From Methylomonas methanica MC09 (GTDB taxonomy: Bacteria > Pseudomonadota > Gammaproteobacteria > Methylococcales > Methylomonadaceae): a stretch of DNA of 64,000 nucleotides. Of this stretch, positions 1-64,000 are shown one piece after another; positions within the stretch are counted from its first letter, which is position 1, and each line of letters opens with the position of its first letter. The notes under the pieces are model-generated. The model did no database searches. It saw only the letters and a program-made list of their open reading frames with translations, and had not been told where the DNA came from. The position numbers and the translations under genes are program-made. Location: assembly GCF_000214665.1 (NCBI RefSeq), contig NC_015572.1, forward strand, positions 1,674,001 through 1,738,000, read 5' to 3'.

Positions 1-207
1 CTATTCCATCTGATCAGCCACCTGTATGAGAAAACGTCTTTGATCATCACCACCAATCTCAACTTCGCCGAATGGGTGCAAGTGTTCGGTGATGCCAAGA
101 TGACCACAGCTCTGTTCGACAGGATTACTCATCATTGCGACATCCTGGAAACCGGTAACGATTCCTATCGATTTAAACAACGAAAAAAGGCGGTGGAAAA
201 CCAATAA
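1..207 (+). CDS. istB: IS21-type helper ATPase IstB, C-terminal end (partial)
   Basis: Frame 1 is open from the window edge to TAA at 205-207 and reads [20 protein letters not shown], then [20 protein letters not shown] and [19 protein letters not shown]. This is the characteristic C-terminal third of IstB, the AAA+ ATPase that helps the IS21 transposase IstA choose and capture target DNA. The stretch TSLIITTN followed by FxEW is the sensor-1 region of the ATPase. Only 68 residues are in the window, and the ATP-binding Walker motifs and the partner istA must lie upstream of base 1. The opposite-strand open frame here is a shadow. Confidence 0.85.
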
Positions 208-271
208 CCCTACAGCTTAACTGGAAACTATTCGACGCTCTTTAGTGGAAACTTTTCAAAGCCGTTTGACA
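1..271 (+). mobile_element. 3' end of an IS21-family insertion sequence
   Basis: The window opens inside an IS21-like element: the tail of its istB gene is followed by a short non-coding end that carries the motif TGGAAACT twice (about 221-228 and 246-253) and finishes near 271 in TTTGACA, read from outside as TGTCAAACGG. Repeated terminal motifs and TG...CA ends are normal for IS21. The reading frame of the neighbouring integrase stops matching its family at this point, so the IS probably inserted there. The exact boundary is inferred because the other end lies outside the window. Confidence 0.65.
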
Positions 272-789
272 CCGAGTGACTCGATGATCTTTTCTATTTC
301 TGTTTCACTAAAAATTCGTTCGCGGTGCTTTGGTTGAGGTGGTCGACGCACATCGCGAGTCGGATTTAACGCGGTCCATTGCCATTCTCTTCGTGCCTGT
401 TCAAATACGGAGGATAAAAGATTCATTTCTCTATTGACTGTGCTTGGTTGAACAGTTTTTAAGCGTTCGTCTCTCCATTCTGCAAGTATCGGCGTAGATA
501 TATCATTTAGCTTGTAATGAGCGAAGGGGAGTCGTTTCCAGGCATTAAGGCGAATTAGCTCCCATCGAACTCCACGTTTTGTTGGGGAAACTTTCGCGGC
601 GTACCGATCAAGTGCTTCTAACAGGGTTTTAGTAGGCTTTTCATTGTGTTTGCCCGCAAGAATTTCGGATTCAATATGTGTGCCCCATGTTTTCGCTTCA
701 GTTTTTGTTGAAAAAGTTGCGCTTTTTCTGACGCCTTGTATGCAAACTTGAGCAAACCACTTGTTGCCACGTTTTTGTATCGATGCCAT
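272..789 (-). pseudogene. Tyrosine recombinase (phage-type integrase), truncated by the IS21 element
   Basis: From ATG at 789 the protein begins MASIQKRGNKWFAQV, a typical N-terminal arm-binding domain of phage and island integrases, followed by a SAM-like core-binding domain (about residues 60-165, ending ...TALNPTRDVRRPPQPKHRER). The family then needs a catalytic domain with the Arg...His-x-x-Arg...Tyr residues, but the frame runs into the IS21 end at 271 and stops at 256 after about 172 native residues, so no catalytic residue remains. The fragment cannot recombine DNA. It sits beside a tRNA-Leu-like 3' end (947-960) and TTGATGTAAAA repeats, the usual surroundings of an integrase gene. Confidence 0.8.
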
Positions 790-807
790 GAGTCGACGAT
801 GGGGTGG

Positions 808-854
808 TTTGATGTAAAATTGATGTAAAAATTTTGATTAATACTACATCAAAA
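808..854. repeat. TTGATGTAAAA repeats upstream of the integrase gene
   Basis: TTTGATGTAAAA (808-819) and TTGATGTAAAA (820-830) are adjacent direct copies, and TACATCAAAA (845-854) is an inverted copy. They lie 19-65 bases upstream of the integrase start. Clustered short repeats in this place could be arm-type integrase or excisionase sites, or operators for the integrase promoter. The assignment is inference. Confidence 0.35.
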
Positions 855-946
855 TACCCAAATGTAAAAATGAGGATGGCATTAAGTTACTAATAACAAA
901 CAAGAATAACTAATACTGGACAGTTCTGGAAAATTATAAAGGTGCC

Positions 947-960
947 TCTCCTCGGCACCA
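947..960 (+). other. Candidate attachment site: tRNA-Leu-like 3' end
   Basis: The sequence TCTCCTCGGCACCA matches the 3' acceptor end and CCA of gammaproteobacterial tRNA-Leu genes whose acceptor begins GCCGAGG. No T-arm or anticodon arm precedes it, so it is not a tRNA gene. Tyrosine integrases commonly leave such a partial tRNA copy beside their gene. GGTGCC at 941-946 also pairs with GGCACC at 954-959. Confidence 0.35.
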
Positions 961-1017
961 TCACTTTTTACCTGCTTTTATCGATAATTAAAAGCAAATA
1001 GAAAGGGTGATGGTGCG
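954..1017. repeat. Imperfect hairpin between the integrase and the small secreted-protein gene
   Basis: GCACCATCACTTTT (955-968) pairs imperfectly with AAAGGGTGATGGTGC (about 1003-1017), and TGCTTTTA pairs with TAAAAGCA inside it. The remainder of the 790-1238 gap shows no supported gene. Confidence 0.35.
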
Positions 1018-1238
1018 AACACTTTGCCTCATTCAGCAACATCTCAAAGTACCTCAAGCAACTCTATCCTCTGGATCGCTTTAGCCTTCCCTGCATCAAA
1101 TTTACCAAGCCTAATCATCCTGGATCGTTAACGGATGCCAAGTTTTGAGAGAGGGTGTTAGTATGCTATTTTGCTCTTACGGCTATCAAGCTGATACCAA
1201 AAACATAGCCACTTTTCCCATTCCCGTCTGATTTATTG

Positions 1239-1628
1239 TTATTTGATTTCTAGCGGCAGCACATCGACTACGCCTTCGCTGTGATTATTGTTGTCATAGC
1301 TATAGATGGCCTGACCGTAAGCCGTGTCGACATACTCAACATTCCAAGGCACAACCATTTCAGCGCCCACATGAGCGTAGCTGTGAATGGCGGGTCCGTA
1401 GGCTCGGCTGACATAGACCAATTCCGGTTTGGCGGAGACTTTTCCGGGTACGCTGTTTAGATAACTGTAAATGCTGGGATTGGCTGACTTGGATTGATAA
1501 ATCAATGCGGCGTCTTTCCCAGGTATTGATGTTTCGGTCGCGCCGACGTTAAAAGACAATAGTCCGGAAAGTATTGCCGCGGCGGCGATTGGAAAATAGT
1601 TTGATGTATTGGTGTTATGTGTTTTCAT
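1239..1628 (-). CDS. Small secreted protein with three internal repeats, unknown function
   Basis: I do not recognise a family. ATG at 1628 is chosen over the ATG at 1637 because AAGGATG lies about nine bases upstream of 1628, while the earlier ATG has no space for a ribosome-binding site. The 129-residue product has a hydrophobic signal-like segment (FPIAAAAILSGLLSFNVGA) that would be cleaved near ATE. Three imperfect repeats follow: IYQSKSANPSIYSY, VYVSRAYGPAIHSY and EYVDTAYGQAIYSY, spaced roughly 30-40 residues apart. The repeated [YV]-x-[ST]-x(4)-x-[AS]-I-[YH]-S-Y pattern suggests short extracytoplasmic beta units. The gene stands alone, with long non-coding DNA on both sides. Confidence 0.6.
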   Translation of the reverse strand: MKTHNTNTSNYFPIAAAAILSGLLSFNVGATETSIPGKDAALIYQSKSANPSIYSYLNSVPGKVSAKPELVYVSRAYGPAIHSYAHVGAEMVVPWNVEYVDTAYGQAIYSYDNNNHSEGVVDVLPLEIK

Positions 1629-1864
1629 GGCAAACATCCTTTTTTATATTGTTATAGACGCTTATTAGGACTGCTCGTCTATGCTTAAGTTCATGAAAAA
1701 ACGATTATTACGTTGATTTTATTGCACTAATTTAGTGCGTGGCGCCTGTTGCGGAGCAGGTATACCCTTCACGATAGGCACGGCCTGCTCCTTTACAGTT
1801 TTAAATAAACGCGGTATCCGGTTGCCTAAAATTGTTTGACTTTGACTGTTTGACGGCTGGTGGC

Positions 1865-1896
1865 GGCAAGTTTTGCTGCTGCCGGCAAAACTTGCC
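1865..1896. repeat. Perfect 12-bp inverted repeat (REP-like hairpin)
   Basis: GGCAAGTTTTGC (1865-1876) and GCAAAACTTGCC (1885-1896) form a perfect stem with an eight-base loop. A second, smaller hairpin sharing AAAACTTGC follows at about 1913-1934. Neither has a T-run, so they look more like repetitive extragenic palindromes than classical terminators. They lie downstream of the nemA-like gene. Confidence 0.45.
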
Positions 1897-1968
1897 CGTT
1901 CGTATTTGCTGACCTGAAAACTTGCAGGTCAGGCATTGCTTATGCGCATCTCGGCGTGGGATGTCTTA

Positions 1969-3039
1969 CTATTTTGAATGGTACGGATAATCGGTATAGC
2001 CTTCCGCGCCTCTGCTGTAAAAGGTTGCAGGGTTGGGGGTATTCAGCGGGGCGCCGAGTTTGATACGTTCCGGCAGGTCGGGGTTGGCCAGAAAGCTGCT
2101 TCCAAACGCGACTGCGTCCACTTGTCCTGCGGCGATGGCTGCTTCGGCTTCTTCCGCACTGTAACCCATGTTACCGATTATTGGTCCGGCATAATTCGCC
2201 CGAATCGGTGTCATGACGTCGCCGGTTTGTTCGGACAGGAAATCGCCGCGCATCACATGTAAATACGCTAAGTCGAAGGCGCTCAGTTCTTCAGCCAGCC
2301 AGCTGGAAAGGCCGATGGGGTCGCTATCCAACATGCTGTTGTAACTGTTGAGAGGCGAGATGCGCAGGCCCACGCGGTGATGGCCGATGGCTGCGGCTAC
2401 CGCTTCAACGACTTCAAACAGCAAACGCGCACGGTTTTTCAGCGGTCCTCCGTAGCTGTCCTGGCGTTGATTGCTGCCGTCGCGTAAAAATTGATCCAAC
2501 AAGTAGCCGTTGGCGCCATGAATTTCCACCCCGTCGAAACCGGCGGCAATGGCGTTGCGGGCTGCTTGCGCAAAGCCGTCTACGATAGCCGGTATTTCCC
2601 GCTCGGCTAAGGCGCGCGGCACTGGATACGGTTTCTTGCCCTCCGGCGTGTGTACTTCGTCGTTGGTAATAGCAATGGGGCTGGGCGCTACCGGTTGCGC
2701 GCCATTGTTCAGTAAAGGGTGACACGCGCGGCCCCCGTGCCAGATCTGCAAGAAAATTCTACCGGCGGCGGCATGTATTGCGTCGGTTACACGTTGCCAG
2801 CCGGCAATTTGTGCGTGGGAATAAATTGCGGGTTCGGTGCCGAACGCGGAATGTCCGGGCAGCACCATCGTGGCTTCGGCAATCAATAAACCGGCACCGG
2901 CACGCTGGGCGTAGTATTCGGCCATGAGTTCGGTCGGGACATGAGCGTTATCCGCCCGGCAGCGGGTTAATGGGGCCATCAATAGGCGATTGGGTAGAGT
3001 CAGTTTACCGATTTGTAAAGGTTGGAATAGCGTGCTCAT
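1969..3039 (-). CDS. nemA: Alkene reductase of the Old Yellow Enzyme family
   Basis: This is a cytosolic FMN-dependent ene-reductase that uses NAD(P)H to reduce activated C=C bonds such as N-ethylmaleimide, and nitro esters. The 356-residue length is normal. The family pattern is clear: PNRLLMAPLTR near the N terminus (Thr25 near the flavin), IWHGGR at about 99-104, the substrate-binding pair His174 and Asn177 with Tyr179 in HGANGYLLDQF, the QDSYGG motif that follows, and FGSSFLANPDLPERI near the C terminus. The next upstream gene on the same strand is a pirin, and a LysR regulator diverges from it, so the pair may be an electrophile- or redox-responsive unit. Substrate cannot be told from sequence. 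Confidence 0.9.
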   Translation of the reverse strand: MSTLFQPLQIGKLTLPNRLLMAPLTRCRADNAHVPTELMAEYYAQRAGAGLLIAEATMVLPGHSAFGTEPAIYSHAQIAGWQRVTDAIHAAAGRIFLQIWHGGRACHPLLNNGAQPVAPSPIAITNDEVHTPEGKKPYPVPRALAEREIPAIVDGFAQAARNAIAAGFDGVEIHGANGYLLDQFLRDGSNQRQDSYGGPLKNRARLLFEVVEAVAAAIGHHRVGLRISPLNSYNSMLDSDPIGLSSWLAEELSAFDLAYLHVMRGDFLSEQTGDVMTPIRANYAGPIIGNMGYSAEEAEAAIAAGQVDAVAFGSSFLANPDLPERIKLGAPLNTPNPATFYSRGAEGYTDYPYHSK

Positions 3040-3078
3040 GTGTGGTTTTCTCCTGTTGAAAAGTTAAATGACGTGGCG

Positions 3079-3957
3079 CTAGCCGGCAGTCAGTCGGCCC
3101 GATTGATAGTCCTTAATCGCTTGCTGAATTTGTTCCGTGGTGTTCATTACAAACGGCCCATGCTGGACAATGGCTTGCCGTAATGGCGTACCGGATACCA
3201 ACAGAACGCGGCTGTCTTGTCCTGCTTGCAGCGTTACGCCGTCGGTAGCGGAATCGTTAGCCAAAACAGCCAGTTGCCCCTTAGAGACCCGTTGGTCGCC
3301 TACCGATACGTCGCCCCTATAGACCACGAAAAAAGCCGTATTGCTTACCGGTAAACGTTGGCTGAATCCGCTGCCGGCCGGCATGCGAATGTCCAAAATG
3401 ATGGGGTCGGTGACGGGGCGTTGTATAGCACCGTTCACTCCATGGCTCTTGCCCGCGATGACCCGTACGGCTACACCGTTAACCGTGGTAAATTCGGGTA
3501 GCTGCGCTTGTTTTACATCGCGATAACTGGCGGGTTGCATTTTCGCGTCCGCCGGCAAGTTGATCCACAATTGGAAGCCCTCTAAAAGTCCGTCCTGCTG
3601 TTCCGGCATCTCGGAATGAATAATGCCACGACCGGCCGTCATCCATTGGATGCCGCCGGCTTCCAGTAAGCCTTGATGGCCGACGTCATCGCTGTGGCGC
3701 ATGCGACCGGCAATCAAATAAGTCAATGTTTCAAAACCGCGATGAGGGTGAGCAGGGAATCCGGCAATGTAATCCTGCGGCGAATCGCTGCCGAACGCAT
3801 CCAGCATTAAAAAAGGATCCAGCCGTTGCTGTAGCGACTGGCCAAACAAGCGGGTCAATTTCACGCCGGCACCATCGGAAGTTACCTGGCCCGCCAGCTG
3901 TTGTTCGATAGTGCGGGAGTTCACTACGCTGTCTGTAACGAGTTGTGATGTGTTCAT
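3079..3957 (-). CDS. Pirin family protein (bicupin)
   Basis: Pirins are iron-binding bicupins; bacterial members include quercetinase-like dioxygenases and redox regulators. The start at 3957 (MNTSQLV) is preferred because AGGG lies about nine bases upstream; the longer frame from 3993 has no such site. The metal-binding signature sits in the N-terminal cupin: HPHRGFETLTYL with a later GGIQWMTAGRGIIHSEMP. The C-terminal cupin (about 170-270) is more divergent, as is usual. It is probably co-transcribed with the ene-reductase downstream (a 39-base gap) and is divergent from the LysR gene, whose product is the likely regulator of both. Confidence 0.88.
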   Translation of the reverse strand: MNTSQLVTDSVVNSRTIEQQLAGQVTSDGAGVKLTRLFGQSLQQRLDPFLMLDAFGSDSPQDYIAGFPAHPHRGFETLTYLIAGRMRHSDDVGHQGLLEAGGIQWMTAGRGIIHSEMPEQQDGLLEGFQLWINLPADAKMQPASYRDVKQAQLPEFTTVNGVAVRVIAGKSHGVNGAIQRPVTDPIILDIRMPAGSGFSQRLPVSNTAFFVVYRGDVSVGDQRVSKGQLAVLANDSATDGVTLQAGQDSRVLLVSGTPLRQAIVQHGPFVMNTTEQIQQAIKDYQSGRLTAG

Positions 3958-4062
3958 AATGGTGGCCCTGTGTTGGTTGGAATGCGGGTACACTATATTC
4001 CGCTAGGAAAGTGAACAGTAGCCCATGAAATGGATAACAGTGTTCCACTGGAGGAACAATTG

Positions 4063-4980
4063 ATGCATATCGAACCGAATGATCTGTGGTTGTTTGCCAA
4101 AATTGCCGATATCGGTAGTTTCTCCAAAGCTAGTGTATCGATTGGTCTGCCCAAATCCACGCTGTCGCGGCGCATCAGCCGCTTGGAAAAGCAATTGGGC
4201 GAACGATTGTTCCAGCGAACGACCAGGCAATTGAATCTCACCGAATTCGGATTGAAGCTGCTGGGGCACGGCCGGCAAATCGCCGAAGACGTTGATGCGG
4301 CGGTGGCCCTGGCCCAGCACCGGCAACTGCAGCCTAGCGGGGTGTTGCGGGTATCGATGCCGAACGATTTCGCCAATTTGGTCTTGTTGCCGTTATTGGC
4401 CGAATTTATTTCACAGCATCCGGCTATTACCCTGGAGATCGATTTATCGGCCCGACGCGTGGACTTATTGAGCGAACAGTACGATTTGGCGATCCGCATG
4501 GGCGATTTGCCGGACGACACTACGCTGGCGGCCAAACCGGTTTTTCGATATACCTGGGGACTGTACGCTTCCAACGAATACTTGGATTTGCACGGTGTGC
4601 CGGAACAACCGGACGATTTATGTCGGCACGCCGTGCTGCAGCTGTTGGCTCGGCAACGCGATTCTCAGCCATTGCAATTAACCCGTGGCGATACTGCGTG
4701 GTCCGGTACCTTGCCGGCCAAAGTGACCGCTAATTCACCGGAATTGCTGGTCAAACTGGCCCTGCGGCATTTAGGTATCGCCGCGTCGCCCATGGTATAC
4801 GCCAACGCTTATGTCAAAACAGGGCGGTTGCTGCGAGTGTTGCCGGAATGGGAATTTCCGACGGTCACCGCTTGGGCTGTGTTTCCCGGCAGACGCTTGA
4901 TGCCCGGAAAAACCCGGGCGCTGCTGGATTTTTTAGAGGCCGGGCTGAGTAAGCTGGAATGGGAGTCTTTAAACTTATAG
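4063..4980 (+). CDS. LysR-family transcriptional regulator
   Basis: This is a 305-residue DNA-binding regulator. GGAGG eight bases before ATG 4063 (MHIEPND) decides the start; the upstream ATG at 4030 lacks one. Residues 1-60 form the winged helix-turn-helix (FSKASVSIGLPKSTLSRRIS, then LEKQLGERLFQRTTRQLNLT). From about 90 to 290 lies the two-lobed periplasmic-binding-like effector domain (GVLRVSMPNDF, DLAIRMGDLPD). The sequence is of the CrgA/DhcR type of LysR proteins. It faces away from the pirin and ene-reductase genes across about 105 bases, the usual place for a LysR operator serving both directions. The inducer is unknown. Confidence 0.88.
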   Translation: MHIEPNDLWLFAKIADIGSFSKASVSIGLPKSTLSRRISRLEKQLGERLFQRTTRQLNLTEFGLKLLGHGRQIAEDVDAAVALAQHRQLQPSGVLRVSMPNDFANLVLLPLLAEFISQHPAITLEIDLSARRVDLLSEQYDLAIRMGDLPDDTTLAAKPVFRYTWGLYASNEYLDLHGVPEQPDDLCRHAVLQLLARQRDSQPLQLTRGDTAWSGTLPAKVTANSPELLVKLALRHLGIAASPMVYANAYVKTGRLLRVLPEWEFPTVTAWAVFPGRRLMPGKTRALLDFLEAGLSKLEWESLNL

Positions 4981-5029
4981 CCTTTTATATGCCGGAGTTT
5001 GGAGGTGCCGCGCAAGAAGTTTAATAAGA

Positions 5030-6667
5030 TTAAAGCCGAAATGTACCGACGGTCGAGCGCATGTGGCTCGCCAGTTTTTCCAGCTGTTTTGCCTCGTTAG
5101 CGGCCTGTTCTGCAGAGATATTGTTTAATTTGGCCATCTGCGCAACCTGTTCAATATTTTCGGCAATATCGTTACTGGCGGTATTTTGGTCAATCAAGGA
5201 AGCGGAAATAGCGTTCACTACTTCAATAACCTTGGTTGATTCAACTTTTATTTCATTAATGGCGTCCCCGGCTTTGCGGGCAATCACCGCACCTTCATCC
5301 GCTTTTCTGACGGCGTCGCCCATCGCCGTAATGGCTAGGTTAGTGCTTTTTTGCATGGACTCGATCATTTGGGAAATTTCTTCCGTTGCATTGGATGTGC
5401 GTTTGGCCAGATTGCGTACTTCATCGGCTACAACCGCAAACCCGCGCCCCTGTTCGCCGGCCCGGGCTGCTTCGATAGCCGCATTCAGCGCCAGTAGGTT
5501 GGTTTGATCCGCTACGGATTTGATCACCTGAACAACAGAGGAGATCTGATGGGATTGTTGCCCTAAGGCTTGGATAGTGCTTGAGGTGTTTTGTACGCTG
5601 CCGGCGATTTCCAGCATTGCGGAGGTGGCATTGTGGATGATGCCGCCGCCTTGGTTGGATAACGAACCTGAATTCGATGAAATATCCAACGCGACTTGTG
5701 CGTTTTGGGTTAGCTGGCTGATGTTGCCGGTCACTTGATCTATCGCGGTTGCTATGGTGGTTGCGGCGGCGCTTTGCTGATGGCAGCTGACAACGGTTTC
5801 GGCGGATGAAGTGGATAGAGAATGCGCGGCATCGGCAACCTTGTCGGCGTCTGCCAATAGTTCGGTTAATTTTGATTGCAAACTGGTGATTAATTCGTTA
5901 AATGTCTGGGCGGTTTCAGCAATTTCGTCCCGGGTGCCGGTTTCAAGTCTGAGACCGAAATCCCGGTTGTTTTTGATTTGATGCATCGTTTTCTTAAGCT
6001 CGGACAAAGGTCGGGTTACCGAACGCGATATGAATAACGCCATTGCTATGGTAACGGCTACTGTTAGCCCCAGCACCGTCAACAATAACAGCGTCGCATT
6101 GCCGATCTGTTGCTCGGCATCTACCTCGTTCCGTACAACACGCCGATTGGCAATTTGTACCACCCGATCGATGGCTCTGCGATGGCTTTGATAGGCCTGC
6201 TGCATTCTTAAGAGGGCGGCGTTGGCGGCGGCGGTGTCATCATTTTGTAATGCAGGTATATATGCGTTAAAAGCGATTTGGTAAAACTGGATGGCAGGTT
6301 CATGCGCCTGCAGCAGAAAGGTTTCGCGTAGTTCGGTATCTAAATTTTCGCTTTTCCAAAAGGTATAGCGTGCGTTGTATTCCGCTTCCAATTCTTTTAG
6401 GCGTTCGATCAAGCCGTTTTGTTCGGCTTTTTCGCTGGTAGCAAGCTGCAAGCCAACCAGATAGGATTCGATAATGTATTCGGGAGGCGGCAATATATCG
6501 GCAACCAGATCTTTACCCTGGATAATCCGCAGGTAGGTGGGGCCGGTGATTTTAAGTTCGTTAATGGTTTTGAAAGACCAGAATCCGTATACGGCAAACC
6601 CCGTTACTACTAAGCCGATTAATAAGCCGAAACGGTAAGCCAAGGTTATTCCACCTAAGAATTTCAT
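5030..6667 (-). CDS. Methyl-accepting chemotaxis protein
   Basis: This is an inner-membrane chemoreceptor of 545 residues. A first membrane helix (about 8-30) and a second (about 190-212) bracket a periplasmic four-helix-bundle-type sensor. A HAMP linker follows ([14 protein letters not shown]), then a long coiled-coil signalling domain whose hairpin tip reads [20 protein letters not shown] and [15 protein letters not shown], the CheA/CheW contact region. No CheR-tethering pentapeptide is seen at the C terminus ([10 protein letters not shown]). No chemotaxis kinase gene is nearby, so it must signal to a pathway encoded elsewhere. The ligand is not predictable. Confidence 0.92.
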
Positions 6668-7018
6668 AGCAAAATCCTGTCGTAATAATGTATATTTTTT
6701 TTGTTATTGATCGGCCGCTATTGAGCTTGATTGTTTTTATCCAGCGCCAACTTTAATTAAGTCTGTGCTGTGAGCTTGGGCGCTAGGCAATTAACAATAG
6801 CCGAGTCTCCGGGGCATGGCAAGTTGGCCCGTTTACTTCAAGGAAAGGCAGTGCTCTATCTCCATGGCATTCTACCGGGAATTTTTCCTGATGCGAGGTT
6901 GTCATGATTTTGTCGCGCGGCAGGTTTTTTGTATGTAATTTTTTGTTTTTATTAATGTTTATAGGATATGTACGCTACTTGCTTTGTTTGGAGTGAAATC
7001 CGACACTGGAGCAAAGCC

Positions 7019-7228
7019 ATGAAAACCCTATATCAAGAACAATCCAAAGTAGCTCACGCCGCGTTTTTGGATGCATTAAGCGGCGAGTTCATTGCCCGCA
7101 CCGGCTATGGCGCATATGTGCATTTAAATCCTTTCGATATTCACCAGCTGTTTAAAGACTATTTGAAACACGGCGTGCCGATTCGCGAATACGTCAAACA
7201 AAGCGTCAGGGCTTATTTGTCGGCTTAA
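7019..7228 (+). CDS. Conserved small protein of unknown function
   Basis: I do not recognise a named family. ATG 7019 (MKTLYQEQ) is preferred over 6968 because GGAG lies seven bases upstream. The product is 69 residues, predicted soluble and mostly helical, with no cysteines or signal peptide. It contains the phrases AHAAFLDALSGEF and HQLFKDYLKHGVPIREYVKQ, which look like a short alpha-helical bundle. It stands alone between the chemoreceptor and dacA. The 350 bases upstream hold no other gene that I can support. Confidence 0.55.
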   Translation: MKTLYQEQSKVAHAAFLDALSGEFIARTGYGAYVHLNPFDIHQLFKDYLKHGVPIREYVKQSVRAYLSA

Positions 7229-7361
7229 GCCTAATAAGCAAAACATTATGAAGAAGTCTGATTTTTGAGCGGAGGCCACTCGGCGTTTTCCAGCGGTTTT
7301 TCTAAGCAGCTCAGGACGGTGTTACAATGACCGCTTCCAGAACGACTTACGAATTGCAATC

Positions 7362-8522
7362 ATGATGTTACCTTTCCGTTCAACAGCGAGCCTTTTTGTT
7401 GGGCTGTTTTTATTGCTGGCTGTGCAGACATTGCATGCGGCCGGCCCGATTTTTACCCCAGCCGCACCCAATGTTGCCGGCACCAGCTATTACTTAATGG
7501 ATTTCGACAGCGGCCGCGTTTTGGCCGAAAAGGAGCCGGATAAGCGCGTGGCGCCAGCCAGTTTGACCAAAATCATGACCGTTTATGTAGTGTTTCGCGA
7601 GCTGAAATCCGGGCATTTGACGTTGGACGAAAAAGTGACCGTTAGTCAAAACGCCTGGGAAACCGGCGGGTCCAAAATGTTTATCGAGGTCAATAAACAA
7701 GTTCCGGTAGAAGACTTATTGAAAGGCGATATTATTCAGTCGGGCAACGATGCCAGCGTGGCTTTGGCCGAACATGTGGCAGGTAGCGAACAAACCTTTG
7801 CCACCATGATGAACGAACAGGCCTCGCGCTTAGGCATGGTCAACAGCAATTTTGAAAACAGCACCGGTTTACCGACCCCCAATCACTACACCAGTGCTCA
7901 TGATTTAGCATTGTTGACGCAAGCATTGATCAGAGAGTTTCCGGATTATTACCGCTGGTTTTCGCAGAAAGAATTTACCTATAACAACATCACCCAGCAA
8001 AACCGTAACAAATTGTTGTGGCGGGATGAAAGCGTTGACGGTGTGAAGACCGGTTTTACCGATGACGCCGGGTATTGCATGGTGGCCTCGGCCAAGCGCG
8101 AAGACATGCGTTTGATATCGGTGGTAATGGGCACTTCCAGCCCCAATGCGCGGGCCAACGAAAGCCAGTCCTTGTTGAATTACGGTTTCCGTTTTTTCGA
8201 AACCCACAGACTATATGAGGCAGGCGCGGCTTTGACGGAAGCCCGGGTCAGAAAAGGCGAAACCTCCAAATTATCGGTGGGCGTTGCGGAAGATATCTAT
8301 GTCACGGCGCCGCGTAAACATTTTAGCGAATTAAAAGCTGAGTCCGAAGTGGATAAAGCCATCATTGCGCCCATTAACAAAGGCGATACCGTGGGTACTT
8401 TGAACGTGACCCTGGCCGGCGAAACCATTCTCAGCAAGCCCTTGGTCGCCATGGACAGCATTGCGGAGGGCGGCTTTTTCCGCCGTTTATACGATGCCGT
8501 ACTGGTTTTGCTGGAGCGCTAA
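7362..8522 (+). CDS. dacA: D-alanyl-D-alanine carboxypeptidase (PBP5/6 type)
   Basis: This is a low-molecular-weight penicillin-binding protein that removes the terminal D-Ala from peptidoglycan stem peptides in the periplasm. The 386-residue product has a signal peptide (residues 1-27, ending LHAA). The active-site motifs are complete: SLTK at 67-70 (Ser67 nucleophile, Lys70), SGN at 127-129 and KTG at 229-231. The C-terminal PBP5 beta domain (about 280-365) precedes an amphipathic tail (GGFFRRLYDAVLVLLER) that anchors the protein to the outer face of the inner membrane. Its stop overlaps the start of the aminotransferase gene (TAATG), so the two are translationally coupled. Confidence 0.95.
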   Translation: MMLPFRSTASLFVGLFLLLAVQTLHAAGPIFTPAAPNVAGTSYYLMDFDSGRVLAEKEPDKRVAPASLTKIMTVYVVFRELKSGHLTLDEKVTVSQNAWETGGSKMFIEVNKQVPVEDLLKGDIIQSGNDASVALAEHVAGSEQTFATMMNEQASRLGMVNSNFENSTGLPTPNHYTSAHDLALLTQALIREFPDYYRWFSQKEFTYNNITQQNRNKLLWRDESVDGVKTGFTDDAGYCMVASAKREDMRLISVVMGTSSPNARANESQSLLNYGFRFFETHRLYEAGAALTEARVRKGETSKLSVGVAEDIYVTAPRKHFSELKAESEVDKAIIAPINKGDTVGTLNVTLAGETILSKPLVAMDSIAEGGFFRRLYDAVLVLLER

Positions 8523-9361
8523 TGTCTGATACGGTGTATTTGAACGGCGAATATATGCCGCTGGCGGACGCTAAAATTCCGGTTTTGGATCGCGGCTTTT
8601 TATTCGGCGACGGGGTCTATGAAGTGATTCCGGCCTATGCCGGGCGTTTGTTCCGCTTCGAAGATCATATCGTCCGCCTAAATAACAGTCTGCGGGAAAT
8701 TCGTCTGGACCTGCATAAAACTGTGGCCGAGTGGCAGGCGATTTTTCAGCCCCTGTTGGACAGTGGTAAGGATGAATATATTTATCTGCAAATTACCCGC
8801 GGCTGTGCGCCCAAACGCGATCACGGTTTTCCGGAACACGTGGTGCCGACCGTGTTTGCCATGTGTTCGGAAATCAAGCCGTTTCCCGGTCGGGTCACGG
8901 GTGTCAAAGCCGTAACGCTGGACGATACCCGTTGGCAGAAGTGTCATGTCAAGGCCACCGCATTGTTGGCGCACTTGTTGTTGCGTCAAGAGGCCCTGGA
9001 TCAGGATTGCGCGGAAGCGATATTGGTCAGAAACGGTTATGTCACCGAAGGCGCGGCCAGTAATCTGTTCGCGGTGATCGACGACGAACTGATTACGCCG
9101 CCCAACAGCAACGAGATCCTGCCGGGTATTACCCGCGACGTCATTCTGGAGCTGGCCGCAGCCAACGGTATAGCCTGCAAGGAAGATGTGATTGCGGTGG
9201 AGGCCCTGAAGAACGCCAGCGAAATCTGGGTGACCAGTTCCACCCGCGAAATCGTGCCGGTGATTGAACTGGACGGCCAACTCGTTGGTCCAGGTAAACC
9301 CGGACCTGTATTCCAAAAAACGGACCAATTGTTACAAGCTTATAAACAATCGTTAGCATGA
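8522..9361 (+). CDS. dat: D-amino-acid aminotransferase
   Basis: This is a PLP-dependent class IV (fold type IV) aminotransferase of 279 residues that interconverts D-alanine and D-glutamate with their keto acids, and so feeds cell-wall precursors. Family hallmarks are VLDRGFLFGDGVYEVIPAY near the N terminus, the PLP-lysine region (KCHVKATALLAHLLLRQEA), and EGAASNLFAVIDDELITPP with LPGITRDVIL in the cofactor-phosphate half. Branched-chain aminotransferases and aminodeoxychorismate lyases share this fold; the length and the pairing with dacA favour the D-amino-acid enzyme. It overlaps its neighbours at both ends (TAATG and ATGA). Confidence 0.88.
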   Translation: MSDTVYLNGEYMPLADAKIPVLDRGFLFGDGVYEVIPAYAGRLFRFEDHIVRLNNSLREIRLDLHKTVAEWQAIFQPLLDSGKDEYIYLQITRGCAPKRDHGFPEHVVPTVFAMCSEIKPFPGRVTGVKAVTLDDTRWQKCHVKATALLAHLLLRQEALDQDCAEAILVRNGYVTEGAASNLFAVIDDELITPPNSNEILPGITRDVILELAAANGIACKEDVIAVEALKNASEIWVTSSTREIVPVIELDGQLVGPGKPGPVFQKTDQLLQAYKQSLA

Positions 9362-9624
9362 GCGAAACAGAAAGCCTTTTAGAATTTCCTTGTCAGTTCG
9401 CCATTAAGGCCATGGGCAAAACCAGTGCCGATTTCGACGTAATCGTGGTGGAAATTGTGCGTCGGCATGTCGGCGATATCCACGAAGGCGCCATTAGTTC
9501 GCGGCCCAGCAAGGCCGGTACTTACACGTCGGTGACCGTAATGATAGAAGCCACCAGCCGTGAACAGCTGGACGCCATTTATCAGGGGCTGACCGACCAT
9601 CCCGCTGTGCTGGTGGCCCTGTAA
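9358..9624 (+). CDS. ybeD: YbeD-type DUF493 protein
   Basis: This is a small cytosolic ferredoxin-like-fold protein of 88 residues. The sequence FPCQFAIKAMGKTSADFDVI and the C-terminal LDAIYQGLTDHPAVLVAL are typical of DUF493. The E. coli homologue is likewise encoded between dacA and lipB, so this is a conserved gene order. Its molecular role is not settled; the ACT-like fold suggests regulation by a small ligand. It starts inside the dat stop (ATGA) and ends seven bases before lipB, which places it firmly in the dacA-dat-ybeD-lipB-lipA unit. Confidence 0.9.
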   Translation: MSETESLLEFPCQFAIKAMGKTSADFDVIVVEIVRRHVGDIHEGAISSRPSKAGTYTSVTVMIEATSREQLDAIYQGLTDHPAVLVAL

Positions 9625-9631
9625 ATAGCCG

Positions 9632-10246
9632 GTGAAGCAGCAAACCGTCCTCAGGCAGCTGGGCTTGCGGGATTATCAGTCCGTTTGGCGGGATATGCAG
9701 CAATTTACCGCCGAACGCACAGAGGCAACACCGGACGAAATCTGGATCACCGAACATCCGCCGGTTTTTACGCTGGGTTTGAACGGTAAACAAGAGCATG
9801 TGTTGCAAGCGAGCGATATTCCGTTAATTCAGACCGACAGAGGCGGGCAGGTGACTTACCACGCGCCGGGCCAGCTGGTGGTCTATTTTCTGGTTGATTT
9901 GCGCCGTTTGGCCATCGGACCCCGGCAGGCGGTGACCTTGTTGGAAAATGCCATGATAATCGTGCTGGCACAATACGGCGTGCGGGCGGAGGCGAGGGCG
10001 GACGCGCCCGGCGTGTATGTCGACGGTAAAAAAATCGGCGCTCTGGGGCTGCGGATAAAACGCGGCTGCTGTTACCACGGTTTGAGTTTGAATAACGCCA
10101 TGGATTTAACACCGTTTAGCTATATCAATCCCTGCGGTTATGCCGGCCTGGAAGTCACCCAATTGGCTGATTTCGGAGTACAAATACAGACTCACGAACT
10201 GGCGGTGCCGGTTGTTCATCACCTTATCAAGGCTATCGAATCATGA
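9632..10246 (+). CDS. lipB: Octanoyl-[acyl-carrier-protein]:protein octanoyltransferase LipB
   Basis: This enzyme transfers the octanoyl group from ACP to lipoyl domains of 2-oxoacid dehydrogenases and to GcvH, the first step of lipoate synthesis. The 204-residue product starts with GTG at 9632. Motifs are [16 protein letters not shown] (substrate channel), [10 protein letters not shown] with the conserved lysine, and [14 protein letters not shown] with the catalytic cysteine that forms the acyl-thioester. The upstream PVFTLG segment is also typical. Its stop overlaps the lipA start by four bases (ATGA), so octanoyl transfer and sulfur insertion are co-expressed. Confidence 0.96.
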
Positions 10247-11217
10247 CGCTGAATAACCTGAAAGACATTAACGCGCCGTCGCGCACAACGCCCGAGACTC
10301 ATCAACGCAACGCCGACAAACTGTCGCGGATACCGATCAAGGTCGAAAAGCCGGACATCCTGTTGCGCAAGCCGGACTGGATTCGCATCAAACTGCCTGC
10401 CGGCGAAAAAGTTAATCAAATCAAACAATCGCTACGGGAAAACCGCCTGCATACCGTCTGCGAGGAAGCGGCTTGCCCTAATCTGGGCGAGTGTTTCAGC
10501 CACGGCACCGCCACCTTCATGATCATGGGCGACCTGTGCACCCGGCGTTGTCCGTTTTGCGACGTCGCCCACGGCAAACCGCAAGCGCTGGATGCCGATG
10601 AGCCTGATAATCTGGCCCATACCATAGCGGCGATGGCCTTGAAATACGTGGTAGTCACCTCGGTCAACCGCGACGATTTACGCGACGGCGGGGCCGGGCA
10701 CTTTGCGGCTTGTATTGCCGCGATCCGGCAGCAGTCCCCCAATACCACCATAGAGGTACTGACCCCGGATTTTCGCGGACGCATGGAAACGGCATTACGG
10801 ATTTTGCAACAGCAGCCTTGCGATGTGTTTAACCACAATCTGGAAACCGTGCCGCGTTTGTATCTGGAAGCCAGGCCCGGCGCGGATTATCAAACCTCGC
10901 TGCAATTATTGCAGCGCCATAAACAATTGCTGCCGGACGTGCCCACCAAATCGGGTTTGATGCTGGGCATAGGCGAGACCGAACACGAAGTGGTGCAGGT
11001 GTTGAAAGACTTGCTGGCGCACGGTTGCAGCATGCTGACCCTGGGCCAATACCTGCAGCCCAGTAAAGAACATTTGGCCGTTAAGGCCTATATCCACCCG
11101 GATCAATTCAAACGTTATGCGCAAATAGCTCGCGACCTGGGTTTTCAACAGGTTGCCAGCGCCCCATTGGTACGCTCGTCCTACCATGCCGATTTGCAAG
11201 CAGCGGGTGTTATTTAG
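10243..11217 (+). CDS. lipA: Lipoyl synthase LipA (radical SAM)
   Basis: LipA inserts two sulfur atoms at C6 and C8 of protein-bound octanoate. The 324-residue product carries both iron-sulfur sites: Cys73, Cys78 and Cys84 in [12 protein letters not shown] bind the auxiliary cluster that is sacrificed as sulfur donor, and Cys99, Cys103 and Cys106 in CTRRCPFC bind the radical-SAM cluster. The conserved C-terminal serine that ligates the auxiliary cluster is in LVRSSYHA. Start and length are normal. It is the last gene of the dacA-to-lipA unit; the 277 bases that follow contain no supported gene. Confidence 0.97.
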
Positions 11218-11494
11218 CAGGCATGTTTGTTAGGATCGAATAAGCTTTGTAAAACGCGGCTGATTCTTGTTTCCTCGTCTGACTAACCCGTTATTTGAAT
11301 TGTATTAGCCGCCAGCCCGACGAATGGATTTGCCCCATCAGACTTCGCTAAACAGCTGAATTACAACCCAGGAAGCAGAGGCGTGGTTTATGTGTTGTGT
11401 TTGATATTCAAGGCGCATAGTGGTATGGGCAGGAGTTTCCGAGAGTAATGGCGCGTTCCGTGCTAGTTGAAATAAAACTTTTTCACTTAAAGCT

Positions 11495-13912
11495 ATGAAG
11501 ACCTCACTAATCCGAGTCTATTTGTTTGTCCTGTTAAGCGTTTGTTCAGGGTTGCTTTACGCAGCGGCCGAGCAAGCGGCGGCGATTGCCCAATCCCTTA
11601 AGCAATGGAACGCCGAGCTCGAACAGGCAGCGCAAACGCTTGCCAACAAGGATATTGACGATGGGGAGCTGAAACAACTGAGCGAACAGTTGAATGGCTT
11701 GCGTACCGATGCCCTCGCCGTCAGTGACGATTTAGCTGCACAAATAACCCCATTGCAAACTGAATTGGCAGCGCTTGGCCCGCCGCCGGCAAAAGGTGCG
11801 CCCAAAGAACCGGCGAGTCTTGCGGCCAAAAGAACGAGTCTGAATGAGCAATTAGCTGCCATTGATGGGCAGACCAAGGAATTGGGATTGGTTATTTCGC
11901 GAACGGACGATATGCTCGATCAGCTGTCGGAGTTACGGATTCGGCGCTTTACCCAAAAAATCTTTACCCGCGGCGTTTCTCCGCTGGCACCCCAAATATG
12001 GCAAAAAGGCCTGCCGGAGTTGCAGGAAAAATTCGCCTCGCTAAATCAGCAAGGTACGGCTTGGCTAGCCGGCGAAACCCGCGAAACGTTGACGGCTGAG
12101 CTTATTCATTTAACCGCAACACTGTTTGTCGCATTGGCTATTGTCTGGCCTCTGTCCGGGTGGTTATCCCGGAAATTCGGCTGCACCTCCGCTGTGCAGA
12201 TACCGACGTATGTGGAGTTGCTGCGCGCCGCTTTAACGGTAGGTTTCATCCGTTTATTGTTGCCGACGAGTGTCACGATAGCGGTTTATCTGGTATTAGC
12301 ACACGATATGCTCTGGACGGACGCCGAACAGGGGGTCGCCCTTTGCGTGCTGAAAGCGCTGTTCATGATTATTCTGGTTTCTGCCACCAGTGTGGCGATA
12401 TTGGCACCTTCTAACGGGCGATGGCGTTTAATGCCGTTGAATGATAACGACGCTCGTTATGTGCATAAAATCATTCTAGGCTTAGCCTGGGTGTTCGCCT
12501 GCGACTTGGTGTTGGATAACTGGTTGAGCGGAGTTTCCATGGAATTGACTCTGTTGCGCAAATTTTGGGTGGGATTGTTGATTGCCGGATTATTGTTGGC
12601 ATTGCTGATACGCCCGCAACTGTGGCGCATGGACATCCAGCACCGACGAAAAATAAGCGACAAGGCGGGCATTTGGCGCGCCATAAGAGCGCTGATGGGC
12701 ATATTGGTGTTAATGATACCTGTATCCGCCATTGCCGGTTATGTTGCCTTGTCGCGGCTGCTGGGCACTCAAATCGTGCTGACCGGCAGTCTGTACATTC
12801 TGACGAGCGTTGTGGTCGCCTTGTGTAACGAACTAATCGAAGAGGCCTTAAATAAGGAGACCGAGTTAGGCAAAAAAATAAGGCATCACCTGGAACTGAC
12901 GGAAGATGGCGGCGAATTGCTGCTATTTTGGCTTAAGGCCGCGGTCAATACCGTGATCTATGTTGGCGCCATTCTGGCGCTGCTGGTGATTTGGGGCGCG
13001 GGCGGCGAAGATATCAGTGTCTGGCTTTATAGCGTGTTCTTCGGTTTTAACATTGGCGGCGTTACTGTCTCTCTGTCCACCTTATTGATTGCTATTACTT
13101 TATTCTCGGCGGTTTTACTGCTTACCCGCTTGTGCCAACGATTTTTGCAACAAACGTTTTTCCCCCGTACCCGCATCGACTTAGGTATACAGCATTCTAT
13201 CCGGGCTTCGGTGGGCTATATCGGCTTTATCATTGCCGCGGGGCTTGCCGTATCCACGCTGGGAATCGATTTGAGCAAACTGGCGATAATCGCCGGCGCG
13301 CTATCGGTGGGTATCGGTTTCGGTTTGCAGAACGTGGTGAACAATTTCGTATCCGGCCTGATATTATTGATAGAACGTCCCCTCAAAGTGGGCGACTGGG
13401 TGGTTGTGAACGACAAGCAAGGTTATGTCAAGAATATCAATGTGCGGGCCACGGAAATCCAAACGTTTGATCGAGCTGCCGTATTCATTCCCAATTCCAC
13501 GCTAATCTCCAATCCGTTGCTGAACTGGACGCATGCCGATAAAACCGGCCGAGTGGTGTTGCCGGTAGGGGTCGCTTACGGCAGCGATACCCGAAAAGTG
13601 GAGAAAATATTGCTCGAAGTCGCCGATGCGCATCCCGCAGTCATGACCGTGCTGGCGCCTTCGGTGCTATTCAAAGGCTTCGGCGACAGCAGTCTGAATT
13701 TTGAGCTACGGGCTTTCGTGCAGGACGTCGATAAAGTCATGAAGGTCAGCAGCGATCTTTGTTATGAAATCGATGCCGCGTTCAAGCGGGAAAATATCGA
13801 AATGCCGTTTCCTCAACAGGACGTACACTGGAAAGACATGGCAAGGCTGGAAACGCTGGTCGCAAAAATCCTACAGGATAAACAAGTGGGTCAAAATGAC
13901 ATTCAGCGTTAA
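11495..13912 (+). CDS. Large MscS-family mechanosensitive channel with DUF3772 N terminus
   Basis: This inner-membrane protein is expected to release osmolytes on hypo-osmotic shock. It has a signal peptide (about 1-24), a periplasmic helical region typical of DUF3772 (about 25-190) and about ten membrane helices. The MscS pore helix and beta domain follow near residue 590: LSKLAIIAGALSVGIGFGLQ, then NVVNNFVSGLILLIERPLKV and GDWVVV. The last 200 residues form the cytoplasmic vestibule. At 805 residues it belongs to the long MscS class rather than the 286-residue minimal type. It stands between lipA and the efflux operon, with its own 277-base upstream gap. Confidence 0.9.
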   Translation: MKTSLIRVYLFVLLSVCSGLLYAAAEQAAAIAQSLKQWNAELEQAAQTLANKDIDDGELKQLSEQLNGLRTDALAVSDDLAAQITPLQTELAALGPPPAKGAPKEPASLAAKRTSLNEQLAAIDGQTKELGLVISRTDDMLDQLSELRIRRFTQKIFTRGVSPLAPQIWQKGLPELQEKFASLNQQGTAWLAGETRETLTAELIHLTATLFVALAIVWPLSGWLSRKFGCTSAVQIPTYVELLRAALTVGFIRLLLPTSVTIAVYLVLAHDMLWTDAEQGVALCVLKALFMIILVSATSVAILAPSNGRWRLMPLNDNDARYVHKIILGLAWVFACDLVLDNWLSGVSMELTLLRKFWVGLLIAGLLLALLIRPQLWRMDIQHRRKISDKAGIWRAIRALMGILVLMIPVSAIAGYVALSRLLGTQIVLTGSLYILTSVVVALCNELIEEALNKETELGKKIRHHLELTEDGGELLLFWLKAAVNTVIYVGAILALLVIWGAGGEDISVWLYSVFFGFNIGGVTVSLSTLLIAITLFSAVLLLTRLCQRFLQQTFFPRTRIDLGIQHSIRASVGYIGFIIAAGLAVSTLGIDLSKLAIIAGALSVGIGFGLQNVVNNFVSGLILLIERPLKVGDWVVVNDKQGYVKNINVRATEIQTFDRAAVFIPNSTLISNPLLNWTHADKTGRVVLPVGVAYGSDTRKVEKILLEVADAHPAVMTVLAPSVLFKGFGDSSLNFELRAFVQDVDKVMKVSSDLCYEIDAAFKRENIEMPFPQQDVHWKDMARLETLVAKILQDKQVGQNDIQR

Positions 13913-14018
13913 AGACTTTGTTCGCCGTACCGAAGAACAGCGATGCCTGCATGACGCGAAGCGGTTAATGGCGCCCCTAAGGCCCTTATCGATATAAAAC
14001 ACACACATTATTACAGTC

Positions 14019-15257
14019 ATGAATCAAGATTTTGAGCCACGATCAGGGAAGTCGAGCACCGGAAACAGCGGACGCATCAGTTGGCAATGGCCGGTAATAG
14101 TGTTATTGACGGCGGTTGCCACCGGTTATTCGATCTGGCGGCCGGATAGCGCCGGAGAGGCACGGGGAGAGGCGCGAGCCGATAAACGCGATCAAAATCC
14201 GATGGCGGTCAGTACGGCATCCGTCAAGCAGGGCGAAATGCCGATATTTCTGGAAGGTTTGGGTACGGTAACACCGTTGCGCACGGTCACGTTGCATTCG
14301 CGAGTGGACGGGGAGTTGGTGCGGGTGGCTTTTAGCGAAGGCCAACAGGTCAAGCAAGGCGAGGTGCTGGCGGAAATCGATCCCAGGGCTTTTCAAGTGC
14401 AATTGCAGCAGGCGCAAGGGCAATTGCTGCACGACGAGGCACTGCTTAAAAATGCCGAGATCGATCTGGCCCGCTATCAGACCTTGTTGGAACAAGACTC
14501 AATAGCGGCCCAGCAGGTCGCCACCCAAGAGGCGTTGGTCAAACAATATCGCGGTACGGTGGAAGTCGACCGTGCGCAAGTCGAAAATGCCAAATTGCAA
14601 CTCAGCTACACCAAAATCACAGCGCCGTTGAGCGGGCGAGTAGGCTTGCGTTTGGTCGACCAGGGCAATCTGGTACATGCCAACGATAGCAACGGCTTGA
14701 TGGTGATTACCCAGCTCCAACCCATCACCGTGGTGTTTACCCTACCGGAAGACCGGGTACAGGCGGTGATGCAGCGCTGGCACGCCGCCGGCATGCTGCC
14801 GATAGAAGCTTATGACCGCGCCGGCCAGCAAAGATTGGCCGGCGGCAGGTTACTGGCCCTGGATAACCAAATCGACCCGACCACCGGTACCTTTAAGTTG
14901 AAAGCGCAATTTGACAATACCGATAAGGCCTTGTTTCCCAACCAGTTCGTCAATATCAAGATGAAACTGGACAGCTTGCCCACTGCCACGCTGGTGCCTA
15001 CTGCCGCCATCCAGCAAGGTGCCGCCGGCAGCTTTGTCTATGTGGTCAAAGACGATAATACCGTCACGGTGAGCGCGGTCAAGCTCGGTCCCGGTCTGGC
15101 GGAAACCGTTGCGGTACTGGAAGGTCTGACCCCGGGGCAACAAGTGGTGATTGACGGTGCCGACAAACTGCGGGAGGGTGGCCGGGTTAAGGTGATTCCC
15201 GCCGACGGCCGGCCGGCTGCAAATGAGAGCCCGATACAGCAAGCGGACCCTTCCTGA
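14019..15257 (+). CDS. mdtA: RND efflux periplasmic adaptor (MdtA/MuxA type)
   Basis: This is the membrane-fusion subunit that links two inner-membrane RND pumps to an outer-membrane channel. The 412-residue protein has one N-terminal membrane helix ([17 protein letters not shown], about 28-45) and then the usual order of beta-barrel, lipoyl, hairpin and membrane-proximal domains: the lipoyl half-motifs read [20 protein letters not shown] and [20 protein letters not shown] around a coiled-coil hairpin of about 60 residues. Two bases separate its stop from the next start. Gene order adaptor-pump-pump-channel matches mdtABC and muxABC-opmB. Confidence 0.93.
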
Positions 15258-15259
15258 GT

Positions 15260-18200
15260 ATGGCAGTGGAAACCCAGTCCCGGCCGGACTTTAATCCCTC
15301 GCGCATTTTTATTCTCCGGCCGGTCGCCACCTCGTTATTGATGCTGGCACTGCTGTTGGTGGGGATCATGGCCTATCGGTTGTTACCCATTTCGGCGTTG
15401 CCGCAGGTCGACTATCCGACCATACAGGTGGTGACGCTGTATCCCGGCGCCAGCCCGGAGGTGATGACCTCGGTGATTACCGCGCCGCTGGAACGGCAGT
15501 TCGGCCAGATGCCAGGGCTGAAACAGATGTTGTCCGCCAGCTCCGGCGGGGCTTCGGTGATTACCTTGCAATTTAATCTGGCGCTGGAACTGGATGTCGC
15601 GGAACAAACCGTACAGGCGGCCATCAATGCGGCCGGCAACTTTCTACCCACCGATTTGCCGATGCCGCCGATCTATAACAAGATCAATCCGGCCGATGCG
15701 CCGATTCTGACCCTGGCGGTTAGCTCGCCCAGCATGGCGTTAACGCAGGTGGAAGACATGGTCGATACCCGTCTGGCGCAAAAGATCGCGCAGCTGCCGG
15801 GTGTGGGTATGGTCGGCATCAGCGGAGGCCAGCGCCCGGCCGTGCGGATTCAGGCTAATCAAAAAGCCTTGGCGGCTTACGGCTTGAGTCTGGAGGATTT
15901 GCGCACAGCCATCGCCGCCGCCAATGTCAATCAACCCAAAGGCGTATTCGACGGGCCGGCGCGTTCGGCCATCATCGACAACAACGATCAACTGCGCAAC
16001 GCGGCTGCTTATGAAGACTTGATCGTGGCCTATCGTAACGGTGCGCCGGTAAAACTTTCGGCGGTCGCCAAAGCCGTGCAGGCCAATGAAAACGTACGCT
16101 TGGCTGCGTGGGCCAATAACACCTCGGCGGTCATCGTCAACATTCGGCGTCAGCCCGGTGCTAATGTGATTGAAGTGGCCGACCGTATCAAGCAATTATT
16201 GCCGAAAATTCAGGCCTCCCTGCCCGGCGCAATCGATGTGGTGCCGCTGACCGACCGCACCGTGACCATTCGTGCCTCGGTGCGGGACGTGCAATTCGAA
16301 TTAATGCTGGCGGTGGCACTGGTAGTCATGGTGATTTTCTTATTCCTGCGCAATCTGGCGGCTACGGCGATTCCCGGCGTGGCAGTGCCGTTGTCCCTGA
16401 TCGGCACCTTTGCGGTGATGTATTTGGCTGGGTTCAGTATCAATAACCTGACGTTGATGGCCCTGACCATCGCCACCGGCTTTGTGGTGGACGATGCCAT
16501 TGTGGTCATCGAAAATATTGCTCGTTACCGGGAGCAGGGCGAATCGCCGCTACAAGCAGCGCTGAAAGGTTCGCAACAAATCGGCTTTACCATTATTTCG
16601 CTGACGGTTTCCCTGGTAGCGGTCTTGATTCCGCTGCTATTCATGGGAGACGTGGTCGGCCGCTTGTTTCGGGAGTTTGCCATCACGCTGGCCGTGGCGA
16701 TTTTGATTTCCGCCATTATCTCGCTGACGCTGACACCGATGATGTGCGCGAAAATGTTGCGCCGAACACCCGAGCAAGCCGATGCCGATAGCTGGTATCC
16801 CCGCGTGATAGCCGGTTACGGCCGTAGTCTGGAATGGGTGTTAAACCGCCGGCGTCTGACCTTGCTGGTGGCGGCCGCCACCTTGCTGGTAACCGTGGCG
16901 CTGTATGCCGTGATCCCGAAAGGATTTTTTCCGCTGCAGGATACCGGTTTGCTGCAAGGCATTTCCGAAGCACCGGCCAGCATTTCTTTCGCGGCTATGG
17001 CCGAACGGCAAGCCAAATTGGCCGAAGCCATTTTGGCCGATCCGGCGGTGGCCAGCTTATCGTCGTTTATCGGTGTCGACGGCACTAACCCGACCCTGAA
17101 CAGCGGCCGGTTTCTGATTAACCTAAAACCGCATGCTCAGCGAGACGATGACGCCGCAGCCGTGATCCGGCGCTTGCGCGCCGAATTGGCGAAGTTGTCC
17201 GGCATAGCCATTTATTTGCAACCGGTGCAGGACATGACCCTGGAAAACCAAGTCAGCCGTACCCAGTACCAGTTTACCCTGCAAGCGGTGGATTGGGCGG
17301 AACTCAATGATTGGACGCAACGCTTGCTGGCGAAGCTGCGTGAATCTCCGCAGTTGGTCGATGTGGCTAGCGATATACAAGACCAGGGTCTGCAACTGTA
17401 TGTAAACATAGACCGCGCGACCGCCAGCCGCTTGGGCGTGTCCACTGCGGCTATCGATAATGCCTTGTACAACGCCTACGGCCAGCGTTTGATATCCACC
17501 ATTTTTACCCAGTCCAATCAATACCGGGTGGTGCTGGAAGTCAGCCCGGACAGCGGGGACGGTCTGGCGGGGCTTAAACAATTGCGTATACCCAGCACGA
17601 ATGGCGGCTTGGTGCCGCTATCCGCTCTGGCCAGCGTTTCCGAACAGCTGGCGCCGCTGGCCATAGGACATCTGGATCAATTTCCGGCCGCGACGATTTC
17701 GTTTAACTTGGCGGCCGGCGCCTCGTTGGGTGAAGCGATATCCGCCATTGAACAGGCCAAGCAGGACATCGCTTTGCCGTTGAGCATACAAGCTGCCTAT
17801 CAAGGTGCGGCGCTGGCCTTCAATGCGTCGTTGAACAACACCCTGTGGTTGATTCTGGCCGCTATCGTCACGGTGTATATCGTGCTGGGGGTGCTGTACG
17901 AAAGTTATATCCATCCGTTGACGATATTGTCCACCTTGCCGTCGGCGGGCGTGGGTGCTCTGTTGGCATTGATGTTGGCGGGCAAGGATTTGGGTATCAT
18001 CGGCGTGATAGGCATTATTTTGTTGATCGGCATCGTCAAGAAAAACGCCATTATGATGATCGATTTTGCGTTGGAAGCGGAACGGAAACAGGGCTTGCCG
18101 CCGCGCGAGGCCATTTACCAGGCCTGCCTGTTGCGTTTTCGGCCTATCCTGATGACCACTCTGTCCGCCATGCTCGGCGCCTTGCCGTTAATGCTGGGCA

Positions 18201-18367
18201 CCGGCGTCGGTTCCGAGCTGCGGCATCCCTTGGGAATCACCATGGTCGGCGGACTATTGTTCAGCCAACTGCTGACTTTGTATACCACGCCGGTCATCTA
18301 TCTGGCTTTGGACGACCTGTCGCGGCGTTGGCGTGGCAGATGGGCCGGAGACGTCGGGACAATATGA
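15260..18367 (+). CDS. mdtB: RND efflux transporter subunit MdtB/MuxB
   Basis: This is a proton-driven inner-membrane exporter of the HAE-1 family, 1035 residues. It has twelve membrane helices in two repeats with two large periplasmic loops. Signature phrases are [20 protein letters not shown] after TM1, [15 protein letters not shown] in TM4 (the proton-relay aspartates of GFVVDDAI) and [14 protein letters not shown] at TM10. In MdtBC-type pumps two different RND proteins form one heterotrimer, which explains the tandem pair here. Its stop overlaps the next start (ATGA). Confidence 0.94.
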
Positions 18368-21300
18368 ATTTCTCGGCTTTGTTTATCCGGCGGCCGGTTG
18401 CCACCACCTTGTTGACCATAGGTCTGGCATTGGCCGGCGCCATCGCCTTTCTGCAATTGCCGGTGGCGCCGCTGCCGCAGGTGGATTTTCCGACTATTTC
18501 GGTCTCGGCCGGTTTGCCCGGCGCCAGTCCGGAAACCATGGCCGCCACGATAGCCACGCCGTTGGAGCGGGCGTTGGGCCGGATAGCCGGCATCAACGAA
18601 ATGACCTCGGCCAGTTCGGTAGGGGCGACGGGCATAACCCTGCAATTCGATCTGGACCGCGATATAGACGGCGCGGCGCGGGATGTGCAGGCCGCCATCA
18701 ACGCCGCCAGCAATCTACTGCCCGCCAATCTGCCCAGCCGGCCCAGATACCGTAAGGTTAATCCGTCCGATTTCTCCATACTGATTCTGTCGCTTACCTC
18801 GGACGTTCTCGGCCGGGGTGAAATGTACGATGCCGCTTCCACCATCCTGGCGCAAAAAATCTCGCAAATAGAAGGCATCGGTCAGGTTCGAGTCGGCGGC
18901 AGTTCGTTGCCGGCGGTTCGGGTGGAGTTAGACCCCAATAGGCTGGCCAAATACAAGCTCAGTCTGGAAGATGTGCGCGGCGCTATCGCTGCCGCCAACG
19001 TCAATCGTCCCAAGGGTGCGATTGACCAGAATGGCCGGCATTGGCAAATTCAGGCTAACGATCAGGCCAAACGGGCCGAAGATTACAATCCGCTGGTTGT
19101 GGCTTATCGTAACGCTGCGCCGATCCGGATTGCCGATTTGGGCGAGGCAGTGGATTCGGTGGAAGACTTGCGCAATGCCGGGGTTAGAAATGGACAAAAC
19201 GCCGTGCTGCTGCTGCTTTACAAACAGCCCGGCTCCAACATCATCGAAACCATAGAACGGGTTAAGTCACGGCTGCCGCAGTTGCGTGCGCTGCTGCCGG
19301 CCGCCATGCATTTGTCGGTGTCGGTCGATAAATCCATCACTATCCGCGCGTCGGTTGACGAAGTGGAGCACAGTTTGTTGATCGCCATTGCGCTGGTGAT
19401 CATGGTGATCTTGCTGTTTTTGCGAAAATTGCAGTCGGCGCTGATTCCCATCATCGCCGTGCCGGTATCCTTGTTGGGTGCTTGCGCCGTCATGTATTTA
19501 TGCGGTTACAGTCTGGATAATCTGTCTCTGATGGCCTTGACTATAGCGACCGGCTTTGTGGTCGACGACGCCATTGTGGTGTTGGAAAACATCAGTCGAC
19601 ATATCGAAAAGGGCCTATCGCCCTTTCAAGCTGCATTGCGCGGCTCTCGCGAAGTAGGGTTTACCGTGGTGTCGATGAGTTTATCGCTGATTGCGGTATT
19701 CATTCCGATTCTGTTGATGGGCGGCATCGTCGGCCGGCTGTTTCGCGAGTTTGCCGTTACGCTGTCGGCGGCCGTTTTGGTGTCGTTGGTGGTGTCTCTG
19801 ACCGTCACGCCCATGTTGTGCGCGCGCTGGCTGAAGCCGGAACAGCCGCGCAGGGCGGGGCGCTTGTCCCGGAATTTGGAACGCTTGTTTGCAAGTGTTC
19901 ACGGCGGCTACCGGACCAGTTTGCGTTGGGCGTTGCGGCATGCGCCGCTGACGTTGCTGATTTTACTGATTTGCATCGGCTTGAATATATATTTGTATGC
20001 GGTTGTGCCGAAAGGTTTTTTTCCAATACAGGATAACGGCAGGTTGGCCGGCAGTATCCAGGCCGACCAAAGTATTTCCTTTCAGGCGATGCAGAAAAAA
20101 CTGCTGGATTTTGCGGCAATTTTAAAAAACGATCCGGATGTAACCTCTGTGGTCGGATTTGCCGGAGGCGAGAGTAGCAATACCGGGCGCATATTTACCG
20201 TATTGAAAGAGCCGGAACAGCGCCAGGACTCTATCGAAGAAATAACCAAAAGATTGCGCAAAAAGCTCTCCAATGAGCCGGGCGCCAGCTTATTTTTGCA
20301 GCCGATACAGGATTTGCGCATTGGCGGGCGCTCTTCGGCGGCGATGTACCAATTTACCTTGCAAACCGAAAATCTGGCCGATTTAAGAGAATGGACTCCC
20401 AAAATTGTGACAGCCTTACAAGCCAAGTCGGCGTTGGTCGACGTCAATACCGACCAACAGGATAAGGGCCAGCAAGTCTCGCTGCAGGTAGACCGCGACA
20501 AAGCGGCCCGCTATGGGGTCAGTCAGGCCGCCATCGATACGGCTTTAAACAATGCATTCGGCCAACGGCAGGTGTCGGTCATTTATAATCCGCTCAATCA
20601 ATATCATGTGATTATGGAATTGGCGCCCGAGTACTGGCAAAGTCCGAGGATATTGAATCAATTGTATGTCAGCCCTGCGGGCGGCGTTGCCGGACAAACT
20701 GTAACCACCCAGATTCCATTGGCGGCGCTGGCCAGTTTCAAACCGGGGAATACGCCGTTGACGGTAAATCATCAGGGGCAGTTTGCGGCGGCAACCATTT
20801 CGTTTAATCTCAAACCGGGGGTTTCGCTTTCGGATGCCGCGGAATTGATTCAGAACACCATGACGGAAATCGGCGTGCCCAGTACCGTGCGGGGCAGTTT
20901 TCAAGGCAGCGCGAAAGCGTTTCAGGAGTCTTTGAAAAGTCAACCTTGGCTGATATTGGCAGCGTTGGTGAGTATTTACATTGTGTTGGGCGTGCTTTAC
21001 GAAAGTTATATTCACCCCTTGACCATTCTGTCCACCTTGCCGTCTGCGGGGATGGGAGCCATTCTGGCGCTGATGGCCTGCGATACCGAATTCAGCATCA
21101 TCGCCTTGATCGGCGTGATTCTGCTGATCGGCATCGTTAAAAAAAACGCCATCATGATGATCGATTTTGCCTTGCAGGCCGAGCGGGAGCAGGGGCTTAG
21201 CAGCGAAGAGGCCATTTTTAAGGCGTGCATGTTGCGTTTTCGCCCCATCATGATGACCACGCTGGCCGCCATGCTGGGAGCCTTACCCCTGGCGATGGCG

Positions 21301-21474
21301 ACCGGTTACGGCGCCGAGTTGCGGCAACCTTTGGGCATTTCCATTGTCGGCGGTTTGCTGGTCAGCCAATTGTTGACGCTGTATACCACGCCGGTGGTGT
21401 ATTTATATCTGGACCGGCTGAGTCTAGCCAGCCGGCGTTGGTTTAAGGGTGATCATGCCCCTCGCACAATTTAG
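18364..21474 (+). CDS. mdtC: RND efflux transporter subunit MdtC/MuxC
   Basis: This is the second pump subunit, 1036 residues. The open frame extends far upstream inside mdtB, but [20 protein letters not shown] at 18364 is the standard beginning of the family and overlaps the mdtB stop by four bases, so that start is chosen. It has the same twelve-helix plan as its partner: [37 protein letters not shown] and [20 protein letters not shown] are all present. The two subunits are paralogues throughout their length. Fifteen bases separate it from the outer-membrane component. Confidence 0.94.
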
Positions 21475-21489
21475 GTTGTCTTAAAATTC

Positions 21490-22962
21490 ATGCTAATCCG
21501 CATATTAGGTTTGTCGTTTTTGCCGGTGCTGCTGGCCGGATGTACCATGGGCCCCGACTATGTGCGGCCGCAATCGGCGGTGCCTGCCGAATTCAAGGAA
21601 ATGAAAGGTTGGAAACAGGCGCAACCCCGAGACGATAGTCTGCCCGGCAAATGGTGGGAAATTTTCGGCGATGCGCAACTAAACGCCTTGCAGGAGCAAG
21701 TCGCCGGCGGCAACCTGTCTTTGGTCGCGGCCGAAGCCCAGTACCGGCAGGCCCAACATTTGGTGCAATCGGCGCGCGCGGCCTATCTGCCGACGGCCGG
21801 CGTTACCGGCAGCGTCAACCGCTTCAAGGCGGCCAGCGGCCAGAGTGTGGCGGTATCCGGCATCCGCAATCTATTCGGTACGGCGTTGAACATCGCCTGG
21901 GAGCCGGATTTGTGGGGCAGCGTACGCCGTCAGGTAGAGGCCGACACCAGCAGCGCCCAAGCCAGTGCCGCGACCTTGCAAGCCTTGCGGCTATCCACCC
22001 AAGCCACCTTGGCGCAGGATTATTTTCAATTGCGAGCCTTGGATGCCCAGCAGCATTTACTGGAAAAAACTGTCGACGCCTATCAAAAGACCCTGGATAT
22101 TACCCGAAACCGTTACGCGGTCGGTGTGGCGGCGCGCAACGATGTGCTGCAGGCCGAGTCGCAACTGGAAGCGGCCCGGGCGCAAGCCATCGACGTCGGG
22201 GTGGCGCGTTCGCAAATGGAGCATGCCTTGGCGGTGTTGATCGGTAAATCGCCGGCGGAATTGAATTTGCCGCGTACCGAACAGCTCCCCAGCCGCTTGC
22301 CGCACATTCCGGTGGGGGTGCCGTCGACCTTATTGGAGCGCCGGCCGGATATCGCCAACGCCGAGCGCTTGGTGGCCGCCGCCAATGCCAAGATCGGCGT
22401 GGCCAAAGCCGCCTATTTTCCGAGTCTGACCTTGTCGGCCACCAACGGTTTTCAAACGGTCAATCTCTCCAAACTGTTTTCCATGGCCAGCCGCTATTGG
22501 GCCTTGGGACCGGCAGCCGCCGCCTGGACTTTGCTGGATGGCGGCGCCAAAAATGCGCAACTGAAGCAGGCTGTCGATAGTTTCGACGCCAGCGTTGCCC
22601 AATATCAGCAAACCGTGTTGACCGGTTTTCAGGAAGTGGAAGACAGCTTGTCGGCCTTACGAACCTTGCAGGAAGAACAGGCGGTGTTGGACAAAGCCGT
22701 GCAATCGGCCCGGTCCGCATTGACCATTACCGAAAACCAATACAAAGCCGGCACGGTGAGTTATTTGAACGTAATGACCGCGCAAGCCGCCGCGTTGGCC
22801 AATGAAAAAGCCGTGGTTGCCGTGTTAGGCGAACGACTGAGCTACTCGGTACAGCTGATCAAGGCCTTGGGCGGCGGGTGGGATGCCGGTAGCTTACCGG
22901 ATAGCGATGCCGCGGCCGGCGATAGCAGCTGGACGGATGTGCTGCCGTTTCCCGTGCAATAA
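21490..22962 (+). CDS. Outer-membrane efflux lipoprotein of the NodT/OprM type
   Basis: This is the TolC-like exit duct of the pump system. A lipoprotein signal ends in LLAGC, so Cys18 would be lipidated and the protein anchored in the outer membrane. The 490-residue product contains the two tandem outer-membrane efflux (OEP) domains (about 60-250 and 270-455) with the typical phrases WWEIFGDAQLNALQEQV, ERRPDIANAERLVAAANAKI and FQEVEDSLSALR. Encoding the channel as the last gene of the operon fits the Pseudomonas muxABC-opmB layout better than E. coli mdtABC, which uses a remote tolC. Confidence 0.92.
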   Translation: MLIRILGLSFLPVLLAGCTMGPDYVRPQSAVPAEFKEMKGWKQAQPRDDSLPGKWWEIFGDAQLNALQEQVAGGNLSLVAAEAQYRQAQHLVQSARAAYLPTAGVTGSVNRFKAASGQSVAVSGIRNLFGTALNIAWEPDLWGSVRRQVEADTSSAQASAATLQALRLSTQATLAQDYFQLRALDAQQHLLEKTVDAYQKTLDITRNRYAVGVAARNDVLQAESQLEAARAQAIDVGVARSQMEHALAVLIGKSPAELNLPRTEQLPSRLPHIPVGVPSTLLERRPDIANAERLVAAANAKIGVAKAAYFPSLTLSATNGFQTVNLSKLFSMASRYWALGPAAAAWTLLDGGAKNAQLKQAVDSFDASVAQYQQTVLTGFQEVEDSLSALRTLQEEQAVLDKAVQSARSALTITENQYKAGTVSYLNVMTAQAAALANEKAVVAVLGERLSYSVQLIKALGGGWDAGSLPDSDAAAGDSSWTDVLPFPVQ

Positions 22963-23087
22963 ACGGACGACTCGAAAATTAATAAACAGACCTTTTACTC
23001 TTTCCAGCTACGATAGCGGATTTTTAACGATAAAATGGCTTCAACGTTTTATCTTTGACTATTCAACCGAATTAGACCGCAAACCCA

Positions 23088-24089
23088 GTGCTAAAACAAT
23101 TTGATACTTTGCCCGAGGGCCTGCTGGATATTGCCGTTGAGCTGCTTTACACGCTAATACCGGAGCCGGCTTTGTTCCATTTGCCCGGCAAGCGTCAGGA
23201 TACGCTGTTCGTATCGGTGTTGTTGCACGGAAACGAGCCGACCGGCTTCCTGGCCGTACAAAAGCTGTTGCAAAAATACCGAGGGCAGCTGTTGCCTAGA
23301 AACCTGACGCTGTTTTTCGGTAATACCCAAGCAGCCCGTTTTAATCTGCGGCGGCTGGATAATCAGCCGGATTTCAATCGCATCTGGCCGGGTACGCCGC
23401 TGCACGATTCACCGGAAACGGCCTGGTCGCAACAGATTTGCGATGCGATGCAGGGGCGTGCGTTGTTCGCCAGTATCGATGTGCATAACAATACCGGGCT
23501 CAACCCGCACTATGCGTGTATCAACAAGCTGGATGACAACTTCCTGCACTTGGGGGCGTTGTTCGGTCGTCTGTTGGTACACTTCACCCATCCAAAGGGT
23601 GTGCAATCCGGCGCGTTTGCCGAGTTTTGCCCGGCGGTCACCCTGGAATGCGGGCGCCCCGATCTGCCGTACGGTGCGGAGCACGCCTTGCAGTTTATCG
23701 ACAGTTGTTTGCATTTGCAGGCATTTCCGGCTCACCCGGTCGCCAGACAGGATGTCGATATTTATCACACCGTGGCGCAGGTGACGATAGACAAACGGGT
23801 TGCTTTCAGTTTTAACGACGATAGCGCGGATTTATCGCTGGACCGGGACTTGGAGCGCTTAAACTTTACTGAAATTCAGGCGGGGACGGTATTCGGTAAG
23901 GTAAGGGGTGTCCAAATGCCGCTGCTGGCGCGAGATAACGATGGAAAGCCGATTACCGAAAAGTTTTTTAGGTTGGCGGATGGCCAATTGCAAATCACCA
24001 GACCGACCATGCCGTCCATGTTGACTTTGAATGAACGGGTGATTCGGCAGGATTGCTTGTGTTATTTGATGGAAAGACTGGAAGTTTAA
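23088..24089 (+). CDS. M14-family succinylglutamate desuccinylase/aspartoacylase-like protein
   Basis: This is a zinc-dependent deacylase-like enzyme of 333 residues starting at GTG 23088. The metal and catalytic residues of the aspartoacylase branch are visible: HGNE at 47-50 (zinc His47 and Glu50), DVHNN with zinc His133, and TLECGR with the candidate catalytic Glu187. Arg in FNLRRLDNQPDFNRIWPG would contact the substrate carboxylate. The genuine substrate is unknown; neither an arginine-degradation cluster nor an N-acetylaspartate pathway is nearby. It is followed by the rpsF promoter and is probably a single-gene unit. Confidence 0.85.
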   Translation: MLKQFDTLPEGLLDIAVELLYTLIPEPALFHLPGKRQDTLFVSVLLHGNEPTGFLAVQKLLQKYRGQLLPRNLTLFFGNTQAARFNLRRLDNQPDFNRIWPGTPLHDSPETAWSQQICDAMQGRALFASIDVHNNTGLNPHYACINKLDDNFLHLGALFGRLLVHFTHPKGVQSGAFAEFCPAVTLECGRPDLPYGAEHALQFIDSCLHLQAFPAHPVARQDVDIYHTVAQVTIDKRVAFSFNDDSADLSLDRDLERLNFTEIQAGTVFGKVRGVQMPLLARDNDGKPITEKFFRLADGQLQITRPTMPSMLTLNERVIRQDCLCYLMERLEV

Positions 24090-24132
24090 CCGCCGGCGTT
24101 CAGGGAAAGCCGTCAAATCTTGAAAAATAAGT

Positions 24133-24160
24133 TTGCAAGAATCCTGCCTGATTTTATAAT
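24133..24160 (+). promoter_or_regulatory. Sigma70-type promoter of the rpsF operon
   Basis: TTGCAA (24133-24138) and TATAAT (24155-24160) are separated by 16 bases and lie about 85 bases upstream of the rpsF start. The -10 box is a perfect match and the -35 box matches four of six positions. Confidence 0.6.
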
Positions 24161-24168
24161 GGTCGGCT

Positions 24169-24189
24169 TTTGGGATATTCCGTCCCAAA
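24169..24189 (+). promoter_or_regulatory. Hairpin in the rpsF leader, possible S6:S18 autoregulatory site
   Basis: TTTGGGA (24169-24175) and TCCCAAA (24183-24189) form a seven-base stem around the loop TATTCCG just downstream of the promoter. Many bacterial rpsF leaders carry a structure with an exposed CCG that binds the S6:S18 complex for feedback control. The CCG in this loop is suggestive, but the full conserved fold has not been verified. Confidence 0.35.
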
Positions 24190-24244
24190 TCCTTGCTTCA
24201 CTGCTCATGCGAGCGGGAGGCTTTTTAAACCGTAAGGAGAAATC

Positions 24245-24679
24245 ATGCGTCATTATGAAATCGTCTTCTTGGTACACCCTGATCAAAGTGCTCAGGTGCC
24301 TGCCATGATAGAACGTTACAAATCCACTATTGAAGAGGCTGCCGGTAAAATCCACCGTCTGGAAGATTGGGGCCGTAGACATCTGGCTTACCCAATCAAA
24401 AAAATTCATAAAGCGCATTATGTGCTGATGAATATCGAATGCGATCAAGCCACTCTCGAAGAACTGGAAGCGGGTTTTCGTTTTAACGATGCGATTCTGC
24501 GTAGCCAAACTTTGCTGCAAAAAGAAGCCGTTACAGAGCCTTCAGCCATTGCTACCAGTGGCAACGACGGTCAAAAAACCAGCAATCGCGTAAAAGAAGA
24601 AGTTGAAGAAGAGACCGAGGAAGCTGAGGTTAAGGAAGAAGTTGCAACCGAAACTGAAACCGAAACGGATTCCGAATAA
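24245..24679 (+). CDS. rpsF: 30S ribosomal protein S6 with an acidic C-terminal extension
   Basis: S6 is a ferredoxin-like protein that binds S18 and 16S rRNA in the small subunit. The start is [14 protein letters not shown], with AAGGAG seven bases upstream. The conserved core ends near residue 98 ([16 protein letters not shown]). A tail of about 45 residues follows, including [19 protein letters not shown] and ending [11 protein letters not shown]6 is known to be glutamylated at its C terminus in E. coli; here an acidic tail is encoded in the gene. First gene of the rpsF-rpsR-DUF2232-rplI-rfaD run. Confidence 0.96.
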
Positions 24680-24703
24680 ACTTTTTAAATCAAGAGAATT
24701 AAT

Positions 24704-24934
24704 ATGGCACGTAACAATATCAGACGTAAAAAAGGCTGCCGTTTCAGCGGTGAAGATGCAATCGTAATCGATTATAAAGATCTGGATTTGCTGAGCGAAT
24801 ACATCACCGAAACCGGCAAAATCATTCCCAGCCGTATTACCGGTACCAGCGCGAAATATCAAAGACAGTTAACGTCGGCTATTAAACAAGCCCGTTTTCT
24901 GGCGCTACTGCCGTTCTGCGACGCACACAAATAA
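24704..24934 (+). CDS. rpsR: 30S ribosomal protein S18
   Basis: S18 is a small-subunit protein that binds together with S6 on the platform. The 76-residue sequence ([51 protein letters not shown]) is fully typical. It lies 24 bases after rpsF, with AAGAGAATT before the start. Confidence 0.97.
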
Positions 24935-24958
24935 GTTAAGGTAAGCCGGAGAGCGGGC

Positions 24959-25870
24959 GTGAAATTTTTGGCAGCCTATATCATGAAAGGCCGTCTGCAA
25001 GCCATGACGGTTGCGGCTGCCTTTGCGCTGCTGTCACTGAAGTTTCCTCCGGCAAGTATCGTAAGTTCAGCCTCCGTCGCATTGGTTACTTTGCGCAGGG
25101 GCGGAAAAGAAGGTTTGTATGTACTGGTATGCGCCTGTTTGGCCGCGGCGGTGCTGAGTACCTTCTTGAAAATCGGGTATCAATTCGCCTTGCTGTATGG
25201 CGTGGTGTTGTGGACGCCGGTTTGGCTGATCTCCATCGTGTTGCGCGAAGGCAGAAATCTGGCGGTGGCGATCGAGATTGCCGTATTGCTGGGTGTGGCG
25301 GCGGTGTTGGCTTTTTATGCCTATCAACCGCAACCGGCCCAAGTCTGGAATGGGGTGTTATCGGTCATGATGCAACCCATGCAGGCCGCGAAACCGGATG
25401 TGCCGATCGAGCAAATCAAGCAATCGGCGCAAGCCTTTGCCCATTTCATGACCGGGGCCATTGCCGCCGGCAGTGTGTATGGCTTGTTATTCGGCCTGTT
25501 CCTGGCTAGATGGTGGCAGGCGGCACTTTACAACCCGGGCGGTTTCAGAACCGAGTTTTTAGCCATGAAAGCGCATATCCAGCTGAGTATGGCTACTTTT
25601 GTGCTGATCGCGGTCGCCGCTTTCGTTTCGGGAACGCTGGCTGAAATCTGCTGGAACATGCTGTTGGTGCTGTTCGTGCTGTATACCTTTATCGGAACGG
25701 CCGTGCTGCATGCCTGTTTCGCGGTAATGAAAGGTAGCCGCTTCATGGTGCCGTTTCTGTATCTGACCCTGGTGATCATTCCGCACGTGATGGTGATCAT
25801 AGCCGCGGTGGGCTTGATCGATAACTGGTTGAACTTACGTAATAAAATTTCAAATAATACGGCTGACTAA
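24959..25870 (+). CDS. DUF2232 polytopic membrane protein
   Basis: This inner-membrane protein of about 303 residues has roughly eight hydrophobic segments. GTG 24959 is taken as the start because GGAG lies nine bases upstream; an ATG eight codons later is the alternative. Residues 14-110 and 215-295 match the DUF2232 pattern (FPPASIVSSASVALVTLRRG, and GLIDNWLNLRNKI at the end). Insertion between rpsR and rplI is a conserved gammaproteobacterial arrangement. The function is not established; the fold resembles small-solute permeases without their known binding residues. Confidence 0.8.
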   Translation: MKFLAAYIMKGRLQAMTVAAAFALLSLKFPPASIVSSASVALVTLRRGGKEGLYVLVCACLAAAVLSTFLKIGYQFALLYGVVLWTPVWLISIVLREGRNLAVAIEIAVLLGVAAVLAFYAYQPQPAQVWNGVLSVMMQPMQAAKPDVPIEQIKQSAQAFAHFMTGAIAAGSVYGLLFGLFLARWWQAALYNPGGFRTEFLAMKAHIQLSMATFVLIAVAAFVSGTLAEICWNMLLVLFVLYTFIGTAVLHACFAVMKGSRFMVPFLYLTLVIIPHVMVIIAAVGLIDNWLNLRNKISNNTAD

Positions 25871-25915
25871 TCGCAGCCATCATTCGACATACGTCGATTA
25901 ACGAGGTAAGTAAAG

Positions 25916-26362
25916 ATGGAAGTTATTCTTCTTGAGAAAATCGCAAACCTGGGCAATTTGGGCGACAGAGTCACCATTAAAGCAGGTTACGGCAGAAACT
26001 TTTTGATTCCGCAAGGCAAGGCCGCTAAAGCCACCGCCGCCAAAATCAAGGAGTTCGAAGAGCGTCGCGCCGAATTGGAAAAACAAGCTGCAGAAAAACT
26101 GGCAGCGGCAAATGCCCGTGGCGAAGCTATCAGCAAACTGAATGTCACTATCGCCCACAAAACCGGCGATGAAGGCCGTTTGTTCGGTTCCGTAGGCACC
26201 CAAAATATCGCCGAAGCCATTACTGCTGCCGGCGTTAATGTTGAGAAAAGCGAAGTGCGCATGCCGAACGGCGTGATTCGGCAAATCGGCGAATACGGTA
26301 TCGATATTCACCTGCATACCGATGTAGTGGTTACGCTGCCGATTAAAATCGTTTCAGAATAA
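25916..26362 (+). CDS. rplI: 50S ribosomal protein L9
   Basis: L9 binds 23S rRNA near the L1 stalk and influences frame maintenance. The 148-residue product has the N-terminal motif [20 protein letters not shown] and [14 protein letters not shown], the long connecting helix (about 41-75) and the C-terminal domain ([14 protein letters not shown] to [10 protein letters not shown]). Length and start are normal. No dnaB follows, unlike in many relatives; rfaD begins four bases downstream instead. Confidence 0.97.
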
Positions 26363-26366
26363 TCCC

Positions 26367-27311
26367 ATGATCATCGTGACCGGCGGTGCCGGTTTTATAG
26401 GCAGTAACCTGGTACTGGGTTTAAATGCCCGCGGTTACGATGATATTCTGGTAGTAGACCATTTGACCAATGGCGTCAAATACAAGAACCTGGTCGATTG
26501 CCGAATCGCGGATTACATGGACAGAAGCACCTTTCTGGAAAAACTCCAGCAAGGTGTGTTTCCCGCCGAAACCCTACAGGCTATTTTCCATCAAGGCGCC
26601 TGTTCGACCACGACCGAGTGGGACGGCCGCTACATGATGGAGAACAATTACGAATACAGCAAAATCCTGTTTCATTATTGCCAAAGCCACAAAATCCCCT
26701 TTATTTATGCGTCCAGCGCCGCTACCTATGGAGCCGATCCGACCTTTAAGGAAGAACTGGCCTACGAAGGTCCGCTGAACGTCTACGGCTATTCAAAATT
26801 TCAATTCGACCAATACCTGCGCCGGCATTTGCCGAAACTGACCGCTCAAGTGGTGGGTTTGCGTTATTTCAATGTGTACGGTCCGCGTGAAGCCCACAAG
26901 GGCAGCATGGCCAGTGTGGCGTTTCATTTGAACAATCAAATCAAGGATTCCGACGAATTGCGGTTGTTCGAAGGTTGCGACGGTTACGGCGATGGCGAAC
27001 AACGCCGCGATTTCGTCTACGTCGGCGACGTGGTGGATATCAATCTGTGGTTTATGGATAACCCGCAAGTCTCCGGTATTTTCAATTGCGGCACCGGCCG
27101 CAGCCAGACCTTCAACGACGTCGCCAATGCGGTGATCAACTATCACCAACGCGGCCAGATCAAATACATCCCGTTCCCCGAGCATTTAAAAGGCTGCTAT
27201 CAAAGTTTCACCGAAGCCAATCTCGATCATTTACGCGCAGCCGGCTGCGGCCACCGCTTCAAAACGGTCGAAGAGGGTGTGCAGTTGTATATGGAGTGGT
27301 TGAATCGCTAG
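26367..27311 (+). CDS. rfaD: ADP-L-glycero-D-manno-heptose-6-epimerase
   Basis: This enzyme epimerises ADP-D-glycero-D-manno-heptose to the L-form used in the lipopolysaccharide inner core. It is a short-chain dehydrogenase/reductase of 314 residues. Visible features are [10 protein letters not shown] at the NADP-binding N terminus, the catalytic Ser/Thr region ([10 protein letters not shown]), Tyr-x3-Lys in YGYSKFQFD, and [12 protein letters not shown]. The C terminus is intact, but its last 115 bases plus about 100 bases of downstream DNA are duplicated at 27750-27965. The gene marks the left flank of the integron. Confidence 0.96.
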
Positions 27312-27410
27312 TTCACGCTGACGAGTAGCGAAATTCTGTAGACTTAAGGAATGACGTCAACGCCCTGATCATGGGTTTTCATTTGCATTTCGGACAGTGG
27401 CAAACCAGGC
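27196..27410 (+). repeat. Direct repeat A, copy 1 (rfaD 3' end and downstream DNA)
   Basis: These 215 bases run from CTATCAAAGTTTCACC in rfaD through its stop to GGCAAACCAGGC and recur at 27750-27965 with few changes. Confidence 0.9.
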
Positions 27411-27601
27411 TTCAGCTCAAGAAGGGGCCCAGGTGTCGCATCAACTTAGCTGTTGCGAAGTACAGGATGAGCAGTACGAGGCGCTCGCTAATAAGATACA
27501 CCGTCAAGCGCAGTTGACCCAATTTGGACGTGCAGCCTTTGGAAACCACTCGTTATCGGGATGCAAGATAATTAGCCTGTTGAGGCTTTCATCCCAACGA
27601 A

Positions 27602-27742
27602 CGATGACTTCATTCGACAGAAGTTCGGATGTATCTGTAGGGGACGGACTAACGCCTCGCTCACCTGACGAAACCGCATCGCGGTTTTTGGTTGAGCGAA
27701 GTGTCTAAGCAGGCTAGATGCTCGATTGCAAGACCTGACCCC
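27602..27742 (+). repeat. Direct repeat B, copy 1
   Basis: This 141-base unit begins CGATGACTTCATTCGA, contains the hairpin AACCGCATCGCGGTT and ends TTGCAAGACCTGACCCC. A second copy lies at 27969-28108. The 190 bases before it (27411-27601) have no counterpart between the second copies of A and B, and I see no gene in them. Confidence 0.85.
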
Positions 27743-27749
27743 GTTTTTT

Positions 27750-27965
27750 GCTATCAAAGTTTCACCGAAGCCAATCTCGATCATTTGCGCGCAGCCGGCT
27801 GCGGCCACCGCTTCAAAACGGTGGAAGAGGGTGTGCAGTTATATATGGAGTGGTTGAATCGTTAGCTCTAGACTGACGAGTAGCGAAATTCTGTAGACTT
27901 AAGGAATGACGTCAACGCCCTGATCATGGGTTTTCATTTGCATTTCGGACAGTGGCAATCCAGGC
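27750..27965 (+). repeat. Direct repeat A, copy 2 (duplicated rfaD tail)
   Basis: This copy carries the last 37 codons of rfaD in silent duplicate, with synonymous changes such as TTGCGC for TTACGC, and the same downstream DNA. It has no start codon and is not a gene. It runs almost directly (three bases) into repeat B copy 2. Confidence 0.9.
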
Positions 27966-27968
27966 TGC

Positions 27969-28108
27969 CGATGACTTCATTCGAAAGAAATTCGGATGTA
28001 TCCGTAAGGGCGTTCTAACGCCTCGCTCACCCGACAGAACCGCATCGCGGTTCTTGGTCGAGCGTAGTGTCTAGTTAGGCTGGGTGCTCTATTGCAAGAC
28101 TTGACCCC
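27969..28108 (+). repeat. Direct repeat B, copy 2, abutting a truncated cassette gene
   Basis: This is a 140-base copy of unit B. Its final base, 28108, is also the last base before recognisable codons of the phosphatase-like fragment on the minus strand, so this edge is a recombination or insertion boundary. Confidence 0.85.
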
Positions 28109-28231
28109 TATGTCCTCGTCGCTATTAGTGCCTGCCCCAATAGCATTTATGCCTTCATATTTCGAAAACACTTCTTCGCCTGTAGGGCTTCTTAGTCTGT
28201 TTTCACTACAAACAAATAGAAGGTTCATCAC
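28109..28231 (-). pseudogene. Cassette 7: low-molecular-weight tyrosine-phosphatase-like protein, 5' fragment
   Basis: From ATG 28231 (or 28228) the frame encodes MMNLLFVCSENRLRSPTGEE, then VFSKYEGINAIGAGTNSDED and I. This is the beginning of the small phosphatase-like family: the VCxxNxxRSP variant of the P-loop reads VCSENRLRSP, with Cys8 as nucleophile and Arg14. After 41 residues the frame enters repeat B copy 2 and continues with unrelated codons to a stop at 27977. About two thirds of the protein is missing, including the catalytic aspartate, so the gene is inactive. As the last cassette, it follows an attC at 28245-28366 and has none of its own left. Confidence 0.7.
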
Positions 28232-28244
28232 GATCTTCTTTTAC

Positions 28245-28366
28245 ACATAACGTAAAAGTAAGGGGCGCGCCGGTTGACTTGGTTTAACGAAGCCGACGAA
28301 CCCGTAAAAACACCAGCCTTTAAAAGCGCCTGCGGTCGGCGCGTCCCTTTGACTGCCATGTTAGGC
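28245..28366 (-). other. Integron attC site of cassette 6
   Basis: Read on the minus strand, it runs from GCCTAAC (28366-28360) to GTTATGT (28251-28245). The arms are strongly complementary (GGCGCGTCCCTTT against AAGTAAGGGGCGCGCC). It is closely similar to attC of cassette 1, including GAAGCCGACGAACCCG. Confidence 0.85.
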
Positions 28367-28444
28367 CGCACAAAAGTTGACGTAAATAAAACCGAAAGCC
28401 TAAATTTTTCATCCGCGATCAGTGATGTTTGGGAATAAGTAGGT

Positions 28445-28783
28445 TTAAAATCCCAGCCCTCGTGAGCCCGGCGGCCTAGTTAGGTCAACGCCTGCTGCAA
28501 CTAAACTTAATTTTGCAACCGCTTCAATCAATGTTAGGAACCTAGACAGATCATCCCTTGAGCACATTAGGTATTCAGGTGAAGTTTGCTCACCTTCTGT
28601 ATCCTGGGTAGCTTCTGTTGGGTCCTGGAAATAGTACACAACAACGCCAGATTCCTCGTGTTCAGGAAATAGATTTGTGCCTATGAATTTCATAGGTTCC
28701 AAGCACGGAATTTTTAAAGCGGAATCGGCAAAATACACTCGATAATAGATTTCGCCAATTTGCGGTTCAATCACTTTTCTCAC
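28445..28783 (-). CDS. Cassette 6 hypothetical protein
   Basis: The family is not recognised. The product is 112 residues, acidic and predicted cytosolic, with an N-terminal beta-rich part (IGEIYYRVYFADSALKIPCL, PMKFIGTNLF) and a C-terminal helix (DLSRFLTLIEAVAKLSLVAA). The ATG at 28783 is only a few bases from the cassette boundary at 28789-28795, typical of integron cassettes, which have little leader and no promoter. The gene lies between attC5 and attC6, so its expression would depend on the integron promoter far upstream. The C-terminal RPPGSRGLGF may be part of the true protein or drift. Confidence 0.6.
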   Translation of the reverse strand: MRKVIEPQIGEIYYRVYFADSALKIPCLEPMKFIGTNLFPEHEESGVVVYYFQDPTEATQDTEGEQTSPEYLMCSRDDLSRFLTLIEAVAKLSLVAAGVDLTRPPGSRGLGF

Positions 28784-28788
28784 TCGCT

Positions 28789-28858
28789 GCCTAACGCAAA
28801 GCTAACCGGCCGAGGGGCGCGCAGCGTCCCTGAGGTCCGGTTGAGCGCCGTGTTATAC
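28789..28858 (-). other. Integron attC site of cassette 5
   Basis: On the minus strand it reads from GTATAAC (28858-28852) to GTTAGGC (28795-28789), about 70 bases. The arms contain CCGGACC and GGCCGG, and GGGGCGCGCAGCGTCCC forms the loop-side stem. Confidence 0.85.
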
Positions 28859-28860
28859 GT

Positions 28861-29514
28861 TTATTTTCCCTTGCTTCGAAAATAGACATCAAAGTTTTCT
28901 GCAAGCTCTTCCAGCGGCTTGGAGTTTACATATTGCTTTGAATCACGCCCATGAAACTCGATGAAGCCGACTTTTGTTTCGATGTCATATTCCCCAAGCG
29001 CTTCATCGAGAAATAAATAGCCGATATTGCCAAAGACATTTTTCTCTTTCTCGCTGTAACCATCAAAGAACAGAACTATTCCGACCTTGTCGCCGTCCTT
29101 ATACATGCCGTAGCGAACATCTTTTGATTTGACGCTTTTACCGCCGTACTCCAAATCATTTAGCGGAGATCGACGCGGCCGATACTTAATGAATTGCCAA
29201 CGCGCCAGATTGGGGGCAACGCTGAACAATGCTTCAACGGCGGGAAATGCTTTCTTGACCCCGCCCGCAGAAATTATGAATTCGCGTTTTCCATTCTCCT
29301 TGACAGGACTGAACTCAAACGTCAGGTCGGGGTGAACCTTTTCCATTTGCTTTGACAGTTTGTCAAAGACCCTCTCGCGGTCCTTTTCAAGATCAAACAG
29401 CATCTTTTCGTTCTTCTCAAACCACGTCCAGAACTGTTCTTCAGGAGGACCGCCAAAAGCGCTACTAAACGAGAGGATGCCCATAAGCAGAATGATAATG
29501 CGTGCTTTGTTCAT
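28861..29514 (-). CDS. Cassette 5 secreted hypothetical protein
   Basis: I do not know the family. The start at 29514 (MNKARIII) is preferred to 29550, which falls inside attC4. The 217-residue product opens with a signal peptide (IIILLMGILSFSSAFG, cleaved before GPPEEQ) and is then rich in charged residues and beta-prone segments (LTFEFSPVKENGKREFIISA, KDGDKVGIVLFFDGYSEKEK, ETKVGFIEFHGRDSKQY). EEQFWTWFEKNEKMLF resembles the start of small uncharacterised exported proteins common in cassettes. It runs from cassette boundary to cassette boundary, with its stop three bases from attC5. Confidence 0.65.
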   Translation of the reverse strand: MNKARIIILLMGILSFSSAFGGPPEEQFWTWFEKNEKMLFDLEKDRERVFDKLSKQMEKVHPDLTFEFSPVKENGKREFIISAGGVKKAFPAVEALFSVAPNLARWQFIKYRPRRSPLNDLEYGGKSVKSKDVRYGMYKDGDKVGIVLFFDGYSEKEKNVFGNIGYLFLDEALGEYDIETKVGFIEFHGRDSKQYVNSKPLEELAENFDVYFRSKGK

Positions 29515-29526
29515 TCGATTGTAAAC

Positions 29527-29644
29527 GTATAACGCCAAGCTCACCTGCAAATATTGCGGAGAGCGTTTTTGTGTAAAATGGAGCTACGCGACATACACAA
29601 AAACGAGCGTAGCAATATTTGTCAGGTGGAGCTTTTTGTTAGGC
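29527..29644 (-). other. Integron attC site of cassette 4
   Basis: On the minus strand it runs from GCCTAAC (29644-29638) to GTTATAC (29533-29527). Long complementary arms are evident: AAGCTCCACCTGACAAATATTG pairs with CAATATTTGCAGGTGAGCTT, and GAGCGTTTTTGTGTA pairs with ACACAAAAACGAGCG, making a near-continuous hairpin of about 118 bases. The stop codon of the cassette 4 gene lies within the first core site. Confidence 0.9.
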
Positions 29645-30016
29645 TTTGAGCTCTGACAGCAATTCCGCTGCTCGCTCTTGGGTAAAGACACCATTAATAC
29701 TTGGGTTGCTAAACTCAAAGACAATATCCCGAATAAATTCACTCTCGAAGGTTACCAACTCACCCAATTCAAGAGCATCTCCAACATATTCCAAACTATC
29801 ACAGTCTAAAACCCCAAGCTGGTAGTGCTCTACCAAGACTGCCAGCCGTTCTTTGCTTATATGCAATGAATCGTCTTCGTTGAAAATAATCGAAACCGAC
29901 CCGCCTTTGTCACTCTTCTCACTTCTGTAGTTATCTAACTCTAGTTTCAAACACGAGATCAAAGTATTTTCTTTATCTTCCCGGTCTAAAAACGCCTTTA
30001 GTATGCTTGATTTCAT
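29639..30016 (-). CDS. Cassette 4 hypothetical protein
   Basis: The family is not recognised. The start at 30016 (MKSSILKAFLDRED) is chosen because the longer frame to 30121 would be translated from attC3. The 125-residue protein is acidic and soluble, with a helical N terminus (ENTLISCLKLELDNYRSEKS), a beta hairpin (SVSIIFNEDDSLHISKERLA) and a helical C terminus (FTQERAAELLSEL). It starts six bases inside the cassette edge and ends within its own attC, typical of a compact one-gene cassette. Confidence 0.65.
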   Translation of the reverse strand: MKSSILKAFLDREDKENTLISCLKLELDNYRSEKSDKGGSVSIIFNEDDSLHISKERLAVLVEHYQLGVLDCDSLEYVGDALELGELVTFESEFIRDIVFEFSNPSINGVFTQERAAELLSELKA

Positions 30017-30021
30017 AGAGA

Positions 30022-30087
30022 GCCTAACGTAGAAGTGAGCGGCCTGCGCGGCTTTTCGCGCAGGTCCGCTCGACTGCCGGGTTGGGC
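30022..30087 (-). other. Integron attC site of cassette 3
   Basis: On the minus strand it runs from GCCCAAC (30087-30081) to GTTAGGC (30028-30022). GAGCGGACCTGCGCG pairs with CGCGCAGGCCGCTC around a four-base loop, a short 66-base attC. Confidence 0.9.
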
Positions 30088-30096
30088 CTCTGGCGA

Positions 30097-30381
30097 TTAA
30101 CCATGACCGATGCGCTCCCACTTTTCTTTGAAGCTCTCTTGGTCGTAGCTGGTGGGCTGGAGCCAGAATGAGACGCGGCCTTCTTTTTCCCCACGATGAG
30201 CGAGTTCTTTCACTTCAGCGGGCAGCATGATGAACGCGGAAGGTGCTGAAGAAGTGACCTTGTTCACGACGACCCAAAAATCACCCATGACTTTTTCAAG
30301 GGACGTGCCGAGCGGAACGGGGTTGCGCTTGCTCAGTGCCTTGACTTGAATAGCGAACGCCATGTTGGGCATCAGACGCAT
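30097..30381 (-). CDS. Cassette 3, second gene: small hypothetical protein
   Basis: The product is 94 residues. The sequence FAIQVKALSKRN followed by GDFWVVVNKV and AFIMLPAEVKELA resembles the second half of some restriction-endonuclease-like (PD-(D/E)xK) proteins, in which QVK would supply the final catalytic pair, but the first acidic residue expected upstream is not present, so this is a weak inference. The gene begins inside the last ten bases of the preceding gene in the same cassette, an arrangement that implies coupled translation. Two-gene cassettes often hold toxin-antitoxin or other functionally paired genes. Confidence 0.5.
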   Translation of the reverse strand: MRLMPNMAFAIQVKALSKRNPVPLGTSLEKVMGDFWVVVNKVTSSAPSAFIMLPAEVKELAHRGEKEGRVSFWLQPTSYDQESFKEKWERIGHG

Positions 30382-30944
30382 GATGTTTCACCGCGTTCAA
30401 GATGTTCAACGTAACACTTGAGATTGTTGGCAATCTTGTCGAATACGCGCGGTAAATACTCCGAGAGCTCTTCCATGCTGGGGTTATCGTGCAAAGGGCC
30501 ACCGTGATAATTCCGCATGTGTGAGAGAACGTCCTCTTTCTCTGCTTCTGTCAAACGCTGAAATGGATTCTGCGCATGGTGATTGTGAAAGTCTGACAGA
30601 TGGACAAAAGCACACCCAAAACGATAGACCGACTGCGTCCAGCCTTGTAGTTGCTGGGAAAGATCAACCATCTCTCGGTCAGTTACATCACGAAATTTTC
30701 CCTTGGGAGTTTGAACCTTCCATTTTTCTCCTCGCAGAGTGGATTTGATTAACCGGGAGCGCTCTGCCAAATCAACCAACTGCAGGAGATAAATAACCCG
30801 AATCATAGAGTCAAGTTCCTGCCGAAGAATTGAAAACGCAGGGCTTAACACACCATGAGGATTTGAAAAACAGTGCATCGCTCGGCGATTTTCTTCAGAC
30901 CGAGCACGAATCATCGTGCAGAAAGCGTTTGTATCAGTGTCCAT
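30372..30944 (-). CDS. Cassette 3, first gene: helical hypothetical protein
   Basis: The protein has 190 residues and no identified family. It is predicted cytosolic and mainly alpha-helical (ILRQELDSMIRVIYLLQLVD, DREMVDLSQQLQGWTQSVYR, MEELSEYLPRVFDKIANNLK), and has a histidine-rich middle (FVHLSDFHNHHAQN). Paired helices with R-x(4-6)-H-like elements recall HEPN or abortive-infection proteins, but no diagnostic RxxxxH is present, so I do not assign it. The ATG at 30944 lies nine bases inside the attC2 core GCCCAAC, which sets the cassette boundary. It overlaps the next gene by ten bases. Confidence 0.6.
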   Translation of the reverse strand: MDTDTNAFCTMIRARSEENRRAMHCFSNPHGVLSPAFSILRQELDSMIRVIYLLQLVDLAERSRLIKSTLRGEKWKVQTPKGKFRDVTDREMVDLSQQLQGWTQSVYRFGCAFVHLSDFHNHHAQNPFQRLTEAEKEDVLSHMRNYHGGPLHDNPSMEELSEYLPRVFDKIANNLKCYVEHLERGETSCV

Positions 30945-30952
30945 TTTTTAAT

Positions 30953-31036
30953 GCCCAACGCCCGCCATCAACCGCGAATTTGAAGCGGAGCCGAAGGCGT
31001 AGCGGAAAATTTGTCGGCTGTATGGCGTTGTTATAC
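30953..31036 (-). other. Integron attC site of cassette 2
   Basis: On the minus strand it runs from GTATAAC (31036-31030) to GTTGGGC (30959-30953). Complementary arms include AACGCCATACAGCCGAC and CGGCTCCGCTTCAAATTCGC, an 84-base site. Confidence 0.85.
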
Positions 31037-31057
31037 GTCACAGTAATATCGTGTACA

Positions 31058-31528
31058 TTATTTACCGTTGAATGCGGCTTCAAGCTCAGAAATAATAATT
31101 TTATTCATACCCAACATTGCCTTCATAGCACGTCCTGAAGCTTCGCGGTCAGAAGACCCAATATAGGTGGACAACACTGCAGGTACTATTTGCCATGACA
31201 CTCCAAACCGGTCTTTAAGCCACGCGCATTTTCCCTCACTTCCGCCATCGGCGATTAATGCATCCCAAAGGCGATCAGTTTCCTCTTGATCTTTGCAAGT
31301 GACAGAAATCGAGACTGCTTCAGAGTGCTTGTATTGTGGGCCTCCGTTGAGGGCCTGAAACGGTACCCCGCCTAAAGTAAACATGACCATCAAAGCTGGT
31401 TGGTCTTCGGCAGGACGAGAAATGTTTCTAATTTCGGAATCAGGAATTAGAGAAGTATAGAACTCTGCAGCTTCCTCTGCTTGCCCATCGAACCACAAGC
31501 AAATTGCTACATTTGTATTGATTGACAT
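31058..31528 (-). CDS. Cassette 2: VOC-family protein of the PhnB/3-dmu-9 type
   Basis: This is a small glyoxalase/VOC-fold protein of 156 residues. The N-terminal NVAICLWFDGQAEEAAEFYT is the standard first strand and helix of the PhnB-like group; FTLGGVPFQALNGGP and LWDALIADGG, then CAWLKDRFGVSWQIVP are the matching later motifs. Proteins of this group are often labelled 3-demethylubiquinone methyltransferase-like but lack that activity; the real substrate is unknown. VOC genes are frequent integron cargo, and some relatives give antibiotic resistance. The start at 31528 follows GGAG and lies 29 bases from the attC1 core. Confidence 0.85.
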   Translation of the reverse strand: MSINTNVAICLWFDGQAEEAAEFYTSLIPDSEIRNISRPAEDQPALMVMFTLGGVPFQALNGGPQYKHSEAVSISVTCKDQEETDRLWDALIADGGSEGKCAWLKDRFGVSWQIVPAVLSTYIGSSDREASGRAMKAMLGMNKIIISELEAAFNGK

Positions 31529-31556
31529 ATGATTACTCTCCTAAGTAGTTAATGAC

Positions 31557-31679
31557 GTATAACGTAAAGGTAAGGGGCGCGCCGGTTGGCAGAGGTTAAC
31601 GAAGCCGACGAACCCGAATAAACCACAAACCTTCAAAAGCGCCAGCGTTCGGCGCGTCCCTTTAACCGACTTGTTGGGC
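31557..31679 (-). other. Integron attC site of cassette 1
   Basis: On the minus strand it runs from GCCCAAC (31679-31673) to GTTATAC (31563-31557). Arms GGGACGCGCC and GGCGCGCCCC are complementary. Its interior closely resembles attC of cassette 6, while the other sites differ. Confidence 0.88.
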
Positions 31680-31719
31680 CTAGCGGTTTTCATTAGAATC
31701 AACAAAACACGCGGCATCA

Positions 31720-32292
31720 TTAAACAGAATACACGGCAAAATAGAGAAGCATAATTGATAGCGCACTTGTTATGGCGTAACGGATGCCATAGCATCTAAA
31801 AATACCTTTTAAAGAGAACCATTTGTAATTAAATGTTGGATTTCTAAATCGTAGATTTACCGTTCCTATTTTAGATATTTCGTAACTTTCATGAATTTCA
31901 CTTAAGAGACGAATCAATGCCATACATCCAAGTGTGAGCAGTATAATTTTAACTGTGGCATGGTGAGTTATATTAATTCTATGAAAGTAACTTAAATAGG
32001 CGATGATATAACCGGATATTAAGATTAATGTTGGATAGAGTGTTGGTAGACGCAAAAGCAGCCAAGCATAACGAGACCCGAGTATTTTTACTTTTGTAGC
32101 CAACCATCCGGGAATCTTTGATGTATCGAGTGAAACTTCAGTGATCGAAATATCTCTCATACGCCAATGGGTACTACTGTCAATTGAATTAACATATTCA
32201 GACACCCGGTTACAAATTTCCATACATTTCGATCGGCTTCCGCCAACGGCCTCCCTAATCGACTCAGGCGCTACTACAACCCATGTAATGTT
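31720..32292 (-). pseudogene. Cassette 1 membrane-protein gene, 3' part beyond the IS
   Basis: This is the downstream part of the first cassette gene, cut by the IS3-type element at 32293. Read through from the TSD triplet AAC it continues ITWVVVAPESIREAVGGSRS, passes the ATG at 32223 that could serve as a false start, and ends ...MLLYFAVYSV. It contains two or three membrane segments (TLYPTLILISGYIIAYLSYF, ATVKIILLTLGCMALIRLL, ITSALSIMLLYFAVY). With the 5' part at 33552-33704 it makes a 240-residue protein. No family is recognised. Confidence 0.75.
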
Positions 32293-32326
32293 TGTAGTGG
32301 TCTAATAAAAATGGACACCCGAATAG

Positions 32327-33543
<1,217 letters not shown>

Positions 33544-33551
33544 CCACTACA

Positions 33552-33704
33552 GTTAGCGGCTTCAGGCTGTTTTCTGGGAACTATCTTGAAATGCAAATAA
33601 ATATTGCCATCACGATAAATTGCATAAGAGATGGGTAACCCGTCCTGATATTCAGGTTCACGAGGATCCCCCCAACTATGAGTTATTTCGTAGGTTTTAT
33701 CCAT
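33552..33704 (-). pseudogene. Cassette 1 membrane-protein gene, 5' part
   Basis: ATG 33704 starts MDKTYEITHSWGDPREPEYQ and continues with DGLPISYAIYRDGNIYLHFK to KQPEAAN, where the IS3-type element begins. Excising the IS and one GTT joins this in frame to 32289-31720. It is the first gene after the attI core and would be the most strongly expressed cassette if intact. The soluble N-terminal part followed by C-terminal membrane helices is all that can be said of its nature. Confidence 0.7.
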
Positions 33705-33718
33705 AACTTTCAGTAAGT

Positions 33719-33725
33719 GCCCAAC
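33719..33725 (-). other. Candidate attI core site of the integron
   Basis: GTTGGGC on the minus strand matches the GTTRRRY core consensus and lies between intI and the first cassette gene. Cassette 1 should begin with GGGC, and its attC indeed starts with the complementary GCCCAAC. Confidence 0.65.
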
Positions 33726-33744
33726 TAAAATTAGCCATCCTAAA

Positions 33745-33764
33745 TGACGCAAAACATTGCGTCA
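33745..33764. promoter_or_regulatory. Perfect inverted repeat in the attI-intI interval
   Basis: TGACGCAA (33745-33752) and TTGCGTCA (33757-33764) flank a four-base spacer. It lies 20 bases from the attI core and 82 bases before intI. It could be an operator for intI or for the divergent cassette promoter, or an accessory integrase-binding site; no match to a LexA box is seen. Confidence 0.4.
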
Positions 33765-33802
33765 AACAGGTTTCTATAAAGATAAAAATTTCGGAAGTCA
33801 TA

Positions 33803-33808
33803 TATAAT
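33803..33808 (+). promoter_or_regulatory. Possible -10 box for intI
   Basis: TATAAT lies 38 bases before the intI start in AT-rich DNA. No good -35 hexamer is seen at the right distance, so the promoter is tentative. Confidence 0.3.
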
Positions 33809-33845
33809 TCATGTATATAAAAAAATTTAGCCTATCCTATTGACA

Positions 33846-34829
33846 ATGCAAAATCCATCAAACAATCCGCCTAAGTTGTTGGATCAAGTGCGCGATAAAA
33901 TCCGTTTGAAGCATTACAGCATCCGTACCGAACAGGCGTATACGGATTGGATTAAACGTTATATTTTGTATTTTGGCAAGCGCCATCCCCGCGACATGGG
34001 CGCTAGTGAGGTGGAGCGGTTTTTGACTCATTTGGCAGTCGAGGGTAAGGTGGCGGCATCAACGCAAAATCAGGCCAAAGCCGCCTTGCTGTTTCTGTAT
34101 AAGGAAGTATTAACGATTGAATTGCCTTGGTTGGATAACGTTGAGCAAGCCAAGGCCCCCAAACGCTTGCCGGTGGTGTTAAATCGTGACGAAATCCAGG
34201 CGATTTTATTGCGTTTGAGTGGTACGCCGCATCTGATTGCCAGCCTGTTGTACGGTACCGGAATGCGGATTATGGAATGTCTGCGACTAAGGGTGCAGGA
34301 TGTCGATTTCAAGCGCCGCGAGATTTTGATACGCGACGGCAAGGGCGCCAAGGACAGAGTGACGGTGTTGCCTGCGTCGTTGACGCCTGCACTGCAAGCG
34401 CATTTAAGCAAAGTCAGGGAATTGCATGTAACCGATCTGGCTCAAGGCTACGGTGCCGTGTATTTGCCCCATGCATTGGCACGTAAATACCCAAATGCAG
34501 CCAGGGAATGGATTTGGCAGTATGTGTTTCCGGCTCCCAGACTATCCACCGATCCGCGCAGCGGCGAGGTGCGGCGCCATCACATTCAGGAGCAGGCGAT
34601 ACAACGTGCCGTTAAACAGGCGGCTCGGGATGCTGATTTAAACAAGGCTGCGACACCGCATACTTTTCGCCATTCGTTTGCCACGCATTTGCTGGAAAGC
34701 GGCTACGATATCCGCACCGTGCAGGAATTGCTCGGACATGCGGATGTCAGTACTACAATGATTTACACACACGTCCTCAACAAAGGCGGCAAGGGTGTCA
34801 CCAGCCCCTTGGATGGTTTAATGCTTTGA
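33846..34829 (+). CDS. intI: Integron integrase IntI
   Basis: This is a tyrosine recombinase of 327 residues that inserts and excises gene cassettes at attI and attC. ATG 33846 is preferred to the TTG at 33840. Catalytic residues are visible: Arg in [27 protein letters not shown] (His-x-x-Arg), and [15 protein letters not shown] (His and nucleophile Tyr). The extra segment that marks IntI proteins and binds the extrahelical bases of folded attC is present ([20 protein letters not shown], then YVFPAPR). The gene reads away from the cassettes, the classical integron layout. The frame is intact, so the array may still be active. Confidence 0.96.
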
Positions 34830-34940
34830 CTGTTCGGTGCCGCGGGATACAGGGTCGAGTCTTGAAATATAGCAAAAGCTTTCAATAACGCTCAATTGCA
34901 TGAACCGACCCTTTGTTTTATGCGCTGTTCTTGCCGACAA

Positions 34941-35162
34941 TTACCGGCGCCTAACCAGTTGGGAATAAGGCGGCAGGTTTGAATAAGTCCGCGTTGCCTC
35001 CGCATAGGCTTCTTCGAGATCCTCCGCTGCCGCCTCGAAATCGACGAGGAGAATCTCGTCTCCAGGAACAACCGCCTCATCGGGAAGCGCACGCAATCTT
35101 TGAATTTCGGCATCAACCGCTTGAATCGCCATCACTAGCGTCTTTCCTTTCACTTCCGGCAT
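34941..35162 (-). CDS. Tsi2-like immunity/antitoxin protein
   Basis: This 73-residue protein resembles Tsi2, the immunity protein that neutralises the type VI effector Tse2 of Pseudomonas. Shared hallmarks by my recollection of the family are KTLVMAIQAV near the N terminus, a run of helices rich in acidic residues (DFEAAAEDLEEAYAEATRTY) and YSNLPPYSQLVRR at the C terminus. It is predicted to be a small helical dimer. It begins 33 bases downstream of the remains of a Tse2-like gene on the same strand. It is intact although the toxin is broken. In Methylomonas-like genomes such pairs may act as simple toxin-antitoxin modules. Confidence 0.7.
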   Translation of the reverse strand: MPEVKGKTLVMAIQAVDAEIQRLRALPDEAVVPGDEILLVDFEAAAEDLEEAYAEATRTYSNLPPYSQLVRRR

Positions 35163-35195
35163 GGCATCGCTCCTGGTTTCATTTTAAATAGCCTG

Positions 35196-35389
35196 TTATT
35201 TAACTCGGGATAGTTCTACTTGTTTTACCACGGCATTCCGCGCGAAATTGTCGAGCGCTCCCTTGAACGCATCTACGGTCATCGGATTCTTGGGCTCGAT
35301 TTGATAGTGTCGGCCTTTAAGATTGCCGGCTCTGTTTGTCCTTACGCTTTTGCCCTTTTTGATGAATAGACTTTCCGGGTATTCCGTAC
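35196..35389 (-). pseudogene. Tse2-like toxin gene, 3' part
   Basis: This is the C-terminal third of the toxin: TEYPESLFIKKGKSVRTNRA, GNLKGRHYQIEPKNPMTVDA and FKGALDNFARNAVVKQVELS then RVK and a TAA at 35196-35198. HYxI-x-P-x-x-PM and LDNFxRNA are features of the Tse2 family (ADP-ribosyltransferase-like fold). The segment has no start and is separated from the 5' part by the 1678-base IS. Confidence 0.72.
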
Positions 35390-35433
35390 TGGTCGGAAAA
35401 TTTCAAGCTAGTTGTCGCCTCGACGTAAAAATA

Positions 35434-36517
35434 CTATGCGGTTATTTTGTCTGGATTAGCGACCTCCTGGGGCGAGTTGTTTTGGGTTTCGGCATGATCC
35501 GGATTTAGATGCACGGTATGGATTCTGTTCCAGTTCCGGGTGTTTTGGCTCCAGCGCCGTGGGTTTTGGCGGCGGGCGTCTTCATAGAGCGCTTTGCGTT
35601 GATTCAATAGTGCCTCGTCCAATCCGGCATGACGTTGGGCTGGGGTTACAAAACCAATGGCGCTATGCCGATGTTCGTGGTTGTACCATTGCACCAGGTC
35701 GGCTACCCATTCACGAGCGACGCACAGGTCGGCAAACGGTTGCAACGGGTATTGCGGACGATATTTCAGGGTTTTGAACAGCGATTCCGAATACGGATTG
35801 TCATTACTCACCGCCGGTCGGCTGAGCGAGGGCATGACGCCAAGCTGTTGCAGGGTGGCCAGCATCGTGGCGCCTTTCATGGGGCTGCCGTTATCGGAAT
35901 GCAGGATGACTTGCCCAGGTTGTAGCCCTTCGCGTAAAACAATATCCCGTAACAACTCGCTGGCGTATTGGCTGCTTTCTTCCTCAAATACCTGCCAGCC
36001 GACGATCTGGCGACTAAAAATATCGAGGAACAAGTAGAGGTAGTAGAACTGGCCTTTGACTGCGGCCGCAAGATAGGTAATATCCCAGCTGTAGAGTTGA
36101 TTGGGCTCGGTCGCACTCAATGCTTTGGGTTTGAAGCGAGGCTGACTGGGACGTTCACTGCGGCGGTGTTTCAGTTGCTGGGCGGCTTTCAGTAGGCGAT
36201 AGATCGTCGATTCGGAGCCCAGATAAATCCCCTGATCCGCCAAGCGCGGAACGATCTGACTGGGGGGTAAATCCGCAAATTCGGCGGAATTGGCCACGGC
36301 CAGAATGTGGTTGCGCTCGGCCTCGGTCAGCACATGCGCCGGCGTATATTGCCGCCTCGGTCGCCGGTCTTCGCCCGGGGTTTCGCCGGCCTGCCAGCGC
36401 TGCAAGGTGCGCGGGCTCAGGCCCAGCACGGCACAGGCTTGGTCTTGGCGGGGCACCGGCTGCGGTGGCTTCGGCGACGGATTCGATCAGGGTTTGGCGC
36501 TGCTGAAGGGATGTCAT
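35434..36517 (-). pseudogene. DDE (rve) transposase OrfB, frameshifted near its start
   Basis: The product should start MTSLQQRQTLIESVAEATAA at 36517 and run on as RQDQACAVLGLSPRTLQRWQ, but these parts lie in different frames. At about 36450 the gene reads GGTGCCCCGCC; removing one C joins GA to RQDQACAV. The rest, to 35434, is intact and carries the catalytic acids: Asp in YSWDITYLAAAV, Asp in ILHSDNGSPMKG and Glu in NPYSESLFKTLK. A single-base insertion, or a programmed shift, accounts for it. With no alternative start for the full domain, the copy is probably inactive. Confidence 0.75.
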
Positions 36518-37014
36518 TCGACCTCGCCCGCCAACAGCGCCCGCACCTTTTTTTGCAGGATCAGCAAGGCAGCGGCTTCAGCCAGAGCTTTGTCCTTACG
36601 GTTCAGTTCGCGTTCCAGACGCTGATTTTCGGCTTTTAAAGTGCGCAGTGTCTGGCTGTCATTGCCGCCTGAACGGGCGCTGGTGACGGCACAAAAATCG
36701 CTTTTCCACTGCGCGAGTTGATGAGCGAATAGTCCACGTTGCCGACACCAGGCATTCAATGCCTCGCCGGATATACCATGGCTTTCATGGAGGGCCAGTA
36801 AACGCTCTTCGGGGCGCCAATCTTGAGGGCGCTTGCTCACGTTTGGGCTTGACGTATCGGTGGGTGTGCTGCTTTTCATCCAGTTTTTTAAGGTATGTAT
36901 GCTGAGGTTAGATTCGTCGGCAATGTCTTGAATGGTTCGTTTTCCACGTTTGTAGACTTTTGCCAGGGCTTGCTCTCTGAACTCGTCAGAATACTGCTTT
37001 TTCGGGGTAATCAT
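36514..37014 (-). CDS. Transposase OrfA (HTH protein) of the second IS
   Basis: A 166-residue protein with an N-terminal helix-turn-helix (YSDEFREQALAKVYKRGKRT, IQDIADESNLSIHTLKNWMK) and a C-terminal coiled coil (LRTLKAENQRLERELNRKDK). A middle part (ERLLALHESHGISGEALNAW, CRQRGLFAHQLAQWKSDF) looks like a second helical DNA-binding unit and makes it longer than usual OrfA proteins. Its stop overlaps the orfB start by four bases, consistent with coupled expression. Confidence 0.82.
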   Translation of the reverse strand: MITPKKQYSDEFREQALAKVYKRGKRTIQDIADESNLSIHTLKNWMKSSTPTDTSSPNVSKRPQDWRPEERLLALHESHGISGEALNAWCRQRGLFAHQLAQWKSDFCAVTSARSGGNDSQTLRTLKAENQRLERELNRKDKALAEAAALLILQKKVRALLAGEVE

Positions 37015-37076
37015 TTTTTATCTCAAATTTAATGGATTCTATAAATTTGAGGCGACAACTATTTTGACGCGGGGGG

Positions 37077-37344
37077 TGGTCGGAACAAAGAAATAGCGCC
37101 AATTGGCGTAACCAAACCAGCCCTCAACATCGAACATCGACGTTCCGCCACCCTTTTGCACCTTATCCGATATTATTTCGACGTCGGCGGGACTTGTTCG
37201 CTCGATGCCCGAACCGTCGGTATAAGTGGAAGCTTCGAATCGAGGGTAGAGTAATCCGGCTACCGGCTCAGCATCTACGATAAACGGGCCGTCCATGGAG
37301 CCGTTGATGATAGCGCGGTAAAGGTTTGCAGTAGTCTTTGGCAT
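37077..37344 (-). pseudogene. Tse2-like toxin gene, 5' part
   Basis: ATG 37344 begins MPKTTANLYRAIINGSMDGP. The frame continues with AGLLYPRFEAS, PADVEIISDKVQKGGGTSMF and DVEGWFGYANWRYFFVPT before the IS. LYRA near the start, P-LLxP-F and GGTSxFD are Tse2-family features. Joined to 35389-35196 after removing the IS and one 9-bp copy, it gives 153 residues, close to the roughly 158 of Pseudomonas Tse2. Tse2 is a cytotoxic ADP-ribosyltransferase-like protein. Here the unit is inactivated. Confidence 0.72.
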
Positions 37345-37512
37345 TCATTTCACCCTAATGTCCAATGTTGGCCTATTCCACGATGTGCGGCAATCAGATC
37401 GGAGATCGGCAGGCCTCGAACCCGTTGAAAAAATCTGTGCTTCAGGCTCAGGCGATGCTATCGGATCTACCTTGCGGCTGAAGAGCGTTAGGTTCATTAC
37501 TCCAATGCGGAA

Positions 37513-37686
37513 CGGCTTATACTTCGCGCGGTCATGTTTACGGATTTTATGGCAATGCTATTTTGTTCGAGAGCAAGGCGCGGAAACAGGCGCATAGCAA
37601 GCTATGTAACTGTTTCCGCAACACCGCTATCGGGCAAAAGAGCGCGTCAGAAAACCGCAAATGTAACCGCGCGAAGTATAACCATT
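37513..37686. repeat. 172-nt near-perfect palindromic element (MITE-like)
   Basis: Arms of about 86 bases are inverted copies: TTATACTTCGCGCGGT at the left recurs inverted near 37667-37682, GCGGAAACAG recurs inverted as CTGTTTCCGC, and the centre is CATAGCAAGCTATG (37593-37606). The 485-base gap 37345-37829 holds this element and no supported gene. Confidence 0.7.
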
Positions 37687-37829
37687 GGTTGTCAAGAAAA
37701 TCCGCCGAAGCAGGCTGTGTATTGGTAAATTGCAACTCACTATAGCCGGTAATTTTGCTACGTCAAACATAAAACCACCGGCTCTGCCGGATGATTTGGA
37801 GGTTTGATTTCGTCGCCGTCTGCTTATTC

Positions 37830-38357
37830 CTAGACCAAATAACTGTCCTTTAACCGCACATAATGCTGATAAGAATATTCCAAAAAGGCTTTTTCCGATT
37901 CGTTCAAGGCCCGCACCGGTTTGGCGGGGGCGCCGACGTACAGGTAGCCGCTTTCCAGGGTCTTGCCGGGCGATACCAAAGCCCCGGCCGCCAGCATTAC
38001 GTAATCTTCCAATACCGCGCCGTCCATGATGATGGCGCCGATACCGATTAAACAGTAATTGCCGACGGTGCAGCCGTGCACCACGGCCCGGTGGCCGATG
38101 GTAACGCCTTTACCTATCAGCAGGCGATGGCCGCTGGGCGAATAATCGCCGGCGTGCGAGACATGCAGCACCGAGCCGTCCTGCACATTGCTGCCGGCGC
38201 CGATGCGGATCGATTCCACATCGCCGCGGATCACGACCGTCGGCCAGACCGATACGTCGTCGCCCAGGGTTACATCGCCGATGACGACGGCGGTCGGGTC
38301 GACATAGACTTTGTCGCCCAATTGCGGGTGTTTGTCTTTAAAGGTTCTTAGCGCCAC
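37830..38357 (-). CDS. yrdA: Gamma-carbonic-anhydrase-like hexapeptide-repeat protein (YrdA type)
   Basis: This is a trimeric left-handed beta-helix protein, 175 residues. The GTG at 38357 is chosen because AGGAG lies five bases upstream; the longer frame reads through an unrelated intergenic region. Hexapeptide repeats run from about 25 to 135 (DKVYVDPTAVVIGDVTLGDD, then RLLIGKGVTIGHRAVVHGCT and VGNYCLIGIGAIIMDGAVLE). The three zinc histidines of the family are plausible in HVSHAG and GHRAVVHG. Activity as a carbonic anhydrase is unproven for most YrdA proteins. It is divergent from the SPFH gene. Confidence 0.88.
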   Translation of the reverse strand: MALRTFKDKHPQLGDKVYVDPTAVVIGDVTLGDDVSVWPTVVIRGDVESIRIGAGSNVQDGSVLHVSHAGDYSPSGHRLLIGKGVTIGHRAVVHGCTVGNYCLIGIGAIIMDGAVLEDYVMLAAGALVSPGKTLESGYLYVGAPAKPVRALNESEKAFLEYSYQHYVRLKDSYLV

Positions 38358-38439
38358 AAAAACTCCTGATATTTGCCATAATTGATCGCTAGATGTTACG
38401 CAATTGCGTTTGGGTTCACCACAAAAGAATGAGGTTATC

Positions 38440-39450
38440 ATGGCAATGATGGATGGCATTAAACGCCAACTGCGTTCGGTCGTCGAATGGCAAAATCCCG
38501 ACCCGGATGTGTTGTTCACGCAATGGACCGAAAACGGCGACGAGATCAAAAACGCCTCCAAACTGATCGTCGGGCCCGGTCAGGGCTGTATTTTCGTGTA
38601 TGAAGGCCAAGTCAAGGCGGTCATAGAACAGCAATGCATGGTCAATCTGCAGACCGACAACGTGCCGTTTTGGACCACCATCAAAAAGTTCATGCAGTTT
38701 TTCGTCAGCGAACACAAGGTGGGGATTTATTTTTACCGTAAGACCAAAATCCTCGATCAAAAATGGGGCACCACCTCGCTGATCAAGTATCAGGACCCGA
38801 AATACCAGTTTCCGATCGGCCTGAAAGCCTACGGCAATTACAGTTACCAAATCGAGGATGCCCAGGCGTTTTTCGTGAATATCGTCGGCAGCCATAGTCA
38901 GGTCGGCATAGACGAATTCCGCAGAATTATCTCGGCCCGCGTGATTCAGCCGATCAGCGATTATCTGGCCGAGTGCGGCTACAGTTATGCCGATATAGAC
39001 GCCAACCGGGAAGAAATTGCCCGCGGCATATCGATCAAGCTGGCCATTGTGTTCCGCAAGCTGGGTTTCAACATCAGCGACTTTCGCATCGAAGGCACGG
39101 ATTTTGACGAAGATACTCTGCGCCGTATCAACCGCATCGCGGATCTGACCGCCGAAGCGCAAGCCGCGCAAGCGGTGGGCCTGGATTACGCCAAAGTGCA
39201 ACAATTGGATGCCATGCGCGAGGCGGCCCGCAACGAAAGCGGCGCGGCCGGGGCCGGCATGGGTTTGGGGGCCGGCGTGGCGCTGGGGCAAAACATGGCG
39301 CAGGGCTTGACAATGACAACACCGGGCGCGAATGGGACGGCGGACGATATTGCCGGCAAGCTGGCGCAACTGAAAAAATTGTTCGAAGCGGAGTTAATTT
39401 CCGAAGCCGAATACACGGCGAAAAAGCAAGAGCTGCTGGCCAGGTTTTAA
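38440..39450 (+). CDS. SPFH-domain protein with SHOCT tail (YdjI/virion-core-like)
   Basis: A 336-residue cytosolic protein that starts at 38440 (MAMMDGIK) after GAGG. Residues 1-240 form the bacterial SPFH/virion-core-like domain (LRSVVEWQNPDPDVLFTQWT, GPGQGCIFVYEGQVKAVIEQ, DFRIEGTDFDEDTL). A glycine-alanine linker follows (SGAAGAGMGLGAGVALGQNM) and the C terminus is a SHOCT motif (AQLKKLFEAELISEAEYTAK). Members are thought to scaffold membrane- or phage-stress assemblies; the role is unproven. It is two bases from a zinc-ribbon gene and the two appear to be one operon. Confidence 0.85.
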   Translation: MAMMDGIKRQLRSVVEWQNPDPDVLFTQWTENGDEIKNASKLIVGPGQGCIFVYEGQVKAVIEQQCMVNLQTDNVPFWTTIKKFMQFFVSEHKVGIYFYRKTKILDQKWGTTSLIKYQDPKYQFPIGLKAYGNYSYQIEDAQAFFVNIVGSHSQVGIDEFRRIISARVIQPISDYLAECGYSYADIDANREEIARGISIKLAIVFRKLGFNISDFRIEGTDFDEDTLRRINRIADLTAEAQAAQAVGLDYAKVQQLDAMREAARNESGAAGAGMGLGAGVALGQNMAQGLTMTTPGANGTADDIAGKLAQLKKLFEAELISEAEYTAKKQELLARF

Positions 39451-39452
39451 GC

Positions 39453-40127
39453 ATGGCGCGATGTAACAGCTGCGCGGCGCCGCTGCCGCCGAATACCCAA
39501 TATTGCAGTTATTGCGGGGTACGCAACGATGTGGATTTACTCGGTAAGCACGATTACCGGGTAGTGACCCGGCAGTCGGAGCGAATTTGTCCGGAATGCA
39601 ACATTCAGCTGCAGACGGTTGCGCTGGAGATGCAGCCGCCGCTGCACATAGAACGCTGCACCCGTTGCTTCGGCTTGTTTTTCGATCCCGGAGAGGTTGA
39701 AACCCTGCTGGAATCGGCTGTTTCGCCGGTTTATACGGTTAACCGGGAATTGCTCGGCAATATTAACAACGACCGGTATCAACGCAACAAGCCGGTCAAA
39801 TACCTGGAATGTCCGGTATGTTTGAATATGATGAGCCGGGTGGCGTTCGGGCATAAGAGCGGGGTGGTCGTCGACCAATGCCGTGCCCACGGCGTGTGGC
39901 TGGACGGCGGCGAAATCAGCCACCTGATGGAGTGGAAAAAGGCCGGTGGGCAAATCCTGCACCAACAAAAACAGGCTGAACAGCAGCAGAGAAAACGCCA
40001 ACCCAGCCGGTCGCAGGTTCAAGTATTCAGCAAGTCGAACAATAACCCTGGCGGGCAATTCGAAGCTGGCGGCGAGGAAGGGCTGCTGGATATTGTCTTC
40101 GATCTGATTTTTAAGGTGTTTGACTGA
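39453..40127 (+). CDS. Zinc-ribbon protein with zf-TFIIB domains
   Basis: The protein has 224 residues with three zinc-binding elements in order: an N-terminal double CxxC ribbon (CNSCAAPLPPNTQYCSYCG), a zf-TFIIB module (CPECNIQLQTVALE... with CTRCFGLFFDPGE), and a second one (CPVCLNMMSRVAFGH... QCRAHGVWLDGGE). The tail is glutamine- and lysine-rich and low in complexity (KQAEQQQRKRQPSRSQ). zf-TFIIB proteins often accompany SPFH/YdjI proteins, which fits the two-base spacing here. Function unknown; a chaperone-like or membrane-stress role is inference. Confidence 0.8.
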   Translation: MARCNSCAAPLPPNTQYCSYCGVRNDVDLLGKHDYRVVTRQSERICPECNIQLQTVALEMQPPLHIERCTRCFGLFFDPGEVETLLESAVSPVYTVNRELLGNINNDRYQRNKPVKYLECPVCLNMMSRVAFGHKSGVVVDQCRAHGVWLDGGEISHLMEWKKAGGQILHQQKQAEQQQRKRQPSRSQVQVFSKSNNNPGGQFEAGGEEGLLDIVFDLIFKVFD

Positions 40128-40312
40128 TGCTCCTGTTTTTTGCGGCATTCAAAATTGGGCTGCCTAGCGCAATGCGTCCAGTCTCGACATGGAAAACCCG
40201 GTTTCGGGGCCGATTCGAATCAGTCTAAACACTGATTGAACATTCGTGCATTGCACCCCCGCTTTCAAATTCAATACAATCCCCCGTTAAAACTTAAATC
40301 GGGTGGGTGAAT

Positions 40313-41254
40313 ATGAATACGTTATTCTGGCTACAGACCGGGGCGTGCGGCGGCGAATCGCTGGCTGTCCTCAGCGCCGATTCGCCCAGTCTGGAACAAC
40401 TGTTTTCCGCGCACGACATCGAACTGCTCTGGCATCCCTCGTTATCCCATGCCAGCATGCGGGAACATGACGCCATTTTCGAGCGCATCGTCAGCGGCAG
40501 CCAGAAATTGGATATTCTGTGCGTGGAAGGCAGCATTGTCACCGCGCCGCGCGGCACCGGGCTGTATGACAGTTACCAGGGGCGTGCCAGAATGGATATG
40601 GCAAAAGAATTGGCGCAACAGGCCGGCGTGGTGGTAGCGATGGGTACCTGTGCGGCGTTCGGCGGTGTTCACGCAGCCACACCCAATCCCGGCGACTGTA
40701 TTGGCCTGCAGTACCATCGCGAGCAGCCGGGCGGATTGTTTGCTTCCGATTGGCGTTCGCGCCAAGGCTTGCCGGTGATTAACATTTCCGGTTGTCCGGC
40801 CCATCCGCATGCCATGACCCAAACCTTGGCCTGGCTGGCGACCGGCTTGCCTTTGCAGCTGGATGAATTTAACCGCCCCAAGGCTTTCTTCAATACCATG
40901 GTTCACCAAGGTTGTACCCGCAACGAGTATCACGAATACGATATTGAGGAGACCGCACCGGGAGGGCTGGCCTGTCTTTTTTTTAATCTGGGTTGCCAGG
41001 GCCCAATGACCCAGGCAGTATGCAACAGCGATCTGTGGAACGGTACCAGCAGTAAAACCCGCGCCGGCGTGCCTTGTTTTGGTTGCACTTCCCCGTCATT
41101 CCCCCGCGACATCGATCTGTTCAGCACCGAAAAAATCGGCGACATTCCGCTGCGCCTGCCCTTGGGCGTAGAACGCGCCCGCTATATGGCCTATAAAAAC
41201 TTGGCGCACCTGGCCGCGCCGGCTCGGGTCAAAGATAAGCAAATGGATAGCTGA
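40313..41254 (+). CDS. hupS: [NiFe] hydrogenase small subunit, group 2-like
   Basis: The iron-sulfur electron-transfer subunit, 313 residues from ATG 40313 (a GTG two codons earlier is possible). It lacks a Tat signal, so the enzyme is cytosolic. The proximal-cluster region reads GACGGES, with Glu where many enzymes have the second cysteine (group 2a enzymes have Asn there). Other ligands follow: GTCAAFGG, ISGCPAHP, HQGCTRNEY, LGCQGP, VCNSDLW and PCFGC. LDILCVEGSIV and the LWHPSL motif resemble both cyanobacterial-type HupS and sensory HupU/HoxB. It is encoded two bases before the large subunit. Confidence 0.88.
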   Translation: MNTLFWLQTGACGGESLAVLSADSPSLEQLFSAHDIELLWHPSLSHASMREHDAIFERIVSGSQKLDILCVEGSIVTAPRGTGLYDSYQGRARMDMAKELAQQAGVVVAMGTCAAFGGVHAATPNPGDCIGLQYHREQPGGLFASDWRSRQGLPVINISGCPAHPHAMTQTLAWLATGLPLQLDEFNRPKAFFNTMVHQGCTRNEYHEYDIEETAPGGLACLFFNLGCQGPMTQAVCNSDLWNGTSSKTRAGVPCFGCTSPSFPRDIDLFSTEKIGDIPLRLPLGVERARYMAYKNLAHLAAPARVKDKQMDS

Positions 41255-41255
41255 A

Positions 41256-42785
41256 ATGGCCAGAATCGACGTTAATATCAACCTTAACCGGGTAGAAGGC
41301 GATCTGGAAATCGGTCTGACCCTGGAAGACGGCGTGGTCACCGAAGCCCGCACCATAGGCACACTGTATCGCGGTTTCGAACAAATCATGATGGGCAGAA
41401 CACCGCGAGACGCCCTGGTCATTACACCCCGCGTCTGCGGCATTTGCGGTACCGCGCATTTGTACTCGGCGGTGCTGGCGCTGGAACATGTCTGGCAGGC
41501 CGAAGTGCCCCCCAACGCCACGCGTATCCGTAACCTGTGTTTGATTGCCGAAGGCCTGCAAAACGATTTTCGGCAGACGTTTCTGTTTTTCGCTCCGGAC
41601 TTTTGTAACCCGCGTTATGGCGCACACCCCTGGTTTGCCGAGGCGCTGGCGGCATTCGAACCGTTTAAGGGGTCTATATATCTCGAGACTTTGGCAACCA
41701 CCCGGCGGGCGGTCGAAATCGTGGCGCATTTCGGCGGACAATGGCCGCATTCGTCTTACATGCTACCGGGCGGCGTTACCTTGCAGGCCGACATGCGACG
41801 GATATTGGCGTGCAGGGCGGTGCTGGATGAGGTGCAACGCTGGTATGAGCAACGCGTAATAGGCGCCTCATTGGACGATTGGCTGGCACTGGACAATGCC
41901 GATGCCTATTTCGGCTGGCTGGAGACGCCGGCACACGCCGAAAGTGCGTTGGGTTTGCTGAGCCGTTGCGCTCGTTCGCTGGGTCTGCACCGGCTGGCGG
42001 CCGGCACCCCGCACATGCTCAGCTGCGGCTCCTGGTGCGATCCCTTGCAATGGAGTGCCAATGCCGAAGCCCGTTTGTTGCCGGGCGGTTTTTATAACGG
42101 CGATAGCGGCAAGATCGAGACAGTCGATCAGCAACTGATCAACGAACACGTGCGTCATTCCTGGTTTCGTCCTTACGAAGGCGGACGCCACCCTTGGCAG
42201 GGCGAAACCGTCCCGGATTTTCAACCCAACAGCGACCGCTATACCTGGGCCAAGGCGCCGCGTTACGGCGACAAAGTGGTGCAAACCGGCCCATTGGCCG
42301 AGTTGTTGATCGCCGGCGACGCACTGATCGCGTCGCTGCACGCCGCCGAGGGCGGCAATGCTTGGCTGCGTCAGTTCGCCAGGGTTAGGCGGGTCGGCGT
42401 CGAATTACTGCATGCGCGGCGGATGCTGGACGAATTGGCCTTGGATATGACCGAACCGCATTTTCTGGATATACCCAAGTCGCAGGAGGTTGACGGCGAG
42501 GGTTACGGTTTGGTGATGGCCGCGCGCGGTATGCTGGGGCATTGGCTGCGCATCAAGGACGGTAGGGTGGACAAGTATCAGATCGTTACCCCCACTGCGT
42601 GGAACGCATCGCCGCGCGATAGCGGCGGCGTACCCGGCCACTGGGAGCAGAGTCTGGTGGGCCTTAACGTGCAAGACCCCGATAATCCGGTGGAAATCGG
42701 CCACATCATCCGCTCACACGATCCCTGTCTGGTTTGTACGGTGCATATGCTGGACACTGGCAAACGCATACGTTTCGCGCCCTGA
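41256..42785 (+). CDS. hupL: [NiFe] hydrogenase large subunit, group 2-like
   Basis: Catalytic subunit, 509 residues. The L1 motif RVCGICGTAH (Cys61, Cys64) and L2 motif DPCLVCTVH (Cys491, Cys494, His497) provide the four nickel ligands. A twelve-residue C-terminal extension (MLDTGKRIRFAP) after His497 is the piece normally removed by a maturation protease, and such a protease is encoded next. Regulatory hydrogenases of the HupV/HoxC type end at the histidine and need no cleavage; the extension therefore supports an enzyme that undergoes normal nickel insertion. The direction of catalysis or a sensing role is not settled by sequence. Co-transcribed with its small subunit. Confidence 0.93.
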   Translation: MARIDVNINLNRVEGDLEIGLTLEDGVVTEARTIGTLYRGFEQIMMGRTPRDALVITPRVCGICGTAHLYSAVLALEHVWQAEVPPNATRIRNLCLIAEGLQNDFRQTFLFFAPDFCNPRYGAHPWFAEALAAFEPFKGSIYLETLATTRRAVEIVAHFGGQWPHSSYMLPGGVTLQADMRRILACRAVLDEVQRWYEQRVIGASLDDWLALDNADAYFGWLETPAHAESALGLLSRCARSLGLHRLAAGTPHMLSCGSWCDPLQWSANAEARLLPGGFYNGDSGKIETVDQQLINEHVRHSWFRPYEGGRHPWQGETVPDFQPNSDRYTWAKAPRYGDKVVQTGPLAELLIAGDALIASLHAAEGGNAWLRQFARVRRVGVELLHARRMLDELALDMTEPHFLDIPKSQEVDGEGYGLVMAARGMLGHWLRIKDGRVDKYQIVTPTAWNASPRDSGGVPGHWEQSLVGLNVQDPDNPVEIGHIIRSHDPCLVCTVHMLDTGKRIRFAP

Positions 42786-42789
42786 TCCA

Positions 42790-43251
42790 ATGACGACCAT
42801 GCGTCATATTATTTGTTTCGGTAACCCGCTGCACGGAGACGACGGTTTCGGAACGGCCGTTTATCAAAGGCTTGCCGAATTACCGTTGCCTGACAATCTG
42901 CGTCTATTCGATGCAGGAACCGCCGGTTTGGCGGCGTTGACCTTGTTTCAGGGTTGCGACGAAGTTTGCATAGTCGATGCTTGCCAATCCGGCGGCGAAG
43001 CGGGCCGGCTCAGCCGGCTTTTGCCGGAAACGGTCATGGCCGAAGTTACGCCGGCAGGGCACGGCGTAGGTGTGGGTTATTTGTTGCAAGCCTTGGCCGC
43101 ATTGCCCGAGCCCATGCCGCAAATTCAGATCATTGCCGCCGAGGCGGATGCGGTCGGTGTATTCCGGCCCGGCCTGTCGGCGGCGGTGGCTAAAGCCGTC
43201 GACGAGGCCGTGGCGCTGTTAAGCCCGTATTTTTTCTGTGACGCGGCATGA
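42790..43251 (+). CDS. hupD: Hydrogenase maturation protease (HupD/HyaD family)
   Basis: This endopeptidase cleaves the C-terminal tail of the large subunit after nickel insertion. The 153-residue protein begins with the family motif CFGNPLHGDDGFG, in which Asp18 or its neighbour and later acids bind nickel during recognition. Other conserved points are IVDACQSGGEAG and the GHGVGVGYLL histidine. It starts four bases after hupL, consistent with a matching substrate, and it overlaps the next gene by four bases (ATGA). hyp accessory genes are not in the window, so cofactor assembly must be encoded elsewhere. Confidence 0.9.
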   Translation: MTTMRHIICFGNPLHGDDGFGTAVYQRLAELPLPDNLRLFDAGTAGLAALTLFQGCDEVCIVDACQSGGEAGRLSRLLPETVMAEVTPAGHGVGVGYLLQALAALPEPMPQIQIIAAEADAVGVFRPGLSAAVAKAVDEAVALLSPYFFCDAA

Positions 43252-45890
43252 ATGACGCACGTCTGCAAAGCGAGTTGGAGAGCCTGCAAACGGAGATTGC
43301 AGCGTTACGGATGGCCAACGCCGCACTGGAACAACAGATGTCGCTGAATGCGTGGCAGAACGACGACTTGCTGCGTACCCTGGAACTGCAAAGCAATGCG
43401 CTACGCGAAGCCGGCCTACGTCAGGCGAATCAGAGCGATTTCATTCAGCGGGTAATGGACACGACCGGTGCATTAATGATACTGCTGGGCCCGGACGGAC
43501 ACTTACGCCGGATCAATCAGCGTTGTAGCGAGATACTGGACGTTACGGGGCCACAGCTGGACAAGCGGGTCTTGGACGAATGGTTGCATCCCGACGAGCG
43601 GCAAGCGCTGAGCGACTCACTCGGCCAGTTGCCTTGGCCGGTGCATTCGCCGCTATTCGAGGCCGTTCACCGGGCCGGCACTTATACGTCCGAGCACAGG
43701 CTGCTGGGAGGCGACGCCCATTACCGGCATTATTGGCTGGAAGCCAGCATTCAGTATAACCAGCAAGGCAAGGAAGAAGGCGCGGTGGTTTGCGCAACGG
43801 ATATCACTCCGCTGAAACAACAACAGGAGCGTTTACACCACAGCGAAAGCCTGCTTAGGGAAGCGCAGCATATCGCGCATCTCGGCCATTGGGAGCAGGA
43901 TCTCGCAACCAGCGAGCTGACGTGGTCGGAAGAGGTTTGCCGTATCTTCGAATTGGATGCAGACCATTGCCCGCCGACGTTTCCGATCTTGATAGACCCG
44001 GTTCATCCGGACGACCGGGCCGCAATCAATAAAGCGTATTTGGCTTCGCAAACCGTCGACAAGCCCATTACCATCGATCATCGTCTGTTGTTCGCGGACG
44101 GACGGGTGAAATGGGTGCGTAAATGCTTCATCACCCATCGCGATGCGGACGATAGGCCCAGCCGTTTGGTCGGTACGGTTCAGGACATTACCGCCGAACG
44201 CCTGATCGACGAGCAGCTGCTACTGGCGGCCAGCGTTTTTGAAAGCAGCTTGAACGGTATTCTGATCACCGATGCCGGAGGTCGCATAATCAAGGTGAAT
44301 CAGACGTTTACCGAGATCCTGGGCTACAGCCCCGAGGAAGTGCTCGGTCATAAGCCCGGACTGTTTAAGTCGGGGTATCACGATAAGGATTTTTATCGGA
44401 AGTTGTGGTCGACGCTGAAGTTGGCCGGCAAATGGCAAGGCGAGATTTGGGATCAGCGTAAAAACGGCGAGTGCGTGCCGCTGTGGCAAAGTATCTCGGC
44501 GGTGAGCGACAGCGAAGGTCATGTCATACGCTATATCGGCGTTTTTTACGATCTCAGCGAGCAAAAGCGCACAGCGGAGCACATTCATCACTTGGCGTAT
44601 TACGATTCGTTGACGGATTTGCCCAACCGGCAACTGTTCACCGAACGCTGCGAATTGGCCTTGGAGAACGTGCGTCGCACGCATCAGTTGCTGGCTGTGC
44701 TGTTTCTGGACTTGGACCGATTTAAGCACGTTAACGATAGCCTGGGGCATCCGGTAGGCGATGAGCTTCTGCGCGCAGTGGCGCAGCGTTTGAAAAACAT
44801 CCTGCGCCATGGCGACACCGTGGCGCGGTTGGGTGGCGACGAATTTATCGTGCTGCTCGACGATGTCGAAAACCTGGAAATTATCGAACACGTGGCGACC
44901 AAAATTCTGGAAGGCTTTGCCAAGCCGTTCATGGCGCGGGAGCATAAACTGGAAATCGGTACCTCCATCGGAATCAGCCGTTATCCGGAAGACGGAAAAG
45001 ACGCCACCACGCTGATCAAGCATGCCGATCTGGCGTTGTATCAGGCCAAAGAGCAGGGGCGCGGCATGTTTCAGTTTTACGATGTCCGGCTGACCGAACG
45101 AGCCAAGGAGCGCCTGTTCCTGGAGAGCGAGCTGCGAGAGGCGTTGGTTCGCGAAGAATTATTGGTGCATTATCAGCCGCAATACTCTTTGGCCGACGAC
45201 AGGCTGATCGGCGCTGAAGTGCTGTTACGCTGGCATCATAGCGAACATGGCATTATTCCCCCGGACAAATTTATCTCAATTGCCGAAGATACCGGTTTGA
45301 TTGTGCCCATAGGCGAATGGGTGTTGCAAACCGCCTGCAGGCAAGCCAAGACGTGGCTGGCTGCCGGTTACGATTTCCAACGTATGGCGGTCAATCTATC
45401 CGGCGTACAGATCGAGCGCAGCGACATGCTGGCTACGGTCCGGCAGGTACTTAAGGATACCGGGTTGCCGGCGAACTATCTGGAGCTGGAAATCACCGAA
45501 ACCTACATCATGCAGCAAGCGCAGCAGAACATTCGCATCATGGAAGACTTGCGCGCCTTGGGCGTGGCGCTGGCCGTCGACGACTTCGGTACGGGTCAAT
45601 CGTCGTTGGGTTATTTGAAGCGGCTGCCGGTGGATAAACTGAAAATCGACCGTTCCTTCATTATGGATATCCCGCAAGACAGCAACGATATGGCCATCAC
45701 CCGGGCTATTATCGCGCTGGGTCACAACCTGCATCTCACGGTATTGGCGGAAGGCGTCGAAACCGCAGAACAATCGGCCTTCCTCAAGGAATTGGGCTGC
45801 GATGAAGCGCAAGGTTACTACTATAGCCGGCCCCTGGAAGCCGCCAGCTATGAGCGGTTCCTGAAAAAACGGCCTGCATCGGTTGCTTAG
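43248..45890 (+). CDS. PAS-GGDEF-EAL signalling protein coupled to the hydrogenase operon
   Basis: An 880-residue soluble protein with no membrane helix. A coiled coil (about 1-60) is followed by three PAS-like domains (about 65-190, 200-320 and 325-440; the last contains ESSLNGILITDAGG), a GGDEF cyclase domain with intact GGDEF at 529-533, and an EAL-type phosphodiesterase domain (about 620-870). The EAL motif reads EVL at 657-659, a variant known in active enzymes, with later DDFGTGQSSLGYL and KIDRSF intact. Both c-di-GMP synthesis and breakdown may be possible. Start overlaps the hupD stop, so H2 metabolism or sensing and c-di-GMP are linked by operon. Confidence 0.9.
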   Translation: MNDARLQSELESLQTEIAALRMANAALEQQMSLNAWQNDDLLRTLELQSNALREAGLRQANQSDFIQRVMDTTGALMILLGPDGHLRRINQRCSEILDVTGPQLDKRVLDEWLHPDERQALSDSLGQLPWPVHSPLFEAVHRAGTYTSEHRLLGGDAHYRHYWLEASIQYNQQGKEEGAVVCATDITPLKQQQERLHHSESLLREAQHIAHLGHWEQDLATSELTWSEEVCRIFELDADHCPPTFPILIDPVHPDDRAAINKAYLASQTVDKPITIDHRLLFADGRVKWVRKCFITHRDADDRPSRLVGTVQDITAERLIDEQLLLAASVFESSLNGILITDAGGRIIKVNQTFTEILGYSPEEVLGHKPGLFKSGYHDKDFYRKLWSTLKLAGKWQGEIWDQRKNGECVPLWQSISAVSDSEGHVIRYIGVFYDLSEQKRTAEHIHHLAYYDSLTDLPNRQLFTERCELALENVRRTHQLLAVLFLDLDRFKHVNDSLGHPVGDELLRAVAQRLKNILRHGDTVARLGGDEFIVLLDDVENLEIIEHVATKILEGFAKPFMAREHKLEIGTSIGISRYPEDGKDATTLIKHADLALYQAKEQGRGMFQFYDVRLTERAKERLFLESELREALVREELLVHYQPQYSLADDRLIGAEVLLRWHHSEHGIIPPDKFISIAEDTGLIVPIGEWVLQTACRQAKTWLAAGYDFQRMAVNLSGVQIERSDMLATVRQVLKDTGLPANYLELEITETYIMQQAQQNIRIMEDLRALGVALAVDDFGTGQSSLGYLKRLPVDKLKIDRSFIMDIPQDSNDMAITRAIIALGHNLHLTVLAEGVETAEQSAFLKELGCDEAQGYYYSRPLEAASYERFLKKRPASVA

Positions 45891-46069
45891 GCGGAATCGC
45901 CTGAAAGGCAGTGGCGGCGCCGGTCGGGGTCGGGCCTCCACCGCAGCCGGACATCCCCATACCAATTCGAATAAATTAGACTACGCTTTCAATCTTAGGA
46001 GGACGCTTGCACCAAGCGGCGGCAAAATGTTGCCTTCTTTTACAGAACTTGTCTAATTTGGGATTTTAA

Positions 46070-48061
46070 ATGCAATTGAATATTCGTAACAAACTGATAG
46101 CCAGTTTTTCGGCACTGGTGCTGATCGTCGTGGTATTCGGCTTGCTGGCTTGGCTTTATATCGGCAGATTGGGGGATAGTATCGACGAAATCGCCGAATG
46201 GAAGGTGCCCGCGGTTAAATTAGCGGTCGATGTGCATGCCGGTGCTTATGACGCCACAATAGAACAGTTGAATTATCTGCTGTACGAGCGGGAAGCCACT
46301 TATACCCAGGCCAAACAGGTGTTGGCGAAAATGGACGAAGACTTGGATAAGGTCGATCGCTTAGGCAATAGTTTCCGAGACAAATCCCTGTTGGAACAAT
46401 CGGCGTCGGTGCGTAACAACGTCAAGGATTTTAGAGAGCTCTACGACAATGGCGTGGCGGCGCTGAAAAGTAACCGTCATGCCGTGGAGACCATGGTGAA
46501 CAGCGGTAAGGCCGTACTGGCCGAAGCCGATGCGTTCGCGGCAAAACAGGAACAGGAGTACGCCAAGCTGCTGGAGAGCGGCGCGACTCAAACCGAGCTC
46601 AACAGCAAAGTCCAGAAATACATTTTGGTCAATCGGATCAAATCCCTGGCGCAAACCATCATTCAACACGAAAAAGAAGAACGGCTGTACAAGGACAGGC
46701 AGTACTACGAAAAAATGCAGTCCGAGTTGCCAGAGCTTATGGCGCTTTACGACCGTCTGGCGGCCATTGCCCACGAAAACAGCGAGCAGGAACGTATTGA
46801 AAACGCCAGAAAGGAAACGGCAAAATACCAGGACGCCGCGGAGCAATGGATAGAGAACGACAGCCGGCTGAAGCAAATCGTTTCCAAAATGGATCAAATA
46901 GCCGCCAGTGCCCGCGAGTCGGCGGCGGCGGCCGAGCAGGACGGTTGGAGTAAAGCGCAGGAAATAGCCAGCAAGACCGTGGATTTGGTCGGGCAGGCCA
47001 ATACCATCATCGTAGTCAGCCTGTTATTGGGTATTGTAATCGGCGTGGGTATGGCGATTACAATACCCGCCAACATCGTCAATTCGATCAACGCGCTCAG
47101 TAAATTCGCCAAGTCTTTCGGCAACGGTAATCTGACCGCGCGCACGCGGTTCTCACCGGACGACGAAATCGGCATTATGGCCCAGAATTTCGATCAAGCC
47201 GCGGATAGTATTCATAAAATTATCGGCAAAGTCAGCGGGTATTCGCAAACCTTGCAGCGTAATGCGGACGTGTTGTTAAAAGCGGTTGAAAACAATTCGG
47301 CCGGGGCCCAAACCCAAAAGGAATACATAGAGCAGGTCGCAGCGGCCATGAGCGAAATGGCGGCGGCCGTGCAAGCCGTGGCGAGCAGCGCCTCGCGGGC
47401 GGCGACGGCGGCCTCGGAAACCGACAGCCAAGCCAGGGAAGGTCAAACGGTCGTGCAACAGGCAGTCGGCTCGATTAATGCGCTGGCCAACGAAATCGCC
47501 AATGCTTCCGGCACTGTCGGTGACCTGGAGACGCATGTCAAGGATATCGGCAGTATCCTGGACGTGATTCGCAGCGTCTCGGAACAAACCAATCTGCTGG
47601 CGCTGAATGCCGCTATCGAGGCTGCGCGGGCCGGCGAGCACGGCCGGGGTTTCGCCGTGGTGGCGGACGAAGTCCGTACCCTGGCCAGTCGCACGCAATC
47701 GTCCACCAGCCAAATCCAAAGCATGATCGAGAAACTGCAAGTCGGCTCCAAGCAAGCGGTGGAAGCCATGAACAGCAGCCGGGTATTGGCGGATCAAAGC
47801 GTAGAGAAAGCACAGGCTTCCGGGCAAGCCCTTAGCGCAATCACTCAATCGATTGCCACCATCAATAACATGAATACTCAGATAGCCGCTTCCGCGAAAC
47901 AACAAAACGCAGTTACCGAGGATGTGAGCAGCACTGTCATCAAAATTACCGATATTGCCGAAACCGGCGTGAATACCGCCCGGGCATCGCTGCAAGCCGG
48001 TATTGAACTGACCGAGCTGGCCAAGGAACTGGAGCAGGCGGTGTCGCAATTTAAAGTCTGA
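46070..48061 (+). CDS. Methyl-accepting chemotaxis protein with a long helical sensor
   Basis: A 663-residue chemoreceptor. TM1 (about 10-30) and TM2 (about 310-330) enclose a periplasmic domain of roughly 280 residues built of long helices ([36 protein letters not shown]), resembling the helical bimodular (HBM) sensor. HAMP and the signalling domain follow; the tip reads [20 protein letters not shown] and [16 protein letters not shown]. The C terminus ends AVSQFKV with no tether pentapeptide. It is not part of the hydrogenase operon (179-base gap), but it lies next to it and could be linked functionally. Confidence 0.9.
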
Positions 48062-48072
48062 TCGTGTCGGGC

Positions 48073-48088
48073 GGCGGGCTTGCCCGCC
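48073..48088. terminator. Hairpin between the convergent chemoreceptor and ubiC genes
   Basis: GGCGGGC and GCCCGCC form a seven-base stem around TT just after the chemoreceptor stop, between convergent genes. It lacks a T-run, so terminator function is tentative. Confidence 0.35.
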
Positions 48089-48144
48089 AAACAGCGGTTC
48101 GATCCACTTCGCTATTGAACGGAATTTATAGCGTTAGCCTGATT

Positions 48145-48711
48145 TTAGGGGTATTCAGCCAGTATAGCCGGCAGGAAGAATTCGCTAACCAGTAAGGGCT
48201 GGTGGTGAATGGCATACAGCGTCCGCCGCCCCCAAACGGTTTGTTGCAGCCAAAAGCCGTTTTGTACGGCCGGCGACCAGCTATTGGTCGGCGCCGCGCT
48301 GAAATAGCGCTGCCGCAATTCCAGATCCGGATAGGCGAAAATCACTTCGCCCAAAGGCCGGGTACCCAGATGAGACAAATTGCGATGGGCGATGCGTATG
48401 GTGTGCTCCGGCAGCACGGTGCGGGCCAGTACCAAGGGTTTATCGCCCACATGCAACAGCACTTCCCGAATCAAATGGTAACGGTGGTGCGGCACCCGCA
48501 AAGTCTGGCATTCCTCGGCAAAAGCCGGTTTCCAATAATGAAACAGCAGCTTTACGGTCAACTGGTTGCCGTATACACTGCGCAGACGCTTGGTCAAGGA
48601 GCCGGTTTCGTTTAGCCAGGGGCGCAGAAGCGCGGGCGGTTGCGAATCCGTGCCGCGGATATGGGTTTTCCAAAGCGGCGGACGGCTAAATAAATAACTG
48701 TTAGTGGACAA
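48145..48711 (-). CDS. ubiC: Chorismate--pyruvate lyase UbiC
   Basis: UbiC releases pyruvate from chorismate to give 4-hydroxybenzoate, the first step of ubiquinone synthesis. The 188-residue product shows the expected pattern: RPWLNETGSLTKRLR near the N terminus (Arg and Gly of the active-site lid), REVLLHVGDKPLVLARTVLP in the middle and LGTRPLGEVIF with the conserved Glu. These contact the carboxylates of chorismate. Length is close to the E. coli enzyme. It is the last gene on the minus strand after the conflict island (148-base gap) and probably is a separate housekeeping unit. Confidence 0.9.
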   Translation of the reverse strand: MSTNSYLFSRPPLWKTHIRGTDSQPPALLRPWLNETGSLTKRLRSVYGNQLTVKLLFHYWKPAFAEECQTLRVPHHRYHLIREVLLHVGDKPLVLARTVLPEHTIRIAHRNLSHLGTRPLGEVIFAYPDLELRQRYFSAAPTNSWSPAVQNGFWLQQTVWGRRTLYAIHHQPLLVSEFFLPAILAEYP

Positions 48712-48859
48712 AGGCGGTGGATTGGAAGAAGGCTATAAGCAAGTGCTCGAATAAATTGGCGCTATTGTACCGAGAGTTTCGCTATTGTTTAAGAAAACTC
48801 GGATTAAGACGACTGATTGGGCCGCCGCAAAACACCATGCTGTGCCAGTGTTTGGCTAT

Positions 48860-50422
48860 TCAGGCGTCGCTGAGCAGCGCTTTTAACAAAGTCTCCGCAG
48901 TGTGTTTCGGGCGCTTTTCACTGTCTATCCAGCTGATTTTCAAGCGGCTATCGGCCAGCAACCATTCCGCGCTAGTCTTGTCGGTTTGTTTATCAAACAG
49001 GATGACCAGTTTTTTCAGATGAGGTTTGTCCGCCAGCACGGACAGTTCGTGGCTACAGCCCTGCCGGTCTGTGGTATAGCCGCGCAAATCCATTAATACC
49101 CGGTCGGCTCTATCGACCAGCGTCTCAAGCACCAGTTTCCAGGTGCTGTCGAAACAAAAAAACTCGTTGACCCGAAAGCGGCCGTCCGGATCGTTGCTTA
49201 AGTCCAGATCGTGCAAAACCTGCTGTAAACGGTCGTTGCCGGTGATAAATCGATCTTGCAGGCGGCCGCTTAAAAATCCGAATAATTCATCCGGCTCCAG
49301 ATTGCGCAGGGCCAAATCCTTGCCGGCAATCAGCAGAGTGTTCCCGGAGTAGCGCCAGTTTTCAATGACCTGATCGAACAGCGTCTCGATACGGTTGTCG
49401 CCGCGAAACACCCGCAACAACAACAGGGCGGGCGGCAGATGGCGAGGTGTTAAGGCCGGCCGCATCAACAGTATAAACAGCGGAAACAGCAGGCCGGCCC
49501 ATAGCAGGTTATAGGCTTGCCAACCGATGGAATGGCTGATAATCAGGGCTTGAATCAGCAGCGTGATCAGCCATAAACCGGCCGCCAGATAAAGCGGTTC
49601 GGAAAAGGCTTTGCGTTGGTAGGCCTCGGCCAGACGACGGGCTACAAAACGTACCGGAAAAAACGCCACCAGCCAGGGCGCGATGCTGAACAGGCCGAAT
49701 ACCACGTAGGCATTCGTCAGCCGGGCCAAGTCGACGATCCAGCTATCGGCATTGTCCCCCAGCGTATGTTCCAGGGCGCTCAAGCCCAGTAAAGACGAAA
49801 CCGTCAATACAAAAAAAACCAGAATCAGGTAAGGGCCGGTGCTGCGTAGTCGGGACCCGGTCATGAAAAACACGATCAGCAACAGCGGCAATTGTTCGGA
49901 GAACAACCACAGCAATACCGGCAAAAAATGCTGATTTTCGTCGGAATTGAGCATGACGACCACACTGGACAGTGCGACGTATTGCAAGGAGATGAATAGT
50001 ATTTTTCCGCGCGGCCAGCGCTCCAGCAGGCCGATAGTGGGCACCACCGGCCAGGCATAAACCACGCTCAGGGTTAACAGCCGCCGCCAACTGAAACCGT
50101 CGACGACGTATGCCGATTGCGCGACAGCGGCAATAATGGCCGCTAACATCAGGCTGCTCAAGGTCAGGGCCAGGCGCAAGCGCCGTCTGGCGGCGCGGTT
50201 TTGCCGTGCCAGGTGGGCGTTGGTGGCTGCGACGGACTGGGTGGCCGGCAAGGGCTGCGCTTCGAATACATCGGTGGCCGCTTCGTCGTTGGGTGCGGTA
50301 CCCATTTGCATCAATTCCAATACTTTGCCGGCGTAGCGTCTGGCAACCAGCCAGCTGGCCACCCAGGCCAGTATTAACGATGCGATTAAGGCGAACAGGA
50401 TTTGACCGTCGAAGTTGTTCAC
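48860..50422 (-). CDS. Polytopic membrane protein with a Rossmann-like cytosolic tail (island gene 8)
   Basis: Not a family I can name. GTG 50422 (VNNFDGQILF) is preferred over TTG 50440 because GGGGG lies just upstream of it. Of 520 residues, about 1-330 hold eight or nine hydrophobic helices (LFALIASLILAWVASWLVA, YVFGLFSIAPWLVAFFPVRF, LWAGLLFPLFILLM). The last 170 residues are soluble: RVFRGDNRIETLFDQVIENW and RVLMDLRGYTTDRQGCSHEL, KKLVILFDKQTDKTSAEWLL, which alternates beta strands and helices like a TIR, Toll-like or receiver-like Rossmann fold. It closes the eight-gene run and may be a membrane effector or sensor. Confidence 0.7.
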   Translation of the reverse strand: MNNFDGQILFALIASLILAWVASWLVARRYAGKVLELMQMGTAPNDEAATDVFEAQPLPATQSVAATNAHLARQNRAARRRLRLALTLSSLMLAAIIAAVAQSAYVVDGFSWRRLLTLSVVYAWPVVPTIGLLERWPRGKILFISLQYVALSSVVVMLNSDENQHFLPVLLWLFSEQLPLLLIVFFMTGSRLRSTGPYLILVFFVLTVSSLLGLSALEHTLGDNADSWIVDLARLTNAYVVFGLFSIAPWLVAFFPVRFVARRLAEAYQRKAFSEPLYLAAGLWLITLLIQALIISHSIGWQAYNLLWAGLLFPLFILLMRPALTPRHLPPALLLLRVFRGDNRIETLFDQVIENWRYSGNTLLIAGKDLALRNLEPDELFGFLSGRLQDRFITGNDRLQQVLHDLDLSNDPDGRFRVNEFFCFDSTWKLVLETLVDRADRVLMDLRGYTTDRQGCSHELSVLADKPHLKKLVILFDKQTDKTSAEWLLADSRLKISWIDSEKRPKHTAETLLKALLSDA

Positions 50423-50499
50423 TCTGCCCCCATTTATCAATCCTTGTTAAGAGGCCGCGGCGCCTTAGCAATCAGCGCCGCAGCAGCTTGATGTGGTGT

Positions 50500-53322
50500 T
50501 TACAAATTTAACAAACGTTGCAATTTGCCGCGTTTTTTAAACCACTGGTCGAAAAATTTCAGATGCAAATTTGCTAAAGCCCAACCGACCGTGCCCAGCA
50601 CCGCCAGTCCCAGCCATTTGCGCGCGGTGTCCAAAGGTTGCAGATATTTACCGAAAGGCAGTAACACGCCGACCAACGTAATGATAATGGCCATGGTGAT
50701 GCTGGCGACGCCCAAGGTAATCGTGGTTTGATCCTGCCAGTTTTGCTTAATCCAAAGGACTAACAGCGCCAACACCACTAATCCGCAGGCCATAAAGGCA
50801 TATTTCAGGGTAGGGATAAGTACAAAGGCTTTGCCGGCCAACAACCGGGCAGCGTTGAGTTGCGTGGCCAAATCCTTTGCCTTGGGATCGCCGGCTTCCG
50901 GATCGGTCGCCAGTATCGGTGCGATATCGCTGAAAGGCCAGTCTTGCCCGGGCGCGTGGATATCGAAATCGGCCCAATGGCCGTTGAGTTGTAAGTCCTG
51001 GTGTTGCCGGTCCAACTGGGACAGTTGATGTTTGGCCATGGCGTAACCGCTGGCCATCAGGGCATACGCTTCCACTTCGGTAAAGGTATCCAGATCGGTT
51101 CGGACTTGGGCCAGACGGCGTTGCTGGCCGCGGTCTATGCCGTAATCCGTGCATTGCGGCCGTTTCGGCTTGGGGCTGGGGTTGTCGCACTGTATCCAGT
51201 CCAGCGGGTCGGAATGTAAATCCTGTTTTAAGTGTATGAAGAACAAACCCTGCAAAGCGTTGCTCTTGGCTTTGGCTTCCAGGTCTTGAAACTGCGCCTC
51301 CCGCACTCGGTCCTGCAAAATGCTGTCGGAACGGAAAAACACGCTCAGGGCGCTCTTCTTGGGAGAGGTCTGGTCGTCCATTTGTCCGGAGGCATCGCTG
51401 CATAAAATCAAGTCGCAGCTTTCATCCAGTAAGCCCGCCACGCCTTGATTGTCGTGCACGCCGCCGTCCACCAAGCGGATGGTGTGATTCAGGTACAAAT
51501 CGTCCAATTCCAACGGGTCGAACAAGGCCGGTACCCCGGCGGACGAGGCTACCGCGTAGCCCAATGGGTAGTGCTTGAGGGATTCGGTGGGTGCCTGCCA
51601 GTAATACAGCCGCCGATAGCGCTGGTTCATGTCGATATCCTGCCCGGTCAGCCCCGGCGGCTCGCCCATAAAGCTGGCGGTAAAGTGCCAGTTATGCCCG
51701 GAATTCAGCGACGTGGTGTTCAACAGCAAGGCCGGTACCTTGGCCCGCCGCCGCCAGTTGGCTTGTTGCGGATGGAAGCTTTCGTCGCAAAAGGTGGCAT
51801 TGCTCAGCGGGTCGGCCGTCAGCGGATGGACCCGCAAATCGTGCATGGGCCGCATGTTCGGCACGCCGTCGGCAGCACCTTGATAGGCTTCCACTTGTTG
51901 GTAGAAGTAGGATTCGTACAGCTCGCCCATGCGATTGCTGCGGCCGTAGCCGGATTGAAACAGCATTTTTAAGTTGTCGGGCAGACTGGCCAGCGCGCGA
52001 ACCCTTAAGTTTTCGGAGACGCCTGTGAAAAACTGTTCGATTACGGTGCTCACCAACTGGATGTAATCATCGCGGCGGATATCGGCGTCGGTTTTTTCCA
52101 TCAACAGTTTGCGTAAGGCCAGATAATAATGCGCGCCGACGATGCTGCCGCCGGATACCGTCGACAGTACTTCCACGCTACGCAGGGCGTCCACTTCCGC
52201 CAAACGCGCCAGTACCCCCAGATGATACAGGGAGGCGCGAAAGCCGCCGCCGGACAGCGCCAAACCGACTTTGCCGCGAAAACACTCGAAGCAAGCCGAG
52301 GCATCGTCGCCCAACAAGCGGCTCAGAGTTTGCCAGGGCGGCGCCCAATCTGTGGGGGATTGCCTATCCGGGGGCGGAACGAAGCCGTGCATGCGGGCAA
52401 TCGCCACCAGTTGCCGGGTAGTGGTTTGGCGTTCCCATTCGAAATGTTCGGCATTTTTGGCTTGATCCAGCCATTTGCCTGCCTCATCCCACTGGCCCAG
52501 ACCGAAAGCGGCTTCCGCCATGGTCACCAATAACCACCATTCCGTCAGGATGCCTGGGTCCTGAACGGTGGCGTAATTCGGCAAATCGGCCAAAAGTTGC
52601 GTGCGCAACTCGCCGGCTTGCTTGCGCAAGGTCTGACATTCGGTGTCCGGGATCTGTTCGCGGGCCGCGTTGACGTGGGCCCGCTGCGCCAATTTATCCA
52701 GAATAAACGCTGCGTTGATGCCGCAGTAACCCATGTCCTGTTCCGGATTTAGCGTCCAGCCGCGTTGGTAAAAATACTGCGCGGCTTGCAAGTCTTCCAG
52801 GCGGCCGGAACGGTCGAATTTGCGCTTGTAAATTGCACCGGCTTGGCCCAGGGTTTCCGGATCTTTGCAATCCGGGCTGCGCAAGCCTATACCTTCCAAA
52901 ATCGTTAACGCCCGATCATGGCGTTGGTCCGGCGGCAGTTCGCCGTCTTTATAGGTATTTAAAGCCAGTTGCTGGGTCGCTTTTATCGCTAAGTCGTCGC
53001 TGCAACCTTGTTCGAGCAACTTGGTTAACAATTGCCGCGCCAGCGCATGTTCGTCCAGGTTTTTTAAACGCTTGGTTAACCGCAGGGTTTCGGTTTCGTC
53101 CAAAAGCGCTCCAGCCAAACAGGCTTCGCCTTGTTGCTTGAGTAATTGACGGGCCTTGCCTAACAATTGCCGCGAAACCCGCATTTCGCCAAGTTGATAC
53201 AATTGCTTAGATAGTTTGAGGCATTGATCCACTGCCGCGTCGGTGGACTTGCCGCTGGGGTGGGGGCGATCGATGAGTTCCTGGGCTTGCGTTATTAATT
53301 TCTTATAGTTTTGTTTGGCCAT
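50500..53322 (-). CDS. TPR-S plus patatin-like phospholipase with C-terminal membrane helices (island gene 7)
   Basis: This 940-residue protein joins three parts. Residues 1-310 are a helical repeat module of the TPR-S (DUF4071) type: ETLGQAGAIYKRKF at 157-170 and NAAFILDKLAQ. Residues 350-720 are a patatin/cPLA2-like lipase: SGGGFRAS at 357-364 (oxyanion hole), STVSGGS with candidate nucleophile Ser390, and VDGGVHDNQG with the catalytic Asp. A nucleophile elbow of the SGG type differs from the CapV protein of gene 5. The last 130 residues carry three or four membrane helices (TLKYAFMACGLVVLALLVLW, MAIIITLVGVLLPF). Product probably attacks membrane lipids. Its repeat module matches that of gene 6. 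Confidence 0.85.
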   Translation of the reverse strand: MAKQNYKKLITQAQELIDRPHPSGKSTDAAVDQCLKLSKQLYQLGEMRVSRQLLGKARQLLKQQGEACLAGALLDETETLRLTKRLKNLDEHALARQLLTKLLEQGCSDDLAIKATQQLALNTYKDGELPPDQRHDRALTILEGIGLRSPDCKDPETLGQAGAIYKRKFDRSGRLEDLQAAQYFYQRGWTLNPEQDMGYCGINAAFILDKLAQRAHVNAAREQIPDTECQTLRKQAGELRTQLLADLPNYATVQDPGILTEWWLLVTMAEAAFGLGQWDEAGKWLDQAKNAEHFEWERQTTTRQLVAIARMHGFVPPPDRQSPTDWAPPWQTLSRLLGDDASACFECFRGKVGLALSGGGFRASLYHLGVLARLAEVDALRSVEVLSTVSGGSIVGAHYYLALRKLLMEKTDADIRRDDYIQLVSTVIEQFFTGVSENLRVRALASLPDNLKMLFQSGYGRSNRMGELYESYFYQQVEAYQGAADGVPNMRPMHDLRVHPLTADPLSNATFCDESFHPQQANWRRRAKVPALLLNTTSLNSGHNWHFTASFMGEPPGLTGQDIDMNQRYRRLYYWQAPTESLKHYPLGYAVASSAGVPALFDPLELDDLYLNHTIRLVDGGVHDNQGVAGLLDESCDLILCSDASGQMDDQTSPKKSALSVFFRSDSILQDRVREAQFQDLEAKAKSNALQGLFFIHLKQDLHSDPLDWIQCDNPSPKPKRPQCTDYGIDRGQQRRLAQVRTDLDTFTEVEAYALMASGYAMAKHQLSQLDRQHQDLQLNGHWADFDIHAPGQDWPFSDIAPILATDPEAGDPKAKDLATQLNAARLLAGKAFVLIPTLKYAFMACGLVVLALLVLWIKQNWQDQTTITLGVASITMAIIITLVGVLLPFGKYLQPLDTARKWLGLAVLGTVGWALANLHLKFFDQWFKKRGKLQRLLNL

Positions 53323-53391
53323 GGCAGGTGCTCCGCTGAGGTGTGAATGAGGGCTTTGCTAATCGTTCAGCCCGGTAAAGCGTTGTTTTGG

Positions 53392-54693
53392 TTATAGTCC
53401 CTCCAGAGGCGAGTTTTGCAGTAATTGCTTGAGTGCATCGATTTGCTGATTAGTGGATTCGCACATCCAGTATTCCGAATACGGTTTGGCTTGTTGCAGG
53501 CATTTTTCGGCTTCGGCATCGTTTCCCAGACCCACCCAGGCTTCGGCTTTGGTGGCCAAGACCCAGTAGCGGTCGTCGTCGTCTTCCACATCCTTGATGG
53601 TCTGCAACTCGGCGAATTTGGCGTCGGCGATTTTTAAAATATCCTGGCGGGTGCGGCGGGCCAGCATGAAATCGGTAATCGCTTCCGCCTTGTCTTGGGC
53701 CAGGGAGGCGCGCACATTCAATAAAAAGGCCCAATTGATGCCGTTGTAGTGATCGTTTTGCAGGCGGTAGCCTTTTTCGTAGGCACCGATAGCGGTGTCC
53801 AGATCGGTTTGGTCGTGGGTGATATCGAACAGCCGCTTATGAATGGCGCCCCAAATACCCAGCGTTTCGGCGTTATTCGAAGCCATGGGTTGCAGGGTTT
53901 GCAGAATCTGTTTGGCTTCCAGCAGTGCCGCGTGCGGGTCGGGGTACTTGGCTTTGTAGGTGACCAACGCCAATTGCTGTACCCATTGCGATTGGCGGGG
54001 CGAAATGTTGTGCAAGGTGGTCAGCAGGCCTTTGGCCATTAAAAAGTCGCTGTTCTTTTTGGCTTCGGTGACCTGTTGCAACAACACCGACACCGCCGGG
54101 TTGGCGGGTTCCGCTGCAACGGCTGCTTCCGGCGCGAGTGCCGATACACTATCGCTGGCCTTGGCGGAGGTGACGATGTGTTCTTCGGGCGGCTCGAGGT
54201 TGTTTAAATAGGTATACACCGGGCTATCGTTTCGTTCGGCATTGACCACATCGATAATAGCTTGTTTGAGTACCTTGCGAAACCGGTCCACTTCTTCGAT
54301 ATCCAACACCTTGCCGTCGTGCCGGTAACGGCGGATCAGGATATGGTTGACGTCGAACGGGTTGGCGAATTGTTCCTCGGCAATGATGATGGTGGTGCGC
54401 GGCCGTAGCGCATGCCGGACCCCCAGTTCGTATATGGCATTGCAGTTGGAGGTGGATAAATCCGCCAGCACCACGTCGGCGCGCAGCAATTGTTCGAACA
54501 TCGGCACGTCTATGGTGCCGGCATGCGGGATTTCGTCTGCCCGGATGCATTTCAGTCCGGCGTCTTCCACCGCCGTCTTGATGATGTATTTATAGCTCTT
54601 ATCCAGATCCAGATCCCGGCTGGTGTGGTAGTCGGTTTTGACGCCGAAGCCCATCACCACGAAACAGGTTTTTTGTTGTTGTTCTTCTGCCAT
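53392..54693 (-). CDS. Deoxyribosyltransferase/TIR-like domain plus TPR-S protein (island gene 6)
   Basis: A 433-residue cytosolic protein. Residues 8-150 look like a Rossmannoid nucleoside 2-deoxyribosyltransferase/TIR-like domain: FVVMGFGVKTDY, VPMFEQLLRADVVLADLSTS with NCNAIYELGVRHAL at 84-97. The conserved YELG glutamate is the candidate catalytic residue. A linker rich in Ala and Pro follows, and residues 205-425 form the TPR-S (DUF4071) module with ETLGIWGAIHKRLF (276-289). In published conflict systems such proteins act as adaptors or as nucleotide-degrading effectors. The gene lies 26 bases after the CapV-like patatin. Confidence 0.82.
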   Translation of the reverse strand: MAEEQQQKTCFVVMGFGVKTDYHTSRDLDLDKSYKYIIKTAVEDAGLKCIRADEIPHAGTIDVPMFEQLLRADVVLADLSTSNCNAIYELGVRHALRPRTTIIIAEEQFANPFDVNHILIRRYRHDGKVLDIEEVDRFRKVLKQAIIDVVNAERNDSPVYTYLNNLEPPEEHIVTSAKASDSVSALAPEAAVAAEPANPAVSVLLQQVTEAKKNSDFLMAKGLLTTLHNISPRQSQWVQQLALVTYKAKYPDPHAALLEAKQILQTLQPMASNNAETLGIWGAIHKRLFDITHDQTDLDTAIGAYEKGYRLQNDHYNGINWAFLLNVRASLAQDKAEAITDFMLARRTRQDILKIADAKFAELQTIKDVEDDDDRYWVLATKAEAWVGLGNDAEAEKCLQQAKPYSEYWMCESTNQQIDALKQLLQNSPLEGL

Positions 54694-54719
54694 GTCGGTT
54701 TCCCCAGAATGAATGATTA

Positions 54720-55883
54720 TTAGACAAAGCCTTTAAAGTGCTCGGTTTTGACGTGGGCTTTGGCGTACTCGATGCCGACCCGGCGGATGTCGCCCATGTG
54801 TGCCACCGAATCCAGCGTCTGCACGTTTGCCGGATCGACGTCGCGCAAACCCAAGGCGTCCAGCCCTTCGCGGGTGACCGCCGGGTCGTAGCGCAGATAG
54901 CTGAATAATTTCGGCCCGTTGAAATTGGCGCGGTTCGGTGACTGTAGCATATCGCCGATCTCCCTATCGATCGGCCCGCCGTGCCGGCAGGCACCCAAAG
55001 TGCGGCAGGCCATATCCCAACCCGCCGATGCCGCGTTCATCAGGGCCGACGGGATGTTTTGCGCAAAATGCAAAATATTCAGTTCATCCACGCCGGTATT
55101 TTTGGCCAGGGTTTTGGCCGCGCCGCCAGTGCCGATCGACACGATCAGCAGCCGGTCTTCGCCGGTCGGCCAGTTGATGTTATAAGGCGCGGCGGTGGCC
55201 ATTTGAAACGCCAGATAAGCTGGATTGTTATAAGTGGTGACGCCGCCGTCGACGAAAATAAAGTTGTATTCCTCCGGCGTGCCCTCGGCGAAGCTCACCA
55301 CTTCCGGCGGGAAATAGGTCGGCGCGGCGGTGCTGGCCCGCACCAATTGCCACAGCGGCAAAAACAGATTGCAATCGCGGCGGCTCAGGTCGTTGTATTT
55401 GGCCAGTGGATTATTGCAAACCGGCCACGGCGAATCCGTACTGTGGTTGCGCATCACCATCATCAACAGTGTGCGCAACTTGGAACTGCCCAGCGTGGCG
55501 TTGCTTTCCACCAGTTGTTCATCGAAGGCTTTTCTCAGCAATTTCGCCAACGGTTCGTCGTTGTAGCTATAACGCAGCCGCTTCAACAGCGAGGCTTTGT
55601 CGAACATCTGTTGGCCGCTGTCCAGATAAAACTGTCTGATTTTGTCCAGGGACATACCGCTGGCGATGCAGGCGGCGATAATTGCCCCGGTGCTGGTACC
55701 GCAGACGAAATCGAAATAATCCGCCAGCACGAACTTCTCATCCCTGCCCAGCGCTACCCGCAAGTCGTATTCCAGCTTGGCCAGAATCTCCACGCTCATC
55801 AGCCCTAAAATCCCGCCGCCGTCGCAGGCGAGAATTTTTTTGGGGCCGGGGGCTTGCATGCGGTCTAGTACGGTTTGGGTCAT
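54720..55883 (-). CDS. CapV-like patatin phospholipase (island gene 5)
   Basis: A 387-residue cytosolic patatin. DGGGILGL at 21-28 is the oxyanion-hole motif (in place of GGGxRG), GTSTG at 62-66 holds nucleophile Ser64, and FVDGGVTTYNNPAYLAF supplies the catalytic Asp and following NNP motif. These match patatins such as CapV of CBASS, which degrade phospholipids when a nucleotide second messenger binds. No cyclase gene (CD-NTase) is in the cluster, so activation must come from another product, possibly the TIR/SIR2 or TPR-S proteins. The family, length and active site indicate a functional enzyme. Confidence 0.9.
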   Translation of the reverse strand: MTQTVLDRMQAPGPKKILACDGGGILGLMSVEILAKLEYDLRVALGRDEKFVLADYFDFVCGTSTGAIIAACIASGMSLDKIRQFYLDSGQQMFDKASLLKRLRYSYNDEPLAKLLRKAFDEQLVESNATLGSSKLRTLLMMVMRNHSTDSPWPVCNNPLAKYNDLSRRDCNLFLPLWQLVRASTAAPTYFPPEVVSFAEGTPEEYNFIFVDGGVTTYNNPAYLAFQMATAAPYNINWPTGEDRLLIVSIGTGGAAKTLAKNTGVDELNILHFAQNIPSALMNAASAGWDMACRTLGACRHGGPIDREIGDMLQSPNRANFNGPKLFSYLRYDPAVTREGLDALGLRDVDPANVQTLDSVAHMGDIRRVGIEYAKAHVKTEHFKGFV

Positions 55884-55940
55884 AACGTGAGTCCTGTTAT
55901 TGGCTTAGAGTTTTGTGCGATAAAAATTCAGCTGGCGCAG

Positions 55941-55966
55941 GGAGTACAAACCCAGGTTTGTACTCC
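55941..55966. repeat. Perfect 12-bp palindrome between island genes 4 and 5
   Basis: GGAGTACAAACC (55941-55952) and GGTTTGTACTCC (55955-55966) flank CA. It has no T-run on the side of transcription. It looks like a repetitive extragenic palindrome and may fine-tune the operon. Confidence 0.5.
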
Positions 55967-56005
55967 GGAATACCGACTTGCCGGTTTGCTTTCGGCTTTG
56001 CGGCG

Positions 56006-57019
56006 TCATGGTTGCGTTGCCGGTTTGGGCGGCTGCTGGCGTTGGCGTTCCTGGCGTTGCGCATCATCTTTGCCGGCCAGCGAGCCGCGCAATTTCAGCA
56101 GGTTTTTTAGGGCGCCGTACCAAAACGGCGCGCCCAGACTGAGTAGGAACACCGACAGGATGATACCGATGGGGTTGACCTCGCACCAATGTTCACGCCA
56201 GTTTTGACCGCTATTGATCACATCGATAACACCCAATTCTTGCAAGGTGTTCAGTTCGGTTTTTACCGAGTCGACATTTAACACCGGTGCCTTGCCAGCG
56301 GTCGTTTGAGCTTGATCGATGGCGAAGGCCTTGCTTATCAACGTGTCGCGCAATTGGTCGTCCATGGATAAACGGTTAATCACGTCCAGGCTGTCCAGCT
56401 GTATCGCCGCCACCACCACAACCGAACACAGCACACTGACCAGCCGGCTGCTGGCGGTAAACCGGTCGGACACCCGGTCCATGGTCTGGTCGAACCAGCC
56501 GTTGACTTTGGCCACCAGCCGGCTGTTGGCTTCCGTCAGCATGGCGATGCTGTGGCGGACATTGGCGGCCAGTTCCGGATTGCTCAATTCCAGCTGCAGG
56601 GCATAGTTACGAACTTTATCGACGGTGTCTTTGGGGTTATCGATGCCGTTCTGCTGCAACAACGCCATCAACTGCTGTTTGGCCTCGTCGGATAGCGGGT
56701 TGCTGTGATTTTTCGGAATCTCGCCCGAGGCCAGATCCATCAACAGTTTGACGAATTCCTCCCGGTGTATGGTATCTCCCAGGCGCTGGGCGACGCTGCT
56801 GATCATCGGGTGGGTGAGTACGGAGCAGGTAATTTGTTCGGCAATCTCGCGCTGCAGGTTCGGGTCTATCTGCTGCAGCAAATCGCATAAACCACGGGCC
56901 AGGTTTTTGCCGCGCAGGTTCACCAGCCCGGACACGAATTGCGTCAACACCGTGACCGCCATGCTGGCGATCAGCATGATGACCGTCATGCCTAATAGAA
57001 TATCGAGCGTTTTCAGCAT
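56006..57019 (-). CDS. Membrane protein of unknown function (island gene 4)
   Basis: 337 residues with no recognised family. An N-terminal membrane helix (LLGMTVIMLIASMAVTVLT, about 8-28), a helical cytosolic middle (QLMALLQQNGIDNPKDTVDK) and two further hydrophobic segments (LVSVLCSVVVVAAIQLDSL near 195; PIGIILSVFLLSLGAPFWYG near 280) suggest three membrane spans. The C terminus is polar (AQRQERQRQQPPKPATQP). Spacing from the WD40 NTPase gene is 115 bases and from the patatin gene 122 bases, all on one strand. A pore-forming or membrane-anchoring partner of the island is plausible, but unproven. Confidence 0.6.
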   Translation of the reverse strand: MLKTLDILLGMTVIMLIASMAVTVLTQFVSGLVNLRGKNLARGLCDLLQQIDPNLQREIAEQITCSVLTHPMISSVAQRLGDTIHREEFVKLLMDLASGEIPKNHSNPLSDEAKQQLMALLQQNGIDNPKDTVDKVRNYALQLELSNPELAANVRHSIAMLTEANSRLVAKVNGWFDQTMDRVSDRFTASSRLVSVLCSVVVVAAIQLDSLDVINRLSMDDQLRDTLISKAFAIDQAQTTAGKAPVLNVDSVKTELNTLQELGVIDVINSGQNWREHWCEVNPIGIILSVFLLSLGAPFWYGALKNLLKLRGSLAGKDDAQRQERQRQQPPKPATQP

Positions 57020-57134
57020 AGGGAGCTCCCGATGAACGTTTGGATATGTGTCGACGAGGCGTACCGGCCGGCGCTAGCCGAACCCATACGCCGGGATATT
57101 TGTGAATAATGGCGAAAGGCGGATTCAGGCGATT

Positions 57135-59780
57135 TCATTCTATATGTGCCTGAGATGTGTCTTTGGCTTGTTCATCCGCTTGATCGGGCGGAACCGGCAG
57201 GCCTGGGCATTGTTCGATGTAGTCTATGTCCGGCGATACCCATTCCCGCCATTCCTTATGGCTCATGTTGCGGTCGAGTTTTTTGCAGAGTTCGTCAGCC
57301 CAGGCTTCAAAGACAGGCCAGATGCGTATCGTGTTATCCGCGCTGCCGGAGACAATATGTTTACCGTTAGGGCTAAACGCCACACTGCTTACCCTTTCCG
57401 AATGACCGGTTAGCGGCTGGCCGATGGGCCGACCATTGGCCGCATCCCATAACCGTAGGATGTTATTACTGCCGCCGGAGACGATACGTTGGCCGTCCGG
57501 GCTGAAAGCTACGCTGTTTATACTATCCGAAAGGCCGGTCAGCGGGTGGCCCATGGGCTGATTGTTGTCCGCATTCCAAAGTCGTAAGGTGTTATCGCTA
57601 CTAGCGGAAACGATGCGTTTGCCGTCCGGGCTGAAGGCCACGCTATTTACGCTACCCGAATGGCCGGTTAGCGGCTCGCCGATGGGTTGGCGGCTGTCTA
57701 CATTCCAAAGGCGAAGGGTGTTGTCGCTACTGCCGGAAACGATGCGTTTGCCGTCAGGGCTGAAGGCCACGCAGTTTACGCTATCCGAATGGCCGGTTAG
57801 CGCTTGGCCGATGGATTGGCCGTTGTCGGCATTCCATAGGCGTAGCGTATGGTCTTTGCTGCCGGAGACGATGCGTTTGCCGTCCGGACTGAACGCCACG
57901 CTGTATACATCAACCGAATGGCCTGTAAGCGGCTCGCCGATAGGTCGGCCGGTGTCGGTATTCCACAAGCGTAGGGTGCGGTCTTTGCTGCCGGAGACGA
58001 ATCGTCTGCCATCCGGACTAAAGGCCACGCTGTATATCTCGTCCGAATGGCCGGTTAGCGGCTGGCCGACGGGCTCGCCCGTGTCGGCGTTCCACAGCCT
58101 TAACATGTTATCCAATCCGCCGGAAAGGATGAGCTTTCCGTCCGGGCTATAGGCGACGCTCACCGCCGGAGATTTTAATTCCCTTGAATAGGCCGATTGC
58201 TTGAATTTCAGATATTCGGTTTGCAGAACTTCATCCAGCAATGCTTCGCCGATATTTGCTGATCGCGCCAGTCTATGTCCCGCCAATACTTTAAACAGAC
58301 CGGTTAGCGTACTGCCTTGACGCAAGCCGGACGTAATCGAGCTGCCTTCAATCGCCAAACGGGTGGCGGTTGCTTCCATCCAGGCCTGTTTGGCTTTGCT
58401 TTCGGCTTGCCACATGTAGGCTGCGAATATCGTGACTAGCAGCAGCAGCCCGGCAAAACCCACCAACAAACGTAGACGCTTTTTTTGTTGTATCTGCGTT
58501 TCCCGGCGTTGCGCGCTTTCGCGGCGGCGTACTAAGGCCACTTGCGCCAGCCGATCGTGCACCAGTTCGATACGGTCGCCTTCTTCCAGACTTTCCCGGC
58601 GCAGCAGGCGTTTGTCGACTAGCGTATTCAGTTGCGCGGCGGTGGCCCGTTTTTCGGTTTCCATCGAACGTACCGGATAGGCCAGCCGCACGCCGTCCGA
58701 TGTAATCAGATGTTGTTCGACGAAATCGCGTACCGATGCGGGCAGGTCGGCGAAGGCCTGATCGTAAAAGCGTTCTACGATCAGGCCGCCTTGTTGGGTC
58801 AAATTGTCGGTTTTTAACTGTTTGGTTTGACTGCGCAAACGGTCTTCATTCAAACCCGCGCACATCAGGCCCAAAAGAGCGGGTTCGATTTGTGTGACGC
58901 CGCGGCGTTTTTGCTGGCCGGCCGTTTGATTGGCCGACAGGTATTCCACGATGTTTTCGGCGTCCTGCGGTGTAACCAATTCGCCGCCGGTTTTCTGCAC
59001 CGCAGCGATGGCTTGCGGGGCGGTCATGGGCAGCAAGCGGAAGCGGTTCGGACTCAAGCGCGGAATCAGTTCGCTCCATTCTTCCAGATCGGGTAAGTAG
59101 TCTTCCCGCAGCGATAGCAGGAACCGGTAGGGCTGGCTGTCCGGATTCAATTGATCGAACAGCTCGTCGTCTTCGTTCAGGCGTTCGGCCAGGGCTTTGG
59201 GTATGCGGTTCTCCAGCAAATCGCCCAGCTGATAGAAACAGTGGGTTTGGCGGTTGGGGTTTTGCCCGCCCAGCGTGAAAATTTCCTCGAACTGGTCCAG
59301 CACGAACACCGGTTGCCAACGTTTGCCGGTTTCGTCGACCAGTTCGATGTCGTTGCGATGCAAGTCCGCCCACAGATCGTCGGTGAGAATAATGGGTTCG
59401 GCGTCTTCGTCTTCCTGGTTTTGCCGGTAGCGGTAATGCAGCGGCGGCGAAGCGGCGGCGGTATGGGATTTATGGATTTCCTCGCTGAAACGCTTGGCGA
59501 GTTGGGCGCTTAAATCGGCCGCATTTGGATCGTGTAACAAACGCATGTAGATCGGTAGCAAACGTTCGCCGCGTAACTGCGGAAATAGTCCGGCCTGCAG
59601 TAACGACGATTTACCCAGTCCGGATTTGCCGAACAGTACCGTGACCGGCGCGGAGAGTACGCAACGGAACAGGGCGGCTTTTTCGTCGTCGCGGCCGTTA
59701 AAAAACTGTTCCGCGTATTCCGGAAAGGCATCCAGCCAGGGCCAGGGGTGTTCGGCATCGATTTTAAAGCTGTCAGTCAT
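57135..59780 (-). CDS. Membrane-anchored STAND NTPase with seven WD40 repeats (island gene 3)
   Basis: An 881-residue signalling ATPase. Walker A GKSGLGKSS is at 51-59 and Walker B FVLDQFEEIF at 159-168, in the STAND class of conflict NTPases. A helical region ends at one transmembrane segment (about 436-457, LVGFAGLLLLVTIFAAYMW). A linker leads to seven WD40 repeats of 43 residues (about 540-840; FSPDGKRIVSGSSDNTLRLW is typical) forming one propeller, and a short tail (DYIEQCPGLPVPP). The propeller would sense a ligand and release ATPase-driven signalling. Start overlaps the end of gene 2 by eight bases, so translation is coupled. Confidence 0.92.
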   Translation of the reverse strand: MTDSFKIDAEHPWPWLDAFPEYAEQFFNGRDDEKAALFRCVLSAPVTVLFGKSGLGKSSLLQAGLFPQLRGERLLPIYMRLLHDPNAADLSAQLAKRFSEEIHKSHTAAASPPLHYRYRQNQEDEDAEPIILTDDLWADLHRNDIELVDETGKRWQPVFVLDQFEEIFTLGGQNPNRQTHCFYQLGDLLENRIPKALAERLNEDDELFDQLNPDSQPYRFLLSLREDYLPDLEEWSELIPRLSPNRFRLLPMTAPQAIAAVQKTGGELVTPQDAENIVEYLSANQTAGQQKRRGVTQIEPALLGLMCAGLNEDRLRSQTKQLKTDNLTQQGGLIVERFYDQAFADLPASVRDFVEQHLITSDGVRLAYPVRSMETEKRATAAQLNTLVDKRLLRRESLEEGDRIELVHDRLAQVALVRRRESAQRRETQIQQKKRLRLLVGFAGLLLLVTIFAAYMWQAESKAKQAWMEATATRLAIEGSSITSGLRQGSTLTGLFKVLAGHRLARSANIGEALLDEVLQTEYLKFKQSAYSRELKSPAVSVAYSPDGKLILSGGLDNMLRLWNADTGEPVGQPLTGHSDEIYSVAFSPDGRRFVSGSKDRTLRLWNTDTGRPIGEPLTGHSVDVYSVAFSPDGKRIVSGSKDHTLRLWNADNGQSIGQALTGHSDSVNCVAFSPDGKRIVSGSSDNTLRLWNVDSRQPIGEPLTGHSGSVNSVAFSPDGKRIVSASSDNTLRLWNADNNQPMGHPLTGLSDSINSVAFSPDGQRIVSGGSNNILRLWDAANGRPIGQPLTGHSERVSSVAFSPNGKHIVSGSADNTIRIWPVFEAWADELCKKLDRNMSHKEWREWVSPDIDYIEQCPGLPVPPDQADEQAKDTSQAHIE
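57300..58180 (-). repeat. Tandem WD40-encoding DNA repeats, about 129 bp each
   Basis: Seven units of 129 bases encode the propeller. Several are nearly identical at DNA level (for example GTTTGCCGTC followed by GGGCTGAAGGCCACGC), showing recent duplication or gene conversion. They are coding, not CRISPR or non-coding repeats. Confidence 0.85.
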
Positions 59781-61218
59781 TGGCCGCCTCCCGGAACCGC
59801 CGGCAGCGCTCTTGCAACGCGTCCTGCTGATCCGTGTCGAAAAAGCCGCCGGGGGCGTGGAACAGGTGTTTGTCGAAAAACACCCGGGTTTCCCTGTCGT
59901 CTATGCGCGCGTATCGGGTTTTGCTGGCGGCTTCGTTATCTATGCCGACCGGCAGTAAAAACGCATCCTGAATGCGGCGGGCTCGCCGCACCGCCATGTT
60001 CCATTCTTCCCAAAATACGCCCTCGCGTCGGCTGTTGGCTTCCGCGGATAAAAGCGGCATGAAAAAGTCGCATGTTTCCACGGCGTCTTCGATACGATCG
60101 GCCCAATCGTCTCCGCCGATCAGCTTTTTCTTATCCAGCCAGACATCGCTAAAACCCAGGTTTACTAGCGCGTCGGCAATGCGCCGGGCGGCCTCGGCGT
60201 TTTCGCTGGCATAGCTGACGAATACAGTGGGGCCGCCGCTTGCTCTGGCGTTCGGTTTGGGTTGCGTTGTCGGCGTGGCGGAGGGAAAGCGTAGCGCCAG
60301 TTTTTCGATAAATGCCTCGGTCGGATCGTCGAATCCCAGGGTGTTGGGGCTGTATTGGCTCAAAAACGCTTTCAGACCGGAATCGTCGGCAGACGGCAAC
60401 AAAAATTCCGAGGTGAATTTTTCCTGGCTGTAAAAGCGGTTGTCGTTGAACAATCGCAGCATGGCCCGGCCCAGCCAATCCGGGAAATTGCAGCCTATCA
60501 GCAATTTGTCGCGGCGGCGCAGTTCCGACAGCAGCGCAGCGAAGCGGCGGGCGGCGTCCGATTGCAATCGGTACAGGTGTTCCAGCGTGTCTTCCTCGTG
60601 GATGGCAAAGCCGATGGCGGCGTTGCCGTACGCGCCCAAAGGCTGAAAAATGCCGCGCTCGCCCCGGCGCAGCAGGGATAAGTCGGCCAGCGATTCGGAG
60701 GCGTCGCGCGGCGAAAAACTGTTGACCCGCACGTTGGCGGCATCGTCATCATTTGCCATGGCGCGTTTCAGCAAATCGTCCGGCGTCAAACTGACGAACA
60801 GGCTGAAGGCACCGATGCCGGCCAGTTGCCGCAACGCTGCGGCGGGTTGTACCTGCGGGCTACGCTGTGCGATCAAACGCGATACTTCCCGCCTGACCCG
60901 TTGCTCGATATTCAGACCGCCTTTTTGTGCCAATACCTGATTCACCGCTTTGTGCAGCGCCCAAGTATGCTCGAGCAATGCCGGGTCAACCGCCAGTTGA
61001 AAGGATTTGAGCAGATCGGCGGCGATCAGCCGGTAAAAGGGTAGGGTTTGCGGAACGCTGTCAGCGTCGGTAACCTCTACCAATAGTGCGTCGGGACCGA
61101 TGACCGGGATCACATTGCCGTCTTTCAGCGCCTGGATTAACAAATCCCAGTCTGCGCCGGTAAAAGCGCCGCTGGCGGGTTCCGTTGGAACCGTGCTCGG
61201 TTCCGTCAAAGCTACCAT
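59773..61218 (-). CDS. SIR2-like/TIR fusion protein (island gene 2)
   Basis: A 481-residue cytosolic protein. The start is ATG 61218 (MVALTEP), with AGGAC six bases upstream, and it overlaps the preceding gene by seven bases; the longer frame reads through arginine-rich nonsense. Residues 20-310 are SIR2-like (GNVIPVIGPDAL, SLFVSLTPDDLLKRAM, DKLLIGCNFPDWLGRAML). The usual catalytic Asn of TNxD and the His of HG are absent (TPDD and PLGA), so this domain probably binds rather than hydrolyses NAD. Residues 330-428 are a TIR domain (TVFVSYASENAEAARRIADA) with FWEEW at 402-406 containing the candidate NADase Glu. A linker rich in Pro connects them. Confidence 0.85.
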   Translation of the reverse strand: MVALTEPSTVPTEPASGAFTGADWDLLIQALKDGNVIPVIGPDALLVEVTDADSVPQTLPFYRLIAADLLKSFQLAVDPALLEHTWALHKAVNQVLAQKGGLNIEQRVRREVSRLIAQRSPQVQPAAALRQLAGIGAFSLFVSLTPDDLLKRAMANDDDAANVRVNSFSPRDASESLADLSLLRRGERGIFQPLGAYGNAAIGFAIHEEDTLEHLYRLQSDAARRFAALLSELRRRDKLLIGCNFPDWLGRAMLRLFNDNRFYSQEKFTSEFLLPSADDSGLKAFLSQYSPNTLGFDDPTEAFIEKLALRFPSATPTTQPKPNARASGGPTVFVSYASENAEAARRIADALVNLGFSDVWLDKKKLIGGDDWADRIEDAVETCDFFMPLLSAEANSRREGVFWEEWNMAVRRARRIQDAFLLPVGIDNEAASKTRYARIDDRETRVFFDKHLFHAPGGFFDTDQQDALQERCRRFREAAND

Positions 61219-61829
61219 AAGGTCCTGGTATCCAGCCAAATCACGCGGCCGTGCTGTTTTTGCACTTCCGCTACCATGTGCGCGGTGCCGCCTGGGCCGT
61301 CTCCGCCGCCGCCATCCCACAGGCAGATAAACACCAGTTTTTCCGGGCCGTACGCCAAGCCGCTGGCCAATAACCACAAGTTGCAGCGTTCGTAGGCGTT
61401 CATGTTCGGGGGCAGAGGGCCGAGTTCGGCAGGAGCGGCCAGCGGTGGGCCGGACAATTGCCGCGCGATGTTTTGGTAACGCGGCAGCCAGTCGGCGTTA
61501 CCGGGAGTGACCGAATTTTCGATGAATTCCGCTTCTGCGAAAGGTTGCAGCAACTGCAATTTTACGTTGCGTTGCAGGCAGGCTTCGGCAAACAGGATGT
61601 CGCCGCCGTTTGCGCCCTGGGTGATAGCCAAGTCGCCCTGTCCGGCGTGAAATTCGTCCAGTTTCTCGGCTATGCATTGTACGGCGAGTCCGGCTTTTTC
61701 CGGCGGAAAGCGGGGTGCGGTGCGCCGAGGCGCGTCTATCATATGGCCGCTGAATAGCAGCACGCGCTCCGGTTGCCAAGCTTGATTTGTTCGATCCGGT
61801 AGATGAAATTTAGCCGGTTGGATACTCAT
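61212..61829 (-). CDS. SLOG-like Rossmannoid protein (island gene 1)
   Basis: A 205-residue cytosolic protein beginning at ATG 61829 after AGGAG. FSGHMID at 26-32, QGANGGDILFAEACL at 71-85 and WDGGGGDGPGGTAHM at 171-185 match a nucleotide-binding SLOG-like (LOG/DprA/TRPM-related) Rossmann fold seen as a separate protein or fused domain in TIR and TPR-S conflict systems. The fold could bind or process NAD-derived or other nucleotide signals. No membrane or signal sequence. It overlaps the SIR2-like/TIR gene by seven bases and is the first gene of the run. Confidence 0.7.
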   Translation of the reverse strand: MSIQPAKFHLPDRTNQAWQPERVLLFSGHMIDAPRRTAPRFPPEKAGLAVQCIAEKLDEFHAGQGDLAITQGANGGDILFAEACLQRNVKLQLLQPFAEAEFIENSVTPGNADWLPRYQNIARQLSGPPLAAPAELGPLPPNMNAYERCNLWLLASGLAYGPEKLVFICLWDGGGGDGPGGTAHMVAEVQKQHGRVIWLDTRTLW

Positions 61830-62101
61830 CGCGTATCTGCTCCTGTAAGCCGTTTCAATGTGAGCGTCGTCATTGCAACCGACTCCTGGTCATGGTTATT
61901 GAGCGCGGAATATGGATTTTTGTTAACTGTTTAACAGAATCCGGGAATTATCTGCAAATGATAATAGCCAATTTTCGCGAAATGGGGGGTAAACCTATCC
62001 GCTTTTGCCTTGCCGGATGGGTAACGATTGGGGCTGATTACGCTATAAGTTCGCTGGAGAACATTTTGAGGGGCGGGTTTGCAACCTAGTTGAGCGCATG
62101 G

Positions 62102-62122
62102 TTCCCACGTTCCGCGTGGGAA
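62102..62122. repeat. Palindrome upstream of the conflict island
   Basis: TTCCCACG (62102-62109) and CGTGGGAA (62115-62122) flank TTCCG. It is in the 355-base gap between the hydrogenase-like genes and the island; this type of repeat is widespread in related genomes. No other gene is seen in the gap. Confidence 0.5.
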
Positions 62123-62184
62123 TGCAGTTTGAACCGCTTCACGGTGTGGGGAGGCTGAAGCGGAACGTTTTGGAATCTTTAAGT

Positions 62185-62694
62185 CTACCGATTCATCAAG
62201 CCCAATAGGCCTTTTATAAGCACTTCCGGGGTGGGCGGGCAGCCCGGAATGGTCATATCCACCGGAATGACATTGGATACTGCCCCGCAACTGGCGTACG
62301 ACTCGCCGAATTCGCCGCCGCAAGCCGCGCAATCGCCGACTGCGACCACCCATTTAGGGTCGGGCGTGGCCTGATAAGTGCGCAGCAAAGCGGTTTGCAT
62401 GTGTCGCGACACCGGGCCGGTCACCAGCAGCACGTCGGCATGACGGGGGGAGGCGACGAAATGGATACCGAAGCGCTCTATATCGTAATAGGGATTATTC
62501 AGGGCGTGGATTTCCAGTTCGCAGCCGTTGCAGGAACCGGCGTCGACCGCGCGGATGGCAATGCTGCCGGAAAATCGGCGGTCGATCTGCCGCTTGATTG
62601 CTATGCCCAGCTGTTCCAGTTCCGCGTCTTTCGGGGCTTTTACCCGCTCGGTGACGATGCCGGTGCGGAGGATTTTAGTGAATAGTCTAAACAT
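62185..62694 (-). CDS. Hydrogenase-4-like small subunit (NuoB/HyfI family)
   Basis: The NuoB-type iron-sulfur subunit, 169 residues. The tetranuclear cluster ligands are conserved: DAGSCNGCELEIHALNN, GDCAACGGEFGESYASCGAV and IPGCPPTP. It begins nine bases after the large subunit gene and forms the small half of a membrane-bound complex related to formate hydrogenlyase. In normal group 4 hydrogenases it passes electrons to or from the NiFe site; here the partner lacks that site, so it may serve an energy-converting module. No more genes of the complex lie downstream. Confidence 0.88.
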   Translation of the reverse strand: MFRLFTKILRTGIVTERVKAPKDAELEQLGIAIKRQIDRRFSGSIAIRAVDAGSCNGCELEIHALNNPYYDIERFGIHFVASPRHADVLLVTGPVSRHMQTALLRTYQATPDPKWVVAVGDCAACGGEFGESYASCGAVSNVIPVDMTIPGCPPTPEVLIKGLLGLMNR

Positions 62695-62703
62695 GGCTAC
62701 TGC

Positions 62704-64000
62704 CTATAAATCGTTGCCCGAATAGGAGCCGTTCAGGGACTTGTTGCAGACCGGAAAATCCGGGACGATATTGTTCAACACCAATTTCTCCAGGGCCGGC
62801 CAATTCAACTGGCTGGGGTCGCGCGGATAAAAGCGGGAAATTTTGTTATCGGCGCCAAAGGCCACAAAGCTGACGATTTCGCCGCGCCAGCCGTCGACGA
62901 TGCCCAGGCCGGTGCTACCCGCTGCGGGAACCCGCCAAGCGGCGGCGATTTCGCCGGGTTGCAGCAAGGCCATGAATTGTTCGATCAATTTCATAGAGGC
63001 CATGATTTCCTTGTAACGTATCCAAAACCGCGAGGCTATATCGCCCTGATTTTCCAGCGCCACTTTGACCGTGACTTGGTCATAGGGCGGGTAGGGCGCA
63101 TCGCGGCGCACGTCGAAATCCTGGCCGCTGGCCCGGCCGACATAGCCGACGGTGCCGAAGCCGGCGGCGATGTCGTTGGACAAAAAGCCGGCGGTGTACA
63201 GCCGGTCTTCCAGAGACGAATTCAGGTCCAGCGTGGTAATGATATCCGACAGTTCTTTTCTCAGCCGCAGGTTATCCGCGTTTAACGCGGTGCAATCGGT
63301 GTCTGAAACGTCGGACTTAACCCCGCCCGGAATCACGCAGTCCATTAGCAAACGATGGCCGAAAACTTTGGCCTGAGTACGCAGCCAGTCTTCCCGCAGG
63401 CGGCTGAATTGGATTTGCGCGAAGGTAAAGGCCACGTCGTTGCAGATTGCACCGATGTCGCCTAAATGATTCGCCACCCGTTCGCGTTCGGCTAATATGC
63501 CGCGCAGCAAGGCCGCGCGCGGCGGAATGCGGATGTTTGCCGCTTGTTCCATGGCCATGCAGGCCGCCCAGGCGTGGCTGACCGTGGTGTCGCCGGACAC
63601 CCTGCCGGCCAACCGCGCCAGCGATTCGGGCGTTCTGCCCTCGGCGATTTTTTCGATACCTTTGTGCACATAACCCAAGCGTTCTTCCAAATTCAGAATC
63701 AGCTCGCCGACGGCCTGAAAGCGGAAATGGCCGGGCTCTATGATGCCGGCGTGTACCGGGCCGACCGGAATTTCGTAGGTGCCGGCGCCATGCGATTTGA
63801 CGAAGGCATAATCCATATCCGGCGGTGTAACCGCTTCCGGTTGGCCTTGCACGGCAAATGTTTTGCGCAGCGGATACTGATGTTTGTCCCAGGCTTTGTG
63901 CCGGGTCCAGGGTCGGTTGTCCGGATGCCCGGTGAATTTGATGCCGAACATATCCTGAGTGTGGCGTTCGCTGCGGTTGGCGGCAGGATACACACCGGCC
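62704..64000 (-). CDS. Hydrogenase-4-like large subunit lacking nickel ligands (partial, Ehr type)
   Basis: The frame is open to the window edge, so the N terminus is missing. It starts with the end of a NuoC-like domain (RHTQDMFGIKFTGHPD) and continues as a NuoD/HycE-like domain. At the place of the nickel L1 motif it reads LAGRVSGDTTVSHAW, with no CxxC, and the C terminus ends FPVCNKSLNGSYSGNDL, with one cysteine and no DPCxxC. The four nickel ligands of true hydrogenases are therefore absent. This is the hallmark of Ehr (energy-converting hydrogenase-related) complexes, which are thought to couple redox chemistry other than H2 to ion translocation. The 5' part and membrane subunits must lie beyond 64000. 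Confidence 0.85.
   Translation of the reverse strand, partial: AGVYPAANRSERHTQDMFGIKFTGHPDNRPWTRHKAWDKHQYPLRKTFAVQGQPEAVTPPDMDYAFVKSHGAGTYEIPVGPVHAGIIEPGHFRFQAVGELILNLEERLGYVHKGIEKIAEGRTPESLARLAGRVSGDTTVSHAWAACMAMEQAANIRIPPRAALLRGILAERERVANHLGDIGAICNDVAFTFAQIQFSRLREDWLRTQAKVFGHRLLMDCVIPGGVKSDVSDTDCTALNADNLRLRKELSDIITTLDLNSSLEDRLYTAGFLSNDIAAGFGTVGYVGRASGQDFDVRRDAPYPPYDQVTVKVALENQGDIASRFWIRYKEIMASMKLIEQFMALLQPGEIAAAWRVPAAGSTGLGIVDGWRGEIVSFVAFGADNKISRFYPRDPSQLNWPALEKLVLNNIVPDFPVCNKSLNGSYSGNDL

Follow-up and report, generated by a model that had tools for sequence, protein, structure and literature searches.

Systems built around the TPR-S domain have reportedly been predicted, with TPR-S as the reader of NAD-derived signals. 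In Avs and other bacterial NLR-type STAND defences, a STAND NTPase is joined to a C-terminal sensor that varies between systems. The eight-gene cluster considered here, located in a 64,000-nucleotide stretch of the Methylomonas methanica MC09 genome (the window), is like the TPR-S systems in possessing TPR-S as predicted NAD-signal reader and TIR/SLOG neighbours, with nucleotide-processing domains represented by TIR_2 in gene 2, a TIR-like domain in gene 6 and a SLOG fold in gene 1. It differs from them by the association with a transmembrane STAND protein, an apparently dead SIR2-like/TIR protein and two patatins, a layout not found in the literature searched. Equally, gene 3 resembles Avs as a STAND NTPase with variable C-terminal sensor, but the putative effector is encoded by a separate gene and a transmembrane helix separates NTPase and sensor; no Avs model is found among the PADLOC matches of gene 3 (one family listed).

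Like the cluster, Thoeris (ThsA, SIR2-SLOG; ThsB, TIR) unites the folds of TIR, SIR2-like and SLOG proteins at a single locus, and a ThsB-like TIR is found beside gene 6 relatives elsewhere. In contrast to the ThsA fusion with its active SIR2, the SIR2-like domain is here fused to TIR and devoid of the motifs in 14/14 proteins, SLOG is a separate gene and the predicted effectors are lipases. The PADLOC matches of gene 2 contain no ThsB model, and the scores for ThcB4 (0.0084, gene 2) and ThsB (7.5e-4, the relative in locus L158) are weak and below cut-off. Gene 5 resembles the phospholipase effector of CBASS with the CapV patatin, but no cyclase (CD-NTase) occurs among the Pfam, PADLOC and NCBIfam matches listed for the eight proteins (25 of 55 for gene 3 in Pfam). 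The nSTAND1 NTPase has been named, and NTP-dependent conflict systems containing TIR, DRHyd and SLOG have been predicted (eLife 2021 e70394; eLife 2020 e52696); the passages concerned do not present this gene set.

We regard the chances as even that the cluster constitutes an abortive-infection (cell-suicide) system of the TPR-S kind, composite in its make-up and centred on the membrane, which senses at the envelope and is gated by an NAD signal. Domains, conserved residues, module associations and predicted topology are the observed basis of this proposal.

Gene order and domain content of the locus

A sequence-only reading had described eight leftward genes, with overlaps of 7 and 8 bases at the front and subsequent gaps of 26-122 bases, between Ehr-like genes and ubiC. 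Recomputation from the sequence confirmed eight minus-strand open reading frames in 48860-61829 with a spacing from gene 1 to gene 8, front first, of -7, -8, 115, 122, 26, 69 and 59 bases, and the flanking genes agree with the described location.

61212..61829, minus strand: gene 1, SLOG-superfamily protein, 205 aa (fold by model, not by Pfam)
59773..61218, minus strand: gene 2, SIR2-like + TIR protein, 481 aa (TIR_2, E 1e-18)
60274..61149 (limits approximate), minus strand: SIR2-like domain of gene 2, by alignment with the intact SIR2_2 protein P0002
59776..60225, minus strand: TIR domain of gene 2, Glu405 kept in 18/18 rows
57135..59780, minus strand: gene 3, nSTAND1 NTPase, transmembrane helix and WD40 propeller, 881 aa
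58413..58469, minus strand: transmembrane helix of gene 3, residues 438-456, NTPase side rich in K/R
57312..58199, minus strand: WD40 repeats of gene 3, predicted periplasmic
56006..57019, minus strand: gene 4, membrane protein, 337 aa, three hydrophobic segments (hydropathy)
54720..55883, minus strand: gene 5, patatin-like phospholipase, CBASS-CapV-like, 387 aa (Patatin, E 4.8e-25)
53392..54693, minus strand: gene 6, DRHyd/TIR-like domain + TPR-S, 433 aa (TPR-S, E 6.2e-24)
50500..53322, minus strand: gene 7, TPR-S + patatin + C-terminal two-helix membrane anchor, 940 aa
48860..50440, minus strand: gene 8, 526 aa, multi-pass membrane protein ending in an alpha/beta domain
48863..49435, minus strand: C-terminal alpha/beta domain of gene 8, perhaps DRHyd-like
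48145..48711: ubiC (Chor_lyase, Pfam), flank of the cluster
from 62185 on: hydrogenase/complex-I-like genes (Oxidored_q6, Complex1_49kDa), other flank

Gene 2 starts with the ATG at 61218, and the upstream GTG of the open reading frame list was not used. Promoter- and terminator-like sites did not exceed shuffled sequences, Rfam gave no match over 46-64 kb and a scan of the whole window no tRNA. Genes 1, 5, 6, 7 and 8 are open and show dN/dS values of 0.07-0.16 against M. lenta (five genes compared), purifying selection which argues that the cluster is not a product of chance.

The earlier calls of SLOG (gene 1, fold by model), TIR (gene 2), STAND-WD40 (gene 3), patatins (genes 5 and 7), TPR-S (genes 6 and 7) and multi-pass membrane proteins (genes 4 and 8) were all recovered by Pfam, modelling or hydropathy, and putative catalytic residues are conserved across the aligned proteins. 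Additional observations are the transmembrane helix of gene 3, the two C-terminal membrane segments of gene 7, the enzyme-like front domain of gene 6 and the loss of SIR2 motifs.

The modelled SLOG Rossmannoid fold of gene 1 matches YpsA, DprA, LOG and TRPM, including the SLOG region in a TRPM2 structure determined with ADP-ribose, and a sequence-only search against solved structures returned nothing credible; gene 1 is a probable reader of a nucleotide ligand. SIR2_2 is matched by 14/14 gene 2 proteins scanned at E up to 1 (best 3.4e-10), the window's copy at E 0.035 falling short of the curated cut-off. In the alignment, GAGxS is altered and the Asn of TNxD and the His of HG are replaced in every one of the 14, which leaves none with the signature of an active SIR2 NADase (GAGxS, TNxD, catalytic His). 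Judged by these residues the SIR2 part is unlikely to act as NADase, and their loss makes the TIR domain the likely one, so that the initial assignment of NAD-type enzymes is probable for TIR, with its TIR_2 match and conserved Glu405, and improbable for SIR2.

Gene 3 combines nSTAND1 (E 4.6e-29) with WD40 (Pfam), and possesses Walker A (GKSGLGKS) and Walker B (VFVLDQFEE) motifs. A transmembrane helix exceeds the threshold in 15/18 STAND partners; of these 15 proteins, 14 have more K/R on the side of the NTPase and one is a tie. The STAND relative in L160 carries LytR_C (22.3, barely passing the cut-off of 22.2) instead of WD40 on the far side of the helix. The helix thus places WD40, and LytR_C in this relative, probably outside the cytoplasm. 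The WD40 NTPase had been proposed as signal sensor, a role which fits the recurrent operons, and the probably periplasmic side of WD40 is a revision. That STAND and WD40 both reside in the cytoplasm, with the helix injuring the membrane upon assembly, would be compatible with the other readings of the cluster; the STAND receptors known from other defences lie in the cytoplasm, and the topology of gene 3 was derived by hydropathy only. Against the charge bias and the position of LytR_C, we nevertheless hold this arrangement to be quite improbable.

Among the candidate effectors, gene 5 has GTSTG and DGG intact and matches the PADLOC phospholipase effector (8.8e-45) and, under the cut-off with 116.5 of 200 bits, NCBIfam CBASS_lipase (E 1.4e-33). 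TPR-S (PF20308) clears its curated cut-off of 27.6 with 85.0 bits in gene 6 and 65.5 bits in gene 7. The front domain of gene 6 is nucleotide-hydrolase-like, with Glu89 in 77/77 distinct rows and a match of residues 30-132 to a PADLOC TIR effector model (4.9e-9); a sequence-only search against solved structures gave nothing credible. Gene 7 (TPR-S 7.2e-18, Patatin 5.1e-14, Pfam) retains Ser390 and Asp619 in 13/13 rows, followed by membrane segments at 840-858 and 870-888. Gene 8 has about nine hydrophobic segments (hydropathy) and D451, C462 and E465 in 14/14 rows; the hhalign probability between its C-terminal and the gene 6 N-terminal domain is 10-21% only, DNPH1 being among the tied matches. 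Its structure model was poor and the Foldseek matches were left unused, and the sequence-only search of solved structures found no match.

Recurrence of the genes in relatives

Homologues of the cluster genes (kit genes) have been followed in relatives. In all 21 places that were read and could be assessed, SIR2/TIR is followed by STAND; they extend to Rubrivivax, to Paraburkholderia and to a second family within the host's class. Among the TPR-S/patatin loci of the host's family, 13/19 have further kit genes and 6/19 none, compared with 0/13 patatin-only control loci (0/9, from nine of 19 listed loci read and ten not, plus 0/4 added) and 0/19 ubiC control loci. On these counts the gene set is not random, and the co-occurrence outside close relatives, on which the sequence-only reading had made its proposal depend, is observed. 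Locus L223 ends at a contig edge and was not counted; the short loci L094-L114, L128, L129 and L131-L157, mostly duplicates or TIR-only matches, were left out as rows.

Two operon types have both ends in common and the middle exchanged, namely SLOG-[SIR2/TIR+STAND]-TPR-S/patatin (L158, L159, L160) and SLOG-[DRHyd/TPR-S]-TPR-S/patatin-gene 8 membrane protein-muramidase (L253, L254, L255, L116). In the window the two are combined and the muramidase is absent. The search for the same ordered set had a divided outcome: parts recur, and all eight genes in this order occur in no other genome examined. One fixed eight-gene system is not upheld, as two smaller operon types are merged and M. lenta, which retains genes 1 and 5-8, has mere scraps of gene 2 and neither gene 3 nor gene 4; the proposed receptor is therefore dispensable there.

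DRHyd-SLOG fusions occur in L034 and L162. Gene 5 is present at 19/69 loci of gene 6 relatives and lacking in the DNA examined at 50/69, a ThsB-like TIR family (one open reading frame tested) adjoins gene 6 relatives in 19/66 loci clustered, and Algoriphagus loci of gene 6 relatives have a conserved shared neighbourhood without kit genes. Gene 8 relatives elsewhere in the class have a kit-like neighbour in 3/5 cases. Gene 4 adjoins the TPR-S/patatin gene in L019, L021, L022 and L256; of its relatives in other class genomes, the strong one in genome G039 is interrupted by a stop and seven are weak, with no kit neighbours in the stretch read.

Proposed mechanism and alternatives

From these modules we infer a signal, a messenger, an order of activation and cell death, with phage as trigger and immunity as outcome. 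The STAND protein of gene 3 would span the inner membrane and read the signal with WD40 outside the cytoplasm, whereupon NTP-driven assembly of its inner NTPase would activate the partner gene 2, whose TIR, on a catalytically dead SIR2-like scaffold, might generate a messenger from NAD+; a second, alternative messenger maker might be found in gene 6 with its DRHyd-like domain. SLOG of gene 1 and both TPR-S domains would read the messenger and unleash the effectors, gene 6 releasing patatin gene 5 and the own TPR-S of gene 7 its membrane-anchored patatin, with membrane proteins 8 and 4 as further candidate effectors. Phospholipid breakdown and membrane opening would lead to cell death. The previously suggested logic of sensor, NAD layer and lipase-plus-membrane effectors fits the recurrent operons, apart from SIR2 as NADase.

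Tentatively, and with considerable doubt, a more specific design might be read from the operon types, in which a transmembrane NLR-like immune receptor with the STAND NTPase inside, a single helix and an interchangeable outside sensor (WD40/LytR_C), regularly accompanied by a gene for TIR on dead SIR2, plugs into a SLOG/TPR-S-patatin chassis, replacing the DRHyd maker; in relatives this chassis ends in a membrane protein and a signal-less muramidase, which might form a holin-endolysin-like pair of the cell's own, fired by the NAD-derived messenger.

Alternatively, two or three complete small systems (genes 1-2-3, 5-6-8 and 7-4) might stand side by side at a variable ubiC site and work separately, a possible but rather doubtful explanation. 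Gaps of 115 and 122 bases flank gene 4, genes 7-4 alone adjoin ubiC in genome G015 (L021) and genes 5-8 in G026 (L018), all eight are found there in the window, and G007 carries parts away from ubiC in different order. This is opposed by the recurrence of the parts together in other genera and places, by SLOG and TPR-S/patatin common to both operon types and by a single protein in L218, beside a SIR2_2 gene, in which nSTAND1 is fused to TPR-S and patatin. Kit genes lie beside ubiC in 4/23 loci looked at (the window, L018, L021, L204); as the other 19 show none, the designation as a defence hotspot was rejected in favour of a recurrent site only.

A switch for cell death in envelope stress or development rather than against viruses is unlikely. 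A membrane-spanning sensor with predicted outside domain, effectors directed at the membrane and, in relatives, the cell wall, and the lack of a defence gene by Pfam among 14 other window proteins scanned would suit such a function, whereas genes 5 and 6 match PADLOC effector models, neighbours of gene 6 relatives match ThsB, and presence is patchy, with any gene 6 match in 9/61 genomes (own included) and gene 6 relatives on plasmids. Gene 8 at E up to 0.001 is found in 6/321 and gene 2 at E up to 1e-20 in 2/321 class genomes. This rarity of the parts weighs against the abortive-infection proposal, as do the lack of a neighbouring defence gene by Pfam, the TPR-S/patatin loci devoid of further kit genes, the loci of gene 6 relatives lacking gene 5 and the reduced set in M. 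lenta. Plasmids carry one relative of gene 2, 19 of gene 7 (none covering 80%) and none of gene 8; viral contigs carry two relatives of gene 6 and none of gene 2 or gene 8.

If the abortive-infection proposal is true, the cluster provides a case in which innate immunity of bacteria with sensing at the envelope, not in the cytoplasm, can be put to the test, and it shows how a single effector chassis works with different messenger makers. Equally, the predicted function of TPR-S in sensing an NAD messenger would become accessible to direct assay, and lipases and, in relatives, peptidoglycan hydrolases would be tied to one signal. Relatives of this probably anti-virus cluster of a methane-eating host carry its parts in reshuffled sets. 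The TPR-S domain is said to occur also in animal ASK kinases, and gene 6 matches Pfam MAP3K_TRAF_bd (1.5e-8) as well.

Organisation of the island and its recurrent operon types

The eight leftward genes (g1-g8) with the spacing that the sequence-only reading had described were confirmed by ORF positions and recomputed gaps, in a genome of 5.05 Mb on one contig. The GC content of the island genes is 0.55-0.59 versus 0.54 for the window, and the closest same-genus copies are found in Methylomonas lenta, Methylomonas sp. WSC-6 and isolate FW.007. Of the window proteins scanned, a single one belongs to a mobile element, an integrase-core (rve) transposase encoded at window 32653-33540.

Annotation of relatives with twelve domain profiles made from the eight genes identified two recurrent operon types, SLOG-SIR2/TIR-STAND-TPR-S/patatin (loci L158, L159, L160) and SLOG-DRHyd/TPR-S-TPR-S/patatin-g8 (L253, L254, L255 and L116, the latter with an interrupted relative of the multi-pass membrane protein gene g8). 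In the second type, g8 is followed by an N-acetylmuramidase gene; a scan identified the domain (PF11860) in L253 and L161, and L254, L255 and L116 have homologues. The window equals both operon types merged, with the membrane protein gene g4 and the patatin gene g5 added and the muramidase missing. Parts of both types, together with an 1827-aa CHAT/lipase-like/TPR-S protein, also occur in L161, while L256 shows the order SLOG-g4-TPR-S/patatin-DRHyd/TPR-S. Equally, modules are fused: DRHyd with SLOG in L034 and L162, and nSTAND1, TPR-S and patatin in one protein next to a SIR2_2 gene in L218.

N-acetylmuramidase-like genes directly 3' of g8 relatives:
L253:12866-13903
L255:5672-6706
L161:1794-2840
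Proteins of about 1830 aa combining a lipase-like, a CHAT protease and a TPR-S region:
L161:10736-16216
L040:779-6307

The muramidases of L253, L255 and L161 carry no hydrophobic N-terminal signal; such a signal-less enzyme after g8 relatives resembles a cell-owned endolysin, with a possibly holin-like partner. The gene for the protein of about 1830 aa has a caspase-like gene and g5-g6 in its vicinity in L040-L042 and L087, with g8 too in L040-L042. At L218:1209-6133, a SIR2_2 gene with intact motifs precedes a single nSTAND1-TPR-S-patatin-TM protein, a compact two-gene form.

A predicted membrane-spanning STAND protein and the proposed pathway

A SIR2/TIR gene (as g2) is followed by a STAND gene (as g3) in 21 of 21 assessable places, comprising 18/18 of the first set, L176, L217, in which SIR2 and TIR are split over two overlapping frames, and L272, a distant copy in genome G007 whose STAND is split in two, with an ORF of the other strand in between; L223, which stops at a contig edge, is not counted. 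The pair is carried by Rubrivivax (L035) and Paraburkholderia caribensis (L176), among others, and the window's own genome harbours a second, diverged SIR2/TIR and STAND-TM-WD40 pair far from the window (G000:C1:2876.7k-2881.8k, around C1:2880.5k; L169:5712-10822).

By hydropathy, a single strong hydrophobic helix separates the NTPase of g3 from WD40. A helix above threshold lies C-terminal to the STAND domain in 15 of the 18 paired STAND genes, the other three being cut by a contig end (L130) or having a sub-threshold hydrophobic stretch (L161, L164). In 14 of these 15 proteins, the NTPase side is richer in lysine and arginine than the far side, and in one the two sides tie. LytR_C is a domain of cell-envelope proteins. 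Pfam assigns the far side to WD40 in the window and L169 and to LytR_C in L160 (22.3 bits versus a cut-off of 22.2), far-side domains of the others being judged by eye. Hydropathy and charge would place the sensor part of g3 outside the cytoplasm.

The analysis shows domains, residues, linkage and predicted topology; every signalling step, cell death and a role of phage as its cause are inferred. In this reading, g3 would sense with its outer part a signal arising at the inner membrane or further out, NTP-driven assembly of g3 might switch on the TIR of g2, a NAD-derived messenger would be read by SLOG and TPR-S, and patatins and membrane proteins would break the membrane. For the second operon type, g2/g3 may be replaced in this scheme by the DRHyd-like domain of g6. 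As a whole, this reading has about an even chance of being right, its rivals partly overlapping with it.

M. lenta retains g1 and g5-g8 (82-91% identical, dN/dS 0.07-0.16), with g2 as scraps only and g3 and g4 absent, while G026 holds g5-g8 and G015 g7-g4 only, both adjoining ubiC like the window. These relatives argue against an obligate eight-gene machine, because the second half persists where the STAND/TIR half is gone. Of the eight-gene NTP-dependent conflict island proposed initially, the gene set itself holds, and its interpretation is upheld in part and refined. Synonymous-site difference between window and M. lenta is 0.42-0.46 for g5 and g6 versus 0.77 for ubiC, and between window and G015 0.60 for g7 versus 0.38 for ubiC. 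This disagreement in opposite directions (L016, L021, L203 versus window) hints at between-species exchange, with few genes compared.

Known systems were considered as alternatives. Thoeris was rejected, with no SIR2-SLOG fusion and the SIR2 motifs lost, CBASS with no cyclase among the matches, and Avs by PADLOC. TPR-S systems were reportedly predicted in a J Bacteriol study of 2020, and the island fits these. The passages seen of PMC7159879, PMC8195603, PMC9503650 and PMC10907252 do not describe its gene set; nor do titles and abstract beginnings describe the combination, in a search that covers few subscription papers and in which no paper uses 'SIR2-TIR' or a like term.

Distribution and neighbours of the kit genes

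Among 161 genomes, the family search for g7 (TPR-S, patatin) gave 19 loci with the TPR-S region in the match (G456 incomplete at its other end). Further relatives of island genes lie in the stretch read at 13, window and G007 included, and at six none does. No such gene occurs at the nine patatin-only loci read (of 19 in the same search), at four more that the class search gave or at 19 ubiC loci of the genus. Within 321 class genomes, relatives of g8 occur in six, of g7 (E up to 1e-40) in seven, four being patatin-only, and of g2 (E up to 1e-20) in two.

Relatives of g6 (DRHyd/TIR-like, TPR-S) occupy 69 loci in several phyla, 19 with g5, three of these in Methylomonas and others in Hymenobacter and Segetibacter MAGs; the order g8-g5-g6 is seen in L040-L043. 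A ThsB-like TIR family lies nearby, with 22 ORFs spread over 19 of the 66 loci that were clustered; the one ORF examined by profile gave ThsB_TIR 2e-15 and PADLOC ThsB1 5e-41. Furthermore, g6 relatives occur in 67 plasmid records, 34 called conjugative, and a Rhizobium leguminosarum plasmid holds SLOG, TPR-S, SLATT, muramidase, patatin and g6 inside about 7 kb. The plasmid g6 relatives of L179, L181 and L182 accompany TIR proteins, with DUF4231 (SLATT) in L179 and L182. At L063, L064, L066, L067, L071, L072 and L090, g6 relatives adjoin recurrent QueC, 8-oxoguanine glycosylase-like, TIR+TGT and PfkB-like ORFs (Pfam names from L063 and L064 only), possibly another defence operon.
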